From Pseudomonadota bacterium (GTDB taxonomy: Bacteria > Pseudomonadota > Alphaproteobacteria > Acetobacterales > Acetobacteraceae): a stretch of 64,000 bases of DNA. Below, piece by piece: positions 1-64,000 of the stretch (its first letter is position 1; the number at the start of each line of letters is the position of its first letter). The notes beneath the pieces are model-generated. The model did not search any database, was not told where the DNA came from, and saw only the letters and a program-made list of their open reading frames with translations. Position numbers and translations under genes: made by a program. Location of the stretch: NCBI GenBank assembly GCA_021809435.1, contig JAKBAD010000001.1:1-64000 (forward strand), in the 5' to 3' direction.

Positions 1-8
1 TCGCTCTA

Positions 9-23
9 GGTTCTGTCTGCATT
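9..23 (+). repeat. IS left terminal inverted repeat
   Basis: GGTTCTGTCTGCATT, preceded by the TA target duplication at 7-8. It overlaps the transposase stop codon by one base. Confidence 0.85.
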
Positions 24-454
24 CATCGTAACCAGATCATGGCGCAGGCGAGATGCACGAAGCCCATGAAGGCTTTGACGGTTTTTTCGCATCGGAGGGC
101 GATTCTTCGGAAGCGTTTGAGTTTGTTGAAGAAGCACTCGACCTGATGGCGTTCCTTGTAGAGCCTCCAGTCGATGGGCGGGGTGATTGTGCGGTTGGGA
201 TTGGCCTTGATGTGGGCTGTTGCGCCGAGATCATTGGCGATGAAGGCGCGTAGCGGGTCGGCATCGTAAGCGGCATCGGCGATGACATGACCGACGCCTC
301 GCAGGCCGTTCAGGAGTGTTTTTGCCTGTGGGCAATCGCCGTGATGTCCGGGCGTTGGATGGATGCGCAGAGGCAGGCCCAGCGCATCGACGGCCGCGTG
401 CAGTTTGGTCGTCAGTCCCCCGCGCGAACGGCCGATGGCGGCAGCTTCAGCCCC
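23..454 (-). CDS. IS5-family transposase, downstream frame (orfB, reached by -1 frameshift)
   Basis: The -1 frame relative to orfA, read from the G-run at 454-451. It translates to the C-terminal half of the DDE transposase: the second aspartate in VIADAAYDADPLRAF, the third catalytic residue in RHQVECFFNKLKRFRR (the YREK-like segment), and the usual end at ACAMIWLR followed by TGA at 25-23. With orfA it gives a full transframe protein of about 258 residues. No independent start codon with a good ribosome-binding site was identified, so expression through frameshifting is the likelier route. Confidence 0.8.
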   Translation of the reverse strand, partial: GAEAAAIGRSRGGLTTKLHAAVDALGLPLRIHPTPGHHGDCPQAKTLLNGLRGVGHVIADAAYDADPLRAFIANDLGATAHIKANPNRTITPPIDWRLYKERHQVECFFNKLKRFRRIALRCEKTVKAFMGFVHLACAMIWLR

Positions 455-798
455 CCTTTTGCCCCTGCCGCATCGGCATGGACTTTCGAGATGGTGCTAT
501 CAATCAGGACATATTCAAAATCCGGCGTATCAGCCAGGGTATGGAAAAGTGTCTCCCATACGCCCGCATGAGACCAACGCCGGAAACGCGCATGCACCGC
601 CGTCCATTTGCCAAACATCTCCGGCAAATCTCGCCACCGCGCCGCATTGCCAGCCATCCAAAGGATCGCATCAACAAATAGCCGATTGTCCACACCGCTC
701 CGACCAGGGAGGCCAATACGACCAGGTAAGTAGCCTTCAATACGCTGCCATTGCTCGTCCGTCAGTGTCCGTCTGCTCAAGGCTCGAATCCTCCCCAA
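412..798 (-). CDS. IS5-family transposase, upstream frame (orfA)
   Basis: This 128-residue frame carries the N-terminal transposase region (DUF4096-like, motif LTDEQWQRIEGYLPG) and the first catalytic aspartate in LIDSTISKVHADAAG. Reading in this frame continues into a short unrelated tail after AKGG. The conserved continuation (GAEAAAIGRSRGGLTTKLHA) lies in the -1 frame. The switch point is an A4G6 run at 460-451 on the minus strand, a plausible programmed -1 frameshift site as in other two-frame IS427-group elements. A sequencing or mutational indel in the G-run is the alternative. Confidence 0.88.
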   Translation of the reverse strand: MGRIRALSRRTLTDEQWQRIEGYLPGRIGLPGRSGVDNRLFVDAILWMAGNAARWRDLPEMFGKWTAVHARFRRWSHAGVWETLFHTLADTPDFEYVLIDSTISKVHADAAGAKGGLKLPPSAVRAGD

Positions 799-835
799 GC
801 CTTGAATCAGAACTCCAATACAAAGGGAATCCCCA

Positions 836-850
836 AATGCAGACAGGACC
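836..850 (-). repeat. IS right terminal inverted repeat
   Basis: Read on the minus strand this is GGTCCTGTCTGCATT, one mismatch from the left end. It is followed on the plus strand by TA at 851-852, the second copy of the target duplication. Confidence 0.85.
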
Positions 851-885
851 TAGAGAGAGAAACTCTCGGCCAGGGTCAGGCGGGG

Positions 886-1287
886 TTAATTGATTTCGAT
901 GCCGATGCCGGGGAGGAAAATCGCCGCGCCGTTATGGTGGTGGTGATGGTGGTGATAGACCGGTGGTGGCGGCGGATAATATTCGGGGGGCGGCGGCGGC
1001 GCGTAATATTCGGGCGGGGGCGGCGCGTAATAATCATGGTGGTGATGGTGATGATGGTGATCATCGACCCGCACCAGCGCCGGGCCGGCGGTGGCGGCCT
1101 GGGCGGCGAGCTGGGCGTTGTGGGCGCGCAGGGCATCGAGCGCGTTGGGCACGGGGGCCAGCAGGTCGGCGTAGGAGGCGGCGGCGAGGCTGACATGGCC
1201 GCGAGGCGCCGCCTGTGCGCCGCCCGCGCCGCCAAGGGCCGCGACGCCCGCCAAGGCGCCCAGCAGGCCGGCTGTTTTGCGCTCCAT
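886..1287 (-). CDS. Secreted His/Pro/Tyr-rich small protein, putative metal binder
   Basis: A 133-residue protein with a clear signal peptide (MERK, hydrophobic Ala/Gly/Leu stretch, cleavage near AQAAPRG). After a helical segment of about 45 residues comes a run of eight His, then three YYxPPPPE-type repeats, then seven His and a short hydrophobic end. The His runs suggest Zn, Ni or Cu binding in the periplasm, and the Tyr/Pro repeats suggest an extended stalk. No enzyme domain is visible. The start is supported by AAGGAG 8 nt upstream. It is divergent from prfC. I do not recognise a named family and the metal role is inference from composition. Confidence 0.75.
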   Translation of the reverse strand: MERKTAGLLGALAGVAALGGAGGAQAAPRGHVSLAAASYADLLAPVPNALDALRAHNAQLAAQAATAGPALVRVDDHHHHHHHHDYYAPPPPEYYAPPPPPEYYPPPPPVYHHHHHHHNGAAIFLPGIGIEIN

Positions 1288-1483
1288 TTCAACACTCCTT
1301 TAGTCAAAAACGCATGATGGCTTGTAGGGAGATTTAGTGAGGATTGATTGAAGAGCAAAGACGGTGGGATTGTGGCGGAGGTGGGGCGGCGCATGAAATG
1401 ATGGTTAGAATGCGCGCCCTTGGGTGAGCGCGCGGGCGGGGGGATGGTTTGGCCCGTGGCGGGAAATCTGCTATCGCGCCGCG

Positions 1484-3052
1484 ATGGACCAGACCTTGCA
1501 CTCCCCCGAGGCGCGCCTTGCCGTGCCGCCGCGCCGTACCTTCGCGATCATCTCGCACCCTGACGCGGGCAAGACCACGCTGACCGAGAAGCTGCTGCTG
1601 TTTGGCGGCGCCATTCGCGAGGCCGGCATGGTGAAGGCGCGCCAGGACCGGCGCCAGACCAGATCGGACTGGATGAAGATCGAGCGCCAGCGCGGCATCT
1701 CGGTCACGTCGTCGGTGATGACGTTCGAGTTTGGCGGGGCGGTGTTCAATCTGCTCGACACGCCGGGGCATGAGGATTTCTCGGAAGATACTTACCGGAC
1801 GCTGACGGCGGTGGACAGCGCGGTGATGGTGATCGACGCGGCCAAGGGCATTGAGTTGCAGACCAAAAAGCTGTTCGAGGTGTGCCGGCTCAGGAATATC
1901 CCGATCACCACGTTTATCAACAAGATCGACCGCGAGGGGCAGAACGCCTTCGCGCTGCTCGATGAGATCGCGGATACGCTGCAGCTCGATATTTGCCCGA
2001 TGGTGTGGCCCATTGGCATGGGCGGGCTGTTCAAGGGCTGCTTCGATATCAGGAATGACCGGCTGGTGAGCGCGCGCAAGCCCGGCGAGGAGGCCGCGCC
2101 CCAGGGCTTCGCCATTCCGCCCGAGCAGCAGGCGCAGCTCGATGAGGATGTTGAGCTGATTCGCGCGGCCTATCCCGAGTTTGACCGCGAGGCGTTTGAG
2201 GAGGGGCATCTGACCCCGGTTTATTTTGGCTCGGCGCTCAAGGATTATTCGGTGCGCGAGTTGCTGGAGGGGCTGGTGGCCAATGCCCCGCCGCCCCAGC
2301 CCCGCGCCGCCGATGCCCGCAGCGTGGCCCCCGACGAGGCGCCCGTGACCGGGTTTGTGTTCAAGGTGCAGGCCAATATGGACCCCCAGCACCGCGACCG
2401 CATCGCGTTCACCCGCATTTGCTCGGGCAAGTTCACGCGCGGGATGAAGCTGGTGCATTCGCGCACGCAAAAGCCCATGGCGATTCAGGCGCCGATTTTC
2501 TTCTTCGCCCAGGACCGGAGCTTGGCCGAGGAGGCTTATCCGGGCGATATCATCGGGATTCCCAACCATGGCACGCTGCGGGTGGGCGACACGCTGACCG
2601 AGGGCGAGAAGCTGCGCTTTACCGGGATTCCCGATTTCGCGCCCGAGATTTTGCGCCGCGTGCGCCTGGCCGACCCAATGAAGGCCAAGCAGATGAAAAA
2701 GGCGTTGGAGGATTTGGCCGAAGAGGGCGTGACCCAGGTGTTTCGGCCAATGACCGGGGCGGACTGGATTATTGGCGTGGTGGGGATGCTGCAGCTCGAT
2801 GTGCTGGCGAGCCGGATTGAGGCGGAATATAACGTGCCGATTGGGTTTGAGCAGGCGGCGTTTGATACCGCGCGCTGGATTTCGTCGGACGATACGGCGC
2901 GGCTGAAATTCTTCATCGAGGTGAATAAGAGCGCCATGGCCGAGGACCGCGAGGGGGCGCCGGTGTATCTGGTGCGCAACTCGTGGGAGCTGAACCGGAT
3001 GAAGGAGAATTTTCCGGAGCTGAGCTTCTCGGCGACCCGCGAGCGGGTGTGA
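1484..3052 (+). CDS. prfC: Peptide chain release factor 3 (RF3)
   Basis: Translational GTPase of 522 residues (E. coli RF3 has 529) that recycles RF1/RF2 from the ribosome after peptide release. The G-domain motifs are intact: ISHPDAGKTTLTEKL (G1), DTPGHEDFSEDTYR (G3) and NKIDRE (G4). Domain II and the C-terminal RF3 domain (RPMTGADWIIGVVGMLQLDV) are full length. An in-frame start 60 nt upstream exists, but the ATG at 1484 matches the family N-terminus. The stop overlaps the GTG of the next gene (GTGA), implying co-transcription and translational coupling. Confidence 0.95.
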   Translation: MDQTLHSPEARLAVPPRRTFAIISHPDAGKTTLTEKLLLFGGAIREAGMVKARQDRRQTRSDWMKIERQRGISVTSSVMTFEFGGAVFNLLDTPGHEDFSEDTYRTLTAVDSAVMVIDAAKGIELQTKKLFEVCRLRNIPITTFINKIDREGQNAFALLDEIADTLQLDICPMVWPIGMGGLFKGCFDIRNDRLVSARKPGEEAAPQGFAIPPEQQAQLDEDVELIRAAYPEFDREAFEEGHLTPVYFGSALKDYSVRELLEGLVANAPPPQPRAADARSVAPDEAPVTGFVFKVQANMDPQHRDRIAFTRICSGKFTRGMKLVHSRTQKPMAIQAPIFFFAQDRSLAEEAYPGDIIGIPNHGTLRVGDTLTEGEKLRFTGIPDFAPEILRRVRLADPMKAKQMKKALEDLAEEGVTQVFRPMTGADWIIGVVGMLQLDVLASRIEAEYNVPIGFEQAAFDTARWISSDDTARLKFFIEVNKSAMAEDREGAPVYLVRNSWELNRMKENFPELSFSATRERV

Positions 3053-4689
3053 GAGCTGTGGCGTGGCGCTGGCATTTGGGGGCTATTGGCCTCTATTTGG
3101 CGGCGGCTTATGGCATTATCGCCCATGGCGCGGGGGTGACCACGCAGATTTGGGGCGCAGGGTCGGACGTTTACGCATTCATCTGGTTTTTTGCCTGGTG
3201 GCCTTATGCGGTCTCGCATCATGCCGGGCTGCTATATACCGCGCTGGCTTGGCAGCCTTGGGGCGTTCATCTGGGGTGGACGACCTGCGTGCCGCTGCTG
3301 GCGCTGATATTCGCGCCCGTGACACTGACGCTGGGCCCGGCGGCGGCTTATAATCTGGCCATGCTGGCCGCCCCGGTGGTGAGTGGATTCGCCTCCTGGC
3401 TGTTGTGTCTCAGGTTGACCGGCAACCGCTGGGCCGCGCTGATAGGCGGGTTTTTGTTCGCGTTCTCGGGCTATGAGATGGCCGAATGCTTGGAGGAGCT
3501 GAACCTCGCTTATAATTTCGCGCCGCCTTTGCTGGTGTTGCTGGCGGTGAGGCGGATGAATGGCGAAATTTCGCGTTGGATGGCGATCGGGGGCGTGATC
3601 GCCACGCTGACGGCGGTGTTTTACCTCTCGGTCGAGACCTTCGCCACCACGATTGTGTTTGGCGTGGGCGCTTGGCTGCTGGCCTTGGTTATGTTGCCCG
3701 ACTGGCGCGGCAGGCTGCTGGGGCTGTTGGGCGAGGGGAGCGTGGCGATGGTGGGCGTCGTGCTATGCTGCGCGCCATTTTTGATGCCAATGCTGATGTA
3801 TCGGGATGTGCAGATTCCATTGAGCTGGGCGTATTTTCATGTCGCGCATCTGGGAGGGTTGGTGGTGCCTTCGCCGCGGATCATGTTGACTGATCCGCGT
3901 CTCGGGCGGGAGTGGCAATATGGGTTTTGCGGCTGGTTGCCTGAAAATGACGCGGTGACGGGCTTGCCGCTGATTGCCATGCTGGGGCTGCTGGCGCGCG
4001 AGCGCGGTGGGCAGGCGGCGATGCGGTTCGCGTTTATGCTGCTGCTGGTGATCCTGCTATGCAGTCTGGGGCCGAATTTATGGTGGAACTGGCGCCAGAC
4101 GCCGATTATCTTGCCGTGGCGGCTGGTGGTTGGGCTGCCGCTGCTGGGCTCGGCCTTGCCGGTGAGGTTTTTGGCCTATTCCTCGCTGCTGGTGGCGGTG
4201 TTGTGTGCGCTCTGGCTCGCGGGTGGGCGGCGGCGTATGGCCCTGGGCGCGTTCGCGTGTCTGATGCTGATGCCAGCACCGCACCCGGTGAAGCCCGTGC
4301 CACTGGCGGCGCTGTTCCAGCCGGGACGGTTGCAGGCGGTGGTGGCGATGCCGCATCCACGTGTGCTGATTTTGCCGGGCTGGGATCAGGATGCTTCGCC
4401 GCTTTGGCAGGCGCAGAACCAGTTCGGGTTCGCCGCCACGCGGGGATTTTTGGGTATGCCGCCGGCGAAGGAGATGAAGTTTCCTGGTCTGGTTGATATT
4501 TCATTCGGCCTGCGCCCGGCGGGTGTGGGCGGGCAGATCAGGCAATATTGCTTTGCCACCGGGACGCAATTCGTGCTCGCCCCGCCTGATGTTCAACCTG
4601 ATCTTCTGGCGCTGTTCGAGGGGTTTGGCTGGCCCATGAAACAGGTGGACGGGTTCGCCATTTTCACCGTGCCCCCGGCCGCTCAATAA
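3049..4689 (+). CDS. Multi-pass membrane protein, GT-C glycosyltransferase-like
   Basis: A protein of about 546 residues with roughly 10-12 hydrophobic segments and a soluble C-terminal part of about 110 residues. The N-terminal loop after the first segment holds an acidic and aromatic motif (GSDVYAFIWFFAWWPYA, later WQPWG), as in GT-C lipid-linked sugar transferases. A polymer-modifying or lipid-linked glycosyltransferase is plausible, but no acceptor can be named. The GTG at 3049 overlaps the prfC stop. The gene ends 7 bp inside the convergent tamB gene. Family assignment is by topology and motif only. Confidence 0.65.
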   Translation: MRAVAWRWHLGAIGLYLAAAYGIIAHGAGVTTQIWGAGSDVYAFIWFFAWWPYAVSHHAGLLYTALAWQPWGVHLGWTTCVPLLALIFAPVTLTLGPAAAYNLAMLAAPVVSGFASWLLCLRLTGNRWAALIGGFLFAFSGYEMAECLEELNLAYNFAPPLLVLLAVRRMNGEISRWMAIGGVIATLTAVFYLSVETFATTIVFGVGAWLLALVMLPDWRGRLLGLLGEGSVAMVGVVLCCAPFLMPMLMYRDVQIPLSWAYFHVAHLGGLVVPSPRIMLTDPRLGREWQYGFCGWLPENDAVTGLPLIAMLGLLARERGGQAAMRFAFMLLLVILLCSLGPNLWWNWRQTPIILPWRLVVGLPLLGSALPVRFLAYSSLLVAVLCALWLAGGRRRMALGAFACLMLMPAPHPVKPVPLAALFQPGRLQAVVAMPHPRVLILPGWDQDASPLWQAQNQFGFAATRGFLGMPPAKEMKFPGLVDISFGLRPAGVGGQIRQYCFATGTQFVLAPPDVQPDLLALFEGFGWPMKQVDGFAIFTVPPAAQ

Positions 4690-7600
4690 TCGAACTGGTA
4701 GCTGAGACCGACGCTTGAGGCGGTGCCGGTGGTGGTGGTGCCGGTGCTGCTGTTGAGGTGCAGACCGTGGCCTAGATTGATCTCGACATTGGCGCTGGTG
4801 CCTTGGCCGGTGGTGGATTGGGCGGCGCCGACATAGATGCCCGGCGCGATGTAGCGCCCGGCTTGCACGGTGGGGGCGCCGGTGGAATCTGAGCCGACCG
4901 AGAGCTGGTCGAGGCCGAGTGTGCTGCGCAGCTTGTCGATGGGGTTGAGGGCCGAGCCGACGCCCGAGAGCTGCGCCACCGCCAGCGCCAGCGAGGCCGC
5001 CTGGAAAGGCGAGAGGCTGGAGCTGCTCTGACCAAACAGCAATTGTGCCAGCACTTCATCGGACGGGGCGGGGGGCGTGCTGGTGAGGGTGATGGTGGGC
5101 GCCGCCGCCGTGCCGCCGATGATGAGCGTGGCCGTGCCGGCGCTGGTGGTGGTGCTGGCTTCGATGTCGAGTGTTGGGGCGTAACCCTCGCCGGTGAAGC
5201 TGACCCGGCCGGAGGTGAAGGTGAGCAGATGGCCCGCCAACGTGAGCTGGCCGCGGATGAGCGTGAAGGCGCCGAGCGGCGTGAGTGGGCCCGCGGCGCT
5301 GGTCAGGCGCATATGGCCGCCAAATTCGGCGTTCAGCCCGTCGCCCTGGATGAGGATGTCGCGCGGGGCGTTGAGGGCGATGTCGCAGGACAGGGGGGGC
5401 CAGGGGCTTGGGGGCTTGGGCGGTGGGGGCGGCGCGCCTTTTTGCAAAATGGGTAGCACGGCGATGTTTTCGGGCAGGGATTTGGGAATGGTGATGAGGG
5501 CGCGGCTGATATCGAGCGTGCCGGCGAGCGTGAGGGCGCCGCGCAGCCCGCCGCTGAGGGTGAGCGTGCCGCTGGTGGTGGCGCTGAGCAGGTCGGTTTG
5601 CACGGGCTGGGCGTTGGTGGCGGTGAGGGTGAGGGTGAGCGGCCAGGTGGGCAGGGCGAGGCTGATTTGGCCCTGGCCGTTGAGCGTGCCGTGGCCGGAC
5701 TGGGCGGTGAAGCGGGTGAGGGTGAGGGTTTGGCTGGTCAGGGTGGCGGTGGTGTCGATGTTTGAGAGGTGCAGGCCGGCGCCGATATTGAGCGCATCGC
5801 CCTGGGTGAGGCTGAGGGTGCCGGTGACCCTGGGGGCGCCGATGGCGCCGGTGAGGGTGAGGTCGAGCGCGGCCGTGCCTTTGAGGGCGGTGCCGGAGGC
5901 GTCGAGCCAGGGGTTGAGCAGGGCGGCCTGGGCATGGCCGGTGAGGTGAAGCGCCAGCGGGGCGGTGGCGGTGAGCGGCACCTGGCCCTGGGCGGTGAGG
6001 GCGAGCTTGTCATCGCCGCTGATATGGGCGGTGAGGGTGGCGGTGGTGCCCCGGAGCTGGGCCTGGGCGCTGGCCTGGAGCGGCGGCAGGCCAGAGGTTT
6101 GCGGGGCGGTGACGTTGGCTACGGCGAGGGTGAGGGTGCCGGTGGGGTGGGCGAGCGTGCCGGTGAGCCGGGCGGTGGCGGTGGCGGTGCCGGTGAGCCC
6201 GGCCAGCGCGGGCCAGAGCTTGCCGAGCTGGCGGAGTGGCAGGTTGGCGAGGTTCGCGGTGGCGTTGAGCGCGGGGGTGAATGTGCCCGTGACCGCGCCC
6301 GTGGCGCCGGCCAGGGTGACATGCGGCGCGGTGAGCGCCCAGCCTTGGGCCGTGGAGAGTGTGGCCGGGCCGGTGAGGGCGGCGGGCAGGTTGTTCCAGC
6401 TGGCGGTGAGGGCGGAGAGGGTGAGGCGGTTGGCGGCGCGGGTGAACAGGCCGGTGGCGGTTAGGCTGGCCGGGGCGCCATGCAGGCTTTGCGCGTGGGC
6501 GGTGAGGGTGAGGGGCAGGGCGGAGAGTTTGCCCTTGGCGGTGAAGCGGGCGGTGAGACCGCGCACGCCCCAGAGCCCGCCGGCATTTTGGGTTTGCAGG
6601 CTGGCGGCGATGTCCTCGCCCCCTTGATAGGCGAACTGAGCGGTGAGCGCGCCGGTGAGGCCGTGGGCCTGGGGCAGCAGGGGGGTGAGGTCGGCGAGGT
6701 GGCCGATGGCGAAGGTGAGCGTGCCGGTGGGCAAGGCTTGGGTGAGGGTGAGCTGGCCGGTGGCGTGGAGAGAGCGCCAGGTGGCGGCCGGCAGCTTGGC
6801 CTGGCAGGCGGTGAGGGTGGTGCAGGCAAAGGCGGCGCTGAGGGTGAGTGGCGCGTTGGCGAAGCTGCCGGTGCCGGTGAGCCGGCCCTGAGGGGCGCTG
6901 GGCAGGTGGTTGGCGGTGAGGGTGAGGGCGAAGGGCCCGGCCTTGGGGGCGTTGCGCGCGTCGGCCTGGCCGGTGAGGGCGAGATGGGCGGTGAGGTTGC
7001 CGGTGGGGCCGCTGAGCGCGGCGTGCAGGGTGGCATGGCCGGCGAGGCTGGGCGAGAGCGCGCTGATATCGGGCAGGGTGAGGGTGGTTTCGAGCGCCAG
7101 GGCCTGGGGCGAGAGCGTGCCCGTGGCGGTGAGGCTGGCGCGCGGGCCAGTGAGGGTGAGGGTGTCGAGCGCCAGGGCGGTGCTGGTGAGGTGCGCCTGG
7201 GCGGTGAGCTGGGGGGTGGCGCCCAGCAGGGTGAGCACCGCTGGGGGCGCCGAGGTGAAATGCGGGGCGAGGGTGAGGCCGAGCTGTTCGCCCTGGGCGC
7301 TGGGGGTGGCGGTGACCTGGGCGCTCACCGGGCCGGCGAGGCGGCTGGCGGTGAGGGGGGCGAGGTTGGTGGCGGTGAGGGTGAGGGCGGCGTGGAAGGC
7401 GCCCGGCAGCAGGCCGAGCGTGCCTTGGGCGGTGAGGGTGGTGGCGCGCAGGGGGGCGGTGAGGTCGAGTTTGGCGTTGGCGAGCGGGCCGGTGAGGGTG
7501 AGGTGGCCGGGGGCATCGAGCCGCTGCACGGCGAGGGTGAGTTGGCTGGCATTGTGCAGCCCGCCCTGGGCGCTGAGTGCCATGGGTTCGCCCGCCAGCG

Positions 7601-8042
7601 CCGCGCCCAGGCTGATGTGAGGCAGGGCGAGCTGGCCGACCGAGAGACGCCAGCGCATCCAGCTCAGGCTGGGGCTATGGCTGGTGGTGCCGCCATAGGC
7701 GGGGGGGCGCGGAATGGCGAGCGTTTGGGCGCTGAGCGTGCCAATGGCGAGATGGTGGGAGAGCAGCGCCCAGGGCGACCAGGAAAGCGAGAGGCCGGTG
7801 GCGCTGAGCCAGGGGCCTTGGGGGTCGGCAAGGGTGAGGCTGGAGAGCGCCAGATGGCCGGGCAGGACGCCGTTCAGCCCCTCGATATGCACATAAGGGG
7901 CGGCGCGCTGGTTGATTTGGGTCTCGAGCCAGCTTTGGCCGGGTTGGGTGTTGAGGATGGCCAGCAGGGCGAGAGGCATGACCGCCAGCAGGGCCAGCGT
8001 GGCGAGCGGGCCCCACAGCCATGCGCGCGGCGGGCGGGTCAA
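4683..8042 (-). CDS. tamB: TamB-like inner-membrane translocation/assembly protein (DUF490)
   Basis: 1119 residues. There is an N-terminal membrane anchor (about residues 9-30), a very long Ala/Thr/Leu-rich repeat region forming the extended beta-taco groove (many TLTLTA-type strands), and the conserved C-terminal DUF490 part with phenylalanine-rich end LSYQFDY. TamB spans the periplasm and works with TamA in autotransporter insertion and phospholipid transport to the outer membrane. It starts at TTG overlapping the tamA stop (TTGA), so it is coupled to tamA. The low-complexity coding sequence gives the plus strand an unusual GGTGAGGGT-rich look and long spurious antisense frames. Confidence 0.92.
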   Translation of the reverse strand: MTRPPRAWLWGPLATLALLAVMPLALLAILNTQPGQSWLETQINQRAAPYVHIEGLNGVLPGHLALSSLTLADPQGPWLSATGLSLSWSPWALLSHHLAIGTLSAQTLAIPRPPAYGGTTSHSPSLSWMRWRLSVGQLALPHISLGAALAGEPMALSAQGGLHNASQLTLAVQRLDAPGHLTLTGPLANAKLDLTAPLRATTLTAQGTLGLLPGAFHAALTLTATNLAPLTASRLAGPVSAQVTATPSAQGEQLGLTLAPHFTSAPPAVLTLLGATPQLTAQAHLTSTALALDTLTLTGPRASLTATGTLSPQALALETTLTLPDISALSPSLAGHATLHAALSGPTGNLTAHLALTGQADARNAPKAGPFALTLTANHLPSAPQGRLTGTGSFANAPLTLSAAFACTTLTACQAKLPAATWRSLHATGQLTLTQALPTGTLTFAIGHLADLTPLLPQAHGLTGALTAQFAYQGGEDIAASLQTQNAGGLWGVRGLTARFTAKGKLSALPLTLTAHAQSLHGAPASLTATGLFTRAANRLTLSALTASWNNLPAALTGPATLSTAQGWALTAPHVTLAGATGAVTGTFTPALNATANLANLPLRQLGKLWPALAGLTGTATATARLTGTLAHPTGTLTLAVANVTAPQTSGLPPLQASAQAQLRGTTATLTAHISGDDKLALTAQGQVPLTATAPLALHLTGHAQAALLNPWLDASGTALKGTAALDLTLTGAIGAPRVTGTLSLTQGDALNIGAGLHLSNIDTTATLTSQTLTLTRFTAQSGHGTLNGQGQISLALPTWPLTLTLTATNAQPVQTDLLSATTSGTLTLSGGLRGALTLAGTLDISRALITIPKSLPENIAVLPILQKGAPPPPPKPPSPWPPLSCDIALNAPRDILIQGDGLNAEFGGHMRLTSAAGPLTPLGAFTLIRGQLTLAGHLLTFTSGRVSFTGEGYAPTLDIEASTTTSAGTATLIIGGTAAAPTITLTSTPPAPSDEVLAQLLFGQSSSSLSPFQAASLALAVAQLSGVGSALNPIDKLRSTLGLDQLSVGSDSTGAPTVQAGRYIAPGIYVGAAQSTTGQGTSANVEINLGHGLHLNSSTGTTTTGTASSVGLSYQFDY

Positions 8043-9847
8043 AACGCTTCTCCCAGGCCGGCATAGAGGGCGAAGGCCCCGCTGCCGGCGGTGCGGTTGA
8101 GGGGGAAGGCGAGGTCGAGGCGGATGGGGCCGATGGCGGTGTAATAGCGCAGGCCCAGCCCGGCGCTGACGTGGAGCTGACCGGTGAAGGGGGCGTTGCC
8201 GGCGCCGACCTGTCCGGCATCGATGAACGGGACGAGGCCGATATGGGGGGTGAGGTGCTGGCGCAGCTCGAGGCTGAAGGCGTCGAGGGAGAGGCCGCCT
8301 TTGGGTTTGTCATCGGGGAATAGGGGGCCGATGGTTTGGTAGGTGAAGCCGCGCACCGTGCCAGAGCCGCCGGCATAGAGCCGTTCATCGGGCGGGACCT
8401 GAAACAGGGAGGCGCCGTAAATGCCCGCCAGCTGGGCGTGGACGGCGATGAGGGTGGCGCGCGAGAGGCGGAGATAGGCCGAGCCGTTGGCGCTGGCGAT
8501 GAGGAAGGGCGCATGGCCGCCAATGAGGGGCTTGGTGGGCGTGAGCGCCAGCCCGGCCTGCCAGCCGCCCGTGGGTTCGAGCGGGTTTTGGACGGTGGAG
8601 AAGAGCAGGCTGGCGGGAAGCTGGGCCAGAACATAGCTGCGGGTGACGCCTTCTTGGTGCACGCGCTCGCTGGTGAACTGGCCGGCGATGTGGAGGGTGA
8701 GGTTGGGGCTGAGCGGGCGGATGAGCCCGGCAGTGGTGAGCAGGGCGGTGCGATCATAGGCGGTTAGCGCGCTGCGCAAGCCCTCGATGGAGAGATCGAG
8801 CGATTGGTTTTGGCTCAGGAAATCGGGTTTTTGGAAATCGGCCTTGAGGTCGTAGCCTGGCGCCTTGGTGCCGGTGCCGCCGAGGCCGGTGGCGTTGGCG
8901 GACAGGGTGAGGGTTTCGGCGCGGCCCAGCAGGTTGCGGTCGAGCCAGGAGGTGCCGAGGCCGAGGCCGGTGTCGGTGGCGTAGTCGGCGCTCAGTGTCA
9001 CGCTGTGGCGTTTGCGCATGTCGGCCTGGAAGGTGACGGGCACGCGGCCGGTGGCATCGGGCGGGGGTAAGGGGGCGGTGGTGAGGCTGGCGAAAATGCC
9101 GAGCGCGAGCAGGCGGGCGCGCGCGGCCTCGATTTCGGCGGCGGAATAGGGCGTGCCGGGGGTGAGGCCAGAGTGGCGGCGCAGGAAGGCCTGGTTGGTG
9201 CGGGTGAGGCCGGTGAAGGTGATGCTGCCCAGGCTGACGCGTGGGCCCGGCGTGATTTGGTAGGTGATGGCGAGGGTGTGGGTGATGGGGTCGGCGATGG
9301 CTCGGGGCGTGGGCACGGTGGCGAAGCCATAGCCCTGATCGCGCAGGGTGGCTTGCAGGCGGGCGGCTTCGGCCAGGATGGGGGCGGCGGTGGCGGGCTG
9401 GCCGGGGCGCAGGCGGGGGGGGAGCGCCAGGCCGGGCGGCGCGCCGGTGAGGGTGATGGCGCCGAGCCGGTAGGCGGGGCCTTTTTGGAATGTCACCTTG
9501 ACGGTGATTGGCTGTTTGGGAGGCAGGGCATCGAGCGTGGGGAGCAGGCTGGGGCTGGTGAGGGGGTGGCCGTCGAGGGTGATGCTGACCGTGCCCTGAT
9601 CGTAAGCCAGGCTGTGCAGGATGGTGGTGAAGAGGGCGGTGTCGCTTTGGGCGCGCCTGATGAGGGCTACGGGCGCGGGTGGCAGGGCCTGGGCCAGGGC
9701 GGCCAGGGTGGAGGCTTGGGCGGCCGCCGAATCGAGCGCCGGGTCGCCGGATTTGACGAATTCGACACGATACGCGACCGGGTCGGCCGCGTGGGCGGCC
9801 CCGGCAAGTGCCAGGGCCGCGCAGAGCCAGGCGGCGCGCTCGCGCAT
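8039..9847 (-). CDS. tamA: TamA-like outer-membrane Omp85-family assembly protein
   Basis: 602 residues with a signal peptide (cleavage near AHAADPV), POTRA-type repeats in the first about 270 residues (for example GPAYRLGAITLTG, GPRVSLGSITFTGLTR) and a C-terminal 16-strand barrel of the BamA/surface-antigen type. The barrel motifs YAGGSGTVRGF and GAGLRYYTAIGPIRLDLAFPL-like end are visible. It partners the following tamB. The ATG directly follows the rluC stop (TAAATG), and the order rarA-rluC-tamA-tamB looks like one operon. Confidence 0.92.
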   Translation of the reverse strand: MRERAAWLCAALALAGAAHAADPVAYRVEFVKSGDPALDSAAAQASTLAALAQALPPAPVALIRRAQSDTALFTTILHSLAYDQGTVSITLDGHPLTSPSLLPTLDALPPKQPITVKVTFQKGPAYRLGAITLTGAPPGLALPPRLRPGQPATAAPILAEAARLQATLRDQGYGFATVPTPRAIADPITHTLAITYQITPGPRVSLGSITFTGLTRTNQAFLRRHSGLTPGTPYSAAEIEAARARLLALGIFASLTTAPLPPPDATGRVPVTFQADMRKRHSVTLSADYATDTGLGLGTSWLDRNLLGRAETLTLSANATGLGGTGTKAPGYDLKADFQKPDFLSQNQSLDLSIEGLRSALTAYDRTALLTTAGLIRPLSPNLTLHIAGQFTSERVHQEGVTRSYVLAQLPASLLFSTVQNPLEPTGGWQAGLALTPTKPLIGGHAPFLIASANGSAYLRLSRATLIAVHAQLAGIYGASLFQVPPDERLYAGGSGTVRGFTYQTIGPLFPDDKPKGGLSLDAFSLELRQHLTPHIGLVPFIDAGQVGAGNAPFTGQLHVSAGLGLRYYTAIGPIRLDLAFPLNRTAGSGAFALYAGLGEAF

Positions 9848-10816
9848 TTAGACCCGGCGCATGGGCTTGGCCGCGGGCGGGGTGGCGAAGCCCAGATATT
9901 TGAGCGAGGCGCGCATGTGGTCGGGGAGCTCGGCCTCGAGGGTGAGGGTGCCGCCCAGGGGGTGGGTGATGGTGAGGCGGCGGGCGTGGAGGTGGAGCTG
10001 GGGCGCGAAATGCTCGGCGAAGGCGCCGCCATAGGCTTCATCGCCCATGATGGGGGTGCCCATGGCGAGGCAATGCGCGCGGAGCTGGTGCATGCGCCCG
10101 GTATGGGGCTTGAGCTCGGCCAGGCAGAAGCGCATGGCCGCGCGGTCGAGCACCCGGTAATCGGTGATGGCTTTCTGGCCGTCTTTGTCGCGGCGGTTGG
10201 TGGGTTCGGCGCGCGAGGTCTGGCCGAATTCGACGCGCTTCAAGGGCAGGTCGATGCGGCCCTCGAACGGTTCGGGGACGCCGGCGAGCAGGGCCCAGTA
10301 GGTTTTCTCGACATCGCGGCCCTTGAAGGCGGCGGTGAGTTTGGTGGCCATTTTACCCGATTTGGCGATCAGCAGCAGGCCCGACGTGTCGCGGTCGATG
10401 CGGTGGACGAGTTTGGGGCGCTCGGGGTTGTCGGCTTGCAGGGCGTCGAGCATGCCATCGATGTGCACATTGATGCCCGAGCCGCCCTGGACGGCGAGGC
10501 CGGCGGGCTTGTTGAGGGCGATCAGCGCGTCGTCCTCATAGATGATCATGGCTTTGAGGGCCTTGAGGCGCTCGGGGTCCATTTTCACGATCTGGCGCTG
10601 TTTGGGGGGCTCGGCCGGGGGCGCGATCTCGGGGAGGGTGAGGATGTCGCCGGTTTGCAGGCGGGCATTGGCCTCGGTTTTGCTGGCGTTGAGGCGGATT
10701 TTGCCGGTGCGCAGCAATTTTTGCAGCACGCCCTGGGTCAGGCCCGGCACTTCGCGGCGGAGATAGCGGTCGAGCCGCTGGTCGGCGGCGGTATCGTCGA
10801 TGAGGAACTCTTTCAT
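9848..10816 (-). CDS. rluC: RluA-family 23S rRNA pseudouridine synthase (RluC-like)
   Basis: 322 residues. An N-terminal S4 RNA-binding domain (about 10-75, RLDRYLRREVPGLTQGVLQKLLRTGKIRLN) precedes the RluA catalytic domain with motif VHRIDRDTSGLLLIAKS, whose Asp is the nucleophile. Length and S4 domain fit RluC (E. coli 319 residues, U955/U2504/U2580); specificity cannot be proved from sequence alone. The ATG at 10816 overlaps the rarA stop (ATGA), which selects this start over one 27 nt upstream. Confidence 0.88.
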   Translation of the reverse strand: MKEFLIDDTAADQRLDRYLRREVPGLTQGVLQKLLRTGKIRLNASKTEANARLQTGDILTLPEIAPPAEPPKQRQIVKMDPERLKALKAMIIYEDDALIALNKPAGLAVQGGSGINVHIDGMLDALQADNPERPKLVHRIDRDTSGLLLIAKSGKMATKLTAAFKGRDVEKTYWALLAGVPEPFEGRIDLPLKRVEFGQTSRAEPTNRRDKDGQKAITDYRVLDRAAMRFCLAELKPHTGRMHQLRAHCLAMGTPIMGDEAYGGAFAEHFAPQLHLHARRLTITHPLGGTLTLEAELPDHMRASLKYLGFATPPAAKPMRRV

Positions 10817-12138
10817 GCCTTCTCTTCGCGCAATTTGGCCCAATAAGCGAGCCGGCGATTGATTTCGCGCTCGAAGCCGCGCTCGGGGGGGCGGTAGAAA
10901 TCGGGGCGGCCCATGCCTTCGGGGAAATAATTATCGCCCGAGAAGCCGTCGTCGGTGTCGTGGTCGTAGGTGTAGCCTTGCCCGTAGCCCAGGGTTTTCA
11001 TGAGCTTGGTGGGGGCGTTGAGGATGTTCATGGGCGGCATGAGGCTGCCGGTTTCGCGCGCGGCGCGGTTGGCGGCGCCGAGGGCCTTGTAGACCGCGTT
11101 GGATTTGGGGGCGGTGGCGAGATAGACCACCGCCTGGGCGATGCAGACCTCGCCCTCGGGGCTGCCCAGGCGCTCATAGGCCTCCCACGCCGCCAAGGCC
11201 TGGGGCAGGGCTTGGGGATCGGCGAGGCCGATATCCTCGGCGGCGAAGCGGGTGACGCGGCGGGCGATGTAGCGCGGGTCCTCGCCACCCGCGAACATGC
11301 GGGCCAGCCAGTAGAGGGCGGCGTCGGGGTCGGAGCCGCGCATGGATTTATGGAGCGCGGAGATGAGGTTGTAATGCTCTTCGCGGTCGCGGTCATAGAG
11401 GGCGGCGCGGCGCGAGAGCAGGGTGGTGAGGGCGGTTTCGTCGAGCGTTTCGCCGGTGGGCAGGGCGAAAAGCTGCTCGGCCAGGTTGAGCAGGGCGCGG
11501 CCGTCGCCATCCGCCATGGCGCGCAGGCTGGCGCGGGCGGGGGGGGTGAGCGGCAGGGTGTGGCCGCTCAGGGTTTCGGCGCGGGCGAGCAGGGTTTCCA
11601 TGGCCTCGTCATCAAGGCGCTTCAAGACGAACACCTGGGCGCGCGAGAGCAGCGCGCCGTTGAGGGCGAAGGAGGGGTTTTCGGTGGTGGCGCCGATGAG
11701 GGTGATGGTGCCTGCCTCCATGACCGGCAGGAAGGCATCTTGCTGGGCGCGGTTGAAGCGGTGGATCTCATCGACGAACAGCAAGGTGCGCTGACTGTTG
11801 GCGGCGAAGCGCTCGGCCTCGTCGAAGAGTTTTTTGAGGTCGGCGACGCCCGAGAAGACCGCCGAGACCTGGCAGAAGCGCAGCCCCGCCGCCGTGGCCA
11901 GCAGCCGCGCGATGGTGGTTTTGCCCACCCCCGGCGGGCCCCAGAGAATGGAGGAGGCCAGCACGCCGCGCGCCAGCATGCGGGTGAGCGCGCCCTCGGG
12001 GCCGAGCAGATGGGCCTGACCTGCCACCTCGGCGAGTGTTCGCGGGCGCAATTTCTCGGCCAGGGGTGCCCGCTCGGCCTTGGCTTGGGTGGCGGTGGGC
12101 GCCGGGGCGGCGGCGCCGAAGAGGTCGGGGTTTGACAT
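10813..12138 (-). CDS. rarA: Replication-associated recombination protein A (AAA+ ATPase)
   Basis: 441 residues. Walker A is GPPGVGKTTIARLLA and Walker B is LFVDEIHRFNRAQQD. The C-terminal clamp-loader-like MgsA domain is complete, with AVVYLATAPKSNAVYKAL. RarA/MgsA acts at stalled replication forks with SSB. It is the first gene of the rarA-rluC-tamA-tamB run and is divergent from the kinase-like gene at 12299 across about 160 bp. Confidence 0.93.
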   Translation of the reverse strand: MSNPDLFGAAAPAPTATQAKAERAPLAEKLRPRTLAEVAGQAHLLGPEGALTRMLARGVLASSILWGPPGVGKTTIARLLATAAGLRFCQVSAVFSGVADLKKLFDEAERFAANSQRTLLFVDEIHRFNRAQQDAFLPVMEAGTITLIGATTENPSFALNGALLSRAQVFVLKRLDDEAMETLLARAETLSGHTLPLTPPARASLRAMADGDGRALLNLAEQLFALPTGETLDETALTTLLSRRAALYDRDREEHYNLISALHKSMRGSDPDAALYWLARMFAGGEDPRYIARRVTRFAAEDIGLADPQALPQALAAWEAYERLGSPEGEVCIAQAVVYLATAPKSNAVYKALGAANRAARETGSLMPPMNILNAPTKLMKTLGYGQGYTYDHDTDDGFSGDNYFPEGMGRPDFYRPPERGFEREINRRLAYWAKLREEKA

Positions 12139-12167
12139 TGGGGGGTAGTCTACCGTTAGAGCCCGGC

Positions 12168-12196
12168 CGCCGCCACTGGCGCGGCGGCGGTATAAT
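12168..12196 (+). promoter_or_regulatory. Possible promoter with consensus -10 box
   Basis: TATAAT at 12191-12196 lies 100 bp upstream of the GTG at 12299, directly behind a GC-rich dyad (GCCGCC..GGCGGC). No clear -35 hexamer sits 17 bp upstream, so the call rests on the -10 match and on the divergent intergenic position. Confidence 0.3.
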
Positions 12197-12298
12197 TTAT
12201 GTTAATTAGCGGCGGGCGGGCGCTGTATTTCTCGGCGGGTCCGTGCTTTCATGGGGCTATTGTCGCTGGGTACTTGCGCGATCGGGAGGTGGGCAGAC

Positions 12299-13186
12299 GT
12301 GAATGAAGTGATGGCCGACCAAAATCTGCTGGAGGTCGAGCAACTCCCCTTCTGGACGGGGCCGATCAAGATTTGGCCGCTCGAGGGCGGCACCACCAAC
12401 CGCAACTATGGCGTGTTGCAGGCCGATGGTCAGCGCTTTGCCGTGCGGCTGGGCCAGGACCGGCCCGAGCATGGCGTGATGCGCTTTAACGAGCAGGCCG
12501 CCGCCAGGGCCGCCGCCAGGGCGGGGATTTCGCCCAAGATTTACTACACCGCCCCGGGCGTGATGGTGAGCCGGCTGCTGCCAGGGCGCAGCCTGAATGC
12601 CCAGGAGGTGGTGAAGCCCGAGAATTTGCTGCGCGTGGCCGCCTTGCTGCGGCGCTGCCATACCTCGATGGCGGCGTTTTTACAGGGGCCGCTGCTCTCG
12701 TTTTGGGTGTTTCACGTCAACCGCTCTTATTCGCAGGCGCTCACACGTGCCGAGTCGCGCATTGTGAACGAGTTGCCGCGGCTGATGGAGATTAATGATT
12801 TTCTCGAAACCCGCATCGGGCGGGTGGAGATTGTGTTTTGCCACAATGACCTGCTGGCCGGGAACATGTTTGACGACGGCGCCAGGCTGTGGCTGCTGGA
12901 CTGGGATTATGCCGGATTCAACGCCGCGCTGTTTGATTTGGCCAACCTGTCCTCGAACAATAATTTACGCCGGGAAGATGACATCGCGCTGCTTGAGGCC
13001 TATTATGGGCGCCCCTTCGAGCGCGAGGAATATGACATGTTCAGGGCGTTTAAATGTGCCTCGCTGCTGCGTGAGACGCTGTGGAACGCGACCTCGGAAT
13101 TCTCTTCCGAGATCGAGCATGATTATGCGCGCGCCACGGATGAGTATCTGGGCCGGCTCAATACCGCGCTCAGCGATTTGGACTGA
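12299..13186 (+). CDS. Choline/aminoglycoside kinase-family phosphotransferase
   Basis: 295 residues with the APH/choline-kinase fold. The catalytic loop is FCHNDLLAGNMF (HxDxxxxN) and the metal-binding motif is LLDWDYAG. Substrate recognition is not conserved enough to name a substrate; choline or another small hydroxylated compound is possible. GGAGGT at 12285-12290 is 8 nt before the GTG at 12299, which favours this start over the ATG at 12311 and the one at 12251. A small membrane protein gene follows after 5 nt, likely in the same transcript. Confidence 0.82.
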   Translation: MNEVMADQNLLEVEQLPFWTGPIKIWPLEGGTTNRNYGVLQADGQRFAVRLGQDRPEHGVMRFNEQAAARAAARAGISPKIYYTAPGVMVSRLLPGRSLNAQEVVKPENLLRVAALLRRCHTSMAAFLQGPLLSFWVFHVNRSYSQALTRAESRIVNELPRLMEINDFLETRIGRVEIVFCHNDLLAGNMFDDGARLWLLDWDYAGFNAALFDLANLSSNNNLRREDDIALLEAYYGRPFEREEYDMFRAFKCASLLRETLWNATSEFSSEIEHDYARATDEYLGRLNTALSDLD

Positions 13187-13191
13187 ATCCC

Positions 13192-13425
13192 ATGGTTGAG
13201 AACGGCCCGATCATCGACATGACCCCGGAAGGAGAGTTCACGGGGGCGAAACCACCGAATAAATGGCTGGTGTTTCTGGTCCGCTTGGCGCTGTTTGGCG
13301 TGGCGCTGGCGCTGATTGGCGTGATGTTCTGGGCGGCGGTGATTCTGGTGCCGCTGATTTTGTTGGCCGCGCTGGTGGGGGCTGTGTTCTTCATGCCCTC
13401 GATATGGCGGCCTTTTGGCCGCTGA
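13192..13425 (+). CDS. Small membrane protein of unknown function
   Basis: 77 residues: a polar N-terminus of about 25 residues followed by a long hydrophobic stretch that can form two membrane helices (FLVRLALFGVALALIGVMF, then AVILVPLILLAALVGAVFF). Encoded 5 nt after the phosphotransferase and followed by a strong terminator, so it is probably the last gene of a two-gene operon. No family recognised. Confidence 0.6.
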   Translation: MVENGPIIDMTPEGEFTGAKPPNKWLVFLVRLALFGVALALIGVMFWAAVILVPLILLAALVGAVFFMPSIWRPFGR

Positions 13426-13444
13426 GTTGGCCCTGTTGAGGAAA

Positions 13445-13469
13445 AACCCGCTCGAGAGCGGGTTTTTTT
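13445..13469. terminator. Rho-independent terminator, usable from both sides
   Basis: Hairpin AAACCCGCTC-GAGA-GCGGGTTT followed by a T-run on the plus strand and by a matching T-run on the minus strand. It serves the small membrane protein gene and the convergent Hint-domain gene, which stops at 13473. Confidence 0.88.
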
Positions 13470-13472
13470 GTC

Positions 13473-14663
13473 TCAGGCGGCTTGTGCGGCGGTGAAATTG
13501 GCGGCGCGGGCGGCCAGGCGCGCCTTGATGGCGGGGGGAACCTGACGGACGGATTTGGCGCGCGGCAGGGGCAGCTCGGGGATTGGGGGAGCTTCGGGGT
13601 GGTCGGCCCAGTTGTCGAAGGCCATGCGATCGACATTGTCGACGAAGCTTTCGGCGGGCGCGCCTTCGGCCAGCAGCAGGCTGTGCGTGGGCAGCTCGAT
13701 ATGGTGATAGGTGAAACAGGCGAGCATGGTGCTGGCGCGGGTGATGGTGATGCCATTAACCAGGGCGGCGGCCTGAATGAGGATGCCATCGACGAGCAGG
13801 GCGTGGTCGGGGGAGAGCCACAGATCGCGGAGGGGGAGGCCATCGGCCAGGGCGCCGGCCTGGATGCGTATGGGATAGGCGCGCAGAGGGTCGGCGAAGC
13901 GTGAGGCGACGCGGCGCTCGCCGCGCCAGCGCACGGGCTGGGCGGGGCCGTTATGGGTGAGCACCATGTCACCCGGCGCCAGCGATTCGACCGGGACTTC
14001 GCCCGTGGGGGTGGCGATCAGCGTGCCTTCGAGGAAGCAGAGATATTGAGTGGTGGCGCTGGTGGTGGTGAAATAGGGCGTGGTGGTTTGCGCGCCCGTG
14101 CCGGTGGTGAGGGCCGCGGCCGAGGTGATGCTGGTGCTCGCGGAATAGCTGACATTGGCGAATTCGAACGTGCTGCCGCTGGCCACCACCTGGTCATAGC
14201 CGCCGGCGATGTTGACGCCGATATAATAGGTGTTTTGGGCGGTGAGGCCGGCATTGGTGAGGGTGGTATAGCTGAGCGTGTAAACGGCCGTGCCGTTTTT
14301 ATAGAAGGTCAGCGTGTTGCCGCCGCTGAGCGAGCCCCATTCCAGCCCGAAGAAATTTTCGGTGGTGCTGAAGGCGAATGTGACGCTGCCCGCCGACGCG
14401 GTGGTGAAATAATCATTGGCGATGCCGCCAGTGCCCGTGGTGCTCGAGCCTGGCGCCCAGGCGCCGCTGCTATAGCCCAGATAAGTGCCCGCGCCGCCCG
14501 AGAAGCTGATGCTGCCGCCAGCGAATGTGAGGGTGGAGGCGGTGACTTCGGTGCCGCTGGTGCCATAGGCGCCGGTGAGGATTTCGGTGACGGCGCTGTT
14601 GCCGAGGGTAGGGGAGGTTGAAGTGCTGGTGAGATTGCTGACGGTGAAATAGCTGCTAGACAT
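13473..14663 (-). CDS. Hint-domain (intein/hedgehog-like) protein with Ser/Thr/Gly-rich N-terminal module
   Basis: 396 residues. The first about 205 form a Ser/Thr/Gly-rich predicted beta module without an obvious classical signal peptide. From Cys209 a Hint_2 domain begins: CFLEGTLIATPTGEVPVESL, then GDMVL and SPDHALLVDG at about 284-293. The Cys at the start of the domain and the SPDH block fit a self-processing or autoproteolytic fold, but no C-terminal His-Asn splice end is evident, so cleavage rather than splicing is likelier. Such proteins are frequent in alphaproteobacteria and often exported by type I systems; no transporter is adjacent. It has a 127-bp upstream gap carrying a two-copy direct repeat. 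Confidence 0.75.
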   Translation of the reverse strand: MSSSYFTVSNLTSTSTSPTLGNSAVTEILTGAYGTSGTEVTASTLTFAGGSISFSGGAGTYLGYSSGAWAPGSSTTGTGGIANDYFTTASAGSVTFAFSTTENFFGLEWGSLSGGNTLTFYKNGTAVYTLSYTTLTNAGLTAQNTYYIGVNIAGGYDQVVASGSTFEFANVSYSASTSITSAAALTTGTGAQTTTPYFTTTSATTQYLCFLEGTLIATPTGEVPVESLAPGDMVLTHNGPAQPVRWRGERRVASRFADPLRAYPIRIQAGALADGLPLRDLWLSPDHALLVDGILIQAAALVNGITITRASTMLACFTYHHIELPTHSLLLAEGAPAESFVDNVDRMAFDNWADHPEAPPIPELPLPRAKSVRQVPPAIKARLAARAANFTAAQAA

Positions 14664-14755
14664 TGGCTTTGCTCGCGATGCTTAAAAACCAGCGCTCGTT
14701 GAGCGCGAAATTAAGCCGCGTGATGCCAATCACCCTGACGGGGGCGCAATGAAAC

Positions 14756-14793
14756 TTTACGTGAGCGGGATCATATTTACGTGAGGGGGATCA
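14756..14793. repeat. Two-copy 18-bp direct repeat, 20-bp period
   Basis: TTTACGTGAGCGGGATCA at 14756-14773 and TTTACGTGAGGGGGATCA at 14776-14793, one mismatch, separated by 2 bp. The 20-bp period equals two helical turns. It lies about 95 bp upstream of the Hint-protein start and its right copy ends at the transglutaminase stop codon. A regulator site or a small tandem duplication are both possible. Confidence 0.5.
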
Positions 14794-15660
14794 GGTAAGC
14801 ACGGGTTCGAGGTCGACGCCGACGCGCACGATGTGGCGGCCGCCGCCCAGAATGATGCCGCGCAGGGGGGAGACATCGGCGAAATCGCGGCCCCAGGCGA
14901 GGGTGACGTGCTCATCGGCGATGATGAGGTTGTTGGTGGGGTCGAAATCGACCCAGCCAATATCGGGGCCGCACCAGGCGCCGACCCAGGCGTGGCTTTG
15001 GTCGGCGCCGCGGCGCTTGACCTGGCCGGGTGGCGGCAGGGTGCGCAGATAGCCCGATACGTAGCGCCCCGGCAGGCCCAGCGCGCGCAGGCAGGCGAGC
15101 ATGAAATGGGCGTAGTCCTGGCATACGCCGATGCGGGTTTTATAGGCGTGCAGGGCCGTGGTGGCGTTGGTGGTGACGCCGGGGACGTAGGTCATCTCGG
15201 TGTAGATGCGGGTATTCAGCTCGATCAGCCCTTCGAGGATTTTGCGCCCGGGCAGGAAGCTGACGGTGGCGTAATCGGCGATCTCGTTATGAAAGCGCGT
15301 GAGCTTGGAGGTAAGGCAGAATTCGGCCACGTCGGGGTCTTGGATGGCGCGGGCGTTGATGGCTTCCCAGCGCGGGGTTGTTTCGGGCGCCGGAGGCGGG
15401 GGGTGGGCGACGTCGATGGTGGCGTCGAGCGTGACGGCGAATTGCTTGTGGGCGCCGGTGAGGGAGACCGTGGTGGTGGTGTTGCCGAAATGGTCGATCT
15501 CGTCGCGGCGGGAATCGGGGGCGGGGAGGATGGTGAGCGCGGCCTCTATGACCTGCTGGCCCGTGCGCGCGCGCGGGAGCAGGTGCATGAAATGCGTGCC
15601 CAGCACGACGGGGGATTCATATTCGTAGGTGGTGGCGTGGTGCAGGCGGTAACGCGTCAT
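14791..15660 (-). CDS. Transglutaminase-like cysteine peptidase/acyltransferase (amidoligase cluster)
   Basis: 289 residues. An N-terminal beta domain (starting MTRYRLHHATTYEYESPV, bacterial transglutaminase N-terminal region) precedes the transglutaminase core. The likely triad is Cys180 (RIGVCQDYAHF), His223 (QSHAWVGAW) and Asp240 (GWVDFDPTNN). No signal peptide, so probably cytoplasmic. It belongs with the circularly permuted ATP-grasp and alpha-E genes next to it. This set has been proposed in comparative genomics to make and trim peptide-like amide linkages, but its product is unknown. Confidence 0.88.
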   Translation of the reverse strand: MTRYRLHHATTYEYESPVVLGTHFMHLLPRARTGQQVIEAALTILPAPDSRRDEIDHFGNTTTTVSLTGAHKQFAVTLDATIDVAHPPPPAPETTPRWEAINARAIQDPDVAEFCLTSKLTRFHNEIADYATVSFLPGRKILEGLIELNTRIYTEMTYVPGVTTNATTALHAYKTRIGVCQDYAHFMLACLRALGLPGRYVSGYLRTLPPPGQVKRRGADQSHAWVGAWCGPDIGWVDFDPTNNLIIADEHVTLAWGRDFADVSPLRGIILGGGRHIVRVGVDLEPVLT

Positions 15661-15708
15661 GATGCGGTGCAGGGTAACAGCTTGGCGCGGGGCGTCAAAA
15701 TCGTGGCG

Positions 15709-17919
15709 TTATTGGGCGGCGTCCATCAGCTCGTCATCGTCGAGGGCGTGGGCTTCGGGGAGGAGGGTGAAGAAGCGGTGATGCACGCGGTCTGATAAGG
15801 TGCGCAGGCGGGCGGCGACGCTGGCGAGGGCGGGGGTGAGGCCGCGCACCTGGCCGGCGAGGTTGAGGATGTCTTGCATCAGAAGGTGGGCGGTGGCGGC
15901 GTCATCGTCGGCGCCCAGGCGCTCGAGGCAGGCGCGCAGGGCGGCGGCCTGGAAGCCGAGCGCGCGGGGGTTGGCGAGGTCGGCCAGGAGCATGGAGAGC
16001 ACCGGGCCGGGCGCCAATATGCCGGCATGGCGCAGATCGTAGGAGAGCACCGAATCGGCCAGCTCGATGCTCAAGCCCATGCCGGGCTCGAGGCGCTCGG
16101 GCGGCGCGTCGAGCAAGATGGCCAGGGCTTCGGCCATGCTTTCGCCGCGCTCCAGCCGGCGGCCCATTTCAAGGAACAGCCAGCCGCCCTCGCGCGACAT
16201 GTTCTCGGCCGCGATGCCGGCGAAGGTGGCGGCGAAATTGAGCATGGTGGGCAGGGCGGTTTCTTCGTTGGGCAGGGCCTCGGTGGCCTGGTGCAGAGCG
16301 AAGCGCACGGTGGAGAGCATGGAGGGCGAGAGACGCTCGGACGAGGCATCGATCAGGCGCCCGACCTCCTTGAGCAGCCCGGCGAGGGGACGGCGGCGGG
16401 TGAGGGTTTGGCGCAGCAGCCGGCCCGAGATGGAGGCGGTGGCGATGTCGGGCGGTAGCAGCCCGGCCTGGGCCAGGCAGCGGGCCAGCAGGGCGCGCTC
16501 GGCGATGTCACGCGGGAGCGAGGTGCCGGATTCGAGCCGGGGCAGGGCCAGCATGAGCAGGCGGCAGGCGGATTCCAGGCGCTCGACCGAGCGGCCGAGC
16601 CAGAACAGATTATCGGCCAGGCGGGACGGCAGATGGGCGGCGGCCAGGAATTTGACGCGCTCGGGCGGCTCGGCCGGGGCGGCGCCGGCGATGAGGCGGG
16701 GCTCCTCGGCATCGAGCACCCAGACATCCTTGATGCCGGGCAGTTCGCCGGGCAGGGGCGGGGATTCGAGCGGGACGCCGAGGCCGCCGGGCAGGAGCTG
16801 CCACTCGGCGCCGTCATGCCAGGCGAACAGGCGGAGGCTCATGGGCAGGCCGGTAAAGCCCTGGCGGCAGGTGAAGGGCGCTTTGGAGGCGGTTTGGCGG
16901 GCATTGGCCGGGGCGTCCGGCAGGAGCGGGGATTCGGCGAGCAGGGCGGGGAACAGCCCGGCCAGATAGGGCTTGAGCGCGGCCGATTGGAGCAGCGCCG
17001 AGCCGGGGGCGTTGAGCATTTCAAGCACGCCCGCGCGGATGGCGCCAAACGAGCCGGGGATGCCAAGGCCAGGGCGGCCGCCTTGCTCGAGGGGGTCGAT
17101 GTCGATGCCCGAGATGCCGCGCAGCAGGGTGGAGACGTGCAGCAGCCCGCTCAGGGTTTTCATGTGCAGGGCGCCGTTGCGGGTGGCGAGGTCGCCGGGC
17201 TCGATGAGCATGAGCCCGAGCGCGCGGGCGAGCAGGGCGTCATCGACCGTGTCGTGCTCGGCGCCGTTGGCGGCGCCGGCCGAGAGCACGGCCACGATGC
17301 CGCCCTCGGCCTCGCGGTGCAGGTGATCGACCAGCATTTCGCGCGCCGGGCGCAGCGAGCGCAGCCCGCCGGCCCGGAACAGCTCGGGCACCGTGCCAGA
17401 CGACCAGCGGCGCAGATTGAGCGCCAGGCCGAGGCCGGGAATCATGCCGGTATGGTCGGCGAGCAGGGCGAAGCCGCCTTCGGGGGTACGCACCACATCG
17501 GCGGCGTAAAGCGACAGGCGGGGGCGCGGCAGGGGGCCGCGCGTGTGCATGGGGCGCAGGAAATGCTTGTCGCCCAGCACCAGGGCGGGCGGCAGATGGC
17601 CGCCGCGCAGGAGGGTTTGCGGGCCGTAGAGGTCTTCGAGGGTGGCGGAGAGCAGGCGGGCGCGCTGCTTCAGGCCGGCTTCGAGGGTGGCGAACTCGGT
17701 GGCGGTGAGCGGGACGGGCAGCGGGTCGGCGGTGAAGCGGGGGGGCTGGCCGAAGGGCGCGGCCAGGCCGATCTGGCGGTTGAGGGCGGCGCCACGGCGC
17801 TCGAGCTCTTCGGGGCCGATGTCGCGTGCCGCGCCCATGATGGGCAGCCAGGGCGTGCGGATGCGGCCCTGGCGGTCGATCATCTCGTCACAGGCGGCGG
17901 CAATGGTAAACATTCTCAT
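15709..17919 (-). CDS. Fusion of degenerate circularly permuted ATP-grasp and alpha-E domains
   Basis: 736 residues. About 1-420 align by motif order with circularly permuted ATP-grasp type 2 proteins (LYGPQTLLRGGHLPPALVLG, then LLADHTGMIPGLGLALNLR). About 430-736 is an alpha-E helical domain (SRLADNLFWLGRSVERLESACR). Compared with the unfused paralogue at 18230, the nucleotide-site motif LEDNxRxPSG reads LADHTGMIPG and the IYRRLNDDFLDPL segment reads LLRGISGIDIDPL, so key charged residues are lost and ATP-grasp catalysis is doubtful. It is transcribed with the transglutaminase and divergently from the intact ATP-grasp/alpha-E pair. No clear ribosome-binding site; the ATG two codons downstream is an alternative start. 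Confidence 0.85.
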   Translation of the reverse strand: MRMFTIAAACDEMIDRQGRIRTPWLPIMGAARDIGPEELERRGAALNRQIGLAAPFGQPPRFTADPLPVPLTATEFATLEAGLKQRARLLSATLEDLYGPQTLLRGGHLPPALVLGDKHFLRPMHTRGPLPRPRLSLYAADVVRTPEGGFALLADHTGMIPGLGLALNLRRWSSGTVPELFRAGGLRSLRPAREMLVDHLHREAEGGIVAVLSAGAANGAEHDTVDDALLARALGLMLIEPGDLATRNGALHMKTLSGLLHVSTLLRGISGIDIDPLEQGGRPGLGIPGSFGAIRAGVLEMLNAPGSALLQSAALKPYLAGLFPALLAESPLLPDAPANARQTASKAPFTCRQGFTGLPMSLRLFAWHDGAEWQLLPGGLGVPLESPPLPGELPGIKDVWVLDAEEPRLIAGAAPAEPPERVKFLAAAHLPSRLADNLFWLGRSVERLESACRLLMLALPRLESGTSLPRDIAERALLARCLAQAGLLPPDIATASISGRLLRQTLTRRRPLAGLLKEVGRLIDASSERLSPSMLSTVRFALHQATEALPNEETALPTMLNFAATFAGIAAENMSREGGWLFLEMGRRLERGESMAEALAILLDAPPERLEPGMGLSIELADSVLSYDLRHAGILAPGPVLSMLLADLANPRALGFQAAALRACLERLGADDDAATAHLLMQDILNLAGQVRGLTPALASVAARLRTLSDRVHHRFFTLLPEAHALDDDELMDAAQ

Positions 17920-18084
17920 GCGATTAACAGACTGACTCGGTCATGCCTACCAGGAAAATCCTCTTCCAGCGGGCGGACGGGGGCTTGGGCGGGGCGCTTG
18001 CCGCCCTTGGGTACGGCGTTTGCATGGTGCCACGCGGGAGGGCTTGCGGCCCGCCCGGTTTTGGTGACAGCTTGCGAGGGGAAC

Positions 18085-18120
18085 ATGACGAAAAGGCGTC
18101 AATGGATGGTTAGCGCATGA
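18085..18120 (+). CDS. Possible 11-residue leader peptide upstream of the ATP-grasp gene
   Basis: ATG preceded by GAGGGG encodes MTKRRQWMVSA and stops at TGA 18118-18120, which overlaps the next ATG (ATGA). Supported only by the ribosome-binding site and the overlap pattern; could be chance. Confidence 0.3.
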   Translation: MTKRRQWMVSA

Positions 18121-18233
18121 TGAAAAGCAGGGCGCCTTCCGCCTCGATGCCGCGAAAAGCGGCAGGATTTTTTGCCCGGCGCCACGCCGGCACGTGGTGT
18201 TTCTCTCTCCTGATGCGGAGGCTTGGGGTTTGA
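18117..18233 (+). CDS. Possible 38-residue basic peptide, coupled to the ATP-grasp gene
   Basis: Starts MMKSRAPSASMPRKAAGFF, rich in Arg/Lys, and ends ...LLMRRLGV. Its ATG overlaps the stop of the 11-residue frame and its TGA overlaps the TTG start of the ATP-grasp gene (TTGA). It fills the otherwise empty 310-bp divergent gap between the two ATP-grasp genes. Apart from this short frame the gap shows no other gene. It might be a translational coupler or a peptide substrate of the cluster; both are inference. Confidence 0.35.
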   Translation: MMKSRAPSASMPRKAAGFFARRHAGTWCFSLLMRRLGV

Positions 18234-19705
18234 CGAATTTATTTTCCACGCTCTGGCCGGATTATTCGGCCGGACGGTTTTTTTGCGAACTCACCGCCCC
18301 GCGCCCCGAGGCCGGGCCGGTGCCGCATTTGCTGGCCGAGCGGCTGAAGGCCATTGGGCTGGATGCGCTGCGGGCGCGGGCCTCGGCGGCGGAGACCGAG
18401 CTGATTGATCTCGGCGTGACCTTCACGGTGTATTCAGATGCCACCGCCATCGACCGGATTTTGCCCTTCGATTGCATTCCGCGCGTGCTGACCGCGCGTG
18501 AGTGGGATTTGATGGAGCGCGCCTGCGTGCAGCGCGTGGCGGCGCTGAATGCGTTTCTGGGCGATATTTACGGCAAGGGGTTGGTGGTCAAGGACGGGAT
18601 CATTCCGGCCGATTTGGTGTATGGCAATGCCAATTACCGCCCGGAAATGCAGGATTTTCAGGTGCCTTATGGCACATATGCGCATATTTGCGGCATCGAT
18701 ATCATCCGCGATGAGGCGGGGAAGTTCAGGGTGCTCGAGGATAATGCCCGCACGCCCTCGGGGGTTTCTTATGTGGTGGAGAACCGCCACCTGATGCTGC
18801 GCACCTTTCCCGACCTGATGGCCGGGATAAAGCTGCGCCCGGTGGATGATTATGGCCGCCGCCTGCGCGCCGCCATGGCCGAGGTGGCGCCCGAGGGCAC
18901 AGATGACCCGCAAGTGGTGCTGCTCTCGCCCGGTATTTATAACTCGGCCTATTTCGAGCATGTGTTTCTGGCCCGCGAAATGGGCGTGCCGCTGGTGGTG
19001 GGGGCCGATTTGGTGGTGGAAAATGAGCGCGTTTACATGCGCACCACCGCCGGGCTCAAGCGTGTGCACACCATTTACCGGCGCTTGAACGACGATTTTC
19101 TCGACCCGCTGGTGTTTCGGCCTGATTCGATGCTGGGCGTGCCGGGGCTGATTGGCGCGTGGCGCGCGGGCAAGGTGGCGATTGCCAACGCGGTGGGCAC
19201 GGGGGTGGCCGACGATAAGGCGGTTTATGCCTATATGCCGCGGATTATTAAATATTATTTGGGCGAGGAGCCGCTGATCGACAATGTCGAGACGCATATT
19301 TGCCGCGAGCCCGAGGGGCTGAAATATACGCTCGATAATCTGGATAAGCTGGTGACCAAGCCGGTGGGGGAGTCGGGCGGGTATGGCATTACCATTGGGC
19401 CACGGGCGAGCCAGGAGGAGCTGGAGGCCTCGCGCGCGGCGATTTTGGCCAACCCGGAGAACTGGATCAGCCAGCCGATGATCGGGCTTTCGGTGGCGCC
19501 GACGCTGGCCGAGGAGGGGATTGGGGCGCGGCATCTGGATTTGCGGCCCTTTATCATCACCGGGCGCTCGAGCTGGGTGCTGCCCGGCGGGCTGACGCGC
19601 GTGGCCATGAAGCGCGGCTCGCTGATTGTGAATTCAAGCCAGGGCGGGGGGTCGAAGGATACCTGGGTTTTGGCCGAGGAGTTTGGGACGGAGGGCGGGC
19701 TATGA
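18230..19705 (+). CDS. Circularly permuted ATP-grasp type 2 amidoligase
   Basis: 491 residues from the TTG at 18230, chosen because GCGGAGG lies 8 nt upstream; the GTG codons at 18194/18197 lack such a site. Core motifs look intact: DLVYGNANYRPEMQDFQVP, VLEDNARTPSGVSYVVENR, VHTIYRRLNDDFLDPL, KPVGESGGYGITIGP and the end RVAMKRGSLIVNSSQGGGSKDTW. These fit an ATP-dependent carboxylate-amine/thiol ligase of the DUF404/407 group. It overlaps the alpha-E gene by 4 bp. Substrate unknown; with its neighbours it suggests synthesis of a peptide-like amide product. Confidence 0.9.
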   Translation: MTNLFSTLWPDYSAGRFFCELTAPRPEAGPVPHLLAERLKAIGLDALRARASAAETELIDLGVTFTVYSDATAIDRILPFDCIPRVLTAREWDLMERACVQRVAALNAFLGDIYGKGLVVKDGIIPADLVYGNANYRPEMQDFQVPYGTYAHICGIDIIRDEAGKFRVLEDNARTPSGVSYVVENRHLMLRTFPDLMAGIKLRPVDDYGRRLRAAMAEVAPEGTDDPQVVLLSPGIYNSAYFEHVFLAREMGVPLVVGADLVVENERVYMRTTAGLKRVHTIYRRLNDDFLDPLVFRPDSMLGVPGLIGAWRAGKVAIANAVGTGVADDKAVYAYMPRIIKYYLGEEPLIDNVETHICREPEGLKYTLDNLDKLVTKPVGESGGYGITIGPRASQEELEASRAAILANPENWISQPMIGLSVAPTLAEEGIGARHLDLRPFIITGRSSWVLPGGLTRVAMKRGSLIVNSSQGGGSKDTWVLAEEFGTEGGL

Positions 19706-20712
19706 GCCAGATGCGAGATGCCGGGCTGCTGGCCCGCGATGCCGAGGGGCTGTTTTGGATGGCGCGCTATCTGGAACGGGTGGAGAATCTGGCCCGGCTG
19801 ATCGATGTGACGCAAAGCTTCGAGAGCCCGGGATTTGAGACCGAGGCGTGGTGGGGGCTGATCAAGATCAATGCCGATGAGACCAATTTCGTCGAGCGCG
19901 GCTTCTCGGCCGATGCCACGCATATCAAGCGGTTTTATCTGCTCGATAAGGGCAACTCGACCTCGATTCCGGCGAGCGTGGAGGGCGCGCGCACCAACGC
20001 GCGCACGCTGCGGCCGTTGATGAGCACCGAAATGTGGCGCCAGATCAATATGTTTCAGCGTTTTGTCAGCGCCATTTCTCCGGCTGATCTGGAGGGGGAT
20101 GCGCTCTCGCGCCTGTGCACGCGCATTAAGGAAGGGGTGCAGGCGCATACCGGCATCACCATGGGTACGCTCTATCGTGACCAGGGGTGGTATTTTTATG
20201 AGCTGGGGCGGTATTTGGAGCGCGCCGACCAGACCACGCGCATGCTCGACATTAAATACACCGCCCTGCTGCCCAAGGGAGCCGAGGAGGCGCGTGTGGC
20301 GGAGCTGACGCAATGGAACGCCGTGCTGCGGGCGGGGGCGGGGTATCATGCCTTCAAGCGCCAGGCACGGGCGGAATTCTCGGCCGAGGATGTGGTGCAG
20401 TTCATGCTGCGCGACCCTTCGAGCGCGCGCTCGGTGCTGCTGTGCGTGCGCCGGGTTGAGGCGCATCTGGATGATTTGCGGCGGCTTTATGGGCTCAACC
20501 AGGCCGGGGAGGCGATTGAGGAGGCGGAGTTCGTGCGCGCGCTGCTCACCGAAAAACCGCTTGGCCATATTCTCGCCACTGGTCTGCATGAGTATCTCGA
20601 TATCGTGCAGATTCATCTTCAACAGATTGCCGCCGCCATCGGCCGGGCGTTTTTTCGTGACTGGCGCCCCGCGCGTGAGCCGGGGGCGATGGCCGCCGAG
20701 AGTGCCGCGTGA
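19702..20712 (+). CDS. Alpha-E domain protein (DUF403)
   Basis: 336 residues, almost entirely helical, starting with the family signature LLARDAEGLFWMARYLERVENLARL. The alpha-E superfamily is consistently encoded with circularly permuted ATP-grasp proteins and named for conserved helices with a glutamate; the biochemical role is not settled. It overlaps the ATP-grasp gene upstream (ATGA) and the membrane glycosyltransferase downstream (GTGA), so all three are probably co-translated. Confidence 0.9.
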   Translation: MSQMRDAGLLARDAEGLFWMARYLERVENLARLIDVTQSFESPGFETEAWWGLIKINADETNFVERGFSADATHIKRFYLLDKGNSTSIPASVEGARTNARTLRPLMSTEMWRQINMFQRFVSAISPADLEGDALSRLCTRIKEGVQAHTGITMGTLYRDQGWYFYELGRYLERADQTTRMLDIKYTALLPKGAEEARVAELTQWNAVLRAGAGYHAFKRQARAEFSAEDVVQFMLRDPSSARSVLLCVRRVEAHLDDLRRLYGLNQAGEAIEEAEFVRALLTEKPLGHILATGLHEYLDIVQIHLQQIAAAIGRAFFRDWRPAREPGAMAAESAA

Positions 20713-22268
20713 CCCAGGACCGGTTAGAGCGGCTGGGCTGGCCGGGCCTGGTTTTTGGCGTGGCGCTGGTGCTGCGCCTGATTGGGCTGGGCGCCCGGCC
20801 ATTTTGGCTCGATGAGGTGTTCACGCTGCAGCGCGCCACCCTGCCGCCCGCCAAGCTGGTGCTGGATTCGTTCCAGAATCACCACATGCCCGTCTATTTT
20901 TTGCTGTTGCGGCCACTGACGCAGCTGGAGAATTTTCAGTTCTGGCTGCGGTTTCCCTCGGCCGTGTTTGGCGCTGGCGCGGTGGCGTTGGTTTATATCA
21001 TCGCCGAGCGCGTGGGCGGGCGGCTTTCGGCGCTGCTGTCGGCGTTGTTTCTGGGGCTCTCGCCGGCCTCGCTGGCTTACAGCCAGGAGGCGCGATCTTA
21101 CACGCTGATCATGATGCTGATTCTGGTCGGGCTGTATGGGGTGGTGCGGCTGGCGCTGGATGTGCCGGCGGCCGCGCGTCCGCTGCGCGAGGGGGCAGAA
21201 CGGCTGGGGTGGGGTTTGTTCATTCTGGGCACCGCCGGCGCGGTGGATGTGCTGCCCGATAGCTTGCTGTGGCTGATGAGCGCCAATTTGATCTTTGCCG
21301 TGATGATCGCCCAGGCGGCGGACAGGCGGGGGCTGGCGCGCAATGTTTTGGTGGCCAATTTGATCATTCTGGCGCTCGCCGCGCCGCTTTATGCGCTGCT
21401 GGAGCTGTTTCAGCTCAAAGGATTTGTGGCGACGCTGGCTTGGGTGCCGCCGCTCGATCTCGCCCGGCTGTGGTATAGTTTTGGGTCGGTCTATTTCATG
21501 CATATCGCCGATGCCACCAGTTTCCGGCTGCTCGACCGGGGGTATCAGGTGCCGCTGCTGGTGGGGGTGGATGTGCTGCTGGCGGCCGCCGTGGCCACCG
21601 CCGCCTGGACGCTGCGCCGCCGCCCCGGCGTGCTGGCCGCGCTGGGCCTGTCGTTTCTGGTGCTGCCCGTGGCGCTGACGCTGTTTTCGCTGTGGCAGCC
21701 CGTGCTGGTGCCGCGCTATATTTTTTGGTCAGCGGCGCCGTTTTCGGTGCTGGCGGGGGTGGGCGCGGCGGTGGCGCTGCGCCGGTTGCGCCCTTGGACG
21801 AGGGGGCTGAGCGTGGCCGGACTGGCCATGGTGCTGACGGTCAATCTGGCCGCTTATTACCAGGCCGAGACCAAGCCGCGCTGGGATTTGGCGGCCCAGA
21901 TGCTGGCCGCCGAAGTGGCGCCGGGAGACGTGATTTATGTGCCTGACCTGTATGGGCCGAAGCTGCTGAAGGTGTATTTACCGCCCGCGAAGCAAGATGT
22001 GCTGAAGACCAGCCTGGCCACCGACCTGCCCGATGCCCAGGCGGCCATGGCGCAGGGCAAGCGTGTGTGGTCGGTTTATGGGGTGGCGGGGCAGACGAGC
22101 GACCCGCGGCCGAAAAAGGCGCTTTATGCCAATATCGATGCGTTGGGCACGCCGGTGGAAGTGCAGGTGGTGGGGCAGAAGATTTTGATTGTGCTGAACG
22201 CCCCCAATGCCCAGTCATCCAATGCCCAGTCATCGCCGTGCCAGGTGGGGCAGGCGGGGTGCAGCTAG
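20709..22268 (+). CDS. GT39/ArnT-like membrane glycosyltransferase
   Basis: 519 residues, about 11-12 membrane helices. The first luminal loop has ARPFWLDEVFTLQ and a later loop has LAYSQEARSYTL, both typical of GT-C enzymes that use polyprenyl-phosphate sugars. The C-terminal soluble part (from about 400) is short and ends in a Cys-containing tail. GTG start overlaps the alpha-E stop, linking it to the amidoligase cluster by transcription, although a functional link is not established. Confidence 0.78.
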   Translation: MTQDRLERLGWPGLVFGVALVLRLIGLGARPFWLDEVFTLQRATLPPAKLVLDSFQNHHMPVYFLLLRPLTQLENFQFWLRFPSAVFGAGAVALVYIIAERVGGRLSALLSALFLGLSPASLAYSQEARSYTLIMMLILVGLYGVVRLALDVPAAARPLREGAERLGWGLFILGTAGAVDVLPDSLLWLMSANLIFAVMIAQAADRRGLARNVLVANLIILALAAPLYALLELFQLKGFVATLAWVPPLDLARLWYSFGSVYFMHIADATSFRLLDRGYQVPLLVGVDVLLAAAVATAAWTLRRRPGVLAALGLSFLVLPVALTLFSLWQPVLVPRYIFWSAAPFSVLAGVGAAVALRRLRPWTRGLSVAGLAMVLTVNLAAYYQAETKPRWDLAAQMLAAEVAPGDVIYVPDLYGPKLLKVYLPPAKQDVLKTSLATDLPDAQAAMAQGKRVWSVYGVAGQTSDPRPKKALYANIDALGTPVEVQVVGQKILIVLNAPNAQSSNAQSSPCQVGQAGCS

Positions 22269-22275
22269 AGCGACA

Positions 22276-22417
22276 TCCAATCAAATGGAATCATTTGATT
22301 GGATAAAGTTGCTCGCTTAAACAAAGAGTTAGAGCATTTTTCATGAACCCATGTGAATGGAAAATGCTTTAGAGTGATGACATAAGATTGCCCCGCCTCG
22401 CGGGGCGATCTTATGTC
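22276..22417. repeat. Intergenic repeat element of three consecutive dyads
   Basis: Three inverted repeats in 142 bp: 22276-22303 (perfect 12-bp arms TCCAATCAAATG around GAAT), 22333-22368 (AGCATTTT...AAAATGCT) and 22379-22417 (GACATAAGAT..CCCCGC-loop-GCGGGG..ATCTTATGTC). It starts 8 bp after the glycosyltransferase stop and is less GC-rich than its surroundings. This looks like a mobile intergenic repeat of the REP/MITE kind, with the last stem perhaps also terminating transcription. Confidence 0.6.
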
Positions 22418-22482
22418 TGAATCACCCTCTCATCTATTGATGGAGAGCCGGATGACGGCAGGGCAGACGCTGCCCAGACCAT

Positions 22483-22510
22483 CCGCCCCTTTCTTGTGAA
22501 AAAGGGGCGG
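22483..22510 (-). terminator. Hairpin downstream of the divergent reductase gene
   Basis: CCGCCCCTTT-8 nt-AAAGGGGCGG, 38 bp beyond the stop at 22548 on the minus strand. There is no long T-run after the stem, so efficiency is uncertain. Confidence 0.5.
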
Positions 22511-22547
22511 TTCCAGAGAGCAGGGGCGCATGGTTTGGGGGGGGCGT

Positions 22548-23339
22548 TCAGACCGTTGCTTCGACCAGGAAATGCCCCTGGGTTTGGTGGCTGCCTTCGG
22601 TGAAGCCGCGGGCTTCGAGGAGGGTGCGGATGTCTTGGACCATGCTCTTGTTGCCGCACATCACGACACGGTCGGTTTCGATGTCGAGGGGCGGCATGCC
22701 GAGATCCATTTCCAGCTTGCCCTGTTCGAGCAGCGTGGTGATGCGCCCGACAGTGAGATAGGGCTCGCCGGTGACGGTGGGGTAGAAGAATAGTTTTTTG
22801 AGCACGATCTCCTCGAAATATTCGTCTTTGAGGAGGTTGGTGATGCTGGCTTCGGTGAAGGCCAACTCACGCGCGTGACGGGCGCTGTGGACGAACACGA
22901 TGTAATCGTAGAACTCGTAGGTATCGATGTCTTTGATGACGGAGAGCAGGGGGGCGAGGCCCGAGGTGGTGGCGAACAGGTAAAGCTGCCGGGCGCCGGG
23001 CGAGAGGTTGTTGAGGGTGAGGGCGCCGGCGGGTTTGCCGCCGACCACGATCTGGTCGCCCGGTTTCATGGCGGCGAGGCGCCGCGTGAGGTCGCCGCCA
23101 TCGGCGGTGGAGAAGAAGAATTCGAGATGTTCCTCATGCACGGCCGAGCACAGGGAGGCGGGCTTGAGGACGGGGTTTTCGCCCTCCATCAGGGGGTGGC
23201 CATCGACCACGATGCCGAGCGGCGTGGACTGACCGCAGAGAAAGCGGAAACCGGGATTACGGGTGGTTTGGAAGCTGAAGAGGGTATCCGTCCAATGGGT
23301 GAGGGAGGTTACCGTCTCGGTATATAGATTGGTCGCCAT
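22548..23339 (-). CDS. Ferredoxin/flavodoxin-NADP+ reductase paralogue with altered cofactor motifs
   Basis: 263 residues, plainly homologous along its whole length to the next gene upstream (shared YTETVT, TRNPGFRF, EEHLEFF, FYPTVT, TDRV, GFxEGSH). The FAD-binding RxYS motif is replaced by PASLCS (K59-P60-A61-S62), preceded by a 6-residue insertion. The NADP-binding TGTGLAPF is changed to TTSGLAPL (124-131), and the end is FLVEATV instead of AFVEK. It may have changed cofactor or redox partner, or lost reductase activity. The gene has no stops or frameshifts, so it appears to be kept under selection. Confidence 0.82.
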   Translation of the reverse strand: MATNLYTETVTSLTHWTDTLFSFQTTRNPGFRFLCGQSTPLGIVVDGHPLMEGENPVLKPASLCSAVHEEHLEFFFSTADGGDLTRRLAAMKPGDQIVVGGKPAGALTLNNLSPGARQLYLFATTSGLAPLLSVIKDIDTYEFYDYIVFVHSARHARELAFTEASITNLLKDEYFEEIVLKKLFFYPTVTGEPYLTVGRITTLLEQGKLEMDLGMPPLDIETDRVVMCGNKSMVQDIRTLLEARGFTEGSHQTQGHFLVEATV

Positions 23340-23365
23340 TTTGCGCTCCGCGTGACTCGTGGGCC

Positions 23366-23389
23366 GCGTGAGGCAGGGGCCTCACACGC
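23366..23389. repeat. Dyad upstream of the altered reductase gene
   Basis: GCGTGAGGC-AGGG-GCCTCACACGC, a stable stem about 27-50 bp upstream of the start at 23339. It could be a leader hairpin or an operator. Confidence 0.35.
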
Positions 23390-23441
23390 CCAGGAGGAGA
23401 CGCGGATTACGGCAACCTGGCATTGATCTGTATCAACGAAC

Positions 23442-23466
23442 AAGGCGCCACCGGGGGTGGCGCCTT
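23442..23466 (-). terminator. Strong hairpin between the two reductase genes
   Basis: AAGGCGCCACC-GGG-GGTGGCGCCTT, an 11-bp perfect stem 31 bp after the stop of the upstream reductase. The following bases on the minus strand are only weakly T-rich. The hairpin suggests that the two reductases are separate transcription units. Confidence 0.6.
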
Positions 23467-23496
23467 GTGGCGATGCGTTTGGCCGCTTTGGGCGGG

Positions 23497-24270
23497 TTAT
23501 TTCTCGACGAAGGCTTTCTCGATCACATATTCGCCGCGCTCATGGTGGCTGCCTTCGGCGAAGCCGCGGCGTTCGAGCATGGTTTGCAGGTCGCTCAGCA
23601 TGGCCGGGCTGCCGCAGAGCATGACGCGGTCGGTCTCTTTGTTGAGGGCGGGCAGGCCGAGATCGGCTTCGAGTTTGCCGGCCTCGAACAAGGCGGTGAG
23701 GCGGCCATTATGGCGGAAGGGCTCGCGGGTGACGGTGGGGTAATAGAGCAGCTTCTCGCGCGCCAGCTCGCCGAAGAACTCATCGTTATAGAGCTTGTTG
23801 ACGACTTCCTCGCCATAGCCGAGCTCGGCGATTTCGCGGCAGCCATGGGCGAGCACGATATGGTCGTAGAGGTCGTAGGTCTCGGGGTCTTTGGCGATGG
23901 AGACGAAGGGCGCGAGGCCGGTGCCGGTGGAGAGCAGGTAAAGCGTTTTGCCCGGCTTGAGGTTTTGCTGGATGAGCGTGCCAGTGGGCTTGGCGCCGAC
24001 CAGAAGCTCATCGCCCACCTGGATTTTTTGCAGATGCTGGGTGAGCGGGCCGTTGGGCACCTTGATCGAGAAAAACTCGAGATGGTCTTCGTGGTGGGCG
24101 CTGCACACCGAATAGGCGCGCAGCAGCGGCTTGCCGTTGATGGTCAGCCCGATCATGGTGAATTGCCCGCTGATGAACCGGAAGCCGGGATTGCGGGTGG
24201 CCGTGAAGCTGAATAGCCGGTCGGTCCAGTGCCGGACGGTGGTGACCGTCTCGGTGTACATCGTCGCCAA
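23497..24270 (-). CDS. fpr: Ferredoxin/flavodoxin-NADP+ reductase (Fpr type)
   Basis: 257 residues. FAD-binding RAYS at 51-54 with SVCSA, NADP-binding TGTGLAPF at 115-122, CGSPAM near the C-terminus, and the C-terminal AFVEK typical of the Azotobacter/Rhodobacter group of bacterial reductases. It exchanges electrons between NADPH and ferredoxin or flavodoxin, often in oxidative-stress defence. The TTG at 24270 is supported by GGAG 9 nt upstream and by alignment with the ATG of its tandem paralogue; the ATG at 24261 is an alternative. Confidence 0.9.
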   Translation of the reverse strand: MATMYTETVTTVRHWTDRLFSFTATRNPGFRFISGQFTMIGLTINGKPLLRAYSVCSAHHEDHLEFFSIKVPNGPLTQHLQKIQVGDELLVGAKPTGTLIQQNLKPGKTLYLLSTGTGLAPFVSIAKDPETYDLYDHIVLAHGCREIAELGYGEEVVNKLYNDEFFGELAREKLLYYPTVTREPFRHNGRLTALFEAGKLEADLGLPALNKETDRVMLCGSPAMLSDLQTMLERRGFAEGSHHERGEYVIEKAFVEK

Positions 24271-24524
24271 GACTCTAAACTCCGCTAAATGAGAAAATCC
24301 GCCGCGTGATAGCCGCTCTGGAGAAAAATGTTAACCTCTATTTTGGCGTTGCTGGCCGTAAAGAGCAAAAAACTCTCTCAACCCCGCTATGCGGGGCGGG
24401 CGGAGCGGGGCGCGGGTGGGGAAGCAATCAGGGGTAACCGTGAGGCGCGGGGCTTGTGTGCGCGGGCGGAGTTGGTTTTGCGCCCCGTTGGCGATATGAG
24501 GCGCTAACCAGCCCTTGGGGAACC

Positions 24525-25373
24525 ATGACCATGACCGAGATGACGCCCGCTCCTGTTGTTACCGTGGGGGAGGTGAGCTTTGGCAATGACCTGCCGCTCA
24601 GCCTGATTGCCGGGCCGTGCCAGATTGAGAGCGCGGCGCACGCGTTCGAGGTGGCCGCCGAGCTGAAGGAGATTGCCGGGCGGCTGGGTGTGGGGCTGGT
24701 GTTTAAAAGTTCGTTCGACAAGGCCAACCGCACCTCGCTCGGCGGCCGGCGGGGCGTGGGGCTGGCGGCTTCGTTGCAGATTTTCGCCGATATCAAGGAC
24801 CGGCTGGGGCTGCCGCTGCTGACCGATGTGCATGAGCGCGAGCACTGCGCGCCGGTGGCCGAAGTGGTGGATATTTTGCAGATTCCGGCGTTTTTGTGCC
24901 GCCAGACCGATTTGCTGATCGCCGCCGCCGAGACCGGGGCGGTGGTGAATGTGAAGAAGGGGCAGTTTCTGGCGCCCTGGGATATGAAGAATGTGATTGA
25001 TAAGGTGACCGGCTCGGGCAATGCGCGGGTGATGGTCACCGAGCGCGGCACCAGCTTTGGCTATAATACGCTGGTGTCGGATTTTCGGAGCCTGCCGATC
25101 ATGGAACGGTTTGGCGCGCCGGTGATTTTTGACGCCACCCATTCGGTGCAGCAGCCGGGCGGGTTGGGCGGGGCTTCGGGCGGGCAGCGGGAATTTGTGG
25201 CCGTGCTGGCGCGCGCCGCCGTGGCGGTGGGCGTGGCGGGGCTGTTTATCGAGACCCACCCGGACCCGGACAATGCCCCCTCGGATGGGCCGAACATGGT
25301 GAAGCTCGCGGATTTCGAGCGGCTGATCGAGGATTTGATGGTGTATGACGCGCTGACCAAGGCGGGCAAGTGA
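24525..25373 (+). CDS. kdsA: 2-dehydro-3-deoxyphosphooctonate aldolase (Kdo-8-phosphate synthase)
   Basis: 282 residues (E. coli 284). Condenses phosphoenolpyruvate and arabinose-5-phosphate to Kdo-8-P for lipopolysaccharide. Signature motifs [40 protein letters not shown] and [12 protein letters not shown] are present. The Cys in AGPCQ and the later His/Glu/Asp residues resemble the metal-dependent class, although class cannot be fixed by eye. The ATG at 24525 gives the family N-terminus. It is coupled to kdsD, whose product supplies arabinose-5-phosphate. Confidence 0.95.
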
Positions 25374-26386
25374 TGATGAGCGCGGCGGTGCCCGAGCCCG
25401 ATATGGCGGCACCCGAGACCAGGGCGGCGGTGGCGCGGCTGGCACGCACGCTGGAGACCGAGCAGCGCGGGCTGGAGGCGATGCGCGCGGCGGTGGCGGC
25501 CGGGCCGCTGGCCGAGAATTTTGTGCGCGCGGTGCTGGCGATTGAGCAGAGCGGTGGCTCGGTGGTGGTGACGGGCATGGGCAAGTCGGGCCATGTGGGG
25601 GGCAAGATTGCCGCCACCCTGGCCAGCACCGGCACGCACAGCCATTTTGTGCACCCCGCCGAGGCCAGCCATGGCGATTTGGGCATGATTGCCCCCACTG
25701 ACGTGGTGCTGGCGCTTTCCTGGTCGGGTGAGGCGCCGGAGTTGGCCAATATCATCACCTACACGCGCCGGTTTGGCATTACGCTGATCGCCATGACCTC
25801 GAAGCCGGGCTCGGCGCTGGGGCGGGCGGCGGATATCGGGCTGTTTTTGCCCGCCGCCGAGGAGGCCTGCCCCAACGGGCTGGCGCCCACCACCAGCACC
25901 ACCATGCAGATGGTGGCGGGCGATGCGCTGGCGGTGATGCTGCTGGAGCGCAAGGGATTCTCGGCGCGTGATTTCCGGCGCTATCACCCCGGCGGCAAGC
26001 TGGGCGCGCAGCTGCTGAGCGTGGCCCAGCTGATGCACAAGGGCGCCGATTTGCCGATTGTGCATAAGGACACCATGCTCTCGGCCGGGATTGTCGAGAT
26101 GACCTCGAAGCGGTTTGGTATTGCGGCGGTGGTCGATGAGGGCGGCAACCTGATTGGCGCGCTGACCGATGGCGATTTGCGCCGGGCCTTTCAGAACGGG
26201 TTCGCCGATATGAAGGTGGAGCAGGCGATGGGCAAGCGGCCCCAGACCGTGACCGCCGACACCATGGCCGCCGAGGTGCTGGCGCGGATGAATGATTTGC
26301 GCATTACCTGCGTGTTTGTGGTGGAGGGCCATAAGCCCGTGGGGCTGGTGCATATTCATGACCTGCTGCGCGCGGGCGTGGCCTGA
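25373..26386 (+). CDS. kdsD: Arabinose-5-phosphate isomerase (KpsF/GutQ family)
   Basis: 337 residues. An N-terminal SIS sugar-isomerase domain (VVTGMGKSGHVGGKIAATLASTGT, then ALSWSGEAPEL and the SKPGSALG segment) is followed by two CBS domains (about 210-335). It converts ribulose-5-phosphate to arabinose-5-phosphate, the substrate of the kdsA product. The start ATG shares a base with the kdsA stop (TGATG); GTG 3 nt upstream and ATG 3 nt downstream are alternatives. Confidence 0.93.
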   Translation: MMSAAVPEPDMAAPETRAAVARLARTLETEQRGLEAMRAAVAAGPLAENFVRAVLAIEQSGGSVVVTGMGKSGHVGGKIAATLASTGTHSHFVHPAEASHGDLGMIAPTDVVLALSWSGEAPELANIITYTRRFGITLIAMTSKPGSALGRAADIGLFLPAAEEACPNGLAPTTSTTMQMVAGDALAVMLLERKGFSARDFRRYHPGGKLGAQLLSVAQLMHKGADLPIVHKDTMLSAGIVEMTSKRFGIAAVVDEGGNLIGALTDGDLRRAFQNGFADMKVEQAMGKRPQTVTADTMAAEVLARMNDLRITCVFVVEGHKPVGLVHIHDLLRAGVA

Positions 26387-26484
26387 GGCGGGGATAAACA
26401 CGCCGCGGATTTTGCGCGGTCTTTGTCATGCGGGCGGTGGCGGAAACGCTTGCGGGTGAGGGCGGCGCGTGGTGCAATGTGAAC

Positions 26485-27051
26485 ATGGTGCGGTTGGATC
26501 GTATTGTTACACGGGGGGGGGATGGCGGGGAGACGTCGCTGGGCGATGGCACCCGTCTGCCCAAATCGGCGCCGCGCATTGCCGCGCTGGGTGAGGTGGA
26601 TGAGGCCAATGCCGCGATCGGCGTGGCGCGGACACAGGTGCCGCTGGGCGTGGCGGAGCTGCTTGGGCGTATCCAGAATGATTTGTTCGATGTCGGGGCC
26701 GATTTGTGCCTGCCGCTTGGCCAGGAGCGCCCGGCGCTGCGGGTGAGCGCGGCGCAGGTGGAATGGCTGGAAGGCGAGATTGGGCGGTTGAATGAGAGCC
26801 TGGCGCCGCTGACCTCGTTTGTGCTGCCGGGCGGGACGCCGGGAGCGGCGTTTTTGCATCTGGCCCGCACGGTGGTGCGCCGCGCCGAACGGGCGGTGGT
26901 GCATTTGGCCGAGGCACCGGGCGAGACGCTGAACCGGCTGGTGCTGATTTACCTTAACCGGCTCTCGGATCTGCTGTTTGTGCTCGCGCGCGTGGCCAAT
27001 GCCGAGGGGGCGGGCGATGTGGCCTGGGAGCCGGGGCGTGATGGCGGCTGA
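26485..27051 (+). CDS. Cob(I)alamin adenosyltransferase, PduO type
   Basis: 188 residues. TRGGDGGETSLGDGTRLPKS-like N-terminal ATP loop, LGEVDEANAAIG, and the C-terminal LARTVVRRAER and YLNRLSDLLFVLAR motifs of ATP:cob(I)alamin adenosyltransferases. It transfers the adenosyl group to cobalamin to form coenzyme B12. The ATG at 26485 gives the usual short N-terminus; an in-frame start 57 nt upstream is less likely. The gene overlaps the kinase gene by 11 bp. No other cobalamin gene lies in the window. Confidence 0.92.
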   Translation: MVRLDRIVTRGGDGGETSLGDGTRLPKSAPRIAALGEVDEANAAIGVARTQVPLGVAELLGRIQNDLFDVGADLCLPLGQERPALRVSAAQVEWLEGEIGRLNESLAPLTSFVLPGGTPGAAFLHLARTVVRRAERAVVHLAEAPGETLNRLVLIYLNRLSDLLFVLARVANAEGAGDVAWEPGRDGG

Positions 27052-28756
27052 GACGCCGGGCGCGGCGCCGCTGTGCGCGGGGGCGTGGTCGCTGGCGCTG
27101 GGCTTTGCCAGCACGCAGGGGGCTGAGGTCTCGCGTAATTTTTATGCGGTTTATGAGGGGGCGCCGTTTGGCGCGGCCGAGCGCGGGCTGCTGGCCGTGA
27201 TGGCGCGCGGCCACGGGCTGGAGGGCACGGGCGGGCTGGCGGGGCGGGATTCGGCGCAATCGGCCGTGCATGGGTTCGCGGAGGGGTATTTTGGCGCGCC
27301 GCGCACGCTCTCGGGGCGGCGGGCGAGTTCATTGTCGCTGGCATCCGTCAATCGGTGGTTGGCGGGGCATATGCAGGGCGATGCCTCGCGGCATCTGGCG
27401 CCGGTTTCGCTCTCGGGGGTGGTGTTGCAGCACCGCGAGGTGGGGCTGGTGCAAATTGGCGCCTGCCAGCTTTACCGGGTGCGCGGTGGCGTGGTGACGC
27501 CGCTGATGCGTGCCCATGTGCGCCCCGCCCAGACCATGCCCGCCCGCGCGCTGGGGCTCGACCAGGACGTGACCGTGGACCATGCCGAGGAGCTGGCCGA
27601 GGCGGGCGATGTGCTGGTGTTGCTGGCGGGGGTGGAGGATTGGTTGCCCGAGGCGGTTTATGCCGCGCTCGACGCCGTGCCCGATGCCGGGCAGCCCGTG
27701 GAGCGTTTGGCCAAGCAGGTGCTGGCGGCGCTGACTTTGCCGGCGGGGGCCGATGTTTCGGTGATGGCGCTGCGTATTTTAACCCTGCCCGCGCCCAATG
27801 AGACCCGCGCCATTGCCGCGCTGAAAGAGCTGCCCCTGCGCCCGCCGCCCCGCGAGGGCGATGTTTGGGATGGATTCGAGATTGGCGAGACGCTGTTTCG
27901 CGGGCGCTATACGCTGCTGAAAAAAGCCTTTGACACCGAGGGGCAGCGGGTGGTGGCGATGAAAATTCCGCTGCCCGCCATGCTGCAAGACGAGGTGTTC
28001 AGCGCCGGATTCATGCGCGAGGCGTGGATTGGCGGGGCGGTGCGCTCGAGCGTGGTGGTGCATTATATCGATATTCCGATCGAGCGGCGCTCATCGCTTT
28101 ATCTGGTCATGCCTTATTATGAGGGCGAGACGTTGGAGCGGCGGCTCAACCGCGGGCCACTGGTGAGCCTGCCCGAAGGGGTGGGGATTGCCCTGAAGCT
28201 GTGCGAGGCGGTGCAGGATCTGGCCGCCATTCAGGTCATCCACCGCGATATCAAGCCTGAGAACGTGATGCTGCTGAAGGCGCGCGGCGAGGTGCGGCTG
28301 CTGGATTTGGGGCTGGCTTATTTGCCCGGCATTGATGTGGCCGACGCCACCAAGACCGGCGGCACCATACGCTATATGGCGCCCGAGCTGCTGAAGGGGG
28401 CGCCGGTTTCGGGGCGTTCGGAGGTGTATGCGCTGGGCGTGACCTTATACCGGGTATTCGCGGGTGGGCCGTTTCCGTTCGGGCAGCGCGAGAAGCTGCC
28501 GCTTGCCCGGCTGCGGCCCGATTTGCCCTCGTGGTTGGGCGAGGTGCTCAAGCGCGCGCTGGCGCCCGAGCCCGAGCGGCGCTTTGCCAATGCCGGGGAG
28601 CTGGCCAAGGCCCTGCAGATTGGCCTGACCGAGGGCGCCGAGCCCATGCCGCGCCCGACGCTGTGGCTGGGGCTGCGCGATGCACGGTTGTGGCAGGTGA
28701 TCTGCTTTTTGTTGGTGGCGTTGTCGCTATATTTGTGGGTGCGAGGAGGGAGATGA
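27041..28756 (+). CDS. Membrane-anchored Ser/Thr protein kinase with degenerate PP2C domain
   Basis: 571 residues. About 15-240 is a PP2C-like domain, but the metal-site aspartates seem missing: the NQD position reads SRNFYAVY, the ADG position reads MARGHG and the GDxRxY position reads GACQLYRV. The kinase domain (about 275-530) has Lys308 (VVAMKIP), HRDIKPEN at 401-408, DLG at 422-424 and YMAPELL, so it looks active, with an atypical glycine loop. One membrane helix near the C-terminus (FLLVALSLYLW). The family is usually called a bifunctional kinase/phosphatase; here the phosphatase half is probably regulatory. Coupled to the metallophosphoesterase by ATGA. Confidence 0.85.
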   Translation: MAAETPGAAPLCAGAWSLALGFASTQGAEVSRNFYAVYEGAPFGAAERGLLAVMARGHGLEGTGGLAGRDSAQSAVHGFAEGYFGAPRTLSGRRASSLSLASVNRWLAGHMQGDASRHLAPVSLSGVVLQHREVGLVQIGACQLYRVRGGVVTPLMRAHVRPAQTMPARALGLDQDVTVDHAEELAEAGDVLVLLAGVEDWLPEAVYAALDAVPDAGQPVERLAKQVLAALTLPAGADVSVMALRILTLPAPNETRAIAALKELPLRPPPREGDVWDGFEIGETLFRGRYTLLKKAFDTEGQRVVAMKIPLPAMLQDEVFSAGFMREAWIGGAVRSSVVVHYIDIPIERRSSLYLVMPYYEGETLERRLNRGPLVSLPEGVGIALKLCEAVQDLAAIQVIHRDIKPENVMLLKARGEVRLLDLGLAYLPGIDVADATKTGGTIRYMAPELLKGAPVSGRSEVYALGVTLYRVFAGGPFPFGQREKLPLARLRPDLPSWLGEVLKRALAPEPERRFANAGELAKALQIGLTEGAEPMPRPTLWLGLRDARLWQVICFLLVALSLYLWVRGGR

Positions 28757-29610
28757 TCCGCATCCTGCATATGAGCGATTTGCACATAGAGATGGAACGC
28801 TGGCGGCTTTCCATCGCGGGGTGGAATGATTTTGTCGCCCGTCATAAAAGCCCGCAGCGCCACCCCTGGCGCGGGCCGATGCTGACCGGACTGCCCAAGC
28901 CCGACCTGGTGGTTTTGGCGGGCGATATTCACCAGGGCTTGCGCAGCGTGGTGTATGCCGAGCAGGTGGCTGGGTTTTTCAACGCCCCCGTGGTGCTGGT
29001 GGCCGGCAACCATGAATATTACCACCAGCATATGGATCTGATTGACCCCGCGCTGCATTCGGCGGCCTTGCATTCCAAGGGGCGGGTCAAGTTTTTGGAA
29101 AATTCGATCGCCAGTTTCGAGTTTGATGGCGGGCGGCTGCATGTGCTGGGCTGCACGCTGTGGACCGATTACCGCCTGCGCGGCCACCCGCACGAGGCCA
29201 TGGAGTTCGCCGCCCGGCGGATGAATGACCATAGGCTGATTTATCGCGTCTCCTCGCGGTTTATGCCCCAGCACGCGCTGGCGCGCCATGAGGTCTCGCG
29301 CCAATGGCTGCGCGACCAGGTGGTGCGGCTGCGGCTGGAAGACCCCCAGGCTAAGGTGCTGGTGGTGACCCACCACGCGCCTAGCCCCGAAGGGCTGGGC
29401 GCGCGGCGCGACGATATCGCGCCGGCTTATGCCTCCACGCTGTTGGAGGAGTTTGGACCGACACGGCCCCATGCGTGGATTCACGGCCATACCCATTATC
29501 GCCATGACAGCGAGGTGAACGGGGTGCGTCTGGCATCGGCGCCGCGGGGCTATGTGACGCATGAGCGGGAATTCGCGCTTAGCTACCGGCCGGGGGTTTT
29601 GGAACTCTGA
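28753..29610 (+). CDS. Calcineurin-like metallophosphoesterase
   Basis: 285 residues with the five-part dimetal signature: MSDLHIE, LAGDIHQG, AGNHEYY, VVTHHAPS and HGHTHYRHD. Substrate unknown; candidates are phosphoproteins or nucleotides. GGAGGG is 2 nt upstream of the ATG at 28753, which overlaps the kinase stop. The adjacency may mean that it opposes the kinase, since the kinase's own phosphatase domain seems inactive. This is inference from gene order. Confidence 0.88.
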   Translation: MIRILHMSDLHIEMERWRLSIAGWNDFVARHKSPQRHPWRGPMLTGLPKPDLVVLAGDIHQGLRSVVYAEQVAGFFNAPVVLVAGNHEYYHQHMDLIDPALHSAALHSKGRVKFLENSIASFEFDGGRLHVLGCTLWTDYRLRGHPHEAMEFAARRMNDHRLIYRVSSRFMPQHALARHEVSRQWLRDQVVRLRLEDPQAKVLVVTHHAPSPEGLGARRDDIAPAYASTLLEEFGPTRPHAWIHGHTHYRHDSEVNGVRLASAPRGYVTHEREFALSYRPGVLEL

Positions 29611-29633
29611 CCGCCCTTTGAGCGGGGGACTCG

Positions 29634-29683
29634 TTGACAGACAAAAATTCCTGTGGTTCATTATATTTAATCACCAGGAATTT
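29634..29683 (+). promoter_or_regulatory. Promoter/operator region of the sarcosine oxidase operon
   Basis: TTGACA at 29634-29639 is a perfect -35 hexamer. The best -10 candidates (CATTAT 29659, TATATT 29662) have spacers of 19-22 bp, longer than optimal. The region is framed by a dyad: AAATTCCTG at 29645-29653 and CAGGAATTT at 29675-29683. This arrangement around the probable -10 fits a repressor or activator site. The AT-rich block stands out from its GC-rich flanks. Confidence 0.5.
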
Positions 29684-29694
29684 AATGGCTGATC

Positions 29695-30945
29695 ATGCGT
29701 TATTCCGCTCTCACCGTTTTGACCCAGGCCCTGAAGGGGCATACCGGCTGGATGCCAGCCTGGCGCAAGGCCAGCCCGGCGCCTGCTTATGATGTGATCA
29801 TTATTGGCGGGGGCGGCACGGGGCTGGCGACCGCTTATTATCTGGCCAAGAATTTTGCCGTGGGGCGGGTTGCGGTTTTGGAGAAAAGCTGGGTGGGGAG
29901 TGGCAATATCGGCCGTAACACCACCATTGTGCGCTCGAACTATTTGCTGCCTGAGAATGTGGCGTTTTATGAACTCTCGCTCAAGCTTTGGGAGGGGCTG
30001 GAGCGCGATCTCAATTACAATGCCATGGTGTCGCAGCGCGGCGTGTTCAATATTTATCACTCTGACGCGCAGAGGGATGCTTATGCGCGGCGGGGCAATG
30101 CGATGCGGCTGCATGGCGTGGACGCGGCGTTGCTCGACCGTGAGCAGTTGCGCCGGGAAATTCCGTTTCTGGATTATGAGACTGCGCGATTTCCGGTGCT
30201 GGGCGCGCTGGTGCAGCGGCGCGGCGGGACGGTAAGGCACGATGCGGTGGCCTGGGGATATGCGCGCGCGGCGGACCGTTTGGGGGTCGATATCATCGAA
30301 AATTGTGAAGTCACCGGCTTTATGTTCGAGAACGGGGCGGTATGCGGCGTGGAGACGACGCGGGGGACGATGAAGGCCGGCAAGGTGGCGTTGTGTGTGG
30401 CGGGGGCGTCATCGGTGCTGGCGGCGAAGGCGGGGCTGCGGCTGCCAATTGAGACCCATGTGATGCAGGCGTTTGTGACCGAGGGGCTGAAGCCCTTGAT
30501 AGACAACGTGATCACGTTCGGGGCCGGGCATTTTTACATTTCGCAGTCAGACAAAGGCGGGTTGGTGTTTGGCGGGGATATTGACGGGTATAATTCCTAT
30601 GCCCAGCGCGGCAATCTGCCGGTGGTGGAAGATGTGTGCGAGGGCGGCATGGCGTTGATGCCGATGATCGGGCGGTTGCGGCTGCTGCGCTCCTGGGGCG
30701 GGGTGATGGATATGAGCATGGATGGCTCGCCGATCATCGATGCGACGCCGGTTGGGAGGCTCTTTCTCAATGCGGGCTGGTGTTATGGCGGGTTCAAGGC
30801 CGTGCCGGGCGCCGGGTTTTGTTGCGCGCATTTGCTGGCCACCGGCGCGCCGCATGAGGCGGCGGCGGGCTACCGGCTGGGGCGCTTTGCGGAGGGCCGG
30901 GTGATTGACGAAAAAGGGGTCGGCGCGCAGCCGAATCTGCACTGA
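29695..30945 (+). CDS. soxB: Sarcosine oxidase beta subunit
   Basis: 416 residues. MRYSALTVL N-terminus, FAD-binding DVIIIGGGGTGLATAYYLAK (33-52) and the RHDAVAW segment whose His182 corresponds by my alignment to the covalent-FMN His of heterotetrameric sarcosine oxidases. SoxB oxidises sarcosine; the methyl group leaves as an imine that is captured by tetrahydrofolate. First gene of soxB-soxD-soxA-soxG with short overlaps. Dimethylglycine or a related secondary amine as substrate cannot be excluded. Confidence 0.93.
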   Translation: MRYSALTVLTQALKGHTGWMPAWRKASPAPAYDVIIIGGGGTGLATAYYLAKNFAVGRVAVLEKSWVGSGNIGRNTTIVRSNYLLPENVAFYELSLKLWEGLERDLNYNAMVSQRGVFNIYHSDAQRDAYARRGNAMRLHGVDAALLDREQLRREIPFLDYETARFPVLGALVQRRGGTVRHDAVAWGYARAADRLGVDIIENCEVTGFMFENGAVCGVETTRGTMKAGKVALCVAGASSVLAAKAGLRLPIETHVMQAFVTEGLKPLIDNVITFGAGHFYISQSDKGGLVFGGDIDGYNSYAQRGNLPVVEDVCEGGMALMPMIGRLRLLRSWGGVMDMSMDGSPIIDATPVGRLFLNAGWCYGGFKAVPGAGFCCAHLLATGAPHEAAAGYRLGRFAEGRVIDEKGVGAQPNLH

Positions 30946-31196
30946 TGCGCATTGAATGTCCGTATTGCGGCCCGCGAGGGGCGGAGGAATTTGTTTACAC
31001 CCAGGATGCCGAGCGCGCGCGGCCCACGGATGGCGGTGCTTCGCCCACTGAGGACTGGGCGGCTTATGTATATCTGCGCGATAATCTGCCCGGTGCGCGG
31101 CGGGAATATTGGTACCATCAGGGGGGCTGCCGGGCGTGGCTCAAGGTGACGCGCGATGTCTCGACGCATGAAATCTTGAAAGTTGAGCTGCCATGA
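30945..31196 (+). CDS. soxD: Sarcosine oxidase delta subunit
   Basis: 83 residues. Zinc-site pattern CPYC at 5-8 and HQGGC near residues 59-63, with WAAYVYLRDN and the C-terminal ILKVELP. This small subunit binds zinc and completes the heterotetramer. Its ATG shares a base with the soxB stop and its stop overlaps the soxA ATG. Confidence 0.93.
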   Translation: MRIECPYCGPRGAEEFVYTQDAERARPTDGGASPTEDWAAYVYLRDNLPGARREYWYHQGGCRAWLKVTRDVSTHEILKVELP

Positions 31197-33982
31197 GCGG
31201 ATTCAGAATGGCCACCGGCGGGCTGGTGGACCGCGCCACGCCGGTGAGGTTCAGGTTTGATGGCCGGGCTTATGAGGGGTTCGCCGGCGATACGCTGGCC
31301 TCGGCGCTGTTGGCCAATGGCGTGACGCTGTTTGGGCGCTCGTTCAAATATCACCGTCCGCGCGGCGTGCTGAGCGCGGGGGCGGAGGAGCCGAACGCTT
31401 TGGTGGATGTGCGCGAGGGAGCTTGGCGCGAGCCCAACACGCGGGCCACGATGGTGGAGATTTTTGATGGGCTGAGCGCGCGAAGCCAGAACCGCGTGGG
31501 CGGTTTGACGCATGATGTGATGGCGGTGAACGGGCTGCTGGCGCCGCTGCTGGCGGCGGGGTTTTATTATAAGACCTTTATGTGGCCAGCGGCGTTTTGG
31601 GAGAGGCTTTATGAGCCGGTGATCCGGCGCGCGGCCGGGTTGGGGCGGGCGAGCGGCCTGCCCGACCCTGATATTTATGAGAAGACCACCGAGTTTTGCG
31701 ATTGTCTGGTGGTGGGGGCGGGGGCGGATGGCGTGGCGGCGGCGAATGAGGCGGCGAAGACCGCCCCGCGCGTGCTGCTGGTGGATGAGTATGCGCCGCT
31801 GGGGCCCGCGCCGGTGCTGGCGGAGAACGTGAAATTTTTGCCCCGTACCACGGTGTTTGCCACCTATGACGGCGATTACGCGGCGCTGGAGCGGTTGAGC
31901 GACCATTTGCCGAGCGGCCCGGGGCCGCGCCAGCGGCTGGTGCGGATTGTGGCCGGGCGCTGCGTGCTGGCCACGGGGGCGCTGGAGCGGCCGTTATTGT
32001 TTGGCCATAATGACCGGCCGGGCGTGATGCTGGCGGATGCGGTGGCGACCTATTTGGCCCGCTATGGCGTGGCGCCGGGGCGTGAGGCGGTGGTGTTTTT
32101 GAACCATGACACGCCCGCCAGGCTGATTGGCGCGCTGGCGGCGGCGGGGGTGGCGGTGAACGCGGTGGTGGATACGCGGCCCGGCAGTTCGGCGCTGGTG
32201 CATGAGGCCGCGCGCGCGGCCGGGGTGCCGGTGTTCGCGGGCGCGGTGGTGACCCGCGCGCTGGGCGGGTTGGCCGTGCGGGGGGCGGAAATTCGCCAGG
32301 CCAATGGCTCGGTTTTGCGGATCAGGGCGGATTTGATCGCCAATTCGGGCGGGTTCACGCCCAATATTTCGCTCACCACCCATTTGGGCGCCAAGCCGGT
32401 GTGGGATGAGGGCATTGCGGCCTTTAAGGCCGGAGCGCTGCCGGCGGGCATGAGCGTGGTGGGCAAGGCGGCGGGCGAGGGGATTAACCCGGGGATCAGG
32501 GCGCACTGGCATGGGGGACAGTTTGCCGGGAAGAGTTTTGTCGATTTTCAGAATGACGTGACGGTGAAGGATGTGGCGCTGGCCGTGCGCGAGGGGTTTG
32601 TTTCGCCTGAGCATGTGAAGCGCTACACCACGCTGGGCATGGCGACAGACCAAGGCAAGACCGCCAATGTGAACGCGCTGGGCGTGCTGGCCCAGATGAC
32701 CGGCCAGGAGATTGCCGAGCTGGCCGGGCCGCGCGCCCGCCCGCCTTATGTGCCGGTGGCGATTGGCGCGCTGGTGGGCGCGCACCGGGGCGCGGAATTC
32801 CGGCCCGTGCGGCGCACGCCGACCCATGAATTCGCCGAGGCGTTGGGGGCGAAATTTATCGAGGTGGGGCCGTGGCTGCGGGCGCAATATTATCCGCGAG
32901 GGGCTGAGGACTGGCTGGCGGCGGCCCAGCGCGAGGTGAATATTGTGCGCGGCAAGGTGGGGTTTTGCGATGTCACCACGCTGGGCAAGATTGATATTCA
33001 GGGGCCCGATGCGGTGGTGCTGCTGGAGCGCGTTTATGCCAATGGTTGGGCTAATTTGCCGGTTGGGCGGGTGCGCTATGGGCTGATGCTGCGCGAGGAC
33101 GGGTTTGCCATGGATGATGGCACCACCGCGCGACTCTCGGATACGCAGTTCGTGATGACCACCACCACGGCCAATGCCGGGCGGGTGATGCAGCATCTGG
33201 AATTCTGCGCGCGGGTTTTATGGCCGGAGCTGGATGTGGCGCTGATGTCGGTGACCGACCAGTGGGCGCAGCTTTCGGTGGCGGGGCCGAAATCGCTCGC
33301 CGTGCTGCGAAAACTGGCCGATGAGCCCAGCCTCATTGACGACGAGGCGCTGCCTTATATGGGCTGCAAGGCGCTCACCATTGCCGGGGGTACGCCCGCG
33401 CGGATTTTCAGGATCTCGTTTTCGGGGGAGCGGGCCTATGAGATTGCCGTGCCGGCGCGCTATGGCAATGGCTTGGCGCGGGCACTGATGGCGGCGGGTG
33501 AGGAGTTTGGCATCGCCCCTTATGGCACCGAGGCGCTGGGGATCATGCGCATTGAGAAGGGGCATCCGGCGGGGCCGGAATTTAATGGCCAGACCACGGC
33601 GCATGATTTGGGGTTGGCCAGGCTGCTGTCGCGGAAAAAGGAGTTTGTTGGCCGGGCGATGGCGGCGCGCGCGGCGCTGTGCGATCCGGCGCGGCCCGCT
33701 TTGGTGGGGCTGCGGCCGGTGAGGGCGGGCGATGTCATCCGCGCGGGGGCGCATGTGTTGCCCGAGGGCGCGCCGCTGACGGTGGCGCATGACCAGGGCT
33801 GGGTATCCTCGGCGGCGCGGAGCCCGAGCCTGGGCTCAATCGGGCTGGCCATGCTGCGAAACGGCCCGGCCAGGCTGGGCGAGGTGGTGCGTGTTTATGA
33901 CCCCGTGCGGGCGGGGAATTTTCTGGCGGAGGTTGTCGCGCCCGTGCAATACGACCCGGAAGGGAGCCGGTTATATGCTTGA
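31193..33982 (+). CDS. soxA: Sarcosine oxidase alpha subunit
   Basis: 929 residues. An N-terminal ferredoxin-like fold (FRFDGRAYEGFAGDTLASALLANG), a dinucleotide-binding half (VVGAGADGVAAANEAAKT, LATGALERPLLFGHNDRPG) that binds NAD+, and a C-terminal GcvT-like aminomethyltransferase half (about 560-929; DVTTLGKIDIQGPDAVVLLERV, FSGERAYEIAVP) that binds folate and traps the methylene group as 5,10-methylene-tetrahydrofolate. Slightly shorter than typical members (about 960-1000) but with all regions present. Confidence 0.94.
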   Translation: MSGFRMATGGLVDRATPVRFRFDGRAYEGFAGDTLASALLANGVTLFGRSFKYHRPRGVLSAGAEEPNALVDVREGAWREPNTRATMVEIFDGLSARSQNRVGGLTHDVMAVNGLLAPLLAAGFYYKTFMWPAAFWERLYEPVIRRAAGLGRASGLPDPDIYEKTTEFCDCLVVGAGADGVAAANEAAKTAPRVLLVDEYAPLGPAPVLAENVKFLPRTTVFATYDGDYAALERLSDHLPSGPGPRQRLVRIVAGRCVLATGALERPLLFGHNDRPGVMLADAVATYLARYGVAPGREAVVFLNHDTPARLIGALAAAGVAVNAVVDTRPGSSALVHEAARAAGVPVFAGAVVTRALGGLAVRGAEIRQANGSVLRIRADLIANSGGFTPNISLTTHLGAKPVWDEGIAAFKAGALPAGMSVVGKAAGEGINPGIRAHWHGGQFAGKSFVDFQNDVTVKDVALAVREGFVSPEHVKRYTTLGMATDQGKTANVNALGVLAQMTGQEIAELAGPRARPPYVPVAIGALVGAHRGAEFRPVRRTPTHEFAEALGAKFIEVGPWLRAQYYPRGAEDWLAAAQREVNIVRGKVGFCDVTTLGKIDIQGPDAVVLLERVYANGWANLPVGRVRYGLMLREDGFAMDDGTTARLSDTQFVMTTTTANAGRVMQHLEFCARVLWPELDVALMSVTDQWAQLSVAGPKSLAVLRKLADEPSLIDDEALPYMGCKALTIAGGTPARIFRISFSGERAYEIAVPARYGNGLARALMAAGEEFGIAPYGTEALGIMRIEKGHPAGPEFNGQTTAHDLGLARLLSRKKEFVGRAMAARAALCDPARPALVGLRPVRAGDVIRAGAHVLPEGAPLTVAHDQGWVSSAARSPSLGSIGLAMLRNGPARLGEVVRVYDPVRAGNFLAEVVAPVQYDPEGSRLYA

Positions 33983-34466
33983 GGCCACGGAGATGACCCT
34001 GCCGGCGAGCGCGGCGGTGGTGCCGCTGGCCCCCCGCGCGATGGTGGCGGTGAGCGCCTTGCGCGGACAGGAGGCGGCGCTGCGCGCGCGGCTGGGCTTG
34101 CCGGGGCCGGCCAAGCGCAACGAGTTGGCGCTGTGGAACGGACCGGCGAGCTGGCTGGTGCAGGAGGGCGATGCCGAGGCGCTGGCGCTGGCGCTGGCCG
34201 GACAGGCGGCGGTGAGCGCGCAGGGCGACGGGCTGGCGCTGCTGGCCGTGCGCGGGGCTGGCGCCTTGGATATTCTGCGCCAGGTGGTAAGCATTGATGT
34301 TGAGCGTTTTGGGCCTGACGATGTGGCGCTGACGATGGCGGCGCATATTGGCGTGAGGCTGTGGCGTGAGGGCGAGGGGTTTGTGCTGGCTTGTTACCGC
34401 TCTTATGCCGGGGCGCTGCACCAGGCGCTGATGGCCGCCGAGCGCAATTGCCGCGCCCGAGGTTGA
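33975..34466 (+). CDS. soxG: Sarcosine oxidase gamma subunit
   Basis: 163 residues with weak GcvT-like similarity, as usual for SoxG ([59 protein letters not shown]). The ATG at 33975 overlaps soxA by 8 bp. Structural subunit of the heterotetramer, last of the sox genes. Confidence 0.88.
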
Positions 34467-34524
34467 AGGCGGCGCGGTGCGCGCGCTAACAGCTTTGCAA
34501 CTCCAGTTTCATCAAGGCCACACT

Positions 34525-35385
34525 ATGTCGAAAGCCCAGTTTGTTCTGACCCTCTCTTGCCTCAACCGCCCGGGGATCGTGGCGGCGGTCTCGACCTATT
34601 TGTTCCGCCAGGGCGCCGATATTCGCGAGGCGCAGCAATTTGACGACGCCGAGAGCGGCAAGTTTTTCGCCCGCATTGCCTTTGATCTGCTGGGCGAGGT
34701 GGGGATTGGCGCGGTGCGCGACGGGTTTGCGCCCATTGCGGGCGAGTTTGGCTTTAGCTGGGCCATGAACGACCAGGCGGTGCCCAAGCGGGTGCTGTTG
34801 CTGGTGTCGAAATTCGACCATTGTCTGGAGGATTTGCTCTATCGCTGGCGGATTGGCGAGCTGGAGATGATGCCGGTGGGCGTGGTTTCCAACCACCCGC
34901 GCGAGGCGCTGAACGGGCTGGATTTGGGGGATTTGCCGTTTTACCACCTGCCCATCACGCGCTCGACCAAGATGGAGCAGGAGGCGGAGATTTGGCGGAT
35001 TGTGAGGGACAGCCAGGCTGATCTGGTGGTGCTGGCGCGCTATATGCAAATTCTCTCCGACGCGCTGGCGCAGAAACTCTCGGGGCGGTGCATCAATATC
35101 CACCATTCCTTCCTGCCCGGCTTCAAGGGGGCCAAGCCTTATCATCAGGCCCATGCCAAGGGCGTGAAGCTGATTGGCGCGACGGCCCATTATGTCACCG
35201 CCGATCTCGATGAGGGGCCGATTATCGAGCAGGATGTGGAACGCATTTCGCATGCCGACACGCCCGATGACCTGGTGCGCAAGGGCCGCGATATCGAGCG
35301 GCGGGTGCTGGCGCGCGCGGTGCGCTACCAGCTGGAGAACCGGGTGATATTGAACAGCGGCAAGACGGTGGTGTTTGCCAGCTGA
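34525..35385 (+). CDS. purU: Formyltetrahydrofolate deformylase
   Basis: 286 residues. An N-terminal ACT domain ([21 protein letters not shown]) and a formyltransferase-fold hydrolase domain with [38 protein letters not shown] and [13 protein letters not shown]. It hydrolyses 10-formyl-tetrahydrofolate to formate and tetrahydrofolate, and so regenerates the acceptor used by sarcosine oxidase. The ATG at 34525 is chosen to match the family N-terminus. It follows soxG by 58 bp. Confidence 0.95.
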
Positions 35386-35445
35386 CCCCTTGTTGGCGCG
35401 CGCCAGCGGCTTATAGAGAGCCCGCCCGCAGGAGCTTGGAGAGAC

Positions 35446-36309
35446 ATGACCCGGATCATCGATGGCAAGGCGTTTGCCGCCCAATTGCGTGAGACCATTG
35501 CCGCCGAGGTGGCGGGGCTGGCCAAAAAACCCGGCCTCGCCGTGGTGCTGGTGGGGGAGGACCCGGCCTCGAAAGTGTATGTGGCCAACAAGGCCCGCCA
35601 GACGGTGGAGGTGGGCATGGTCTCGTTCGAGCACCGGCTGCCGGCGCAGACCACGCAAAGCGAGCTGGAGGCGCTGGTGGCGCGGCTGAATGCCGACCCG
35701 GAGGTGCATGGCATTCTGGTGCAGCTGCCGCTGCCTAAACATTTGAACGCTGAGCAGGTGATTGCCGCCATCTCGCCCGAGAAGGATGTGGACGGGCTGA
35801 CGGTGGTGAATGCCGGGCGGCTGGTGGCGGGGCTGGAGGGGTTGGTGCCCTGCACGCCGCTGGGCTGTATTTTGCTGCTGGAGAGCCTGATTCCGGACAT
35901 GACCGGGCTGAACGCGGTGGTGATTGGGCGCTCGCATTTGGTGGGCAAGCCGGTGGCGCAGATGTTGTTGCAGAAAAACTGCACGGTGACCGTGGCGCAT
36001 TCCAAGACCCGCGACTTGCCCGGGTTGTGCCGCACCGCCGATATTTTAGTGGCGGCGGTGGGGCGGCCGGAGATGGTGAAGGGCGAGTGGGTGAAGCCCG
36101 GCGCGGTGGTGATTGATGTGGGCATTAACCGGGTCGCGGGGCGTGAGCCGGGCAAGACCAAGCTGGTGGGCGATGTGGATTTCGCCGCCGCCGCACCGGT
36201 GGCGGGGGCGATTACGCCCGTGCCCGGCGGCGTGGGGCCGATGACCATTGCGTGTTTGCTGCGCAACACGCTGACGGCATTCAAGCGCCTGGAAAATTTG
36301 CACAACTGA
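35446..36309 (+). CDS. folD: Methylene-THF dehydrogenase / methenyl-THF cyclohydrolase
   Basis: 287 residues. Motifs [62 protein letters not shown] and [11 protein letters not shown]. It oxidises 5,10-methylene-THF to 10-formyl-THF, linking the sarcosine oxidase product to the PurU substrate. GGAGCTTGGAGA upstream supplies a ribosome-binding site. Confidence 0.96.
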
Positions 36310-36349
36310 TTAAAAGACAGGCAGTTTCCGGCGGGCGGCTAAAGAGGGT

Positions 36350-36371
36350 GACATGATCTGGTAATCATGTC
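36350..36371. promoter_or_regulatory. Perfect dyad upstream of the XRE-cupin regulator
   Basis: GACATGAT-CTGGTA-ATCATGTC, 8-bp perfect arms and a 22-bp overall footprint, centred about 55 bp before the regulator's ATG at 36416. Typical size for an autoregulatory XRE-family operator. Confidence 0.5.
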
Positions 36372-36415
36372 TGGCCTTTTGGGGAATGCGCTTTTAAGTA
36401 GGGGGTGAGGAGAGC

Positions 36416-37135
36416 ATGAAGACGCATCGTAGCCCAAGTTTGAAGCAGCCCCGTGTGCAGCAGATTAAGGCGAAACTGCCCGAGGCTTTGGCCGAGGCGG
36501 GGCTGCCCGAGGGGCTGGCCGAGAGTTTTTCGACCGGGTCAGGGGCGGCTTCGGTCTCTGACCTGACGCTGGAGCAGGCGATTGGCGTGCAGGTGCGCCA
36601 GCTGCGCCGGCGGGTGGGGATTACGGTTTCGGAACTCGCGGCTTCGGCGGGCTTATCGGGCGGGATGCTCTCGAAGATCGAGAACGGGCAGATTTCACCC
36701 TCGCTCGCTTCGTTGCAGGCCTTGGCCGGGGCGCTGAATGTGCCGATCACCACCTTCTTCTCGACCTTCGAGGAAAAGCGCGATTGTTCGTATGTGAAGG
36801 CGGGCACGGGGGTGACGATTGAGCGGCGCGGGACCAAGGCTGGGCATAAATACAGCCTGCTGGGCGCGGCTTTGGGTGGCGATGTGGTGGTGGAGCCGTA
36901 TCTGATCACGCTCGAGACCGGGGCTTCGGCGTATCCGGCGTTTCAGCATGAGGGCACGGAGTTTATTTATATGCTCTCGGGCGAGGTGGTGTACCGGCAT
37001 GGCGACCAGTCTTACCATCTGGCCCCTGGCGATGCGCTGCTGTTCGACTCGGCCGCGCCGCACGGGCCGGAGAAGCTGGTGGTGACGCCGATGACCTATC
37101 TCTCGGTCATCACCTATCCGCGCGAGCAGGCGTAA
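36416..37135 (+). CDS. XRE-family regulator with C-terminal cupin (PuuR-like architecture)
   Basis: 239 residues. A basic/acidic N-terminal extension of about 50, HTH_3 domain at about 55-110 (VRQLRRRVGITVSELAASAGLSGGMLSKIENG) and a cupin ligand-sensing domain at about 160-235 (HEGTEFIYMLSGEVVYRHGDQSYHLAPGDALLFDS). GAGGAG precedes the ATG. This architecture controls polyamine, amino-acid or amine catabolism genes, so the sarcosine/one-carbon block just upstream is the most plausible target. The FAD amine oxidoreductase at 46.7 kb is another. Confidence 0.88.
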   Translation: MKTHRSPSLKQPRVQQIKAKLPEALAEAGLPEGLAESFSTGSGAASVSDLTLEQAIGVQVRQLRRRVGITVSELAASAGLSGGMLSKIENGQISPSLASLQALAGALNVPITTFFSTFEEKRDCSYVKAGTGVTIERRGTKAGHKYSLLGAALGGDVVVEPYLITLETGASAYPAFQHEGTEFIYMLSGEVVYRHGDQSYHLAPGDALLFDSAAPHGPEKLVVTPMTYLSVITYPREQA

Positions 37136-37153
37136 GGGCCGAGGCGGAAAATC

Positions 37154-37459
37154 ATGTCGGTGAAAAAAATTCTGACATGGTTTGTTGTTTTTGTTTGGAC
37201 CCCGGCGGCGCTCTCTGCTGTCGCGGCGGAACTGTTTGTGCTTGTGACCAGTCCGCGCACGGCTGATCCTCAATCAGGCCATGTTTATCCTGTCCGTTTG
37301 GTTTCACGTACGGGTATTTATGCTTACGATATTTATGTGACACATACCGGGTTGCTGGTTTACGTGGGGGGGTGGCTGTTTCTGATGTTGATGGTCGTGA
37401 TGCTCATGGCTGTGGGACTGTTGTTGAAGACCCGGCGGAAACCGGCCAACACCTTATAG
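37154..37459 (+). CDS. Small two-helix membrane protein
   Basis: 101 residues. An N-terminal hydrophobic helix (ILTWFVVFVWTPAALSAVAA), a periplasmic loop of about 45 residues and a C-terminal helix (WLFLMLMVVMLMAVGLLL) with a basic tail. Unrecognised. It lies 18 nt after the regulator gene and its base composition is less GC-rich than its neighbours, which may indicate recent acquisition. A strong terminator follows. Confidence 0.55.
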   Translation: MSVKKILTWFVVFVWTPAALSAVAAELFVLVTSPRTADPQSGHVYPVRLVSRTGIYAYDIYVTHTGLLVYVGGWLFLMLMVVMLMAVGLLLKTRRKPANTL

Positions 37460-37491
37460 GCAGCGCATAAGTTATCAGAAGTTTTTTGGGT

Positions 37492-37519
37492 CCAGCCCTT
37501 TTTTTCAAAAAAGGGCTGG
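37492..37519. terminator. Bidirectional rho-independent terminator
   Basis: CCAGCCCTTTTTT..AAAAAAGGGCTGG stem with T-runs on both strands, between the convergent small membrane protein gene and mbfA. Confidence 0.85.
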
Positions 37520-37556
37520 TATTTTGTGCCGATTTTGAAAAAGCGGCGGTGGCGCC

Positions 37557-38513
37557 TCACCCCGCGCCGATGAGCACGCCGGCGGCGAACACCAGCGCGC
37601 CGCCAAACGCCACCTGGATGGTGGCGCGGAGCGGCGAGGTGTCCATGAAGCGCCAGCGGATCCAGGAGATCACGGACAATTCGACCGCCACCACCGCGAT
37701 GGCGATGAGCAGCGCCATGTGCAGATTGGGGATGAGGAAGGGCAAGGTATGGCCCAAACCGCCGAGCATGGTCATGGCGCCGGTGACGAGGCCGCGTATG
37801 TAGGGCGTGCCGCGGCCGGTGAGGGAGCCGTCATCGGACAGGGCCTCGGCGAAGCCCATGGAGATGCCGGCCCCCAGCGAGGCGGCGGCGCCGACGAGAA
37901 ACGCATCGAACGGGCGGCCGGTGGAGAAGGCGGCGGCAAAGATGGGCGCCAGGGTGGAAATCGAGCCATCCATGAGCCCGACCAGGCTGGGCTGGATATA
38001 TTGCAGCATGAAGGCGCGGCGGGCGTGCTCGTCTTCCTCGTCGCGAATATTTTCGGGGAGGTTGGCGGCCTCGACCTGTTCGGCGCGGCGCTCATGTTCC
38101 ACCTCGGCATCGGCCAGATCGCCCAGCAATTTGCGAATCGACACGTCGGTCGCGCGGGAGGCGGCGGTGCGGTAGAAACGCTGGGTTTCGACCTCCATGC
38201 TCTCGGCCAGGGCGCGGATTTCATCGATGCTGGGTTTGGGCAGCTGCCAGACCGGCTTGCGGTTGAGGAAGCCGCGCACATCCTGACGGCGGACAAGGGG
38301 AATATGGTCGCCGAATTTTTCGCGGTAGAGGTCGAGCAGGCGGCGGCGATGGACGCTCTCTTCCGCCGCCATCTCGGTGAACATCTGGGCGGAGGCGGGA
38401 TAGTCCTCGCGCAGGCGCTCGGCAATGTCGAGATAGATGCGGCCGTCCTCCTCTTCGCTGCCAATGGCCAGCGCCAGCACTTCACGCTCGGAAAGCTGCG
38501 AAAAATCGCGCAT
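37557..38513 (-). CDS. mbfA: MbfA-type erythrin-VIT1 iron exporter
   Basis: 318 residues. An N-terminal ferritin-like erythrin domain with di-iron Glu/His ligands ([45 protein letters not shown]) is followed by a C-terminal VIT1/CCC1 membrane domain from about 170 ([23 protein letters not shown], five helices). In other alphaproteobacteria MbfA exports iron, gives iron and peroxide resistance, and is repressed by Irr. I did not find a convincing Irr box upstream by eye. Confidence 0.93.
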
Positions 38514-38696
38514 GATGGTCCTTTCTCAAATCCGCCCAGATGTGGCGTGGGGTGTTTTGCCGGTCAAGGCTTTGGGCCTGTTTGCGAGCGTTTTGCAGTT
38601 TGACGCGGCTGCACGCATGCGTTGCCGAGGGGGGAGAAGTTTGTCATAGAAGATGAGCAGAAAGAAGTAACGACAGCGACGGTGGAGGCCAGGCGG

Positions 38697-40523
38697 GTGA
38701 ACGAATTTTGTTCTTGCGGCAGTGGCCTGCGTGCGGTGCGCTGCTGTGCGCTCGACCCTGAGGCCTTGCCCGGCGAGGCGGCCGTGGCGCTGCTGGACCC
38801 GCAAGGGACCGAGGCGACCAGGCTGTTCAACGACAAAAAATACGCCCAGGCGGAGGCGTTGGCCCAGACTGTGCTGGATGCCGCCCCCAATAACCGGCTG
38901 GCGCTGCGTGTGCTTTATGAACTCCGCAAGGCGCAGAAGCGCGGCACGGCGGCCGAGGTGCTGGGGGCAAGACTGGCCCGGCTGCCCGGACCCGCGCCAA
39001 TACGGGCTCAGGCAAACGGGCAGTTTGTGCAGTATTTGGTGGCGCAGGGGCGCCATGGCGAGGCGCTGCCCTTTGCCGCCGCCGCCGTGAAGGCCGCGCC
39101 GAAAGATGCCAATGCCCACCATATCATGGCGGTGACGCTGACCGAGACCAATGATTTGCTGGCCGGTGAGCGCCATTATCGCCACGCGCTGCAACTGCTG
39201 GGGCAGGAAGATGGGTTGGTGCTGGCCAATTTGGCCTGGAACCTGAAATTGCAGGGGCGGATGGAGGAGGCGGCGGCGCTTTATCAGCGCGCGTTGGCGG
39301 GGCGCGCCGATAACCGCCGCGCCGTGGGCGGGGCGGCGCAGGTGGAATTCGCGCGCGGCAACCGCGCCAATGCGCTGAAGATTTTGGACGATGCGCTGGC
39401 CAGCTGGGGCGATGACCGCTCGCTGCGGCTGCTGCGCGCGATGGGCGATTTATATACCGGCGCGCCAGCGGCGGCGCTGGAGCGGCTGGGTGAGCCCGAG
39501 CAGCTTTTGGCGCCCGAATTGCTGCTCAGGGCGCAGGCCTTTGAACGGCTGGGGCACTATGCCGACGCGCTGGAGCAGGCGAGCATGGCCCGGCGGGTGC
39601 AGCGCGAGCGCGGCGGGCTGGCGTTTGACCCCGGCCCGCTGGAGGACCGGCTGGCGCGGTATAAGGCGTATTTCATCGGTGAGCGCACGCTGCCGCTGCC
39701 GCGCGCCGGGGGGGCGCCGGTGCAGCCGGTATTTCTGCTCGGGTTCGCGCGCGCGGGTACCGGGCTGCTGGAGCAGATGCTGGCCCAACTGCCAGGGGTT
39801 GTTGCCGGAGACGAGGCGTATCCGGTGGCGGCGCTGGCGAGTGAGGTGGCGCGTTTCACGGGCAGCGAGGCTGGGTATCCCGAGGGGCTCGACGAGCTGC
39901 TGGTGGGGGATGGCGCGTTGATTCCCGACCAGTTGCGCGCGCTTTATCTGACCAGCCGGGCGCGGCGGGGGCTGTTGGCCGGCCAGCCTGGTTTTGTTAC
40001 CGATCGGGCGGCGGATAATATCTGGCATTTGGGGCTGATCAAGCTGCTGTTCCCGGAGGCGCCGATTATTCATGTGGTGCGCCACCCTTATGACCTGATG
40101 ATAAGCAATTTTGTTCAGGACCGGAAGCTGGAGGCCGGCGCGCAGGTGGGGCTGCCGGCGCTCGCCCGCTATTTCGAGCTGTGGAGCGAGATGCTGCGCC
40201 ATTACCGCGCGCAGCTGACGCTGCGTTATTTGCCGGTGCGCTACGAGGAGATGGTGGCTGACCCGCGGGGCCAATTGGCGCGGGTGGCGGCGTTTATCGG
40301 CGCGGCGGGCGAGCTGCCAAGCGCGGCGGTTTTGCGGGCCAATGACGCCCGCCTGCCCGACCCGCAGCCAGCCCATGCCGCGCTGCGCGAGCCGGTGCAT
40401 GAGCGCGGTGTGGGGCGCTATAAGGCGTACCGGGCGGCGGCGTCGGATTTGTTTGACGACATACGCGACCGGCTGGCGCCGTGGCTGGCTGAGCAGGGCT
40501 ATGAGGAGGGCGATGATGTCTGA
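38697..40523 (+). CDS. SEC-C motif, TPR and sulfotransferase domain protein
   Basis: 608 residues from a GTG with GGAGG 8 nt upstream. The protein then begins MNEFCSCGSGLRAVRCC, an exact CxCGSG-x5-CC SEC-C zinc motif. A TPR region follows (about 40-310), then a sulfotransferase-type domain from about 345 with a modified PAPS 5'-phosphosulfate loop (LLGFARAGTGLLEQML) and the 3'-phosphate segment HVVRHPYDLMISNF. Many alphaproteobacteria have TPR-sulfotransferases; the N-terminal SEC-C motif is the unusual part. The stop overlaps the start of the next TPR gene. Acceptor unknown. Confidence 0.82.
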   Translation: MNEFCSCGSGLRAVRCCALDPEALPGEAAVALLDPQGTEATRLFNDKKYAQAEALAQTVLDAAPNNRLALRVLYELRKAQKRGTAAEVLGARLARLPGPAPIRAQANGQFVQYLVAQGRHGEALPFAAAAVKAAPKDANAHHIMAVTLTETNDLLAGERHYRHALQLLGQEDGLVLANLAWNLKLQGRMEEAAALYQRALAGRADNRRAVGGAAQVEFARGNRANALKILDDALASWGDDRSLRLLRAMGDLYTGAPAAALERLGEPEQLLAPELLLRAQAFERLGHYADALEQASMARRVQRERGGLAFDPGPLEDRLARYKAYFIGERTLPLPRAGGAPVQPVFLLGFARAGTGLLEQMLAQLPGVVAGDEAYPVAALASEVARFTGSEAGYPEGLDELLVGDGALIPDQLRALYLTSRARRGLLAGQPGFVTDRAADNIWHLGLIKLLFPEAPIIHVVRHPYDLMISNFVQDRKLEAGAQVGLPALARYFELWSEMLRHYRAQLTLRYLPVRYEEMVADPRGQLARVAAFIGAAGELPSAAVLRANDARLPDPQPAHAALREPVHERGVGRYKAYRAAASDLFDDIRDRLAPWLAEQGYEEGDDV

Positions 40524-41919
40524 GACCGCCGCGCCGCCACCCGCCGCCAAGCCCCCGCTGCCGCCCGGCACGCAGGTGATGCCGCTTTCGGAAGCGCTGG
40601 AAAAGCTCGCCCGGCTGGAGCAGGATGGCAAGCTGGCCGAGGCGGATGATTTGGCCAGGCGCATGCTCGCCGCCATGCCGGAGCATCCGCATATTCTGCA
40701 TCTGGCGGGGATTGTCTCTTACCGGCTCGGGCGGCTTGATGAAGCCATTGAGCGCATGGAGACGGCGCAGGAGATCGCGCCCAATGTGGCGCTTTATCCG
40801 CGCAATATGTGCGAGGTTTACCGGGGCGCCGGGCGGCTGGAAGAAGCGGTGAAGGCGGGGCGGCGGGCGGTGGAGCTGGCGCCCCAGGATTCGCGCGCGC
40901 TGTTTAACTTGGCGCTCATTCACTATGAGCGGCTGGAGCTTGAGGAGTCGGTGCAGGCCGCGGAGGCGGCGATTGCCTTGGACCCAGACTATCCGGAGGC
41001 GCATTTTGAGAAGGCCGAGGCGTTGCTGCTGGCCGGGCGGCTGAAAGAAGGCTGGGAGAGCTATGAATGGCGCTTCAAGCTCAAGCAGGCCGAGGGAATG
41101 CTGCCCAAGACAGACAAGCCGCAATGGGATGGCACGCCCCTGCCGCCGGGGCGGCTGCTGGTCATTGGGGATCAGGGGTTTGGCGATTGCATCCAGTTCG
41201 GGCGGCTGATTCCGTGGGTGGCGTCGGTTTGTCCGCGGCCGGTATTGGCTTGTTCGGGCGATTTGGTGCCGATTTTGCGCCAGTTGCCGGGGATTGGGAA
41301 AATTGTCACGCGCTGGGAGGATACCGGCGAGTTCGACGCCTATATCCCGCTCTCTGGCCTGCCCAGGCTTTATGGCCTGACCACAGAGAATATTCCCCCG
41401 GCCGGCTATCTGGCCCCGCCGGAGGCTTTGGTGAGGGCGTGGGGCGAGAAGCTGGACAGGCTGACGCCGCGGGGGAAAAAGCGCATCGGGCTGGTGTGGG
41501 CTGGGCGGCCGACGCACAAGAACGACAAGAAGCGCACGCTCAAGCTCGCCCAGTTCGCACCGCTGTTCGCGCGTGATGACGTGGTGGTGCTGACCGTGCA
41601 GAAGGGCGACCAGATTGCCCAGGTGGGCGGATATTATGGCCGCGCGCCGCTGGTGAATCTGGGCCCGGAGATCTCGGATTTCATCGATACCATGGCGATT
41701 TTGAAAAATATCGACCGGCTGGTGACGATTGATACCTCGGTGGCGCATGTGGCGGGGGCCATTGGCGCGCCGGCCTCGCTGGTGCTGCCCAAGGCGCCCG
41801 ATTGGCGCTGGCTGCTGGGGCGCGAGGATAGCCCGTGGTATCCGAGCCTCAAGCTTTATCGCCAGACCACCGCTTATGAGTGGGCGGGGGTGATTGAGCG
41901 GGTGGTGGCGGAGTTGTGA
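40516..41919 (+). CDS. TPR protein with GT9/heptosyltransferase-like domain
   Basis: 467 residues. TPR repeats at about 20-200 (AGIVSYRLGRLDEAIERMETA, LALIHYERLELEESVQAAEAAI), then a glycosyltransferase-like region beginning RLLVIGDQGFGDCIQFGRLI with IGLVWAGRPTHKNDKKRTL and VTIDTSVAHVAGAIGAP. This architecture is common beside TPR-sulfotransferases. GGAGG is 6 nt before the ATG at 40516; the ATG at 40513 is close behind. It overlaps the preceding gene, so both probably act on the same, unidentified, protein or glycan target. Confidence 0.8.
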   Translation: MSETAAPPPAAKPPLPPGTQVMPLSEALEKLARLEQDGKLAEADDLARRMLAAMPEHPHILHLAGIVSYRLGRLDEAIERMETAQEIAPNVALYPRNMCEVYRGAGRLEEAVKAGRRAVELAPQDSRALFNLALIHYERLELEESVQAAEAAIALDPDYPEAHFEKAEALLLAGRLKEGWESYEWRFKLKQAEGMLPKTDKPQWDGTPLPPGRLLVIGDQGFGDCIQFGRLIPWVASVCPRPVLACSGDLVPILRQLPGIGKIVTRWEDTGEFDAYIPLSGLPRLYGLTTENIPPAGYLAPPEALVRAWGEKLDRLTPRGKKRIGLVWAGRPTHKNDKKRTLKLAQFAPLFARDDVVVLTVQKGDQIAQVGGYYGRAPLVNLGPEISDFIDTMAILKNIDRLVTIDTSVAHVAGAIGAPASLVLPKAPDWRWLLGREDSPWYPSLKLYRQTTAYEWAGVIERVVAEL

Positions 41920-41972
41920 ACGAAGGGCGGGGTCACCTTTCCCCGGGCGGGCAAATCGGCTAACCGGGGGCA

Positions 41973-43325
41973 ATGGTTAAAGTCCGCTTCGCTCCCAGCC
42001 CCACCGGATATTTGCATGTTGGCAATGCCCGGGCCGCGCTGGTCAATTTTCTCGCCGCCCGCGCCATGGGCGGCACGTTTTTGCTCAGGCTCGATGATAC
42101 CGACCATGAGCGTGGCCGCCCGGAATATGAGCAGGGAATCTATGATGATCTGCGCTGGCTGGGGATTGAATGGGATGAGACGGCCCGGCAATCGGACCGG
42201 CTGGCGCGCTATGCGGAGGTGGCCGAGGCGCTGAAAAAGGCCGGGCGGCTCTATCCGTGTTTCGAAAATGAGGATGAGCTGGCGGCCAAGCGCAACGCGC
42301 TGATCAAGCGCCGGTTGCCCCCGGTTTATGACCGCGCCGCGCTCAGCATGACGCCAGAGCAGCGCGCCAGCGCCGAGGCCAATGGCAAGACGCCTTATTG
42401 GCGCTTCAAGCTCTCGGATGGCGCGGTGGCCTGGACCGATTTGGTGCTGGGGGAGCGCACGATCAGGCTGCCCACCGTCTCGGACCCGGTGCTGATCAGG
42501 GCCGATGGCACGCCGCTCTACACCTTCACCTCGGTGGTGGATGATGCCGATCACGGCATTACCCATATCATCCGGGGGGAGGATCATGTGTCGAACACGG
42601 CGGTGCAGATTGATCTGTTCCGCGCCATTACCCGCGCCAGCTTGCCGAAATTCGCGCATTTGCCGCTGATTTCGGGCGGTGAGGGCGAGAAGCTCTCGAA
42701 GCGCATCGGCTCGATTTCGCTGCGCTCGCTGCGCAAGGACGGCATTGAGCCAGGGGCGATCACGGCGTATCTGGCCCGGCTTGGCACCAGCAAGGACCCG
42801 GCGCCCGTGCCGATGGCCGAGCTGATCGCGACGTTCTCGTTTGGGGATTTCTCGCGCTCGCAGCCGCGATTCGATGCCACACAACTGTTGGCGCTGAACC
42901 GCAAGCTGCTGCACCGTCTGAGCTTTGAAGAGGTGCACGCGCGGCTGCCCGAGGGGGCTACGGAGGCGTTTTGGGAGGCGGTGAAGGGGAATTTGGAGCT
43001 GCTGACCGAATCGCGCCGCTGGTGGGAGGTGGTGCAGGGCGCTTTTGACGCGCCGGCGCCAGCCCCTGAGGATATGGCCGTGCTGAAGGCCGCGCTTGAC
43101 GTGCTGCCACCCGGCGAATTTGACCAGCCCGCCTGGAAAGCCTGGACGCTGGCCATTTCGGCCGCCACCACTGCCAAGGGCAAGGCGCTGTATCAGCCGC
43201 TGCGCCTGGCACTGACCGGCGAGGCGCACGGCCCCGAAATGGCGCCGCTGCTGGGGTTGATTGGGCGGGCGGGGATTAAGGCGCGGCTGGAACGCGCGAT
43301 TGCCGCCGGCGAAGGGCCCGGCTAA
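41973..43325 (+). CDS. gltX: Glutamyl-tRNA synthetase
   Basis: 450 residues, class I synthetase. HIGH-type signature APSPTGYLHVGNARAAL at the N-terminus and KMSKS-type EKLSKRIGSIS at about 235. C-terminal anticodon-binding helices are complete. Some alphaproteobacteria carry two copies, one with Glu-tRNA(Gln) role; which one this is cannot be told here. No Zn-binding Cys insertion is visible. Confidence 0.94.
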   Translation: MVKVRFAPSPTGYLHVGNARAALVNFLAARAMGGTFLLRLDDTDHERGRPEYEQGIYDDLRWLGIEWDETARQSDRLARYAEVAEALKKAGRLYPCFENEDELAAKRNALIKRRLPPVYDRAALSMTPEQRASAEANGKTPYWRFKLSDGAVAWTDLVLGERTIRLPTVSDPVLIRADGTPLYTFTSVVDDADHGITHIIRGEDHVSNTAVQIDLFRAITRASLPKFAHLPLISGGEGEKLSKRIGSISLRSLRKDGIEPGAITAYLARLGTSKDPAPVPMAELIATFSFGDFSRSQPRFDATQLLALNRKLLHRLSFEEVHARLPEGATEAFWEAVKGNLELLTESRRWWEVVQGAFDAPAPAPEDMAVLKAALDVLPPGEFDQPAWKAWTLAISAATTAKGKALYQPLRLALTGEAHGPEMAPLLGLIGRAGIKARLERAIAAGEGPG

Positions 43326-43355
43326 GAGAGGCCGAGCCAGTAAGGGAAGCGACGC

Positions 43356-44021
43356 GTGGTCGATATTTTTGACGAGGTAACCGAGGAGCTGCACCATGAC
43401 CGGGCCGTTGCGCTGGCCAAGCGTTATGGCGGCTATCTGCTGGCCGCCTGCGTGCTGGTGCTGGCGGGTGTGGGGGCACAGCAGGTCTGGCAGAGCCGGC
43501 AGGCCGCGCGGGCTGACCAGGCGGCGACGCAGTATCTCGCTTTGACGCAGACCGCCGACCAGCAGGATGCCGGAATCAGCGCCGACCAGGCGACGCAGAC
43601 GGCCAAGGCGCTGGTGCAGTTCGCCGCGACCGCGCCCGAGGGCTATAAGGTGCTGGCGAAGTTGCGGGCCGCCGGGCTTTATGCGGATTCCGGGCATGGC
43701 GGTGAGGCCATTAGCCTGTGGAACCAGGTGAGCGGCGACGCCAAGGCCGATGGCAGCCTGCGCGACCTGGCCACCCTGCTGTGGGCCGAGGCCCAGGCGG
43801 GCCATGCGCCCGACGACCAGGTGCTTGGGCGCATTCAGCCGCTGACCGCGCAGGGCAATGCCTATCACGCTCTTGCCCGCGAGGTGCAGGCGCTGGTCTA
43901 TCTTCACCAGGGCAAGCCTGATCTTGCCAAGGCGCTGTTGCAACAGCTCAGCACCGACCCCTCCGCCCCGGACGGCGTGCGTAACCGCGCCCAGGGGCTG
44001 CTTGCCAGCTTGAACGGATGA
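43356..44021 (+). CDS. YfgM-like membrane-anchored TPR protein (TPR_21)
   Basis: 221 residues. A cytoplasmic N-terminus (VDIFDEVTEELHHDRAVALAKRYG), a single membrane helix (GYLLAACVLVLAGVGAQQVW) and a periplasmic TPR-like domain. In E. coli the homologue YfgM is a periplasmic chaperone-network partner of PpiD at the Sec translocon and is encoded directly before bamB and der, exactly as here. GTG start with AAGGGA 7 nt upstream. Confidence 0.85.
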   Translation: MVDIFDEVTEELHHDRAVALAKRYGGYLLAACVLVLAGVGAQQVWQSRQAARADQAATQYLALTQTADQQDAGISADQATQTAKALVQFAATAPEGYKVLAKLRAAGLYADSGHGGEAISLWNQVSGDAKADGSLRDLATLLWAEAQAGHAPDDQVLGRIQPLTAQGNAYHALAREVQALVYLHQGKPDLAKALLQQLSTDPSAPDGVRNRAQGLLASLNG

Positions 44022-45328
44022 ATACGCCCATGATGCGACGCCGTACCTATACAGCCAGCCTGTTGCTTGGGCTGCTCACCGCCTGCGCGAAGAAAAAGCC
44101 GCCGATTATTGGCGACCAGTTGCCGGTGATGCCGGTGAGCAGCCCGCTTGACGTGTCGGTGGATGCGCCGGCCGTGAGCCTGCCCGCCCCGGCCGAGCTG
44201 ACCGCCTGGACGCAGAGCTTTGGCAATGCCGCCCACGCGCCCGGCAACGTGACCGCGCCGCTGGGCTTTAACCGGCGCTTCGCGGTGAGCGTGGGCGCGG
44301 AGGGCGGGTATCGTCAGCCGCTGACCGCCCAGCCGCTGATTGTGGGCGCGCGCATTTTTGTGTTTGACGCCGATGGCGCCGTGCATGCGGTTGCGGCCGC
44401 CGATGGCAGCCGGCTGTGGACGACCAAAACCCGCCCCGCGCACGTGACCGCGCAGAATTTGGGCGGCGGCATCGCCTTTGAGGGCGGCACGGTTTATGCC
44501 AGCACCGGCTTTGGCGAAGTGCTGGCGCTGGACGCCGCGAGCGGCAAGATTTTGTGGCGCCAGGCGCTGGATTACCCCGCCCGCACGGCGCCCATGGTGG
44601 GTGGTGGGCTGGTGGCGGTGATTGACCTCAATGACCTGCTCCAGACGTTCGATGCCGCCTCGGGCGCGCCAGGCTGGCGGTTTTCGGGCTCGGTGGGCAC
44701 GCCCTCATCGGCCGCGGTGGCCAATAGCGGGGCGCCGGCCTATGCCGAGGGCATGGTGGTGGGGGGATTCTCGAACGGGCTGCTGGCCGCGATCGATGCT
44801 GTTTCAGGCACGCCGGTGTGGGAGCAGAGCCTGGATACTGGTGGGTCGGGGCTGGATTTCTCGGATATCGTCGCGGCGCCGGTGATTACGGGCGGCGTGG
44901 TGTATGCCATTAATCTCGGCGGTACCTTCATGGCCGTGGATTTGCACTCGGGCAACAAGGTGTGGACGCACACCGCCCATGGCGGCCAGACCCCGGCGAC
45001 GGCGGGAGGCTTTTTGTTCGTGCTCGACAGCCGCCAAACGCTGTTTGCCATTCATGAAGATGACGGGCTGGTGAGCTGGAAGCTGCCACTGCCACGCTAT
45101 AAGAAGCCCGAGACGCAGAAAGACCCGATTGCCTGGGCCGGGCCGGTGTTGCTGAATGGCGCGCTGGTGGTGGTGAATGATCATGGCGAGGCCGCCATCA
45201 TCGACCCGGTGGCGGGGCAGGTTGCGCGCACCGTCAAGCTTGACGATGCCGCCGATTTGACGCCCGTGGCCGCCAATGGCCTGCTCGTGCAGCTCACGCG
45301 CAATGCCCTGCTGACGGTGTATAGCTGA
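44018..45328 (+). CDS. bamB: Outer-membrane protein assembly factor BamB (lipoprotein)
   Basis: 436 residues. A lipoprotein signal peptide with lipobox LLTAC (lipidated Cys23), then an eight-bladed PQQ-type beta-propeller with repeated VYASTGFGEVLALDAASGKILWRQ-like blades. BamB is the accessory lipoprotein of the BAM complex. ATGA overlap with the preceding gene; der follows after 2 nt. Confidence 0.92.
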   Translation: MNTPMMRRRTYTASLLLGLLTACAKKKPPIIGDQLPVMPVSSPLDVSVDAPAVSLPAPAELTAWTQSFGNAAHAPGNVTAPLGFNRRFAVSVGAEGGYRQPLTAQPLIVGARIFVFDADGAVHAVAAADGSRLWTTKTRPAHVTAQNLGGGIAFEGGTVYASTGFGEVLALDAASGKILWRQALDYPARTAPMVGGGLVAVIDLNDLLQTFDAASGAPGWRFSGSVGTPSSAAVANSGAPAYAEGMVVGGFSNGLLAAIDAVSGTPVWEQSLDTGGSGLDFSDIVAAPVITGGVVYAINLGGTFMAVDLHSGNKVWTHTAHGGQTPATAGGFLFVLDSRQTLFAIHEDDGLVSWKLPLPRYKKPETQKDPIAWAGPVLLNGALVVVNDHGEAAIIDPVAGQVARTVKLDDAADLTPVAANGLLVQLTRNALLTVYS

Positions 45329-45330
45329 CC

Positions 45331-46674
45331 GTGCTGCCGCGAATCGTCATTGCCGGGCGGCCTAATGTTGGCAAGTCCACGCTGTTTAACCGGCTGATCG
45401 GCCAGCGTTTGGCGCTGGTGGCCGACACGCCGGGCGTGACCCGCGACCGCAAGGAAGCCGAGTGCGAGATGGGCGGGCGGCAGGTGCTGGTGGTGGATAC
45501 CGCCGGGCTTGAGGAAGCCGCGCACGATACGCTGCCGGGGCGGATGCGCGCCTCGACCGCGCATGCGGTGGAAAACGCCGATCTGGTGCTGTTTGTGTTT
45601 GATGCCAAGGCCGGGCTGATTCCCGAGGACCGGCATTTTGCCACCTGGCTGCGCCGCACTGGGCGCGAGGTGCTGGTGATTGCCAACAAGGCCGAGGGGC
45701 GGGGCGGCATTGCCAATGCGCTTGAAGCCTATGAGCTGGGGTTTGGCGAGCCGGTGGCGGTTTCGGCCGAGCATAATGAGGGTATTTACGACCTGATGTC
45801 GGATATCGCCGCCCGCCTGCCCGAGCCCCCCGAGGGCGACGCGGCGGAGGGCGAGGACAAGCCTCTGCATCTGGCCATTGTCGGGCGGCCCAATGCCGGG
45901 AAATCGACGCTGATGAATTATCTGCTCGGCGAGGAGCGGATGATTACCGGCCCCGAGCCTGGGCTGACGCGAGATGCGGTTTCGGCGGAGTTTACCGGCC
46001 CCGACGGGTTGCAATACCGGATTGTGGACACGGCCGGGCTGCGAAAGCGCGCCAAGATTGACGAGGCGCTGGAGAAAATGTCCACCTCCTCCTCGATCGA
46101 GGCGCTCAAGCGCGCCGAGATGGTGGTGCTGGCGATTGATGCCACCCAGGGCGTGGGCGAGCAGGATATGCATATCGCGCGGCTGATTGAGCGCGAGGGG
46201 CGGGCCTGTGTGATCGCCCTGACCAAATGGGACGCGGTGGATGACCGGGGCGATGCGCGCAAGGCGGCGCTCGACCGGATTTCCATTTCACTGGCCCAGA
46301 TGAAGGGCATTACGGTGGTGCCGATTTCGGCCGAGACCGGCGAGGGCGTGAACCGGCTGTTTCCGGCGTTGCGCGCGGTTTATGAGAAATGGAACACGCG
46401 CATTTCCACCTCGCAGCTCAATCGCTGGTTCGAGGCGGCGCTGGAGCGGTTTCCACCGCCGCTGGTGGACGGCAAGCGGCTGAAGCTGCGCTATATCACC
46501 CAGATCAAATCGCGCCCGCCGACATTCGCGCTGTTTGGCACCCGCGCCGAGCAGACGCCCGAGACGTATCAGCGTTATCTGGTGAATTCGCTGCGCGAGG
46601 TGTTCGAGCTGCCGGGCGTGCCGATCAGGCTGTATTTGCGCGGCACCACCAACCCTTACGCCGATAAGGACTGA
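45331..46674 (+). CDS. der: Ribosome biogenesis GTPase Der (EngA)
   Basis: 447 residues with two tandem G domains. G1 motifs are GRPNVGKSTLFNRL (about 8-21) and GRPNAGKSTLMNYL (about 187-200), G3 motifs DTAGLEE and DTAGLRK, G4 motifs NKAEG (a variant of NKxD) and TKWDA. A KH-like C-terminal domain follows. Essential in 50S assembly. GTG start. The YfgM-BamB-Der order is conserved with enterobacteria. Confidence 0.95.
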   Translation: MLPRIVIAGRPNVGKSTLFNRLIGQRLALVADTPGVTRDRKEAECEMGGRQVLVVDTAGLEEAAHDTLPGRMRASTAHAVENADLVLFVFDAKAGLIPEDRHFATWLRRTGREVLVIANKAEGRGGIANALEAYELGFGEPVAVSAEHNEGIYDLMSDIAARLPEPPEGDAAEGEDKPLHLAIVGRPNAGKSTLMNYLLGEERMITGPEPGLTRDAVSAEFTGPDGLQYRIVDTAGLRKRAKIDEALEKMSTSSSIEALKRAEMVVLAIDATQGVGEQDMHIARLIEREGRACVIALTKWDAVDDRGDARKAALDRISISLAQMKGITVVPISAETGEGVNRLFPALRAVYEKWNTRISTSQLNRWFEAALERFPPPLVDGKRLKLRYITQIKSRPPTFALFGTRAEQTPETYQRYLVNSLREVFELPGVPIRLYLRGTTNPYADKD

Positions 46675-46705
46675 GCCCGAAAATTATTGAAAGTTTTTGG
46701 GGGTG

Positions 46706-46731
46706 TGGGGGCTTTTTACAAAAAGCCCCCA
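46706..46731. terminator. Bidirectional rho-independent terminator
   Basis: TGGGGGCTTTTTACAAAAAGCCCCCA-type hairpin between the convergent der and FAD oxidoreductase genes, with T/A-rich flanks on both sides. Confidence 0.8.
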
Positions 46732-46750
46732 CGTCTTTAGTATGATTCTG

Positions 46751-48028
46751 CTAGACGCCCAGCCGGTCGCGCAGGCGGTACCACCAGGAGCCGGCGATGG
46801 TGAGCGGCACGCGCAGCAGGCGGCCGCCAGGGAAGGGGAAATAAGGCAAGGCGGCAAAGGTTTCATAAACCGTGCGGTCGCCGGTGATGGCCTCGGCCAA
46901 GGTGCGGGCGAGCAGATGGGTGGTGGTGACGCCGTGGCCTGAATCGCCGTGGCTGAAATAGACATCGGGCGTGAGTGAGCCGAGCTGGGGGAAGCGCGTG
47001 AGCGTGAGGGCGAAGTTGCCGTTCCAGGCGTAATCGATGCGCACGTGCTTGAGCTCGGGGAAGGTTTTTTCCATCAGGGGGCGGATTTTGGCGATCACGC
47101 TCTCGGCGTCCTGGCCGCCATAGACCACGCCGCCGCCATAGAGCAGCCGGCCTTCGGGCGTGCGGCGGAAATAATCGAGGAAATAATTGGCGTCTTCGAC
47201 ACAGACCCCCGAGGGCAGAAGCTTGGTGGCGAGCGCGCCCAGCGGCTCGGTGGCCATGACCTGGGTGGAGACGGGCATGATGCGGGTTTCGAGCTTGGGC
47301 AGCACGCCGTGCAGATAGGCATTGCCCGCCAGCACGATGGTTTTGGCGCGCACCTCGCCCTGGGCGGTTTTGACGGTTTTGGTGGTGAGATCGACCGCTG
47401 TGACGGGAGAAGTCTCGAATATTGTTCCGCCCAGCGATTCGAAGGCCGCGGCCTCGCCCTGCACCAGGTTGAGCGGGTGCAGATGGCCGCCTTTTTTATC
47501 GAGCAGGCCGCCGGCGTAGCGCTGGCTGGCCACGTGGGGGCTGAGGGCGGCGGCGCCTTCGAGCAGCTCGAACTGGTCGTGGCCGAAGCTGTTCCAGCTT
47601 TTGATATGGTGTTCGAAGCCGCGCATCTGGCGGGCGTTGAAGCCGGTGATGAGCATGCCGGGCACGAGCGCGCAATCGATGCCGTATTTGGCGATGCGGG
47701 CGCGGATGATGTCGCCGCCCGCATTGGCCAGCCCGCCGATCACGCGGCCAGCGGACTCGCCATAGGTTTTGGAAATCACGTCGAGATCACGCGAATAGCC
47801 GTTGACGATCTGGCCGCCATTGCGGCCAGAGGCGCCAAAGCCGACTTTCACGGCTTCGAGCAGGACGATGTTTTTAACGCCCCGCTCGGCCAGCTCGAGT
47901 GCCGTGTTGGTGCCGGTGAAGCCGGCGCCGATGACGCAGACATCGGCGGTGATGGCGCCTTGCAGGGGGGCGCGGGCATCTTTGCGGTTGGCGGTGGCGG
48001 CGTAATAGGAATTGACGTGGTCGGTCAT
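46751..48028 (-). CDS. FAD-dependent amine oxidoreductase, PuuB/OrdL-like
   Basis: 425 residues, DAO family. FAD-binding DVCVIGAGFTGTNTALELAERG near 29-50, FGASGRNGGQIVNGY typical of the PuuB/OrdL group, and the C-terminal YFSHGDSGHGVTTTHLLA. Likely oxidises gamma-glutamylputrescine or a related amine. No puuA, puuC or puuD is adjacent. The substrate is therefore open; the XRE-cupin gene 9.6 kb away has the build of the puu regulator. ATGA overlap with the upstream small membrane protein. Confidence 0.85.
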   Translation of the reverse strand: MTDHVNSYYAATANRKDARAPLQGAITADVCVIGAGFTGTNTALELAERGVKNIVLLEAVKVGFGASGRNGGQIVNGYSRDLDVISKTYGESAGRVIGGLANAGGDIIRARIAKYGIDCALVPGMLITGFNARQMRGFEHHIKSWNSFGHDQFELLEGAAALSPHVASQRYAGGLLDKKGGHLHPLNLVQGEAAAFESLGGTIFETSPVTAVDLTTKTVKTAQGEVRAKTIVLAGNAYLHGVLPKLETRIMPVSTQVMATEPLGALATKLLPSGVCVEDANYFLDYFRRTPEGRLLYGGGVVYGGQDAESVIAKIRPLMEKTFPELKHVRIDYAWNGNFALTLTRFPQLGSLTPDVYFSHGDSGHGVTTTHLLARTLAEAITGDRTVYETFAALPYFPFPGGRLLRVPLTIAGSWWYRLRDRLGV

Positions 48029-48465
48029 GGCTTTTCGGGTCCAAGCAGGGAGATGCCGAACAGGGCACCGAGGATGGTCATGGTGATGACCATGAGCCGC
48101 ACCCTATAGGCCGACGCCTGGGCTTGGGCGATGACTTCGCGGCGCATATTGGCTTCGGCCGCGGCCACGCGGGCGGGCAGGGGCTGGGTGGGGTTGGCGA
48201 TGAGGGCGTAGGTGTCGGGGTCGAGTTGCGTGGGCAGGGCGGCGATTTGCGCTTGCAGGGCGGCAGGGCTGGGGGCGGTGAGCAGGGCTTCGAGTGCGCT
48301 GGCCTGGGCGGCTTCATCGATGGCGGGGACGGGGATGCTGTAGGCGGCGAAGGTGCCGATGAGGCCGGGGATGAGGAAGGCGCAGGCGAGAAAGCCGGCG
48401 CGCGCGAGGGGGAAGCGATGTGCGCGCCCGTGGACCTTTGGCGCCGCGCCGGGTGCAGCGCTCAT
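48025..48465 (-). CDS. Small two-helix membrane protein
   Basis: 146 residues. Helices at about 20-40 (ARAGFLACAFLIPGLIGTFAAYSI) and 122-141 (LMVITMTILGALFGISLLG), with an Ala/Pro-rich helical soluble segment between them. No family recognised. The ATG at 48465 is one base after the glnD stop and the stop overlaps the FAD oxidoreductase start, so it appears to be part of the mutS-glnD operon. Confidence 0.65.
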   Translation of the reverse strand: MSAAPGAAPKVHGRAHRFPLARAGFLACAFLIPGLIGTFAAYSIPVPAIDEAAQASALEALLTAPSPAALQAQIAALPTQLDPDTYALIANPTQPLPARVAAAEANMRREVIAQAQASAYRVRLMVITMTILGALFGISLLGPEKP

Positions 48466-48466
48466 G

Positions 48467-51247
48467 TCAGGCCGCCGGGCGCTTGGCGGTGGGGGGCGGG
48501 TCTTCGGCGGTGGGGGTGAGGGCGGCGAGCAGCGCCTGGCGGAGCTGGTAGAGCTTGCGCTCATTCTCGACTTTCATGCCGAACACGTCTTTGACATAGA
48601 ACACGTCAACCGCGCGCACGCCGTAGGTGGTGACATGGGCGGAGGCGATTTGCAGTCCCTCTTCGGAGATGGCGGCGGTGACATCGTGCAGCAGGCCGGG
48701 GCGGTCGCGGCCATTGACCTCGATGACGGTGTGGCGGTTCGACGCCCGGTTATCGACCACCACGCGCGGCGGTACGTGCATGGCGCGCATGCGGGCGGGT
48801 ACCACGCTCTTGGTCGCCTTGCGGATTTCGCTGGCCAGGCGCAGCCGGCCGGAGAGGGCTTGCTCGATGAGGGTGGCGAGGCGCGCCAGGCGGTGGGGCG
48901 TGTCGAACGGGCCGCCCATGGCGTCTTGAATCCAGAACGTGTCGAGGGCCATGCCGTCTGTCAAAGTATGGATACGGGCATCGACGATGGAGGCGCCGGC
49001 GATGGCCAGCGCGCCGGCGATGCGCGAGAACAGCCCGGCATGGTCGGCGGTGTAGACGACCACTTCGGTAACCGCGCGGGCGGGCAGGGGCTCGGTTTGC
49101 ACGGTGAGGGGGGCGTGGCGGGCGCGCGCGTCACGGATCATGCGGGCATGGCGCTCGATGCTCTCGGGGTCGAAGCCCAGCCAGTAGGAGGGGTAGCCCA
49201 GCGAGAGGAAATCGTCACGCTCGGCCGGTGCCCAGTCGGCCAGCAGTTCGGAGACGACATCCTTGACGCGGGCGATACGGGTGTCGCGCTCGGTGGTGGA
49301 AAGGCCGCCTTCGAGCACTTCGGCGACGCGGGCATAAAGCTCGCGCAGCAGGGTGGCTTTCCAGCCATTCCACACTTTCGGGGAGACGGCGCGGATATCG
49401 GCGACGGTTAAGATGAGCAGCAGGCGCAGGCGCTCGGGGCTTTGGATGGTGTCGGCGAGGTCGAGGATGGTTTTGGGGTCGTCGATGTCGCGCGAGAACG
49501 CCGTTTGCGAGAGCAGCAGATGGTGGAGCACCAGCCAGGAGACCATTTCGGTCTCCTCGGCCGAGAGGCCGAGCGTGGGGCAGACGGTGAGGGCCAGCTC
49601 GGCGCCGAGCACCGAATGGTCGCCGCCGCGGCCCTTGGCGATGTCGTGCATGACCATGGCCATGTAGAGCGCCCGGCGAGACTGGATCTGGCCGATCAGG
49701 TCGGAGGCGATGGGGGCGATTTCCTTGAGCGACCCGGCCTCGATGGTGTTGAGGTTGCGGATGCACTGCACGGTGTGCACATCGACCGTGTAGACATGGT
49801 AGGTGTCGAACTGCATTTGCCCGACGATGCGCCGCCAATCGGGCAGGAAGCGGCCGAGAATGCCGGATTCGTTGAGGATGCCCATCCACAGGGCCGAGTT
49901 GCACTCGGGGTCGTGCCCGGCCTCGTGCGAGCCGCAGAGCAGGTTCATGAACAGGGCGGCGGCGTCTTTGTTGCCGCGCAGCTCGGCGCCCAGATGTGCC
50001 GAGCGGATGAGCGCGCGCCGCGCCAGGGGGTGGAGTTCGAGCTTGCGGTCGCGGGCCTCGATGAGGATGCGGAAGATGGAGGTGGGGTCGGTGGCGGGGT
50101 CGTGGCCGGGGGCGAAGAGAATCTGGCCATCGGCCAGCACGAAGCCTTCGGAGATCAGGGCCTTGTCGGTCTCGGCGGCGATGGCGGGCGGGCCGAGCGC
50201 GGCGCGGATGAGGGCGGGCTCGAACACGGCGGTGACGCGCGCCACCTCGCGCACCATGAGGAAATAATGGCGCATGAAGCGCTCGACGCCATCTTGGCGG
50301 CCATGGCGGGTATAGCCCATGCGCGCGCCGACCACGGGCTGCAGATCGAAGGTCAGGCGTTCCTCGGCGCGGCCGGCGACGTAATGGAGGTGGAAGCGCA
50401 CGGTCCAGAGATATTCCCAGGCACGCTTGCAGGCGCGGGCCTCGGTTTCGGTCAGGATGCCGCCGCCCGGCGCCTCCTTGCCCACCAGCTCGGACATGGC
50501 GAAGGTGTTGAACACATAGCGCGCCAGCCAATAGAGCGTTTGCAGATCGCGCAGGCCGCCGCGCCCTTCCTTGACGTTGGGCTCGACCATGAAGGGCGTG
50601 TCGCCGAAGCGTTTATGGCGGGCGTCGCGCTCGGCCTGTTTGGCGGTGATGTATTCAGACGGGCCTTCCAAGGCGCAATCGGCGCGGAAGGCGGTTTGGA
50701 ATTCGGCGAAAAGCGGCCGGTCTCCGGCCAGGCAGCGGGCATCGAGCAGGGAGGTGCGGATGGTGACATCGCCCTTGGCTTCCGACAGGCACTCGGAGAC
50801 CGAGCGCGTGGCATGGCCAACCTTGAGCCCCAGATCCCACAGGAAATAGAGCATGAACTGGACCGCCTGATCGAGCGCGCGCGAGGGCGGGCCGGCATAG
50901 AGGAAGAGCAGGTCGATGTCGGAAAAAGGCGCCAGGGTGGCGCGGCCATAGCCGCCCGTGGCCGCGACGGCGAGGCGGCTGCGGGCATCTTGCGGAACGG
51001 ATTTGAGGGTGTAGGCGAGCAGCGCCGAGACCAGCTCGTCCATCAGCCGTGAGTGCAAGCGCGCGGCCTGGAGGCCGTTCAGCCCCTCCTTCTCGAAACG
51101 CAGCTGGACATGGCTTTGCAGCCGCCCAAGCTGGCGGCGGAAGGCGCTGAGCGCGGCTTCGCGCAAGGGCAGCTCGGGGGCGGTGAGCAGCAGGGCAAGC
51201 TCATGGGCGATTTCGGGCGACTTCGTCATTTCGGGCATGTCGGGCAA
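48467..51247 (-). CDS. glnD: PII uridylyltransferase / uridylyl-removing enzyme
   Basis: 926 residues. Nucleotidyltransferase motif GGYGRATLAPFSDIDLLFLY (about 93-112), HD domain with VMHDIAKGRGGDHS, and two C-terminal ACT domains (VVYTADHAGLFSRIAGALA; VNGRDRPGLLHDVTAAISEEG). Senses glutamine and modifies PII, setting nitrogen regulation. Starts 6 nt after mutS; ATG codons at 51238 and 51229 are alternative starts. Ends 1 nt before a small membrane protein gene. Confidence 0.95.
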   Translation of the reverse strand: MPDMPEMTKSPEIAHELALLLTAPELPLREAALSAFRRQLGRLQSHVQLRFEKEGLNGLQAARLHSRLMDELVSALLAYTLKSVPQDARSRLAVAATGGYGRATLAPFSDIDLLFLYAGPPSRALDQAVQFMLYFLWDLGLKVGHATRSVSECLSEAKGDVTIRTSLLDARCLAGDRPLFAEFQTAFRADCALEGPSEYITAKQAERDARHKRFGDTPFMVEPNVKEGRGGLRDLQTLYWLARYVFNTFAMSELVGKEAPGGGILTETEARACKRAWEYLWTVRFHLHYVAGRAEERLTFDLQPVVGARMGYTRHGRQDGVERFMRHYFLMVREVARVTAVFEPALIRAALGPPAIAAETDKALISEGFVLADGQILFAPGHDPATDPTSIFRILIEARDRKLELHPLARRALIRSAHLGAELRGNKDAAALFMNLLCGSHEAGHDPECNSALWMGILNESGILGRFLPDWRRIVGQMQFDTYHVYTVDVHTVQCIRNLNTIEAGSLKEIAPIASDLIGQIQSRRALYMAMVMHDIAKGRGGDHSVLGAELALTVCPTLGLSAEETEMVSWLVLHHLLLSQTAFSRDIDDPKTILDLADTIQSPERLRLLLILTVADIRAVSPKVWNGWKATLLRELYARVAEVLEGGLSTTERDTRIARVKDVVSELLADWAPAERDDFLSLGYPSYWLGFDPESIERHARMIRDARARHAPLTVQTEPLPARAVTEVVVYTADHAGLFSRIAGALAIAGASIVDARIHTLTDGMALDTFWIQDAMGGPFDTPHRLARLATLIEQALSGRLRLASEIRKATKSVVPARMRAMHVPPRVVVDNRASNRHTVIEVNGRDRPGLLHDVTAAISEEGLQIASAHVTTYGVRAVDVFYVKDVFGMKVENERKLYQLRQALLAALTPTAEDPPPTAKRPAA

Positions 51248-51253
51248 GGTAGA

Positions 51254-53899
51254 TCAATCCGTCTTGGCTTGGAAAGCATCTCGCGCAGGCGAGCTGCGCG
51301 TTTGCGCGGGGGCGGCATGCATGTCGCGCGCGGTTTGGCGTAGCTCGTAGAGCCGGGCCAGAGCCTCGCGGGGGGTGAGGGTGTCGGGGTCGAGGCTGAG
51401 CAGCTGCGCGGCCAGGGGGGAAGGCGCGGCGGGTTCGGGTTCTGGCGCGGCGGCGAACAGGGGGAGCGGCGCGGCGGCGGCGGTGCCGCGCTCGGCGGCC
51501 TTGAGCAGGGCTTCGGCGCGTTTGGTCACGGGCTCGGGCACGCCGGCCAGACGGGCCACATGCACGCCCCAGCTGCGCGCCGCGGCGCCTTCCACAACCT
51601 CGTGCATGAATATCACTTCCCCGCGATATTCCTTCACCTTCATGGTAAAGGGCTGAAGCCGGGCCAGGGCCTCGGCCAACTGCACTAGCTCATGGAAATG
51701 TGTAGCAAATATGGCACGGGAGCGGTTGGCGTTGTGCAGGGTTTCCAGCACCGCCTGGGCGATGGCCAGACCATCGCGCGTGCCAGTGCCGCGACCGATT
51801 TCATCGACGATGACGAAGCTTTTAGGCCCGGCCTGGTGGAGGATCGCCGCGGTTTCGGTCATTTCGACCATGAAGGTGGAGCGGCCCGAGGCCAGATCGT
51901 CGGCGGCGCCGACGCGCGAGAACAGCCGGTCGACCAAGCCAAGGCGCATGGCGGCGGCGGGCACGGGCAGGCCGCTCTGGGCCAGTACCACCAGCAGGGC
52001 GTTTTGGCGCAGATAGGTGGATTTGCCCGCCATGTTGGGGCCGGTGAGCAGCATGAGCCGCTGGGGGGCGGAGAGGTTGGCGTGGTTGGGGATGAAACGC
52101 TCGCCGGGGGGAAGCGCGGCCTCGACCACGGGATGGCGGCCGGACTCGATTTCGAAGCTTTCATCCTCGGTCAGTTCGGGGCAGACGAAGCGACCCGAGG
52201 CGCTGAGATGGGCGGCTGATTGCAGCACATCGAGGAGGGCGAGGCTCTCGGCGCAGGCGGCCAGGGCGCGGGCATGGGCGAGGGTTTCGCGGATTAACCC
52301 CGCGAACAGCTCGCGCTCGCGGGCGCCGGCGCGAAAGGCCGCTTCGGTGATGCGCTGGTCGAGGGCGGCAAGCTCCGGGTGGGTGAAGCGCGCGCCATTG
52401 GCCATGCCTTGGCGCAGTTGCAGCTCGGGATGGGCGCGCAGCCCCTCGACCGCGGCGGCGGGGGCTTCGAGCACATAGCCGAGCTGGGCGTGGTGGCGGA
52501 TTTTGAGGGTAGGCACGTTGTAACGCGCCGCCAGCTCGGACTGGAAGGCGGCGATGACCTGGCGGGTATCGTCGCGGAGCGCGCGCTCGGAATCGAGCGT
52601 GTCATCGAACCCCGGGGCGATGGCGCCGCCATCTTCGAGGCGCAGCGGTGCGGGCTCGGCCAGCGCGTGGGCAAGGGTGGCGGCGAGGCCAGGGGCGGGG
52701 GTGAGGTGGGCGGCGGCGTGATCGAGCAGGGCAATGCCCCGAGGCAGCAGGGGGGCTAAGCCGGCGGCCAGTTTGAGCCCGGCGCGGATGGCGGCGAGGT
52801 CGCGCGGGGAGGCGCGGCCGAGCGCTATGCGCGAGAGGGCGCGGGCCATGTCCGGCGCGCCTTTGAGCTGGTCGCGAATCTCCCCCAGTTGGGGGGTGTC
52901 GCGCAGCGCCAGCCACGCGGCTTGGCGGGCAGTGAGGCTGGGCAGGTCGTAGAGCGGGGCGCTGAGCCAGGTGGCGAGCAGCCGCGCGCCCGCCGCGCTG
53001 ACCGTGCGCTTGATGCTGGCCAGCAGGCTGCCGGCTTCCTCGCCCGTGCGGTTGGTGAGCAGTTCGAGGCTTTGGCGGGTCGCGGCATCCATGGCCAGAC
53101 GGCCCTGGAGACCGGCGCTGACGGGCGGCGAGAGGCGCGGCTCGGCGCCCATTTGGGTGGCGGTGAGATAGGAGAGCAGCGTGGCGCCGGCCAGGGCCTC
53201 GGGGGCGGTGAAATCGCCGAAGGCATCGAGGCTGGCGGCGCCGAATTTATGGGCGATGGCGCGGCGGGCGGCGTCTTCATCGGCGGGTAGGGCGAGCGCC
53301 ATGCGGCTGATATCGACCCGTTTGGGCGTGAAGGGGCCGAGCTCGACGCCGGGCGGGGCGATGATTTCGGCGGCATCGAGCCGGCCGAGCACGGCGAGCA
53401 GGCCGGCTTGGCTGGTGGCCTCGGTTTCGAACAGGCCGGTGGAGATGTCGGCCCAGGCGATGCCGAACTGGCCGGCCTGTTCGCGGATGGCGGCGCAGTA
53501 ATTGGCGCGCCCGGCTTCGAGGAGGGACTCCTCGGTGAGGGTGCCGGGGGTGACGAGGCGCACCACGTCGCGCTTCAGGGGGCCTTTGGCGCCACGCGCC
53601 TTGGCCTCGGCCGGGTCTTCGAGCTGCTCGACGATGGCGACCCGGAAGCCGCGGCGGATGAGGCGGGCGAGGTAGGTTTCGGCCTGGGAGACCGGCACGC
53701 CGCACATGGGGATGGGCTGGCCCTGATGCTGGCCGCGATGGGTGAGGGCGATGTCGAGCGCGCTGGACGCCGCGTGGGCGTCGGCGAAGAACAGCTCGTA
53801 GAAATCGCCCATGCGGAAGAACAGCAGCGCATCTTCGTGCCGCGCCTTGATGGCGAACCATTGGGCCATCGCGGGGGAAGCACCGGTAGCATCACTCAT
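51254..53899 (-). CDS. mutS: DNA mismatch repair protein MutS
   Basis: 881 residues. The mismatch-reading motif is in LLFFRMGDFYELFF at the N-terminus. Walker A is LTGPNMAGKSTYLRQ, and signature segments include VDEIGRGTGTRDGLAIA and ATHFHELVQL. ATG at 53899 (MSDATGASPAMAQW) matches the family; an upstream ATG at 53917 is possible. The mutS-glnD adjacency is common in alphaproteobacteria. Confidence 0.95.
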   Translation of the reverse strand: MSDATGASPAMAQWFAIKARHEDALLFFRMGDFYELFFADAHAASSALDIALTHRGQHQGQPIPMCGVPVSQAETYLARLIRRGFRVAIVEQLEDPAEAKARGAKGPLKRDVVRLVTPGTLTEESLLEAGRANYCAAIREQAGQFGIAWADISTGLFETEATSQAGLLAVLGRLDAAEIIAPPGVELGPFTPKRVDISRMALALPADEDAARRAIAHKFGAASLDAFGDFTAPEALAGATLLSYLTATQMGAEPRLSPPVSAGLQGRLAMDAATRQSLELLTNRTGEEAGSLLASIKRTVSAAGARLLATWLSAPLYDLPSLTARQAAWLALRDTPQLGEIRDQLKGAPDMARALSRIALGRASPRDLAAIRAGLKLAAGLAPLLPRGIALLDHAAAHLTPAPGLAATLAHALAEPAPLRLEDGGAIAPGFDDTLDSERALRDDTRQVIAAFQSELAARYNVPTLKIRHHAQLGYVLEAPAAAVEGLRAHPELQLRQGMANGARFTHPELAALDQRITEAAFRAGARERELFAGLIRETLAHARALAACAESLALLDVLQSAAHLSASGRFVCPELTEDESFEIESGRHPVVEAALPPGERFIPNHANLSAPQRLMLLTGPNMAGKSTYLRQNALLVVLAQSGLPVPAAAMRLGLVDRLFSRVGAADDLASGRSTFMVEMTETAAILHQAGPKSFVIVDEIGRGTGTRDGLAIAQAVLETLHNANRSRAIFATHFHELVQLAEALARLQPFTMKVKEYRGEVIFMHEVVEGAAARSWGVHVARLAGVPEPVTKRAEALLKAAERGTAAAAPLPLFAAAPEPEPAAPSPLAAQLLSLDPDTLTPREALARLYELRQTARDMHAAPAQTRSSPARDAFQAKTD

Positions 53900-54003
53900 G
53901 ACCCGGCATTTAGCCATGCCGGCCGCGCGCGGCCAAGGGGGGCGAGCCCATAAACTGCGCCTGTGGGGTTTATTTAAAGTATTGATATGATTTAAATTAT
54001 TGA

Positions 54004-54032
54004 GGGAGGTGGGGATTTCTCAAAAACCTCCC
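54004..54032 (-). terminator. Possible terminator of the GGDEF-EAL gene
   Basis: GGGAGGT...ACCTCCC stem located 27 bp after the stop at 54059, in an AT-rich stretch (53970-54005). Loop is long (15 nt); confidence is modest. Confidence 0.4.
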
Positions 54033-54058
54033 GTGAATTCCCGGCCAGCGCCGCTTTT

Positions 54059-56575
54059 TTACAACACCGCGCCGGCATTGGCGGGGGGTGGGGTGGCGCG
54101 GTCGGTTTCGCTGGCGCGCAGGGCTTCGAGGAAGCGGGCTGGAGGCAGGGGGCGGTGGAAGAAATAGCCCTGGCCCTGAGTGCAGCCATAGGCGCTGAGC
54201 AGCACGAGCTGTTCCTCGTTCTCAACCCCTTCGGCGGTGACCACCATGTTCATGCGCTCGGCCAGACCGATGATGGCCAGGATGATCGAGCTGTCGTCTT
54301 TTTCGTAGCCGAGATCACGGATGAAGGAGCGGTCGATCTTGATTTTGTCGAACGGGAAGCGGCGCAGATAGGAGAGCGAGGAATAGCCGGTGCCGAAATC
54401 ATCGAGCGCGATGCGCACGCCCAGGCTGTGCAACTGCCAGAGCGCATATTCGGTTTGCGTGTTGCTCTCGAGCATGACCGATTCGACGATTTCGACCTCC
54501 AGCCGCTCAGGGGGCAGGCCGGATTCGCTCAGCGCGGCCTTGATGCTGTCGAGCAGGGCGGGGTCGCGGAATTGCAGCGGCGAGAGATTGACGGCGATGC
54601 TGATGGGCGCGGGCCAGGTGGCGGCGGTTTTGCAGGCCTCGAACAGCACCCAGTTGCCGATCTCGTTGATCTGGCCGGACTCTTCGGCGATGGGGATGAA
54701 TTCGGCCGGGCTGATGAGGCCGCGCTCGGGGTCGCGCCAGCGGATGAGCGCCTCGGCGCCGGTGATGCGTTTGCTGGTGAGGTCGATGAGGGGCTGGTAT
54801 TCGAGATAGAACTCGCCGCCGGTGAGCGCGCGGCGCAGGCCGGCCTGCATCTGGCGCCGGCCTTGCAGGCGCTGGTCCATCGCGGGGTCGTAGAGGCGCG
54901 CGACGCCGCGCCCCTCGGCCTTGGCGCGGTAGAGGGCGAGATCGGCGTTTTTCATTAATTTACTGGGCGTTTTGCCGTCTTGCGGGGCTGTGGTGAGGCC
55001 GATGGACATGCCGATATGGGCGAGTTGGCCATCGAACCGATAGGGGCGGCTGATGCGCTCGATGATGCGGGCGGCGACGCGCAACGCCTCCTCGATGTCG
55101 TTGGTATATAGAATAATGGCGAACTCATCGCCACCGAGGCGGGCGGCGATGTCGCCTTGGCGCATGGCGCCCTTCAGGCGCTCGGCCACCGCCACCAGCA
55201 CGGCATCGCCGGTGGCGTGGCCGAGCGTGTCGTTGATGAGCTTGAAATTATCCAGATCCAGGCAAAGCAGGGCGATGCCGTGCTGATCGGCGTGGGTGCA
55301 GGCCTCGTGCAGCAACTCGGAGAACAGCACGCGGTTGGGGAGTTTGGTCAGGCTGTCATGGCGGGCGAGGAAGGCGATTTGTTCCTGCTGGCGGCGCTGG
55401 CCGGTAATGTCGGAGCCGACACCGTGATAGCCGGCGAAATGGCCGCGCTTGTCGAGGATGGGCTTGCCGGTGAGCGACCAGAAACGTTGCTCGCCCTCGA
55501 CGATCACGGGCACCACCAGGTCGCGGAAGGGGGAGCGTTCATCCATGGCGCGCATGAGCCGGGCGATGGCGGGATCGGGGAGGCCGTTGCGCTCGATGAC
55601 GGGGCCGAGCAGGGCGGCGGGCAGCTTGCCGGTGAACCCCTCGGGCGCGCGGCGGGCCACTTGCGCGAGGCGCGGGCTGACGGGTTGCAGCTCGAGGGCG
55701 GCGTTGGCCTCCCACAGCCAATCCGAGGCGCTTTCCTCGAAATCGCGCAGCAGCAGCTTGATGACCTCGGCATTTTCCTCGAGCCGGATGGCGCCGATGG
55801 CGCGCTCATTGAGCCGGCGGTTGAGGTAGAGGATGCAAAAGCCGGTAAGCAGCATGAAGGAGAGCAAATCGAAGATGGCGAAGCAATCGGCCACGCCCGA
55901 GACGATGACCGCCATGCCGATGCCGATGGAAACCGGCAGCCAATAGGCCAGCGCGCACAGGGCCGGTGAGACCATGACCGGTGTGGCCAGACAGCCGACC
56001 ATGACGCCATAGAGCATGGAAAGCTGGGCCGGATGAGCCGAGCTGGCCAGGGCGGTGAGCAACAGCGACCAGGAGATGCCGAGCAGCACCAGCAGTTGGC
56101 TCATGAAGGTGATATAACGCTTGGCGTGGCGCGCGGTGGGGTGGCGCTGGCGGACCCAGAGGGCGGCGCTGACCACGATGACGAGGTAGCAGAGCAGCAC
56201 CGAGGCCATGCCGGTGATGCGCCAGGGGTCGCCGGAATTGTGCCAGAAATCCCAGTAGAGCAGACCGGCGGTGCTGACGCCGAGCAGTGAGATGGCGGTG
56301 ATGAGATAGGAAAAATCGGTTGCCTGGTCGAGTAGCAGACGCTCGGCGATGCCAGGCATGACGTGGGTGTCTTCGAGCAGCCCCGCCAGATGGCGCACGC
56401 GCACAACCAGCCGCCTCAGCCTTTGACCAAGGCCAAAACCGGCGGCCTTGGGCGCCGTGGTGCCGTATCTGTGTGCCGAAATCAGCCCCTCCGAAATGCT
56501 AAACCGTAACGACTGGGAGGCCCGGGTTCGAGTCGATGACCCGATCCTTGGAAAACCACGCCGTGGATGCCTCAA
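54059..56575 (-). CDS. Membrane GGDEF-EAL cyclic-di-GMP protein
   Basis: 838 residues at maximum. Several membrane helices between about 90 and 250 (integral sensor), a PAS-like segment (about 285-410), GGDEF intact at 481-485 (RLGGDEFAII) and EAL intact at 608-610 (GAEALIRW), with DDFGTGYSSLSYLRRFPFDKIKID and the end of the EAL domain complete. Both catalytic motifs look competent, so it may synthesise or degrade c-di-GMP depending on the signal. The first about 55-75 residues are atypical, and GTG codons near residue 58 or the ATG at residue 73 could be the true start. Divergent from the FeeM-like gene. Confidence 0.9.
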   Translation of the reverse strand: MRHPRRGFPRIGSSTRTRASQSLRFSISEGLISAHRYGTTAPKAAGFGLGQRLRRLVVRVRHLAGLLEDTHVMPGIAERLLLDQATDFSYLITAISLLGVSTAGLLYWDFWHNSGDPWRITGMASVLLCYLVIVVSAALWVRQRHPTARHAKRYITFMSQLLVLLGISWSLLLTALASSAHPAQLSMLYGVMVGCLATPVMVSPALCALAYWLPVSIGIGMAVIVSGVADCFAIFDLLSFMLLTGFCILYLNRRLNERAIGAIRLEENAEVIKLLLRDFEESASDWLWEANAALELQPVSPRLAQVARRAPEGFTGKLPAALLGPVIERNGLPDPAIARLMRAMDERSPFRDLVVPVIVEGEQRFWSLTGKPILDKRGHFAGYHGVGSDITGQRRQQEQIAFLARHDSLTKLPNRVLFSELLHEACTHADQHGIALLCLDLDNFKLINDTLGHATGDAVLVAVAERLKGAMRQGDIAARLGGDEFAIILYTNDIEEALRVAARIIERISRPYRFDGQLAHIGMSIGLTTAPQDGKTPSKLMKNADLALYRAKAEGRGVARLYDPAMDQRLQGRRQMQAGLRRALTGGEFYLEYQPLIDLTSKRITGAEALIRWRDPERGLISPAEFIPIAEESGQINEIGNWVLFEACKTAATWPAPISIAVNLSPLQFRDPALLDSIKAALSESGLPPERLEVEIVESVMLESNTQTEYALWQLHSLGVRIALDDFGTGYSSLSYLRRFPFDKIKIDRSFIRDLGYEKDDSSIILAIIGLAERMNMVVTAEGVENEEQLVLLSAYGCTQGQGYFFHRPLPPARFLEALRASETDRATPPPANAGAVL

Positions 56576-56698
56576 CCTTAACGGTAGATCACAGCGATCG
56601 CACGCATTTTTTTATTTTTCATGGAGCGGCGCTGGAGGGGTGCAAACGGCGGAGGAGCGCTGGGCTGGCGAGCCTAAAACAACAGCTTCACAAAAATA

Positions 56699-56714
56699 CT
56701 TAAGGTTTCTTAAG
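56699..56714. promoter_or_regulatory. Dyad in the GGDEF-EAL / FeeM-like divergent region
   Basis: CTTAAG-GTTT-CTTAAG, two copies of a 6-bp palindrome 4 bp apart, about 120 bp before the FeeM-like ATG, in a 257-bp gap between divergent genes. No lux-box consensus was seen. The remaining part of the gap holds only AT-rich promoter-like sequence. Confidence 0.35.
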
Positions 56715-56832
56715 AGGTTAGGATTCGCATCCGGCGCTGATCGCTGATGGGCCGGGCGGCGATTCATGATGCACGCCGAACGTGAAATGGTTAAAAATTC
56801 CTCTTGTTTTGGTTGAACCTCAGGAGGACAAA

Positions 56833-57567
56833 ATGTCTGCTTTACAGATTATGACGACGAACATCATGCGCGGCGCGCTGGCGGCCGCGCCGCTGCCCGA
56901 AGGCTATACCGCGCGCATGGCGCTCGATGAGCAAACCAAGCGTGAGGCTTATGCCATCCGCCATGCCTCGTATCTGGCGGGTGGCTATATCGACCCGCGG
57001 CCCGATGGGCTGTTTTCGGATGCTGATGATTTGCGCCCGAACCAGCAATGCGTGGTGGTTTACAAGGACGGCAAGCCCGCGGCCTCGATGCGGCTGAGCA
57101 CGCTTGATTATACACCCGGCCTCGAAGGGTTCGACGAGATTCCGGCGACCCGCATTTTTCCCGAGGAGATGAAGCAGGTGGCGGCGCGCGTGACCCATGG
57201 CCGGCCGCCCAAGATCGCCGAGATCAACCGCCTGGTGCGCCACCCCGATTATCGCGACAGCTATGAGATGGTGTTTATTCTCTACCGTTTCGTGTCGTTT
57301 TTCGTCATCGGGCAGGGCACGGACATGATGGTGAACTGCGTGCGCCGCAACCATACGCCGTTCTATCGGCGCATGCATTTTGGCTATGTCGCCGGGCCGC
57401 GCCGCTATGCGGGAGTGAAGTTCGAGACCAACCTGATGGCCTGCCCGCGGGAAAAATATTTCCGCTCGTGCGAGGAAATTCCGTTCGTGGCCATGAATGA
57501 GGCGAGCTGGGAGGCTTATGCCGGGCTGTTCCGGGGCGAAACCGTTAACGTGTTCGTGGAGGGCTGA
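56833..57567 (+). CDS. FeeM/LuxI-like N-acyltransferase (putative N-acyl amino acid or homoserine-lactone synthase)
   Basis: 244 residues with GNAT-type autoinducer-synthase layout: REAYAIRHASYLAGG, acidic FSDADD, PAASMRLST and AEINRLVRHPDYR, which correspond to the conserved Arg, Asp, Arg and Glu/Arg positions of LuxI/FeeM enzymes. FeeM makes long-chain N-acyl tyrosine from acyl-ACP. A perfect AGGAGG precedes the ATG at 56833. No luxR gene lies nearby, which favours FeeM over LuxI. A methyltransferase gene follows after 3 nt. Confidence 0.75.
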   Translation: MSALQIMTTNIMRGALAAAPLPEGYTARMALDEQTKREAYAIRHASYLAGGYIDPRPDGLFSDADDLRPNQQCVVVYKDGKPAASMRLSTLDYTPGLEGFDEIPATRIFPEEMKQVAARVTHGRPPKIAEINRLVRHPDYRDSYEMVFILYRFVSFFVIGQGTDMMVNCVRRNHTPFYRRMHFGYVAGPRRYAGVKFETNLMACPREKYFRSCEEIPFVAMNEASWEAYAGLFRGETVNVFVEG

Positions 57568-57570
57568 GCC

Positions 57571-58122
57571 ATGAGCCAGATTGCTGTTTCGGTCACCGGC
57601 CTGGCTGGGCTTGCCTGTTTTGTGGCGTTCTCGTGGGGGGTGCGCGGGCATTTTCGCTCAACGGGCGCCATGCCGCGTGGCATGCAGCTGACCAGCGCGC
57701 TCTCGCTTGGCTTCGCGCTGCTGTTTTTCTGGAACATCGCCCATGGCGTGAGCGGGATGTGGGGGCTGGCTTTGGCGCTGTTCGCGGCCGGGCTTGGGGT
57801 GTTTGGCTGGGCGGTCTCGGCCAGCCGCAAGACCCCGCCGACGCTGGCCTTTGATACCGACCTGCCGAGTTTTTTGCTCAAATCCGGCCCCTATCGCCAT
57901 GTGCGCCACCCGTTCTACCTGGCTTATGTGCTGTTCTGGCTGGGCACGGCGCTGGCGGTGCCAGGGCTGGTGGGCTGGGCCGCGCCGGTGGTGATGACCG
58001 CGCTCTATGCCCATGCGGCGAGCAAGGAGGAGCGGAAGTTCGAGCGCTCCGGATTGGCGGCTGATTATGCCGCTTACCGGGCCAAGGCCGGCATGTTCTG
58101 GCCTCGGCTATTGGCGGGCTGA
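57571..58122 (+). CDS. Isoprenylcysteine carboxyl methyltransferase-family membrane methyltransferase
   Basis: 183 residues with four to five membrane helices and the SAM-binding ICMT/PEMT signature GPYRHVRHPFYLAYVLF followed by ASKEERKFERSG and DYAAYRAKAGMF. Bacterial members methylate small hydrophobic carboxylates or lipids. Three nucleotides separate it from the FeeM-like gene, so its substrate may be the acyl product of that enzyme. This is inference from gene order. Confidence 0.82.
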   Translation: MSQIAVSVTGLAGLACFVAFSWGVRGHFRSTGAMPRGMQLTSALSLGFALLFFWNIAHGVSGMWGLALALFAAGLGVFGWAVSASRKTPPTLAFDTDLPSFLLKSGPYRHVRHPFYLAYVLFWLGTALAVPGLVGWAAPVVMTALYAHAASKEERKFERSGLAADYAAYRAKAGMFWPRLLAG

Positions 58123-58127
58123 AGGGC

Positions 58128-58155
58128 GGGGCCGGCCCAGGCAGGGCCGGCCCGC
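58128..58155. repeat. GC-rich repeat hairpin after the methyltransferase gene
   Basis: GGGGCCGGCCCAGGCAGGGCCGGCCC, two copies of GGGCCGGCCC 5 bp apart that can form a very stable stem just after the stop at 58122. It may attenuate read-through towards rpmJ. There is no T-run. Confidence 0.35.
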
Positions 58156-58181
58156 ACGCTGGGGCGCTAAAGGGAAGACAC

Positions 58182-58206
58182 AAAAAACCCGGCCAAGGGC
58201 CGGGTT
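58182..58206 (-). terminator. Rho-independent terminator of rpmJ
   Basis: On the minus strand the stem AACCCGGCC-loop-GGCCGGGTT is followed by TTTTTTG. It lies 36 bp past the rpmJ stop. Confidence 0.85.
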
Positions 58207-58242
58207 GCCTGCGGCGCTGAGCGCCGTGAACCTGTAAGGGCG

Positions 58243-58368
58243 TTAGCCCTGACGCGCCTTCATGCGCGGGTTCTTTTTGTTGATCACGTACACCCGGCCA
58301 TGGCGGCGGACGACGCGGCAGTCTTTGTCGCGAGTTTTCGCGGACTTCAGGGAGTTACGGATCTTCAT
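58243..58368 (-). CDS. rpmJ: 50S ribosomal protein L36, zinc-free type
   Basis: 41 residues: starts [17 protein letters not shown] and ends [12 protein letters not shown]. Only one Cys remains (residue 17), and the CxxC...C...H zinc ribbon of the 38-residue L36 form is absent, so this is the longer C-minus form common in alphaproteobacteria. Monocistronic, with its own terminator. Confidence 0.95.
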
Positions 58369-58582
58369 GACGGCTCTCAGGACTAAAGAATAAGAATAGG
58401 TGGCGCCGTATGCCTATTGTTGGTGGCGCTGTCAACTCTGGGGGTGTAAAAACGCCGTGTGACACCCGGGATCGGGCGGTTTTGGCCACATGTCACCAAA
58501 CGGTCATTCGCTTTTATGACAAGGCTCTGTTGATAGCAGGGCTGGAAGCTTAACGCTGACGAGTCGAGTGGAGTTTGTGCGC

Positions 58583-59335
58583 ATGAAGATCAGTTTTGTC
58601 GTTCCCGCCTATAATGAGCAGGCGCTGCTGCCGCGCTCGCTGCGTGCCATCCGCGACGAGATTGAGCGCGTGGGGCTAAAGCTGGGCGAGCAGGCGGAGA
58701 TTATTGTGGTCAATAATGCCAGCACCGACAATACCCGCGCGGTCGCCGAGGCGGTGGAAGGCGTGCGGGTGGTGGATGAGCCGCGCAAGGGGCTGGTGCA
58801 GGCGCGCTGGTGCGGCTTTGAGCACTCGACCGGTGAGCTGATCGCCAATATCGACGCCGACACGGTGGTGCCGCGCGGCTGGCTCACCGAGGTGCTGCGC
58901 CAGTTCGAGCGCGGGCAGACGCTGGTCGCCCTCTCGGGGCCTTATGTGTATTACGGCGTGCCCGCCAAGGTGAACATGGTGGTGGCGGCCTATTACCGGG
59001 TCGCCTGGCTCGCCTATATGTTCAACCATTATGTGCTCAATGTCGGCGCCATGCTCCAGGGTGGCAATTTCATCGTCAAGCGCGCGGCGATGCTGAAGCT
59101 GGGCAATCCCGATCACCGCTTCTCGTTTTATGGTGAGGATACCGACATGGCGAACCGGCTCTCGAAGGTTGGACGGGTGAAATTCACCTTCCGGCTGCCG
59201 GCTGAATCGTCGGGGCGGCGGCTGGTGGGCGAGGGCGTGTTTACCATTGGCCTGCGCTACACCATGAATTTCTTCTGGGCGACGTTCCGCAAGCGCCCCT
59301 TTACCGAAGAGTGGCAGGATATTCGCGAGGCATAA
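58583..59335 (+). CDS. GT2-family glycosyltransferase
   Basis: 250 residues. Starts MKISFVVPAYNEQALL, with NNASTDNT, ANIDADTVVPRGWL (DxD) and the acceptor-side GGNFIVKRAAML and GEDTDMANRL (ED motif). Soluble GT-A fold, likely cytoplasmic. The sugar is unknown. ATG at 58583 is preferred over the GTG at 58568. A 214-bp leader separates it from divergent rpmJ; a terminator follows, so it is a single-gene unit. Confidence 0.88.
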   Translation: MKISFVVPAYNEQALLPRSLRAIRDEIERVGLKLGEQAEIIVVNNASTDNTRAVAEAVEGVRVVDEPRKGLVQARWCGFEHSTGELIANIDADTVVPRGWLTEVLRQFERGQTLVALSGPYVYYGVPAKVNMVVAAYYRVAWLAYMFNHYVLNVGAMLQGGNFIVKRAAMLKLGNPDHRFSFYGEDTDMANRLSKVGRVKFTFRLPAESSGRRLVGEGVFTIGLRYTMNFFWATFRKRPFTEEWQDIREA

Positions 59336-59360
59336 TGCCGACTCTAAATGGTGTGACCAG

Positions 59361-59396
59361 AAAACAGCCATCCGGGGGAACCTGGGTGGCTGTTTT
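59361..59396. terminator. Bidirectional rho-independent terminator
   Basis: AAAACAGCCA...TGGCTGTTTT stem between the convergent glycosyltransferase genes, with A/T runs on both sides. Confidence 0.8.
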
Positions 59397-59405
59397 GGTG
59401 TGAGG

Positions 59406-60422
59406 CTATTTGGCCGGGGGCTCGGCGGCCATGGCGGCCAGCGGGGGCAGTGCCTGTTGGTGGCCCTGTGCCTGGGGGCGGTGAGGGGCGAACATGAACC
59501 AGGCCCGGAACAGCAGCGTCTCGGCGAATAGCCGGCGGCGGAAGCGCGGACAGGTGAGTGCCGCCGCCCGGCTGGCCAGGCCGCCATGCAGCCCGGCGCG
59601 GATGCGCCGCAGGTCGCGCCGGGCCTGAGGGCTGAGATTGGCGGGCCGCTCGCCCAGCATGTTGGCGTGGCGGTGCATCATGGTCATGTAAATTTGCGGG
59701 CCACGCCTGAGCGCCGCGAGCGCGCGCTTATAGAGCGGCTGGAGGCGGCCGATATGGTTGGTTTTGTGCAGGCGATAGAGCACTTGCGGGCGTTCATCGA
59801 ACAAAATCTCGCCGCCGCAGGCGGAGATGACGATGTAGCTCCACCAATCATGCACCGTACCGGCTGGCTGGCCAGCATGCGCGACCAGCGCCGCCGCGGG
59901 CTGGTTGAGCACCAGCGTGTTGCCATTGGCGATGTTTTGCGTGAGGCAGGCGGGAAAATGCGCCGCCGGCCGGTGCAGCACAGAGAGCGTGCGCCCCTCC
60001 AACCGTTCATTGACCAGATATTGGCGCGCGCAATAGAGCGCCGGGCGGTCGCCGGACGGGGCCAGCATGGCCAGGGCGGCGGCCAGTTTGCCGGGTAGCC
60101 AGACATCATCCTGGTCGGCGAACGCGATGAAATTACTGCCCGCGGCCTCGGCCAGCAGGGTGAGAAAGCTGGCGCCCGCGCCCATATGCCGGCCCGAGGA
60201 GGGCGAGCGGATGACCCGCTCCGCCCCCAGCCGCGCGGTGAAGGCGGCCATGATGGCGGTGGTGTCGTCTTGTGAGCCGTCATCGCGCCAATAGAGCACC
60301 CAGCTGGTCACGGTTTGGGCGCACAGGCTGGCCAGTTGCTCCTCGAGATAAAGGGCGCCGTTGAAGGTGGAGAGCAGGATGGTGACGCCGGCGCGTGCCA
60401 GGGCGGGATGCAGTTTAGCCAT
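59406..60422 (-). CDS. GT2-family glycosyltransferase, rhamnosyltransferase-like
   Basis: 338 residues. N-terminal VTILLSTFNGALYLEEQLASL, WRDDGSQDDTT and FADQDDVWLPGKL (DQDD, typical of RfbN/rhamnosyltransferases), then CGGEILFD and a C-terminal Arg-rich helical region. Its location beside the dTDP-rhamnose operon supports rhamnose as donor sugar, although the genes are separated by a 189-bp gap and terminator. Confidence 0.85.
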   Translation of the reverse strand: MAKLHPALARAGVTILLSTFNGALYLEEQLASLCAQTVTSWVLYWRDDGSQDDTTAIMAAFTARLGAERVIRSPSSGRHMGAGASFLTLLAEAAGSNFIAFADQDDVWLPGKLAAALAMLAPSGDRPALYCARQYLVNERLEGRTLSVLHRPAAHFPACLTQNIANGNTLVLNQPAAALVAHAGQPAGTVHDWWSYIVISACGGEILFDERPQVLYRLHKTNHIGRLQPLYKRALAALRRGPQIYMTMMHRHANMLGERPANLSPQARRDLRRIRAGLHGGLASRAAALTCPRFRRRLFAETLLFRAWFMFAPHRPQAQGHQQALPPLAAMAAEPPAK

Positions 60423-60557
60423 TAAATGCCACCCGGTTCTGCGTGGCTCAGACAGTGACGTGCCGGGCGAAGAAACATTTTTGGGTTACAGCTCATATGA
60501 CAGTCGAGATTTATCTATCTCAGCGTCGAGATATACCTGCTTTTGAGTGGAGATACA

Positions 60558-60592
60558 GGCGGTTTTTGTTGCTTGGCAGCAAAAAAACCGCC
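60558..60592 (-). terminator. Terminator of the rfbBACD operon
   Basis: GGCGGTTTTTGTTGC...GCAAAAAAACCGCC-type hairpin starting 20 bp beyond the rfbD stop, with a T-run when read on the minus strand. The remainder of the 60423-60611 gap contains AT-rich sequence without a gene. Confidence 0.8.
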
Positions 60593-60611
60593 CGTGCCGG
60601 GGCGGGCGCGG

Positions 60612-61493
60612 TCAGGCTTGGAGCAAGGCGCCGACAATGGTGGGCAGGCTCGCGCGCCAGGGGGGGAGTTGTACGCCAAATATCTGCCGCAGTTTCGAGC
60701 AATCCAGCCGTGAATCGGGCGGGCGGCGGGTGGGGGTGGGCCAGTCGGCGGTGGTGATGGGCTCAATGTGAGGCGGCTGGTAGCCTTGTTTGGCGGCCTC
60801 TTCAAAGATGGCGGCGGCGAAGCCGTGCCAGGTGGTTTCGCCCTGGTTGGTGGCGTGGAAGATGCCGCGATACTCAGCCCGCCAGCCGGTTTCGCGGATG
60901 CGCGCGATGATGGCGAGGATGGCGGCGGCGAGGTCGGCGGCGGCGGTGGGGGTGCCACGCTGGTCGGCCACCACGCGCAGGTGGGGGAGTTTGCGCCCGG
61001 CGGTGAGCATGGTGCGGGCGAAGTTTTTGCCGTGCGCGGAATAGACCCAGGCGGTGCGTAAAATGACCGCCTTGGCGGGCGTGGCCAGGATGGCGGTTTC
61101 GCCATCGCGCTTGGTGCGGCCATAAACGCCGGTGGGGCCGGTTGCGTCGGTCTCCAGATAGGGCGCGCCTTTATTGCCGTCGAACACATAATCGGTCGAG
61201 ACATGGATGAGCACGGCGTTGGCGGCGGCGCAGAGCTGGGCCAGGGCTTTGGGGCCGGTATGGTTGCCCGCCATGGCGGCGGCCTCGTCGCTCTCGGCAT
61301 TATCGACGGCCGTATAGGCGGCGGCGTTGATGACGAAGGTGGGTTTGGTGGCGGTGAGCGCCGCGGCCAGGGTTTCGGGCTGCGCGAGATCGACCGCGGG
61401 GCGCGCGAGGGCGACATGATCGAGCCCCTGGGCGGTGCAGAGTTTGGCCAGCGAATCGCCCAGCTGGCCGGAAGCGCCGATGATGAGGATCAT
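60612..61493 (-). CDS. rfbD: dTDP-4-dehydrorhamnose reductase
   Basis: 293 residues. NADP-binding [24 protein letters not shown], and catalytic YGRTKRDGE. Performs the last step to dTDP-L-rhamnose. ATGA overlap with rfbC selects the ATG at 61493. Confidence 0.95.
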   Translation of the reverse strand: MILIIGASGQLGDSLAKLCTAQGLDHVALARPAVDLAQPETLAAALTATKPTFVINAAAYTAVDNAESDEAAAMAGNHTGPKALAQLCAAANAVLIHVSTDYVFDGNKGAPYLETDATGPTGVYGRTKRDGETAILATPAKAVILRTAWVYSAHGKNFARTMLTAGRKLPHLRVVADQRGTPTAAADLAAAILAIIARIRETGWRAEYRGIFHATNQGETTWHGFAAAIFEEAAKQGYQPPHIEPITTADWPTPTRRPPDSRLDCSKLRQIFGVQLPPWRASLPTIVGALLQA

Positions 61494-62053
61494 GGAGAGG
61501 TGAACCAGGGCTCGGAGAGTTCGGAGAGTTTGGGGGCCAGCTTGTCTTTGTCCGACAGGGCCTCGGCGCCGGGTTCCACGGGCCAGGGCAAGGCGAGGTC
61601 GGGGTCGTTCCAGATTACCGCGCGCTCGGAGGCTTTGTCGTAATCGGCGGTGACTTTGTAGATCACCTCGGTATCGGGCTCGAGTGTGCAGAAGCCGTGC
61701 AGAAACCCGCCGGGAATCCAGAGCTGGGCCCAGTTTTGCGCCGAAAGCTCGGCGGCTGCCCATTGGCCATAGGTGGGCGAGCCGTGGCGGATATCGACGG
61801 CGACATCCCAGATGGCGCCGCGCACCACGCGCACCAGCTTGCCCTGCACAAACGGCGCGACCTGGCAGTGCAGCCCGCGGATGGTGCCCTTGGCGGCTGA
61901 ATAGCTGTGATTATCCTGCACGAAATGTTCGTCGAAGCCTTGCGCGCGCAGCTTGGCGGCGCTCCAGGTTTCAGAGAAAAACCCACGCGAATCGGCGAAT
62001 TTGGGCGGGGTGATCAGCTTGACCTCGGGGATCTGGAGGGGCTGGATGGTCAT
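61490..62053 (-). CDS. rfbC: dTDP-4-dehydrorhamnose 3,5-epimerase
   Basis: 187 residues, cupin fold. Motifs [21 protein letters not shown] (catalytic His), [16 protein letters not shown] and [27 protein letters not shown] (catalytic Tyr/Asp region). ATGA overlaps at both ends within the operon. Confidence 0.95.
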
Positions 62054-62934
62054 GCCTGGGCGGCTCCGTTGGCGATGTCTTTGAGTACCCGGCCGAGTTC
62101 GGTTTTGGCGACCGTGTCGGCGCGGCTGACGAGTTGGGCGGCGGAGATGTAGCCCATGCGGAAGGCGACCTCGGACGGGCTGCCGACCAGATTGCCCTGG
62201 CGGCTTTGGATGGTTTGCACGAAGGTGGCGGCTTGCAGCAGGCTGTCGGGGGTGCCGGCGTCGAGCCACGCGGTGCCGCGGCCCAGCCGCTCGACCTTCA
62301 GCGTGCCTTCCTGGAGGTACATGTTGTTGAGGTCGGTGATTTCGAGCTCACCACGCGCCGAGGGTTTGACCTGCTTGGCGAGCTCGACCACCCGGTGATC
62401 GTAGAAATAGAGTCCGGTGACCGCCCAGTTGGATGTGGGCGCCTGCGGTTTTTCGACGATCGAGATCGCCTTGGCGTCGCTGTCGAAGGTGACCACGCCG
62501 TAGCGCTCGGGGTCGCGCACCTGATAGGCGAACACGGTGGCGCCCTCGGCACGCGCGCCAGCGGCGCGCAGCAGGGTGGAGAGATGATCGCCATGGATCA
62601 GATTATCGCCCAGCACCAGGGCGCAGGGTTCGCCATCGATCCATTCCTCGCCAATGAGGAAGGCCTGGGCGAGGCCGTCGGGCGAGGGTTGGACGGCGTA
62701 GGAGATGCGGATGCCGAGCTGGGAGCCGTCGTGGAACAGGCGTTGGAAGAGCGACATATCCTGGGGGGTTGAGATGATCAGCACATCCTGGATGCCCGCC
62801 AGCATGAGCGTGCAGAGGGGGTAGAAGATCATTGGCTTGTCGTAAACCGGCAGCAGCTGCTTGGAGGTGGCCAGCGTGAGCGGGTGCAGGCGCGTGCCCG
62901 AGCCGCCGGCCAGGATGATGCCTTTTTTGATCAT
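62050..62934 (-). CDS. rfbA: Glucose-1-phosphate thymidylyltransferase
   Basis: 294 residues. Nucleotidyltransferase signature [28 protein letters not shown], and [10 protein letters not shown]. First step of dTDP-rhamnose synthesis. ATG at 62934 overlaps the rfbB stop. Confidence 0.96.
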
Positions 62935-63986
62935 GTGTTGCTCCCCAGGCGTTCGCCGCCATAACGCTTGGCGCGGATGGCTTCCCACCAGGCGCGGTTA
63001 TCGAGATACCATTTCACAGTGGCGCGCAGACCGCGTTCGAAATCATGGTCGGCGCGCCAGGAGAGCGCGGTCTCGGCCGAGGACGGGTCGATTTCATAGC
63101 GGTGATCATGGCCTGGCCGGTCGGTGACATAGGTGATGAGCCGCTCGCGGGCGCCGTTTGGGGTGCCGAGCTGTTCATCGACGATGGCGCAGATGGTTTT
63201 GACCACGTCGATATTGCGCCGCGGCTGGCGGGCGCCGATGCAATAGGTTTGCCCCGGCACGCCCTGGCTGACCACTTTGAGCAGCGCCTCGGCATGGTCA
63301 TCGACGAACAGCCAGTCGCGGGTGTTCTGGCCGGCGCCATAGACGGGCAACGGGTTTTCGAGGATGGCGTTGAGGGTGATGAGCGGGATCAGTTTTTCGG
63401 GGAACTGCCAGAAACCGTAATTATTGGTGGTGTTGGAGACGATCACCGGCAGGCCATAAGTGTGCATCCAGGCGCGGGCCAGATGGTCGGAGGCGGCTTT
63501 GGAGGCTGAATAGGGGCTGCGGGGGTCGTAGGGCGTGTGTTCGGTGAAGGGCGGGTCGTTATCCGCGAGGGCGCCGAACACTTCATCGGTGGAGATGTGA
63601 TGGAAGCGGAACCGTTCGCGGCGCGCGCCTGACAATGTCATGAAATAATCACGCGCGGCTTCGAGCAGGGTGAAGGTGCCGGTGACGTTGGTGTGCACGA
63701 AGGCGGCGGGGCCGTCGATCGAGCGATCGACATGGCTTTCGGCGGCGAGGTGCATGACCACATCGGGCTGATGGGCGGCGAAGGCGGCGCGCATGGCGGC
63801 GGCGTCGCAGATATCGGCGCGGATGAGCGTGTGGTTGGGGTGGTGGCGCGTGTCTTCGAGCGCATCTTCCGAGGCGGCGTAGGTCATTTTGTCGATGTTG
63901 ACGATTTCGTGACCCTCACGCCGGATGGCGCGCCGGACCACGGCGGAACCAATGAACCCGCAGCCGCCTGTAAGAAATATGCGCAT
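62931..63986 (-). CDS. rfbB: dTDP-glucose 4,6-dehydratase
   Basis: 351 residues, extended [25 protein letters not shown]-binding motif, STDEVFG and catalytic [13 protein letters not shown] (YxxxK). The first gene of rfbBACD as far as visible; the promoter lies outside or within the last 14 bp of the window. Confidence 0.96.
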
Positions 63987-64000
63987 GAAAAAACGATCCT

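Follow-up and report, generated by a model that had tools for sequence, protein, structure and literature searches.

A putative Acidocella amidoligase module combining an apparently active ATP-grasp ligase with an inactive ligase copy fused to alpha-E

We read four genes in the window (the whole stretch of 64 000 nt that was analysed) as the Acidocella version of a widespread transglutaminase/circularly permuted (CP) ATP-grasp/alpha-E amidoligase module, at a probability of roughly 0.55. As we see it, a live ligase with its alpha-E protein (GRASP and AE) would work with an inactive subunit (FUS), a transglutaminase-like protein (TG) and an unlinked DUF2126 protein, with no Anbu and under probable sigma-54/nitrogen control. 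Amidoligases of this kind were known already; what is added here are the residue losses of FUS, its pairing with a ligase, an Anbu-free ligase clade (A2), a joint decay of the parts and a sigma-54-like site. The features of the locus are as follows.

14791..15660, minus strand: TG, transglutaminase-like protein, 289 aa, Cys180-His223-Asp240 intact (Pfam PF08379 and PF01841; triad alignment)
15709..17919, minus strand: FUS, pseudo-ATP-grasp/alpha-E fusion, 736 aa (Pfam; AlphaFold model)
16711..17901, minus strand: pseudo-ATP-grasp domain of FUS, residues 7-403
17452..17460, minus strand: FUS residues 154-156, A-D-H at the place of E-D-N in active ligases
16900..16911, minus strand: approximate site of the ~59 residues missing from FUS relative to GRASP, Lys/Gly-rich nucleotide loop included
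15769..16632, minus strand: alpha-E domain of FUS, E-R pairs intact (PF04168)
17920..18229, no strand: divergent intergenic region, 310 bp with the TTG start
18009..18024, plus strand: sigma-54-like -24/-12 element GGGTACGGCGTTTGCA, oriented toward GRASP
18230..19705, plus strand: GRASP, intact CP-ATP-grasp ligase of clade A2 (full-length Pfam match, 3n6x match, motifs, tree)
19702..20712, plus strand: AE, stand-alone alpha-E protein, 4-bp overlap with GRASP (PF04168)
20709..22268, plus strand: GT, glycosyltransferase-like neighbour, probably outside the module

The locus and its apparently active parts

The four open reading frames (14791..20712) lie where the initial annotation had placed them, and its description of an amidoligase-type cluster was borne out by Pfam scores far above the cut-offs for TG (Bact_transglu_N, 78.1 bits; Transglut_core, 65.5 bits), FUS (CP_ATPgrasp_2, 211.8 bits, on profile positions 1-272 of 374 only; Alpha-E, 138.7 bits), GRASP (CP_ATPgrasp_2, 520.9 bits across profile positions 1-374, scanned from 18194) and AE (Alpha-E, 257.6 bits). 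The genome holds one copy of each module part; at E <= 0.001 its CP-ATP-grasp genes number two and its alpha-E genes two, those at the locus and no more. We infer that it belongs to the genus Acidocella, which includes the named cultured species A. aromatica and A. facilis.

The TTG at 18230 is, from its sequence context, a plausible start of GRASP: it is preceded by GGAGG, and all 34 aligned genus sequences, the window among them, have TTG, GTG or ATG at this position. With this start the divergent region spans 17920-18229, the 310 bp given earlier; in 32 genus loci it has 171-449 nt when the place corresponding to the GTG at 18194 is taken as its end on the GRASP side. The divergent FUS/GRASP pair was found on a single contig in 31 genus relatives as well as in the window, and the gene group, whose conservation the initial annotation had made a condition of its reading, is indeed kept among relatives.

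As in other amidoligase systems, the CP-ATP-grasp of GRASP scores above cut-off and has its ligase motifs intact, and a sequence search matched it to 3n6x of Methylobacillus flagellatus (E 9.7e-159). The metal-site E and N were both present in 85 of 86 aligned stand-alone ligases, the remaining one having a gap there. GRASP is thus predicted to be a functional ligase that depends on ATP and resembles glutathione synthetases; by its fold and motifs it would phosphorylate a carboxylate and join it to an amine; a Yersinia ATP-grasp relative is reported to release phosphate from ATP (PMC6376114). AE, a stand-alone alpha-E protein, overlaps GRASP in 32/32 intact loci and was predicted to be all-helical (model pLDDT 91.1); in a model-based comparison with solved structures no relative of the fold stood out. 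The overlapping genes and the gene fusion in FUS suggest that AE may be a constant helical partner of GRASP. The catalytic triad of TG was kept in 63/63 aligned sequences, that of the window included. We take TG to be a cysteine-hydrolase-like enzyme by which the amide would be cleaved or transferred.

A TG-fused DUF2126 protein is encoded at G000:C4:492340-494811 of the window genome, unlinked to the cluster; we consider it a putative second ligase of the same module. Loss of DUF2126 from Acidocella was ruled out, the gene being present but unlinked: it was matched in 35/38 genus genomes, one of them (G080) having remnants only. The initial annotation had noted neither this partner nor the sigma-54-like site, nor that Anbu is lacking.

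The ATP-grasp/alpha-E fusion and its partner

Judged by residues, every one of the 96 fusions aligned from alphaproteobacteria is a pseudoenzyme. The E-x-N metal-site pair (E182 and N184) was missing from 96/96; H447 and D449 were likewise lost in 96/96, K342 in 95, N480 in 94 and K389 in 91. Mostly kept were D183 (90/96), R198, D304, N332, R451, D489 and W491, while position 184 was R, H or K in 91/96. The segment of the nucleotide loop comprises one residue in the window FUS and in 31/31 genus fusions, versus a median of 60 in 85 GRASPs; the Acidocella FUS is shorter than GRASP by ~59 residues, the Lys/Gly-rich loop among them. Intact ATP-binding residues, which the initial annotation had named as grounds for abandoning its idea of a degenerate fusion, were sought by alignment and were absent, E-x-N being found in 0/96 and the Lys/Gly loop being deleted in the window.

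What FUS retains of an active ATP-grasp is the fold. In the model of the whole protein (pLDDT 87.4, pTM 0.80) the N-terminal domain is predicted to keep a glutathione-synthetase-like fold despite the lost loop, and the alpha-E domain conserves its E-R positions in 63 to 65 of 65 sequences. The order, with the inactive ATP-grasp N-terminal to alpha-E, is that of amidoligase systems, for which the Pfam text on PF04174 reportedly gives such a fusion. Eukaryotic glutathione synthetases, YgiC/YjfC, GspS, Cp1B and 3n6x have the fold in common with GRASP (by sequence, through 3n6x) and with the N-terminal domain of FUS (by model). In Cp1B an E-x-N pair is reported to lie close to the nucleotide (PMC12568646); FUS differs in lacking both this pair and the Gly-rich loop. 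A gene decaying in one lineage was ruled out, as the same losses were seen in the fusions checked across the family and the class. In our reading FUS is a permanently inactive copy of the GRASP-AE pair, retained because it would serve the ligase as a subunit with a structural or regulatory role.

FUS was found in 36/38 Acidocella genomes, in some as contig-end fragments, and was missing from G080 and G093. FUS genomes had a stand-alone GRASP in 32/32 cases in the class (sample of 193 genomes) and in 36/37 in the family; DUF2126 genomes had GRASP in 30/30 and 38/39, respectively, and 112 class genomes lacking GRASP had neither FUS nor DUF2126. In these counts the fragment G273 was excluded from GRASP and the fragment G258 included, G002, G012 and G039 were scored as FUS from fragments, and in the class FUS and GRASP were told apart by frame length and score (31 class FUS loci were later confirmed by profile); the p values for co-occurrence ignore kinship. 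DUF2126 together with GRASP and without FUS was seen in five family genomes, so FUS is dispensable there.

In one Acidocella metagenome-assembled genome, G080 (86% complete), all five module parts were broken or gone, the unlinked DUF2126 included: TG was a remnant, FUS was gone, GRASP and AE were frameshifted, and of DUF2126 residues 953-1096 remained, with a stop. GT was still open, as were other open reading frames nearby.

The suggestion of the initial annotation that FUS is a non-catalytic partner of the active ligase stands as far as degeneracy and co-occurrence with an active ligase go; that the partner is GRASP rather than DUF2126 is no more than likely. It is conceivable, though we doubt it, that FUS serves mainly the DUF2126 ligase, with DUF2126, FUS and TG forming one machine and GRASP-AE another, set side by side in Acidocella. 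The long TG-DUF2126 protein shares a stretch with FUS at 21/34 family and 24/31 class loci, where GRASP is found in far fewer; DUF2126 is present in 26/32 class and 34/37 family genomes with FUS, and in G031, a family genome of 380 contigs with a completeness rating of 100%, both FUS and DUF2126 occur although a stand-alone GRASP is absent. Yet 6/32 class and 3/37 family FUS genomes do without DUF2126, FUS is tied more strictly to GRASP, DUF2126 itself goes with GRASP, the Acidocella FUS adjoins GRASP with DUF2126 elsewhere, and G080 lost all parts together. Improbable, in our estimate, is a FUS turned into a catalyst of another kind, whose site, with E replaced and N exchanged for a basic residue, would carry out a new reaction free of metal. 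Retention of D183 and of a basic residue at position 184 shows more order than expected from neutral decay; however, the Lys/Gly loop is gone from the window and from all 31 genus fusions aligned, and H447, D449 and N480 are lost throughout or nearly so.

Anbu, the glycosyltransferase and known systems

A CP-ATP-grasp/alpha-E/transglutaminase/DUF2126 peptide system is reportedly due to Iyer et al. in 2009. All its parts are found in Acidocella: GRASP, alpha-E, TG, the inactive ATP-grasp/alpha-E fusion and, elsewhere in the genome, DUF2126. The Acidocella version differs in that DUF2126 is unlinked, Anbu is absent, TG-FUS diverges from GRASP-AE and the nucleotide loop of FUS is deleted. With the Anbu operon, as described for Yersinia bercovieri and Pseudomonas putida (PP_2685-2688), it shares the ATP-grasp, alpha-E and transglutaminase families; it differs in lacking Anbu, in a ligase from a separate clade and in the extra pseudo-ligase fusion.

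In the tree the window ligase fell into clade A2 (SH-aLRT 100), not into the Anbu-linked A1. Clade A2 had Anbu at 0/65 loci and FUS at 39; clade A1 had Anbu at no fewer than 14/46 loci, a lower bound as loci L191-L220 had only ~1.5 kb of flank, and FUS at 0. The two groups were initially divided by similarity to the window and their status as clades is hence partly expected, while the links to Anbu and FUS were not used in the split. The Anbu profile was made from eight loci found via a start pattern. A profile search of the window genome did not find Anbu, the sole PF00227 match being HslV, beside HslU; the locus thus has neither the Anbu Ntn-hydrolase gene nor an A1 ligase, and Anbu is not always needed by this enzyme set.

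We hold it very unlikely that the cluster marks proteins as targets of a proteasome-like peptidase, a role put forward for the Anbu operon: the enzyme families are the same as described there (PMC5666114, PMC6376114) and HslVU is encoded in the genome, but HslV is its only PF00227 protein and no A2 locus had Anbu. For the Yersinia operon, Anbu-baited pull-downs are reported to have given no complex among its proteins, and it was stated in 2017 that published hypotheses on the Anbu operon lacked experimental confirmation (PMC6376114).

Coupling of a downstream GT39-like gene, noted in the initial annotation, is real as to the 4-bp overlap of GT with AE; the GT39 label is weak, with PMT_2 at 17.7 bits versus a cut-off of 26.1 and TIGR03663 at 22.9 versus 126.25. 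Glycosylation of the product or its carrier by this protein, proposed on that basis, hardly seems credible. GT does come next after AE in 30/30 intact loci measured, with spacings between -10 and +53 nt, but it overlaps AE in just 11 of the 30. Moreover, a 41% identical GT is present in the family genome G058, which has no ATP-grasp, alpha-E or DUF2126, GT homologues are unlinked in G053 and G056, and GT survived intact the decay in G080. GT is probably a bystander, not part of the module.

RloABC of P. aeruginosa, described as a genetic unit of an ATP-grasp, a transglutaminase-like protein and a peptidase (PMC12239564), is similar by analogy only. Its transglutaminase is the inactive member and lies in the membrane, and the account of RloC there likens it to RimK and does not describe circular permutation. 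Our search of the open-licence PMC literature recognised no characterised product of the amidoligase set. The question of the product is narrowed in that GT is probably uninvolved, the unlinked DUF2126 probably involved and control may be by nitrogen.

A sigma-54-like site and nitrogen control

GG-N10-GC was present in 32/32 divergent regions of the genus and scored at least 10 of 12 in 25 of them. The sigma-54-like 16-mer is the best conserved of the region (0.871 versus a mean of 0.536); in the window GGG stands at the place of the genus-consensus TGG. The sequence features sought of a sigma-54 promoter are all there: the GG-N10-GC context, its conservation, and RpoN encoded in the window genome. 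The GRASP-AE transcript probably begins at such a promoter. A small precursor-peptide ORF between the site and GRASP (11 aa in the window) was ruled out, as its length, sequence and start were unconserved.

In Burkholderia cenocepacia the cluster I35_5080-83 is reported among the common sigma-54/NtrC targets and depends on NtrC, its genes changing by -6.0 to -9.4 when ntrC was mutated (PMC5491218), which speaks for sigma-54 control in that species. It has DUF404/407, DUF403, TG-like and large TG-like proteins, as here; it differs in being a single cluster, and the account given there does not name a fused ATP-grasp/alpha-E protein. PP_2686-2688, of the Anbu operon of P. putida, are reported to go up under nitrogen limitation, and in an rpoN mutant the induction was still 14- to 20-fold, like the wild type (PMC7801951, Table 2), which speaks against sigma-54 control in P. 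putida. Nitrogen limitation would switch on GRASP-AE in our reading, against which, as to the use of sigma-54, this one published rpoN result speaks; the gene set may be part of the response of the cell to nitrogen shortage.

One could speculate, tentatively and with more doubt than belief, that we see a nitrogen-starvation ligase with one live half (the Anbu-free A2 GRASP-AE) and one dead half (FUS), in which the change from Asn to a conserved basic residue makes a metal-free effector pocket gating the live half, with TG and DUF2126 acting on the same amide-linked compound. If so, the pseudo-site has been kept in Acidocella despite the loss of the whole nucleotide loop.

We also counted sites scoring at least 10/12 before other genes of these families. 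None was seen before 12 DUF2126 genes examined (11 from Acidocella, one from a sister genus). With FUS as an internal-gene control, such sites occurred at 2/64 (shuffle mean 1.16). Before first genes they occurred at 11/52 for DUF2126 (shuffle mean 0.84) and at 9/47 for A1 ligases (shuffle mean 1.2), three of these nine (L191-L193) being from one genus; A2 ligases from outside the genus had them in 5/35, a weak excess over a shuffle mean of 0.84 and a shuffle maximum of 4.

Gene content and order of the cluster

The initial annotation had placed four genes of an amidoligase-type set in the window; checking of the window coordinates confirmed all four as stated. Together with the glycosyltransferase-like neighbour they are as follows.

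14791-15660, minus: TG, transglutaminase-like protein (Pfam Bact_transglu_N/Transglut_core)
15709-17919, minus: FUS, pseudo-ATP-grasp/alpha-E fusion (Pfam CP_ATPgrasp_2, profile positions 1-272 of 374, and Alpha-E)
18230-19705, plus: GRASP, stand-alone circularly permuted ATP-grasp ligase (Pfam CP_ATPgrasp_2, full-length)
19702-20712, plus: AE, stand-alone alpha-E protein (Pfam Alpha-E)
20709-22268, plus: GT, glycosyltransferase-like neighbour

The genome comprises 12 contigs totalling 2.65 Mb, and we infer its genus to be Acidocella. At E ≤ 0.001 it has two CP-ATP-grasp genes and two alpha-E genes, all located in the cluster. FUS has lost the catalytic residues, while the motifs of GRASP and TG are intact. 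The TTG start of GRASP at 18230 is preceded by GGAGG, and the codon aligned to it is a start codon in 34/34 genus sequences, window included.

Ten FUS loci were observed among the named genomes scanned, five of them in Acidocella (A. aromatica DSM 27026, A. facilis ATCC 35904 and three others). A FUS protein search over 38 genomes of the genus gave matches in 37; the only match in genome G080 was a cross-hit to GRASP and was excluded. FUS proper was found in 36 of the 38 (several as contig-end fragments) and was not detected in G080 and G093. Spacing within the divergent pairs was measured in the window and 31 relatives: GRASP and AE overlap in 32/32 intact cases; FUS and TG are separated by at most 73 nt or overlap in 31/32, with a gap of 514 nt in the remaining one. 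The gaps between AE and GT range from -10 to +53 nt across 30 intact cases, with overlap in 11.

In several Acidocella loci a choline-kinase/APH-like gene (12251-13186, plus) keeps its position next to the cluster. The protein encoded at 13473-14663, minus, combines a Hint_2 domain with an exosortase-type surface-protein domain (Npun_F0296) at its N-terminus; its gene adjoins TG in only some Acidocella loci.

Association of FUS and DUF2126 with the ligase

DUF2126, a putative second amidoligase, is part of a long TG-DUF2126 protein encoded elsewhere in the genome. The alphaproteobacterial sample included 193 genomes with completeness of at least 95%; stand-alone GRASP was present in 32/32 genomes with FUS and in 30/30 genomes with DUF2126, and both FUS and DUF2126 were absent from all 112 genomes without GRASP. 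In the Acetobacteraceae sample (60 genomes; alpha-E in 50, CP-ATP-grasp in 50, DUF2126 in 39) GRASP accompanied FUS in 36/37 and DUF2126 in 38/39 genomes, G031 being the single exception for both. Fisher p values for these pairs, which ignore kinship, ranged from 1e-14 to 1.3e-4. DUF2126 was present in 26/32 class and 34/37 family genomes having FUS. These counts demonstrate joint presence, and because of them we characterized GRASP as the core of the set, with FUS and DUF2126 as added parts that accompany it; by these counts FUS may bind either GRASP or DUF2126.

Outside Acidocella, FUS shared a stretch with the long TG-DUF2126 gene in 21/34 family and 24/31 class loci, and with GRASP in 6/34 family and 5/31 class loci (one of the five, L240, being a weak 37-bit match). 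The Acidocella arrangement joins TG-FUS with GRASP-AE and has DUF2126 elsewhere, ∼470 kb from the cluster in the window genome; in three genus genomes (G061, G068 and G091) it is on the cluster's contig, 17-22 kb off. Loci L177, L252 and L253 have no FUS, and there a long protein of TG-DUF2126 size is encoded immediately next to GRASP-AE on the opposite strand; this links DUF2126 to GRASP without recourse to FUS.

The ligase tree (112 rows) separated clade A2 (66 rows, window included) from clade A1 (46 rows) with SH-aLRT of 100; the two were initially divided by similarity, and ∼30 A2 rows come from one genus. Anbu, a proteasome-like Ntn-hydrolase, was observed in 14/46 A1 loci versus 0/65 A2 loci, and FUS in 0/46 versus 39/65. 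The search of the window genome for PF00227 yielded HslV only.

This kind of system is already known. New here is the variant, with divergent TG-FUS/GRASP-AE, no Anbu, unlinked DUF2126 and a loop-less pseudo-ligase, together with the tests; the ingredients are familiar, and an old question is now open to direct testing. Like glutathione synthetase, GRASP would activate a carboxylate and join it to an amine. The gene fusion suggests that AE and the alpha-E domain of FUS may hold the two halves together. FUS could be a regulator or scaffold, TG could serve in reversal or transfer, and the set as a whole may respond to nitrogen limitation. Assays reported in PMC6376114 had the Yersinia bercovieri ATP-grasp releasing phosphate from ATP, with no stimulation by glutamine, glutamate or Anbu.

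A sigma-54-like element and possible nitrogen control

Conservation within the divergent region peaks over the 16 bases at 18009-18024 (0.871 versus a mean of 0.536). These match the -24/-12 element, with GG-N10-GC in 32/32 loci and a score of at least 10/12 at the aligned place in 25/32. Such a site occurs anywhere, on either strand, in 26/32 loci, while shuffles expect 1.5 (maximum 5, n=100); since the loci are related, this count overstates independence, and the firmer evidence is that the promoter-like element is better conserved than its flanks. RpoN is encoded in the window genome; its gene (G000:C4:480233-480706) and the unlinked DUF2126 gene (492340-494811), both outside the window, are ∼12 kb apart. 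Two more conserved stretches of the divergent region, 18055-18075 and 17920-17940, are possibly activator or FUS promoter sites.

In other genera, sites preceded DUF2126 as first gene in 11/52 cases (0.84 in shuffles), GRASP-A1 in 9/47 (1.2 in shuffles; a single genus accounts for three of the nine) and GRASP-A2 in 5/35 (0.84 in shuffles, maximum 4). Before the internal FUS gene the site was no commoner than chance (2/64 versus 1.16), and it was missing before DUF2126 in 12/12 cases (11 Acidocella, one sister genus).

In published work, Burkholderia cenocepacia I35_5080-83 (DUF404/407, DUF403, TG-like and large TG-like) are listed as common targets of sigma-54 and NtrC, with values of -8.2, -9.4, -9.4 and -6.0 in the ntrC mutant (PMC5491218). 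Pseudomonas putida PP_2685-2688 are attributed to NtrB/NtrC; in the reported data nitrogen limitation raised PP_2686-2688 11- to 15-fold in wild type. In an rpoN mutant the rise was 14- to 20-fold, and PP_2685 scarcely responded in either strain (PMC7801951). In P. putida, then, the nitrogen link holds, but the need for sigma-54 does not. A separate study names PP_2685 and PP_2688 as nitrogen-sensitive (PMC8050072), and urea-metabolism domains are described as clustering with DUF403/404/407 in marine metagenomes (PMC3597751).

Decay in G080 and the flanking genes

Genome G080, a MAG 86% complete, represents a natural knock-out. Its TG is a 3′ remnant carrying a stop and FUS is gone; GRASP has a frameshift and a deletion running into AE, and AE a frameshift and a stop. 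On another contig, residues 953-1096 of DUF2126 are left (49% identity, with a stop), while the reading frames of GT (519 aa) and of other neighbouring genes are uninterrupted. The unlinked DUF2126 thus decayed jointly with the cluster; GT did not. A GT homologue with 41% identity is present in G058, where GRASP, alpha-E and DUF2126 are all absent, and homologues are unlinked in G053 and G056. Given these homologues and the intact GT of G080, we dropped the earlier idea that GT glycosylates the product or its carrier.

In G090, GRASP (locus L109) lies in two frames and DUF2126 is split too, which could be early decay or an assembly error in a low-coverage MAG.

Two adjacent ferredoxin-NADP reductase-like genes are located at 22548-23339 and 23497-24270, minus. 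The product of the former is a reductase by NCBIfam and matched no Pfam family (E 0.01); it looks degenerate, since by eye it lacks R-x-Y-S, the FAD motif, which the product of the latter has.
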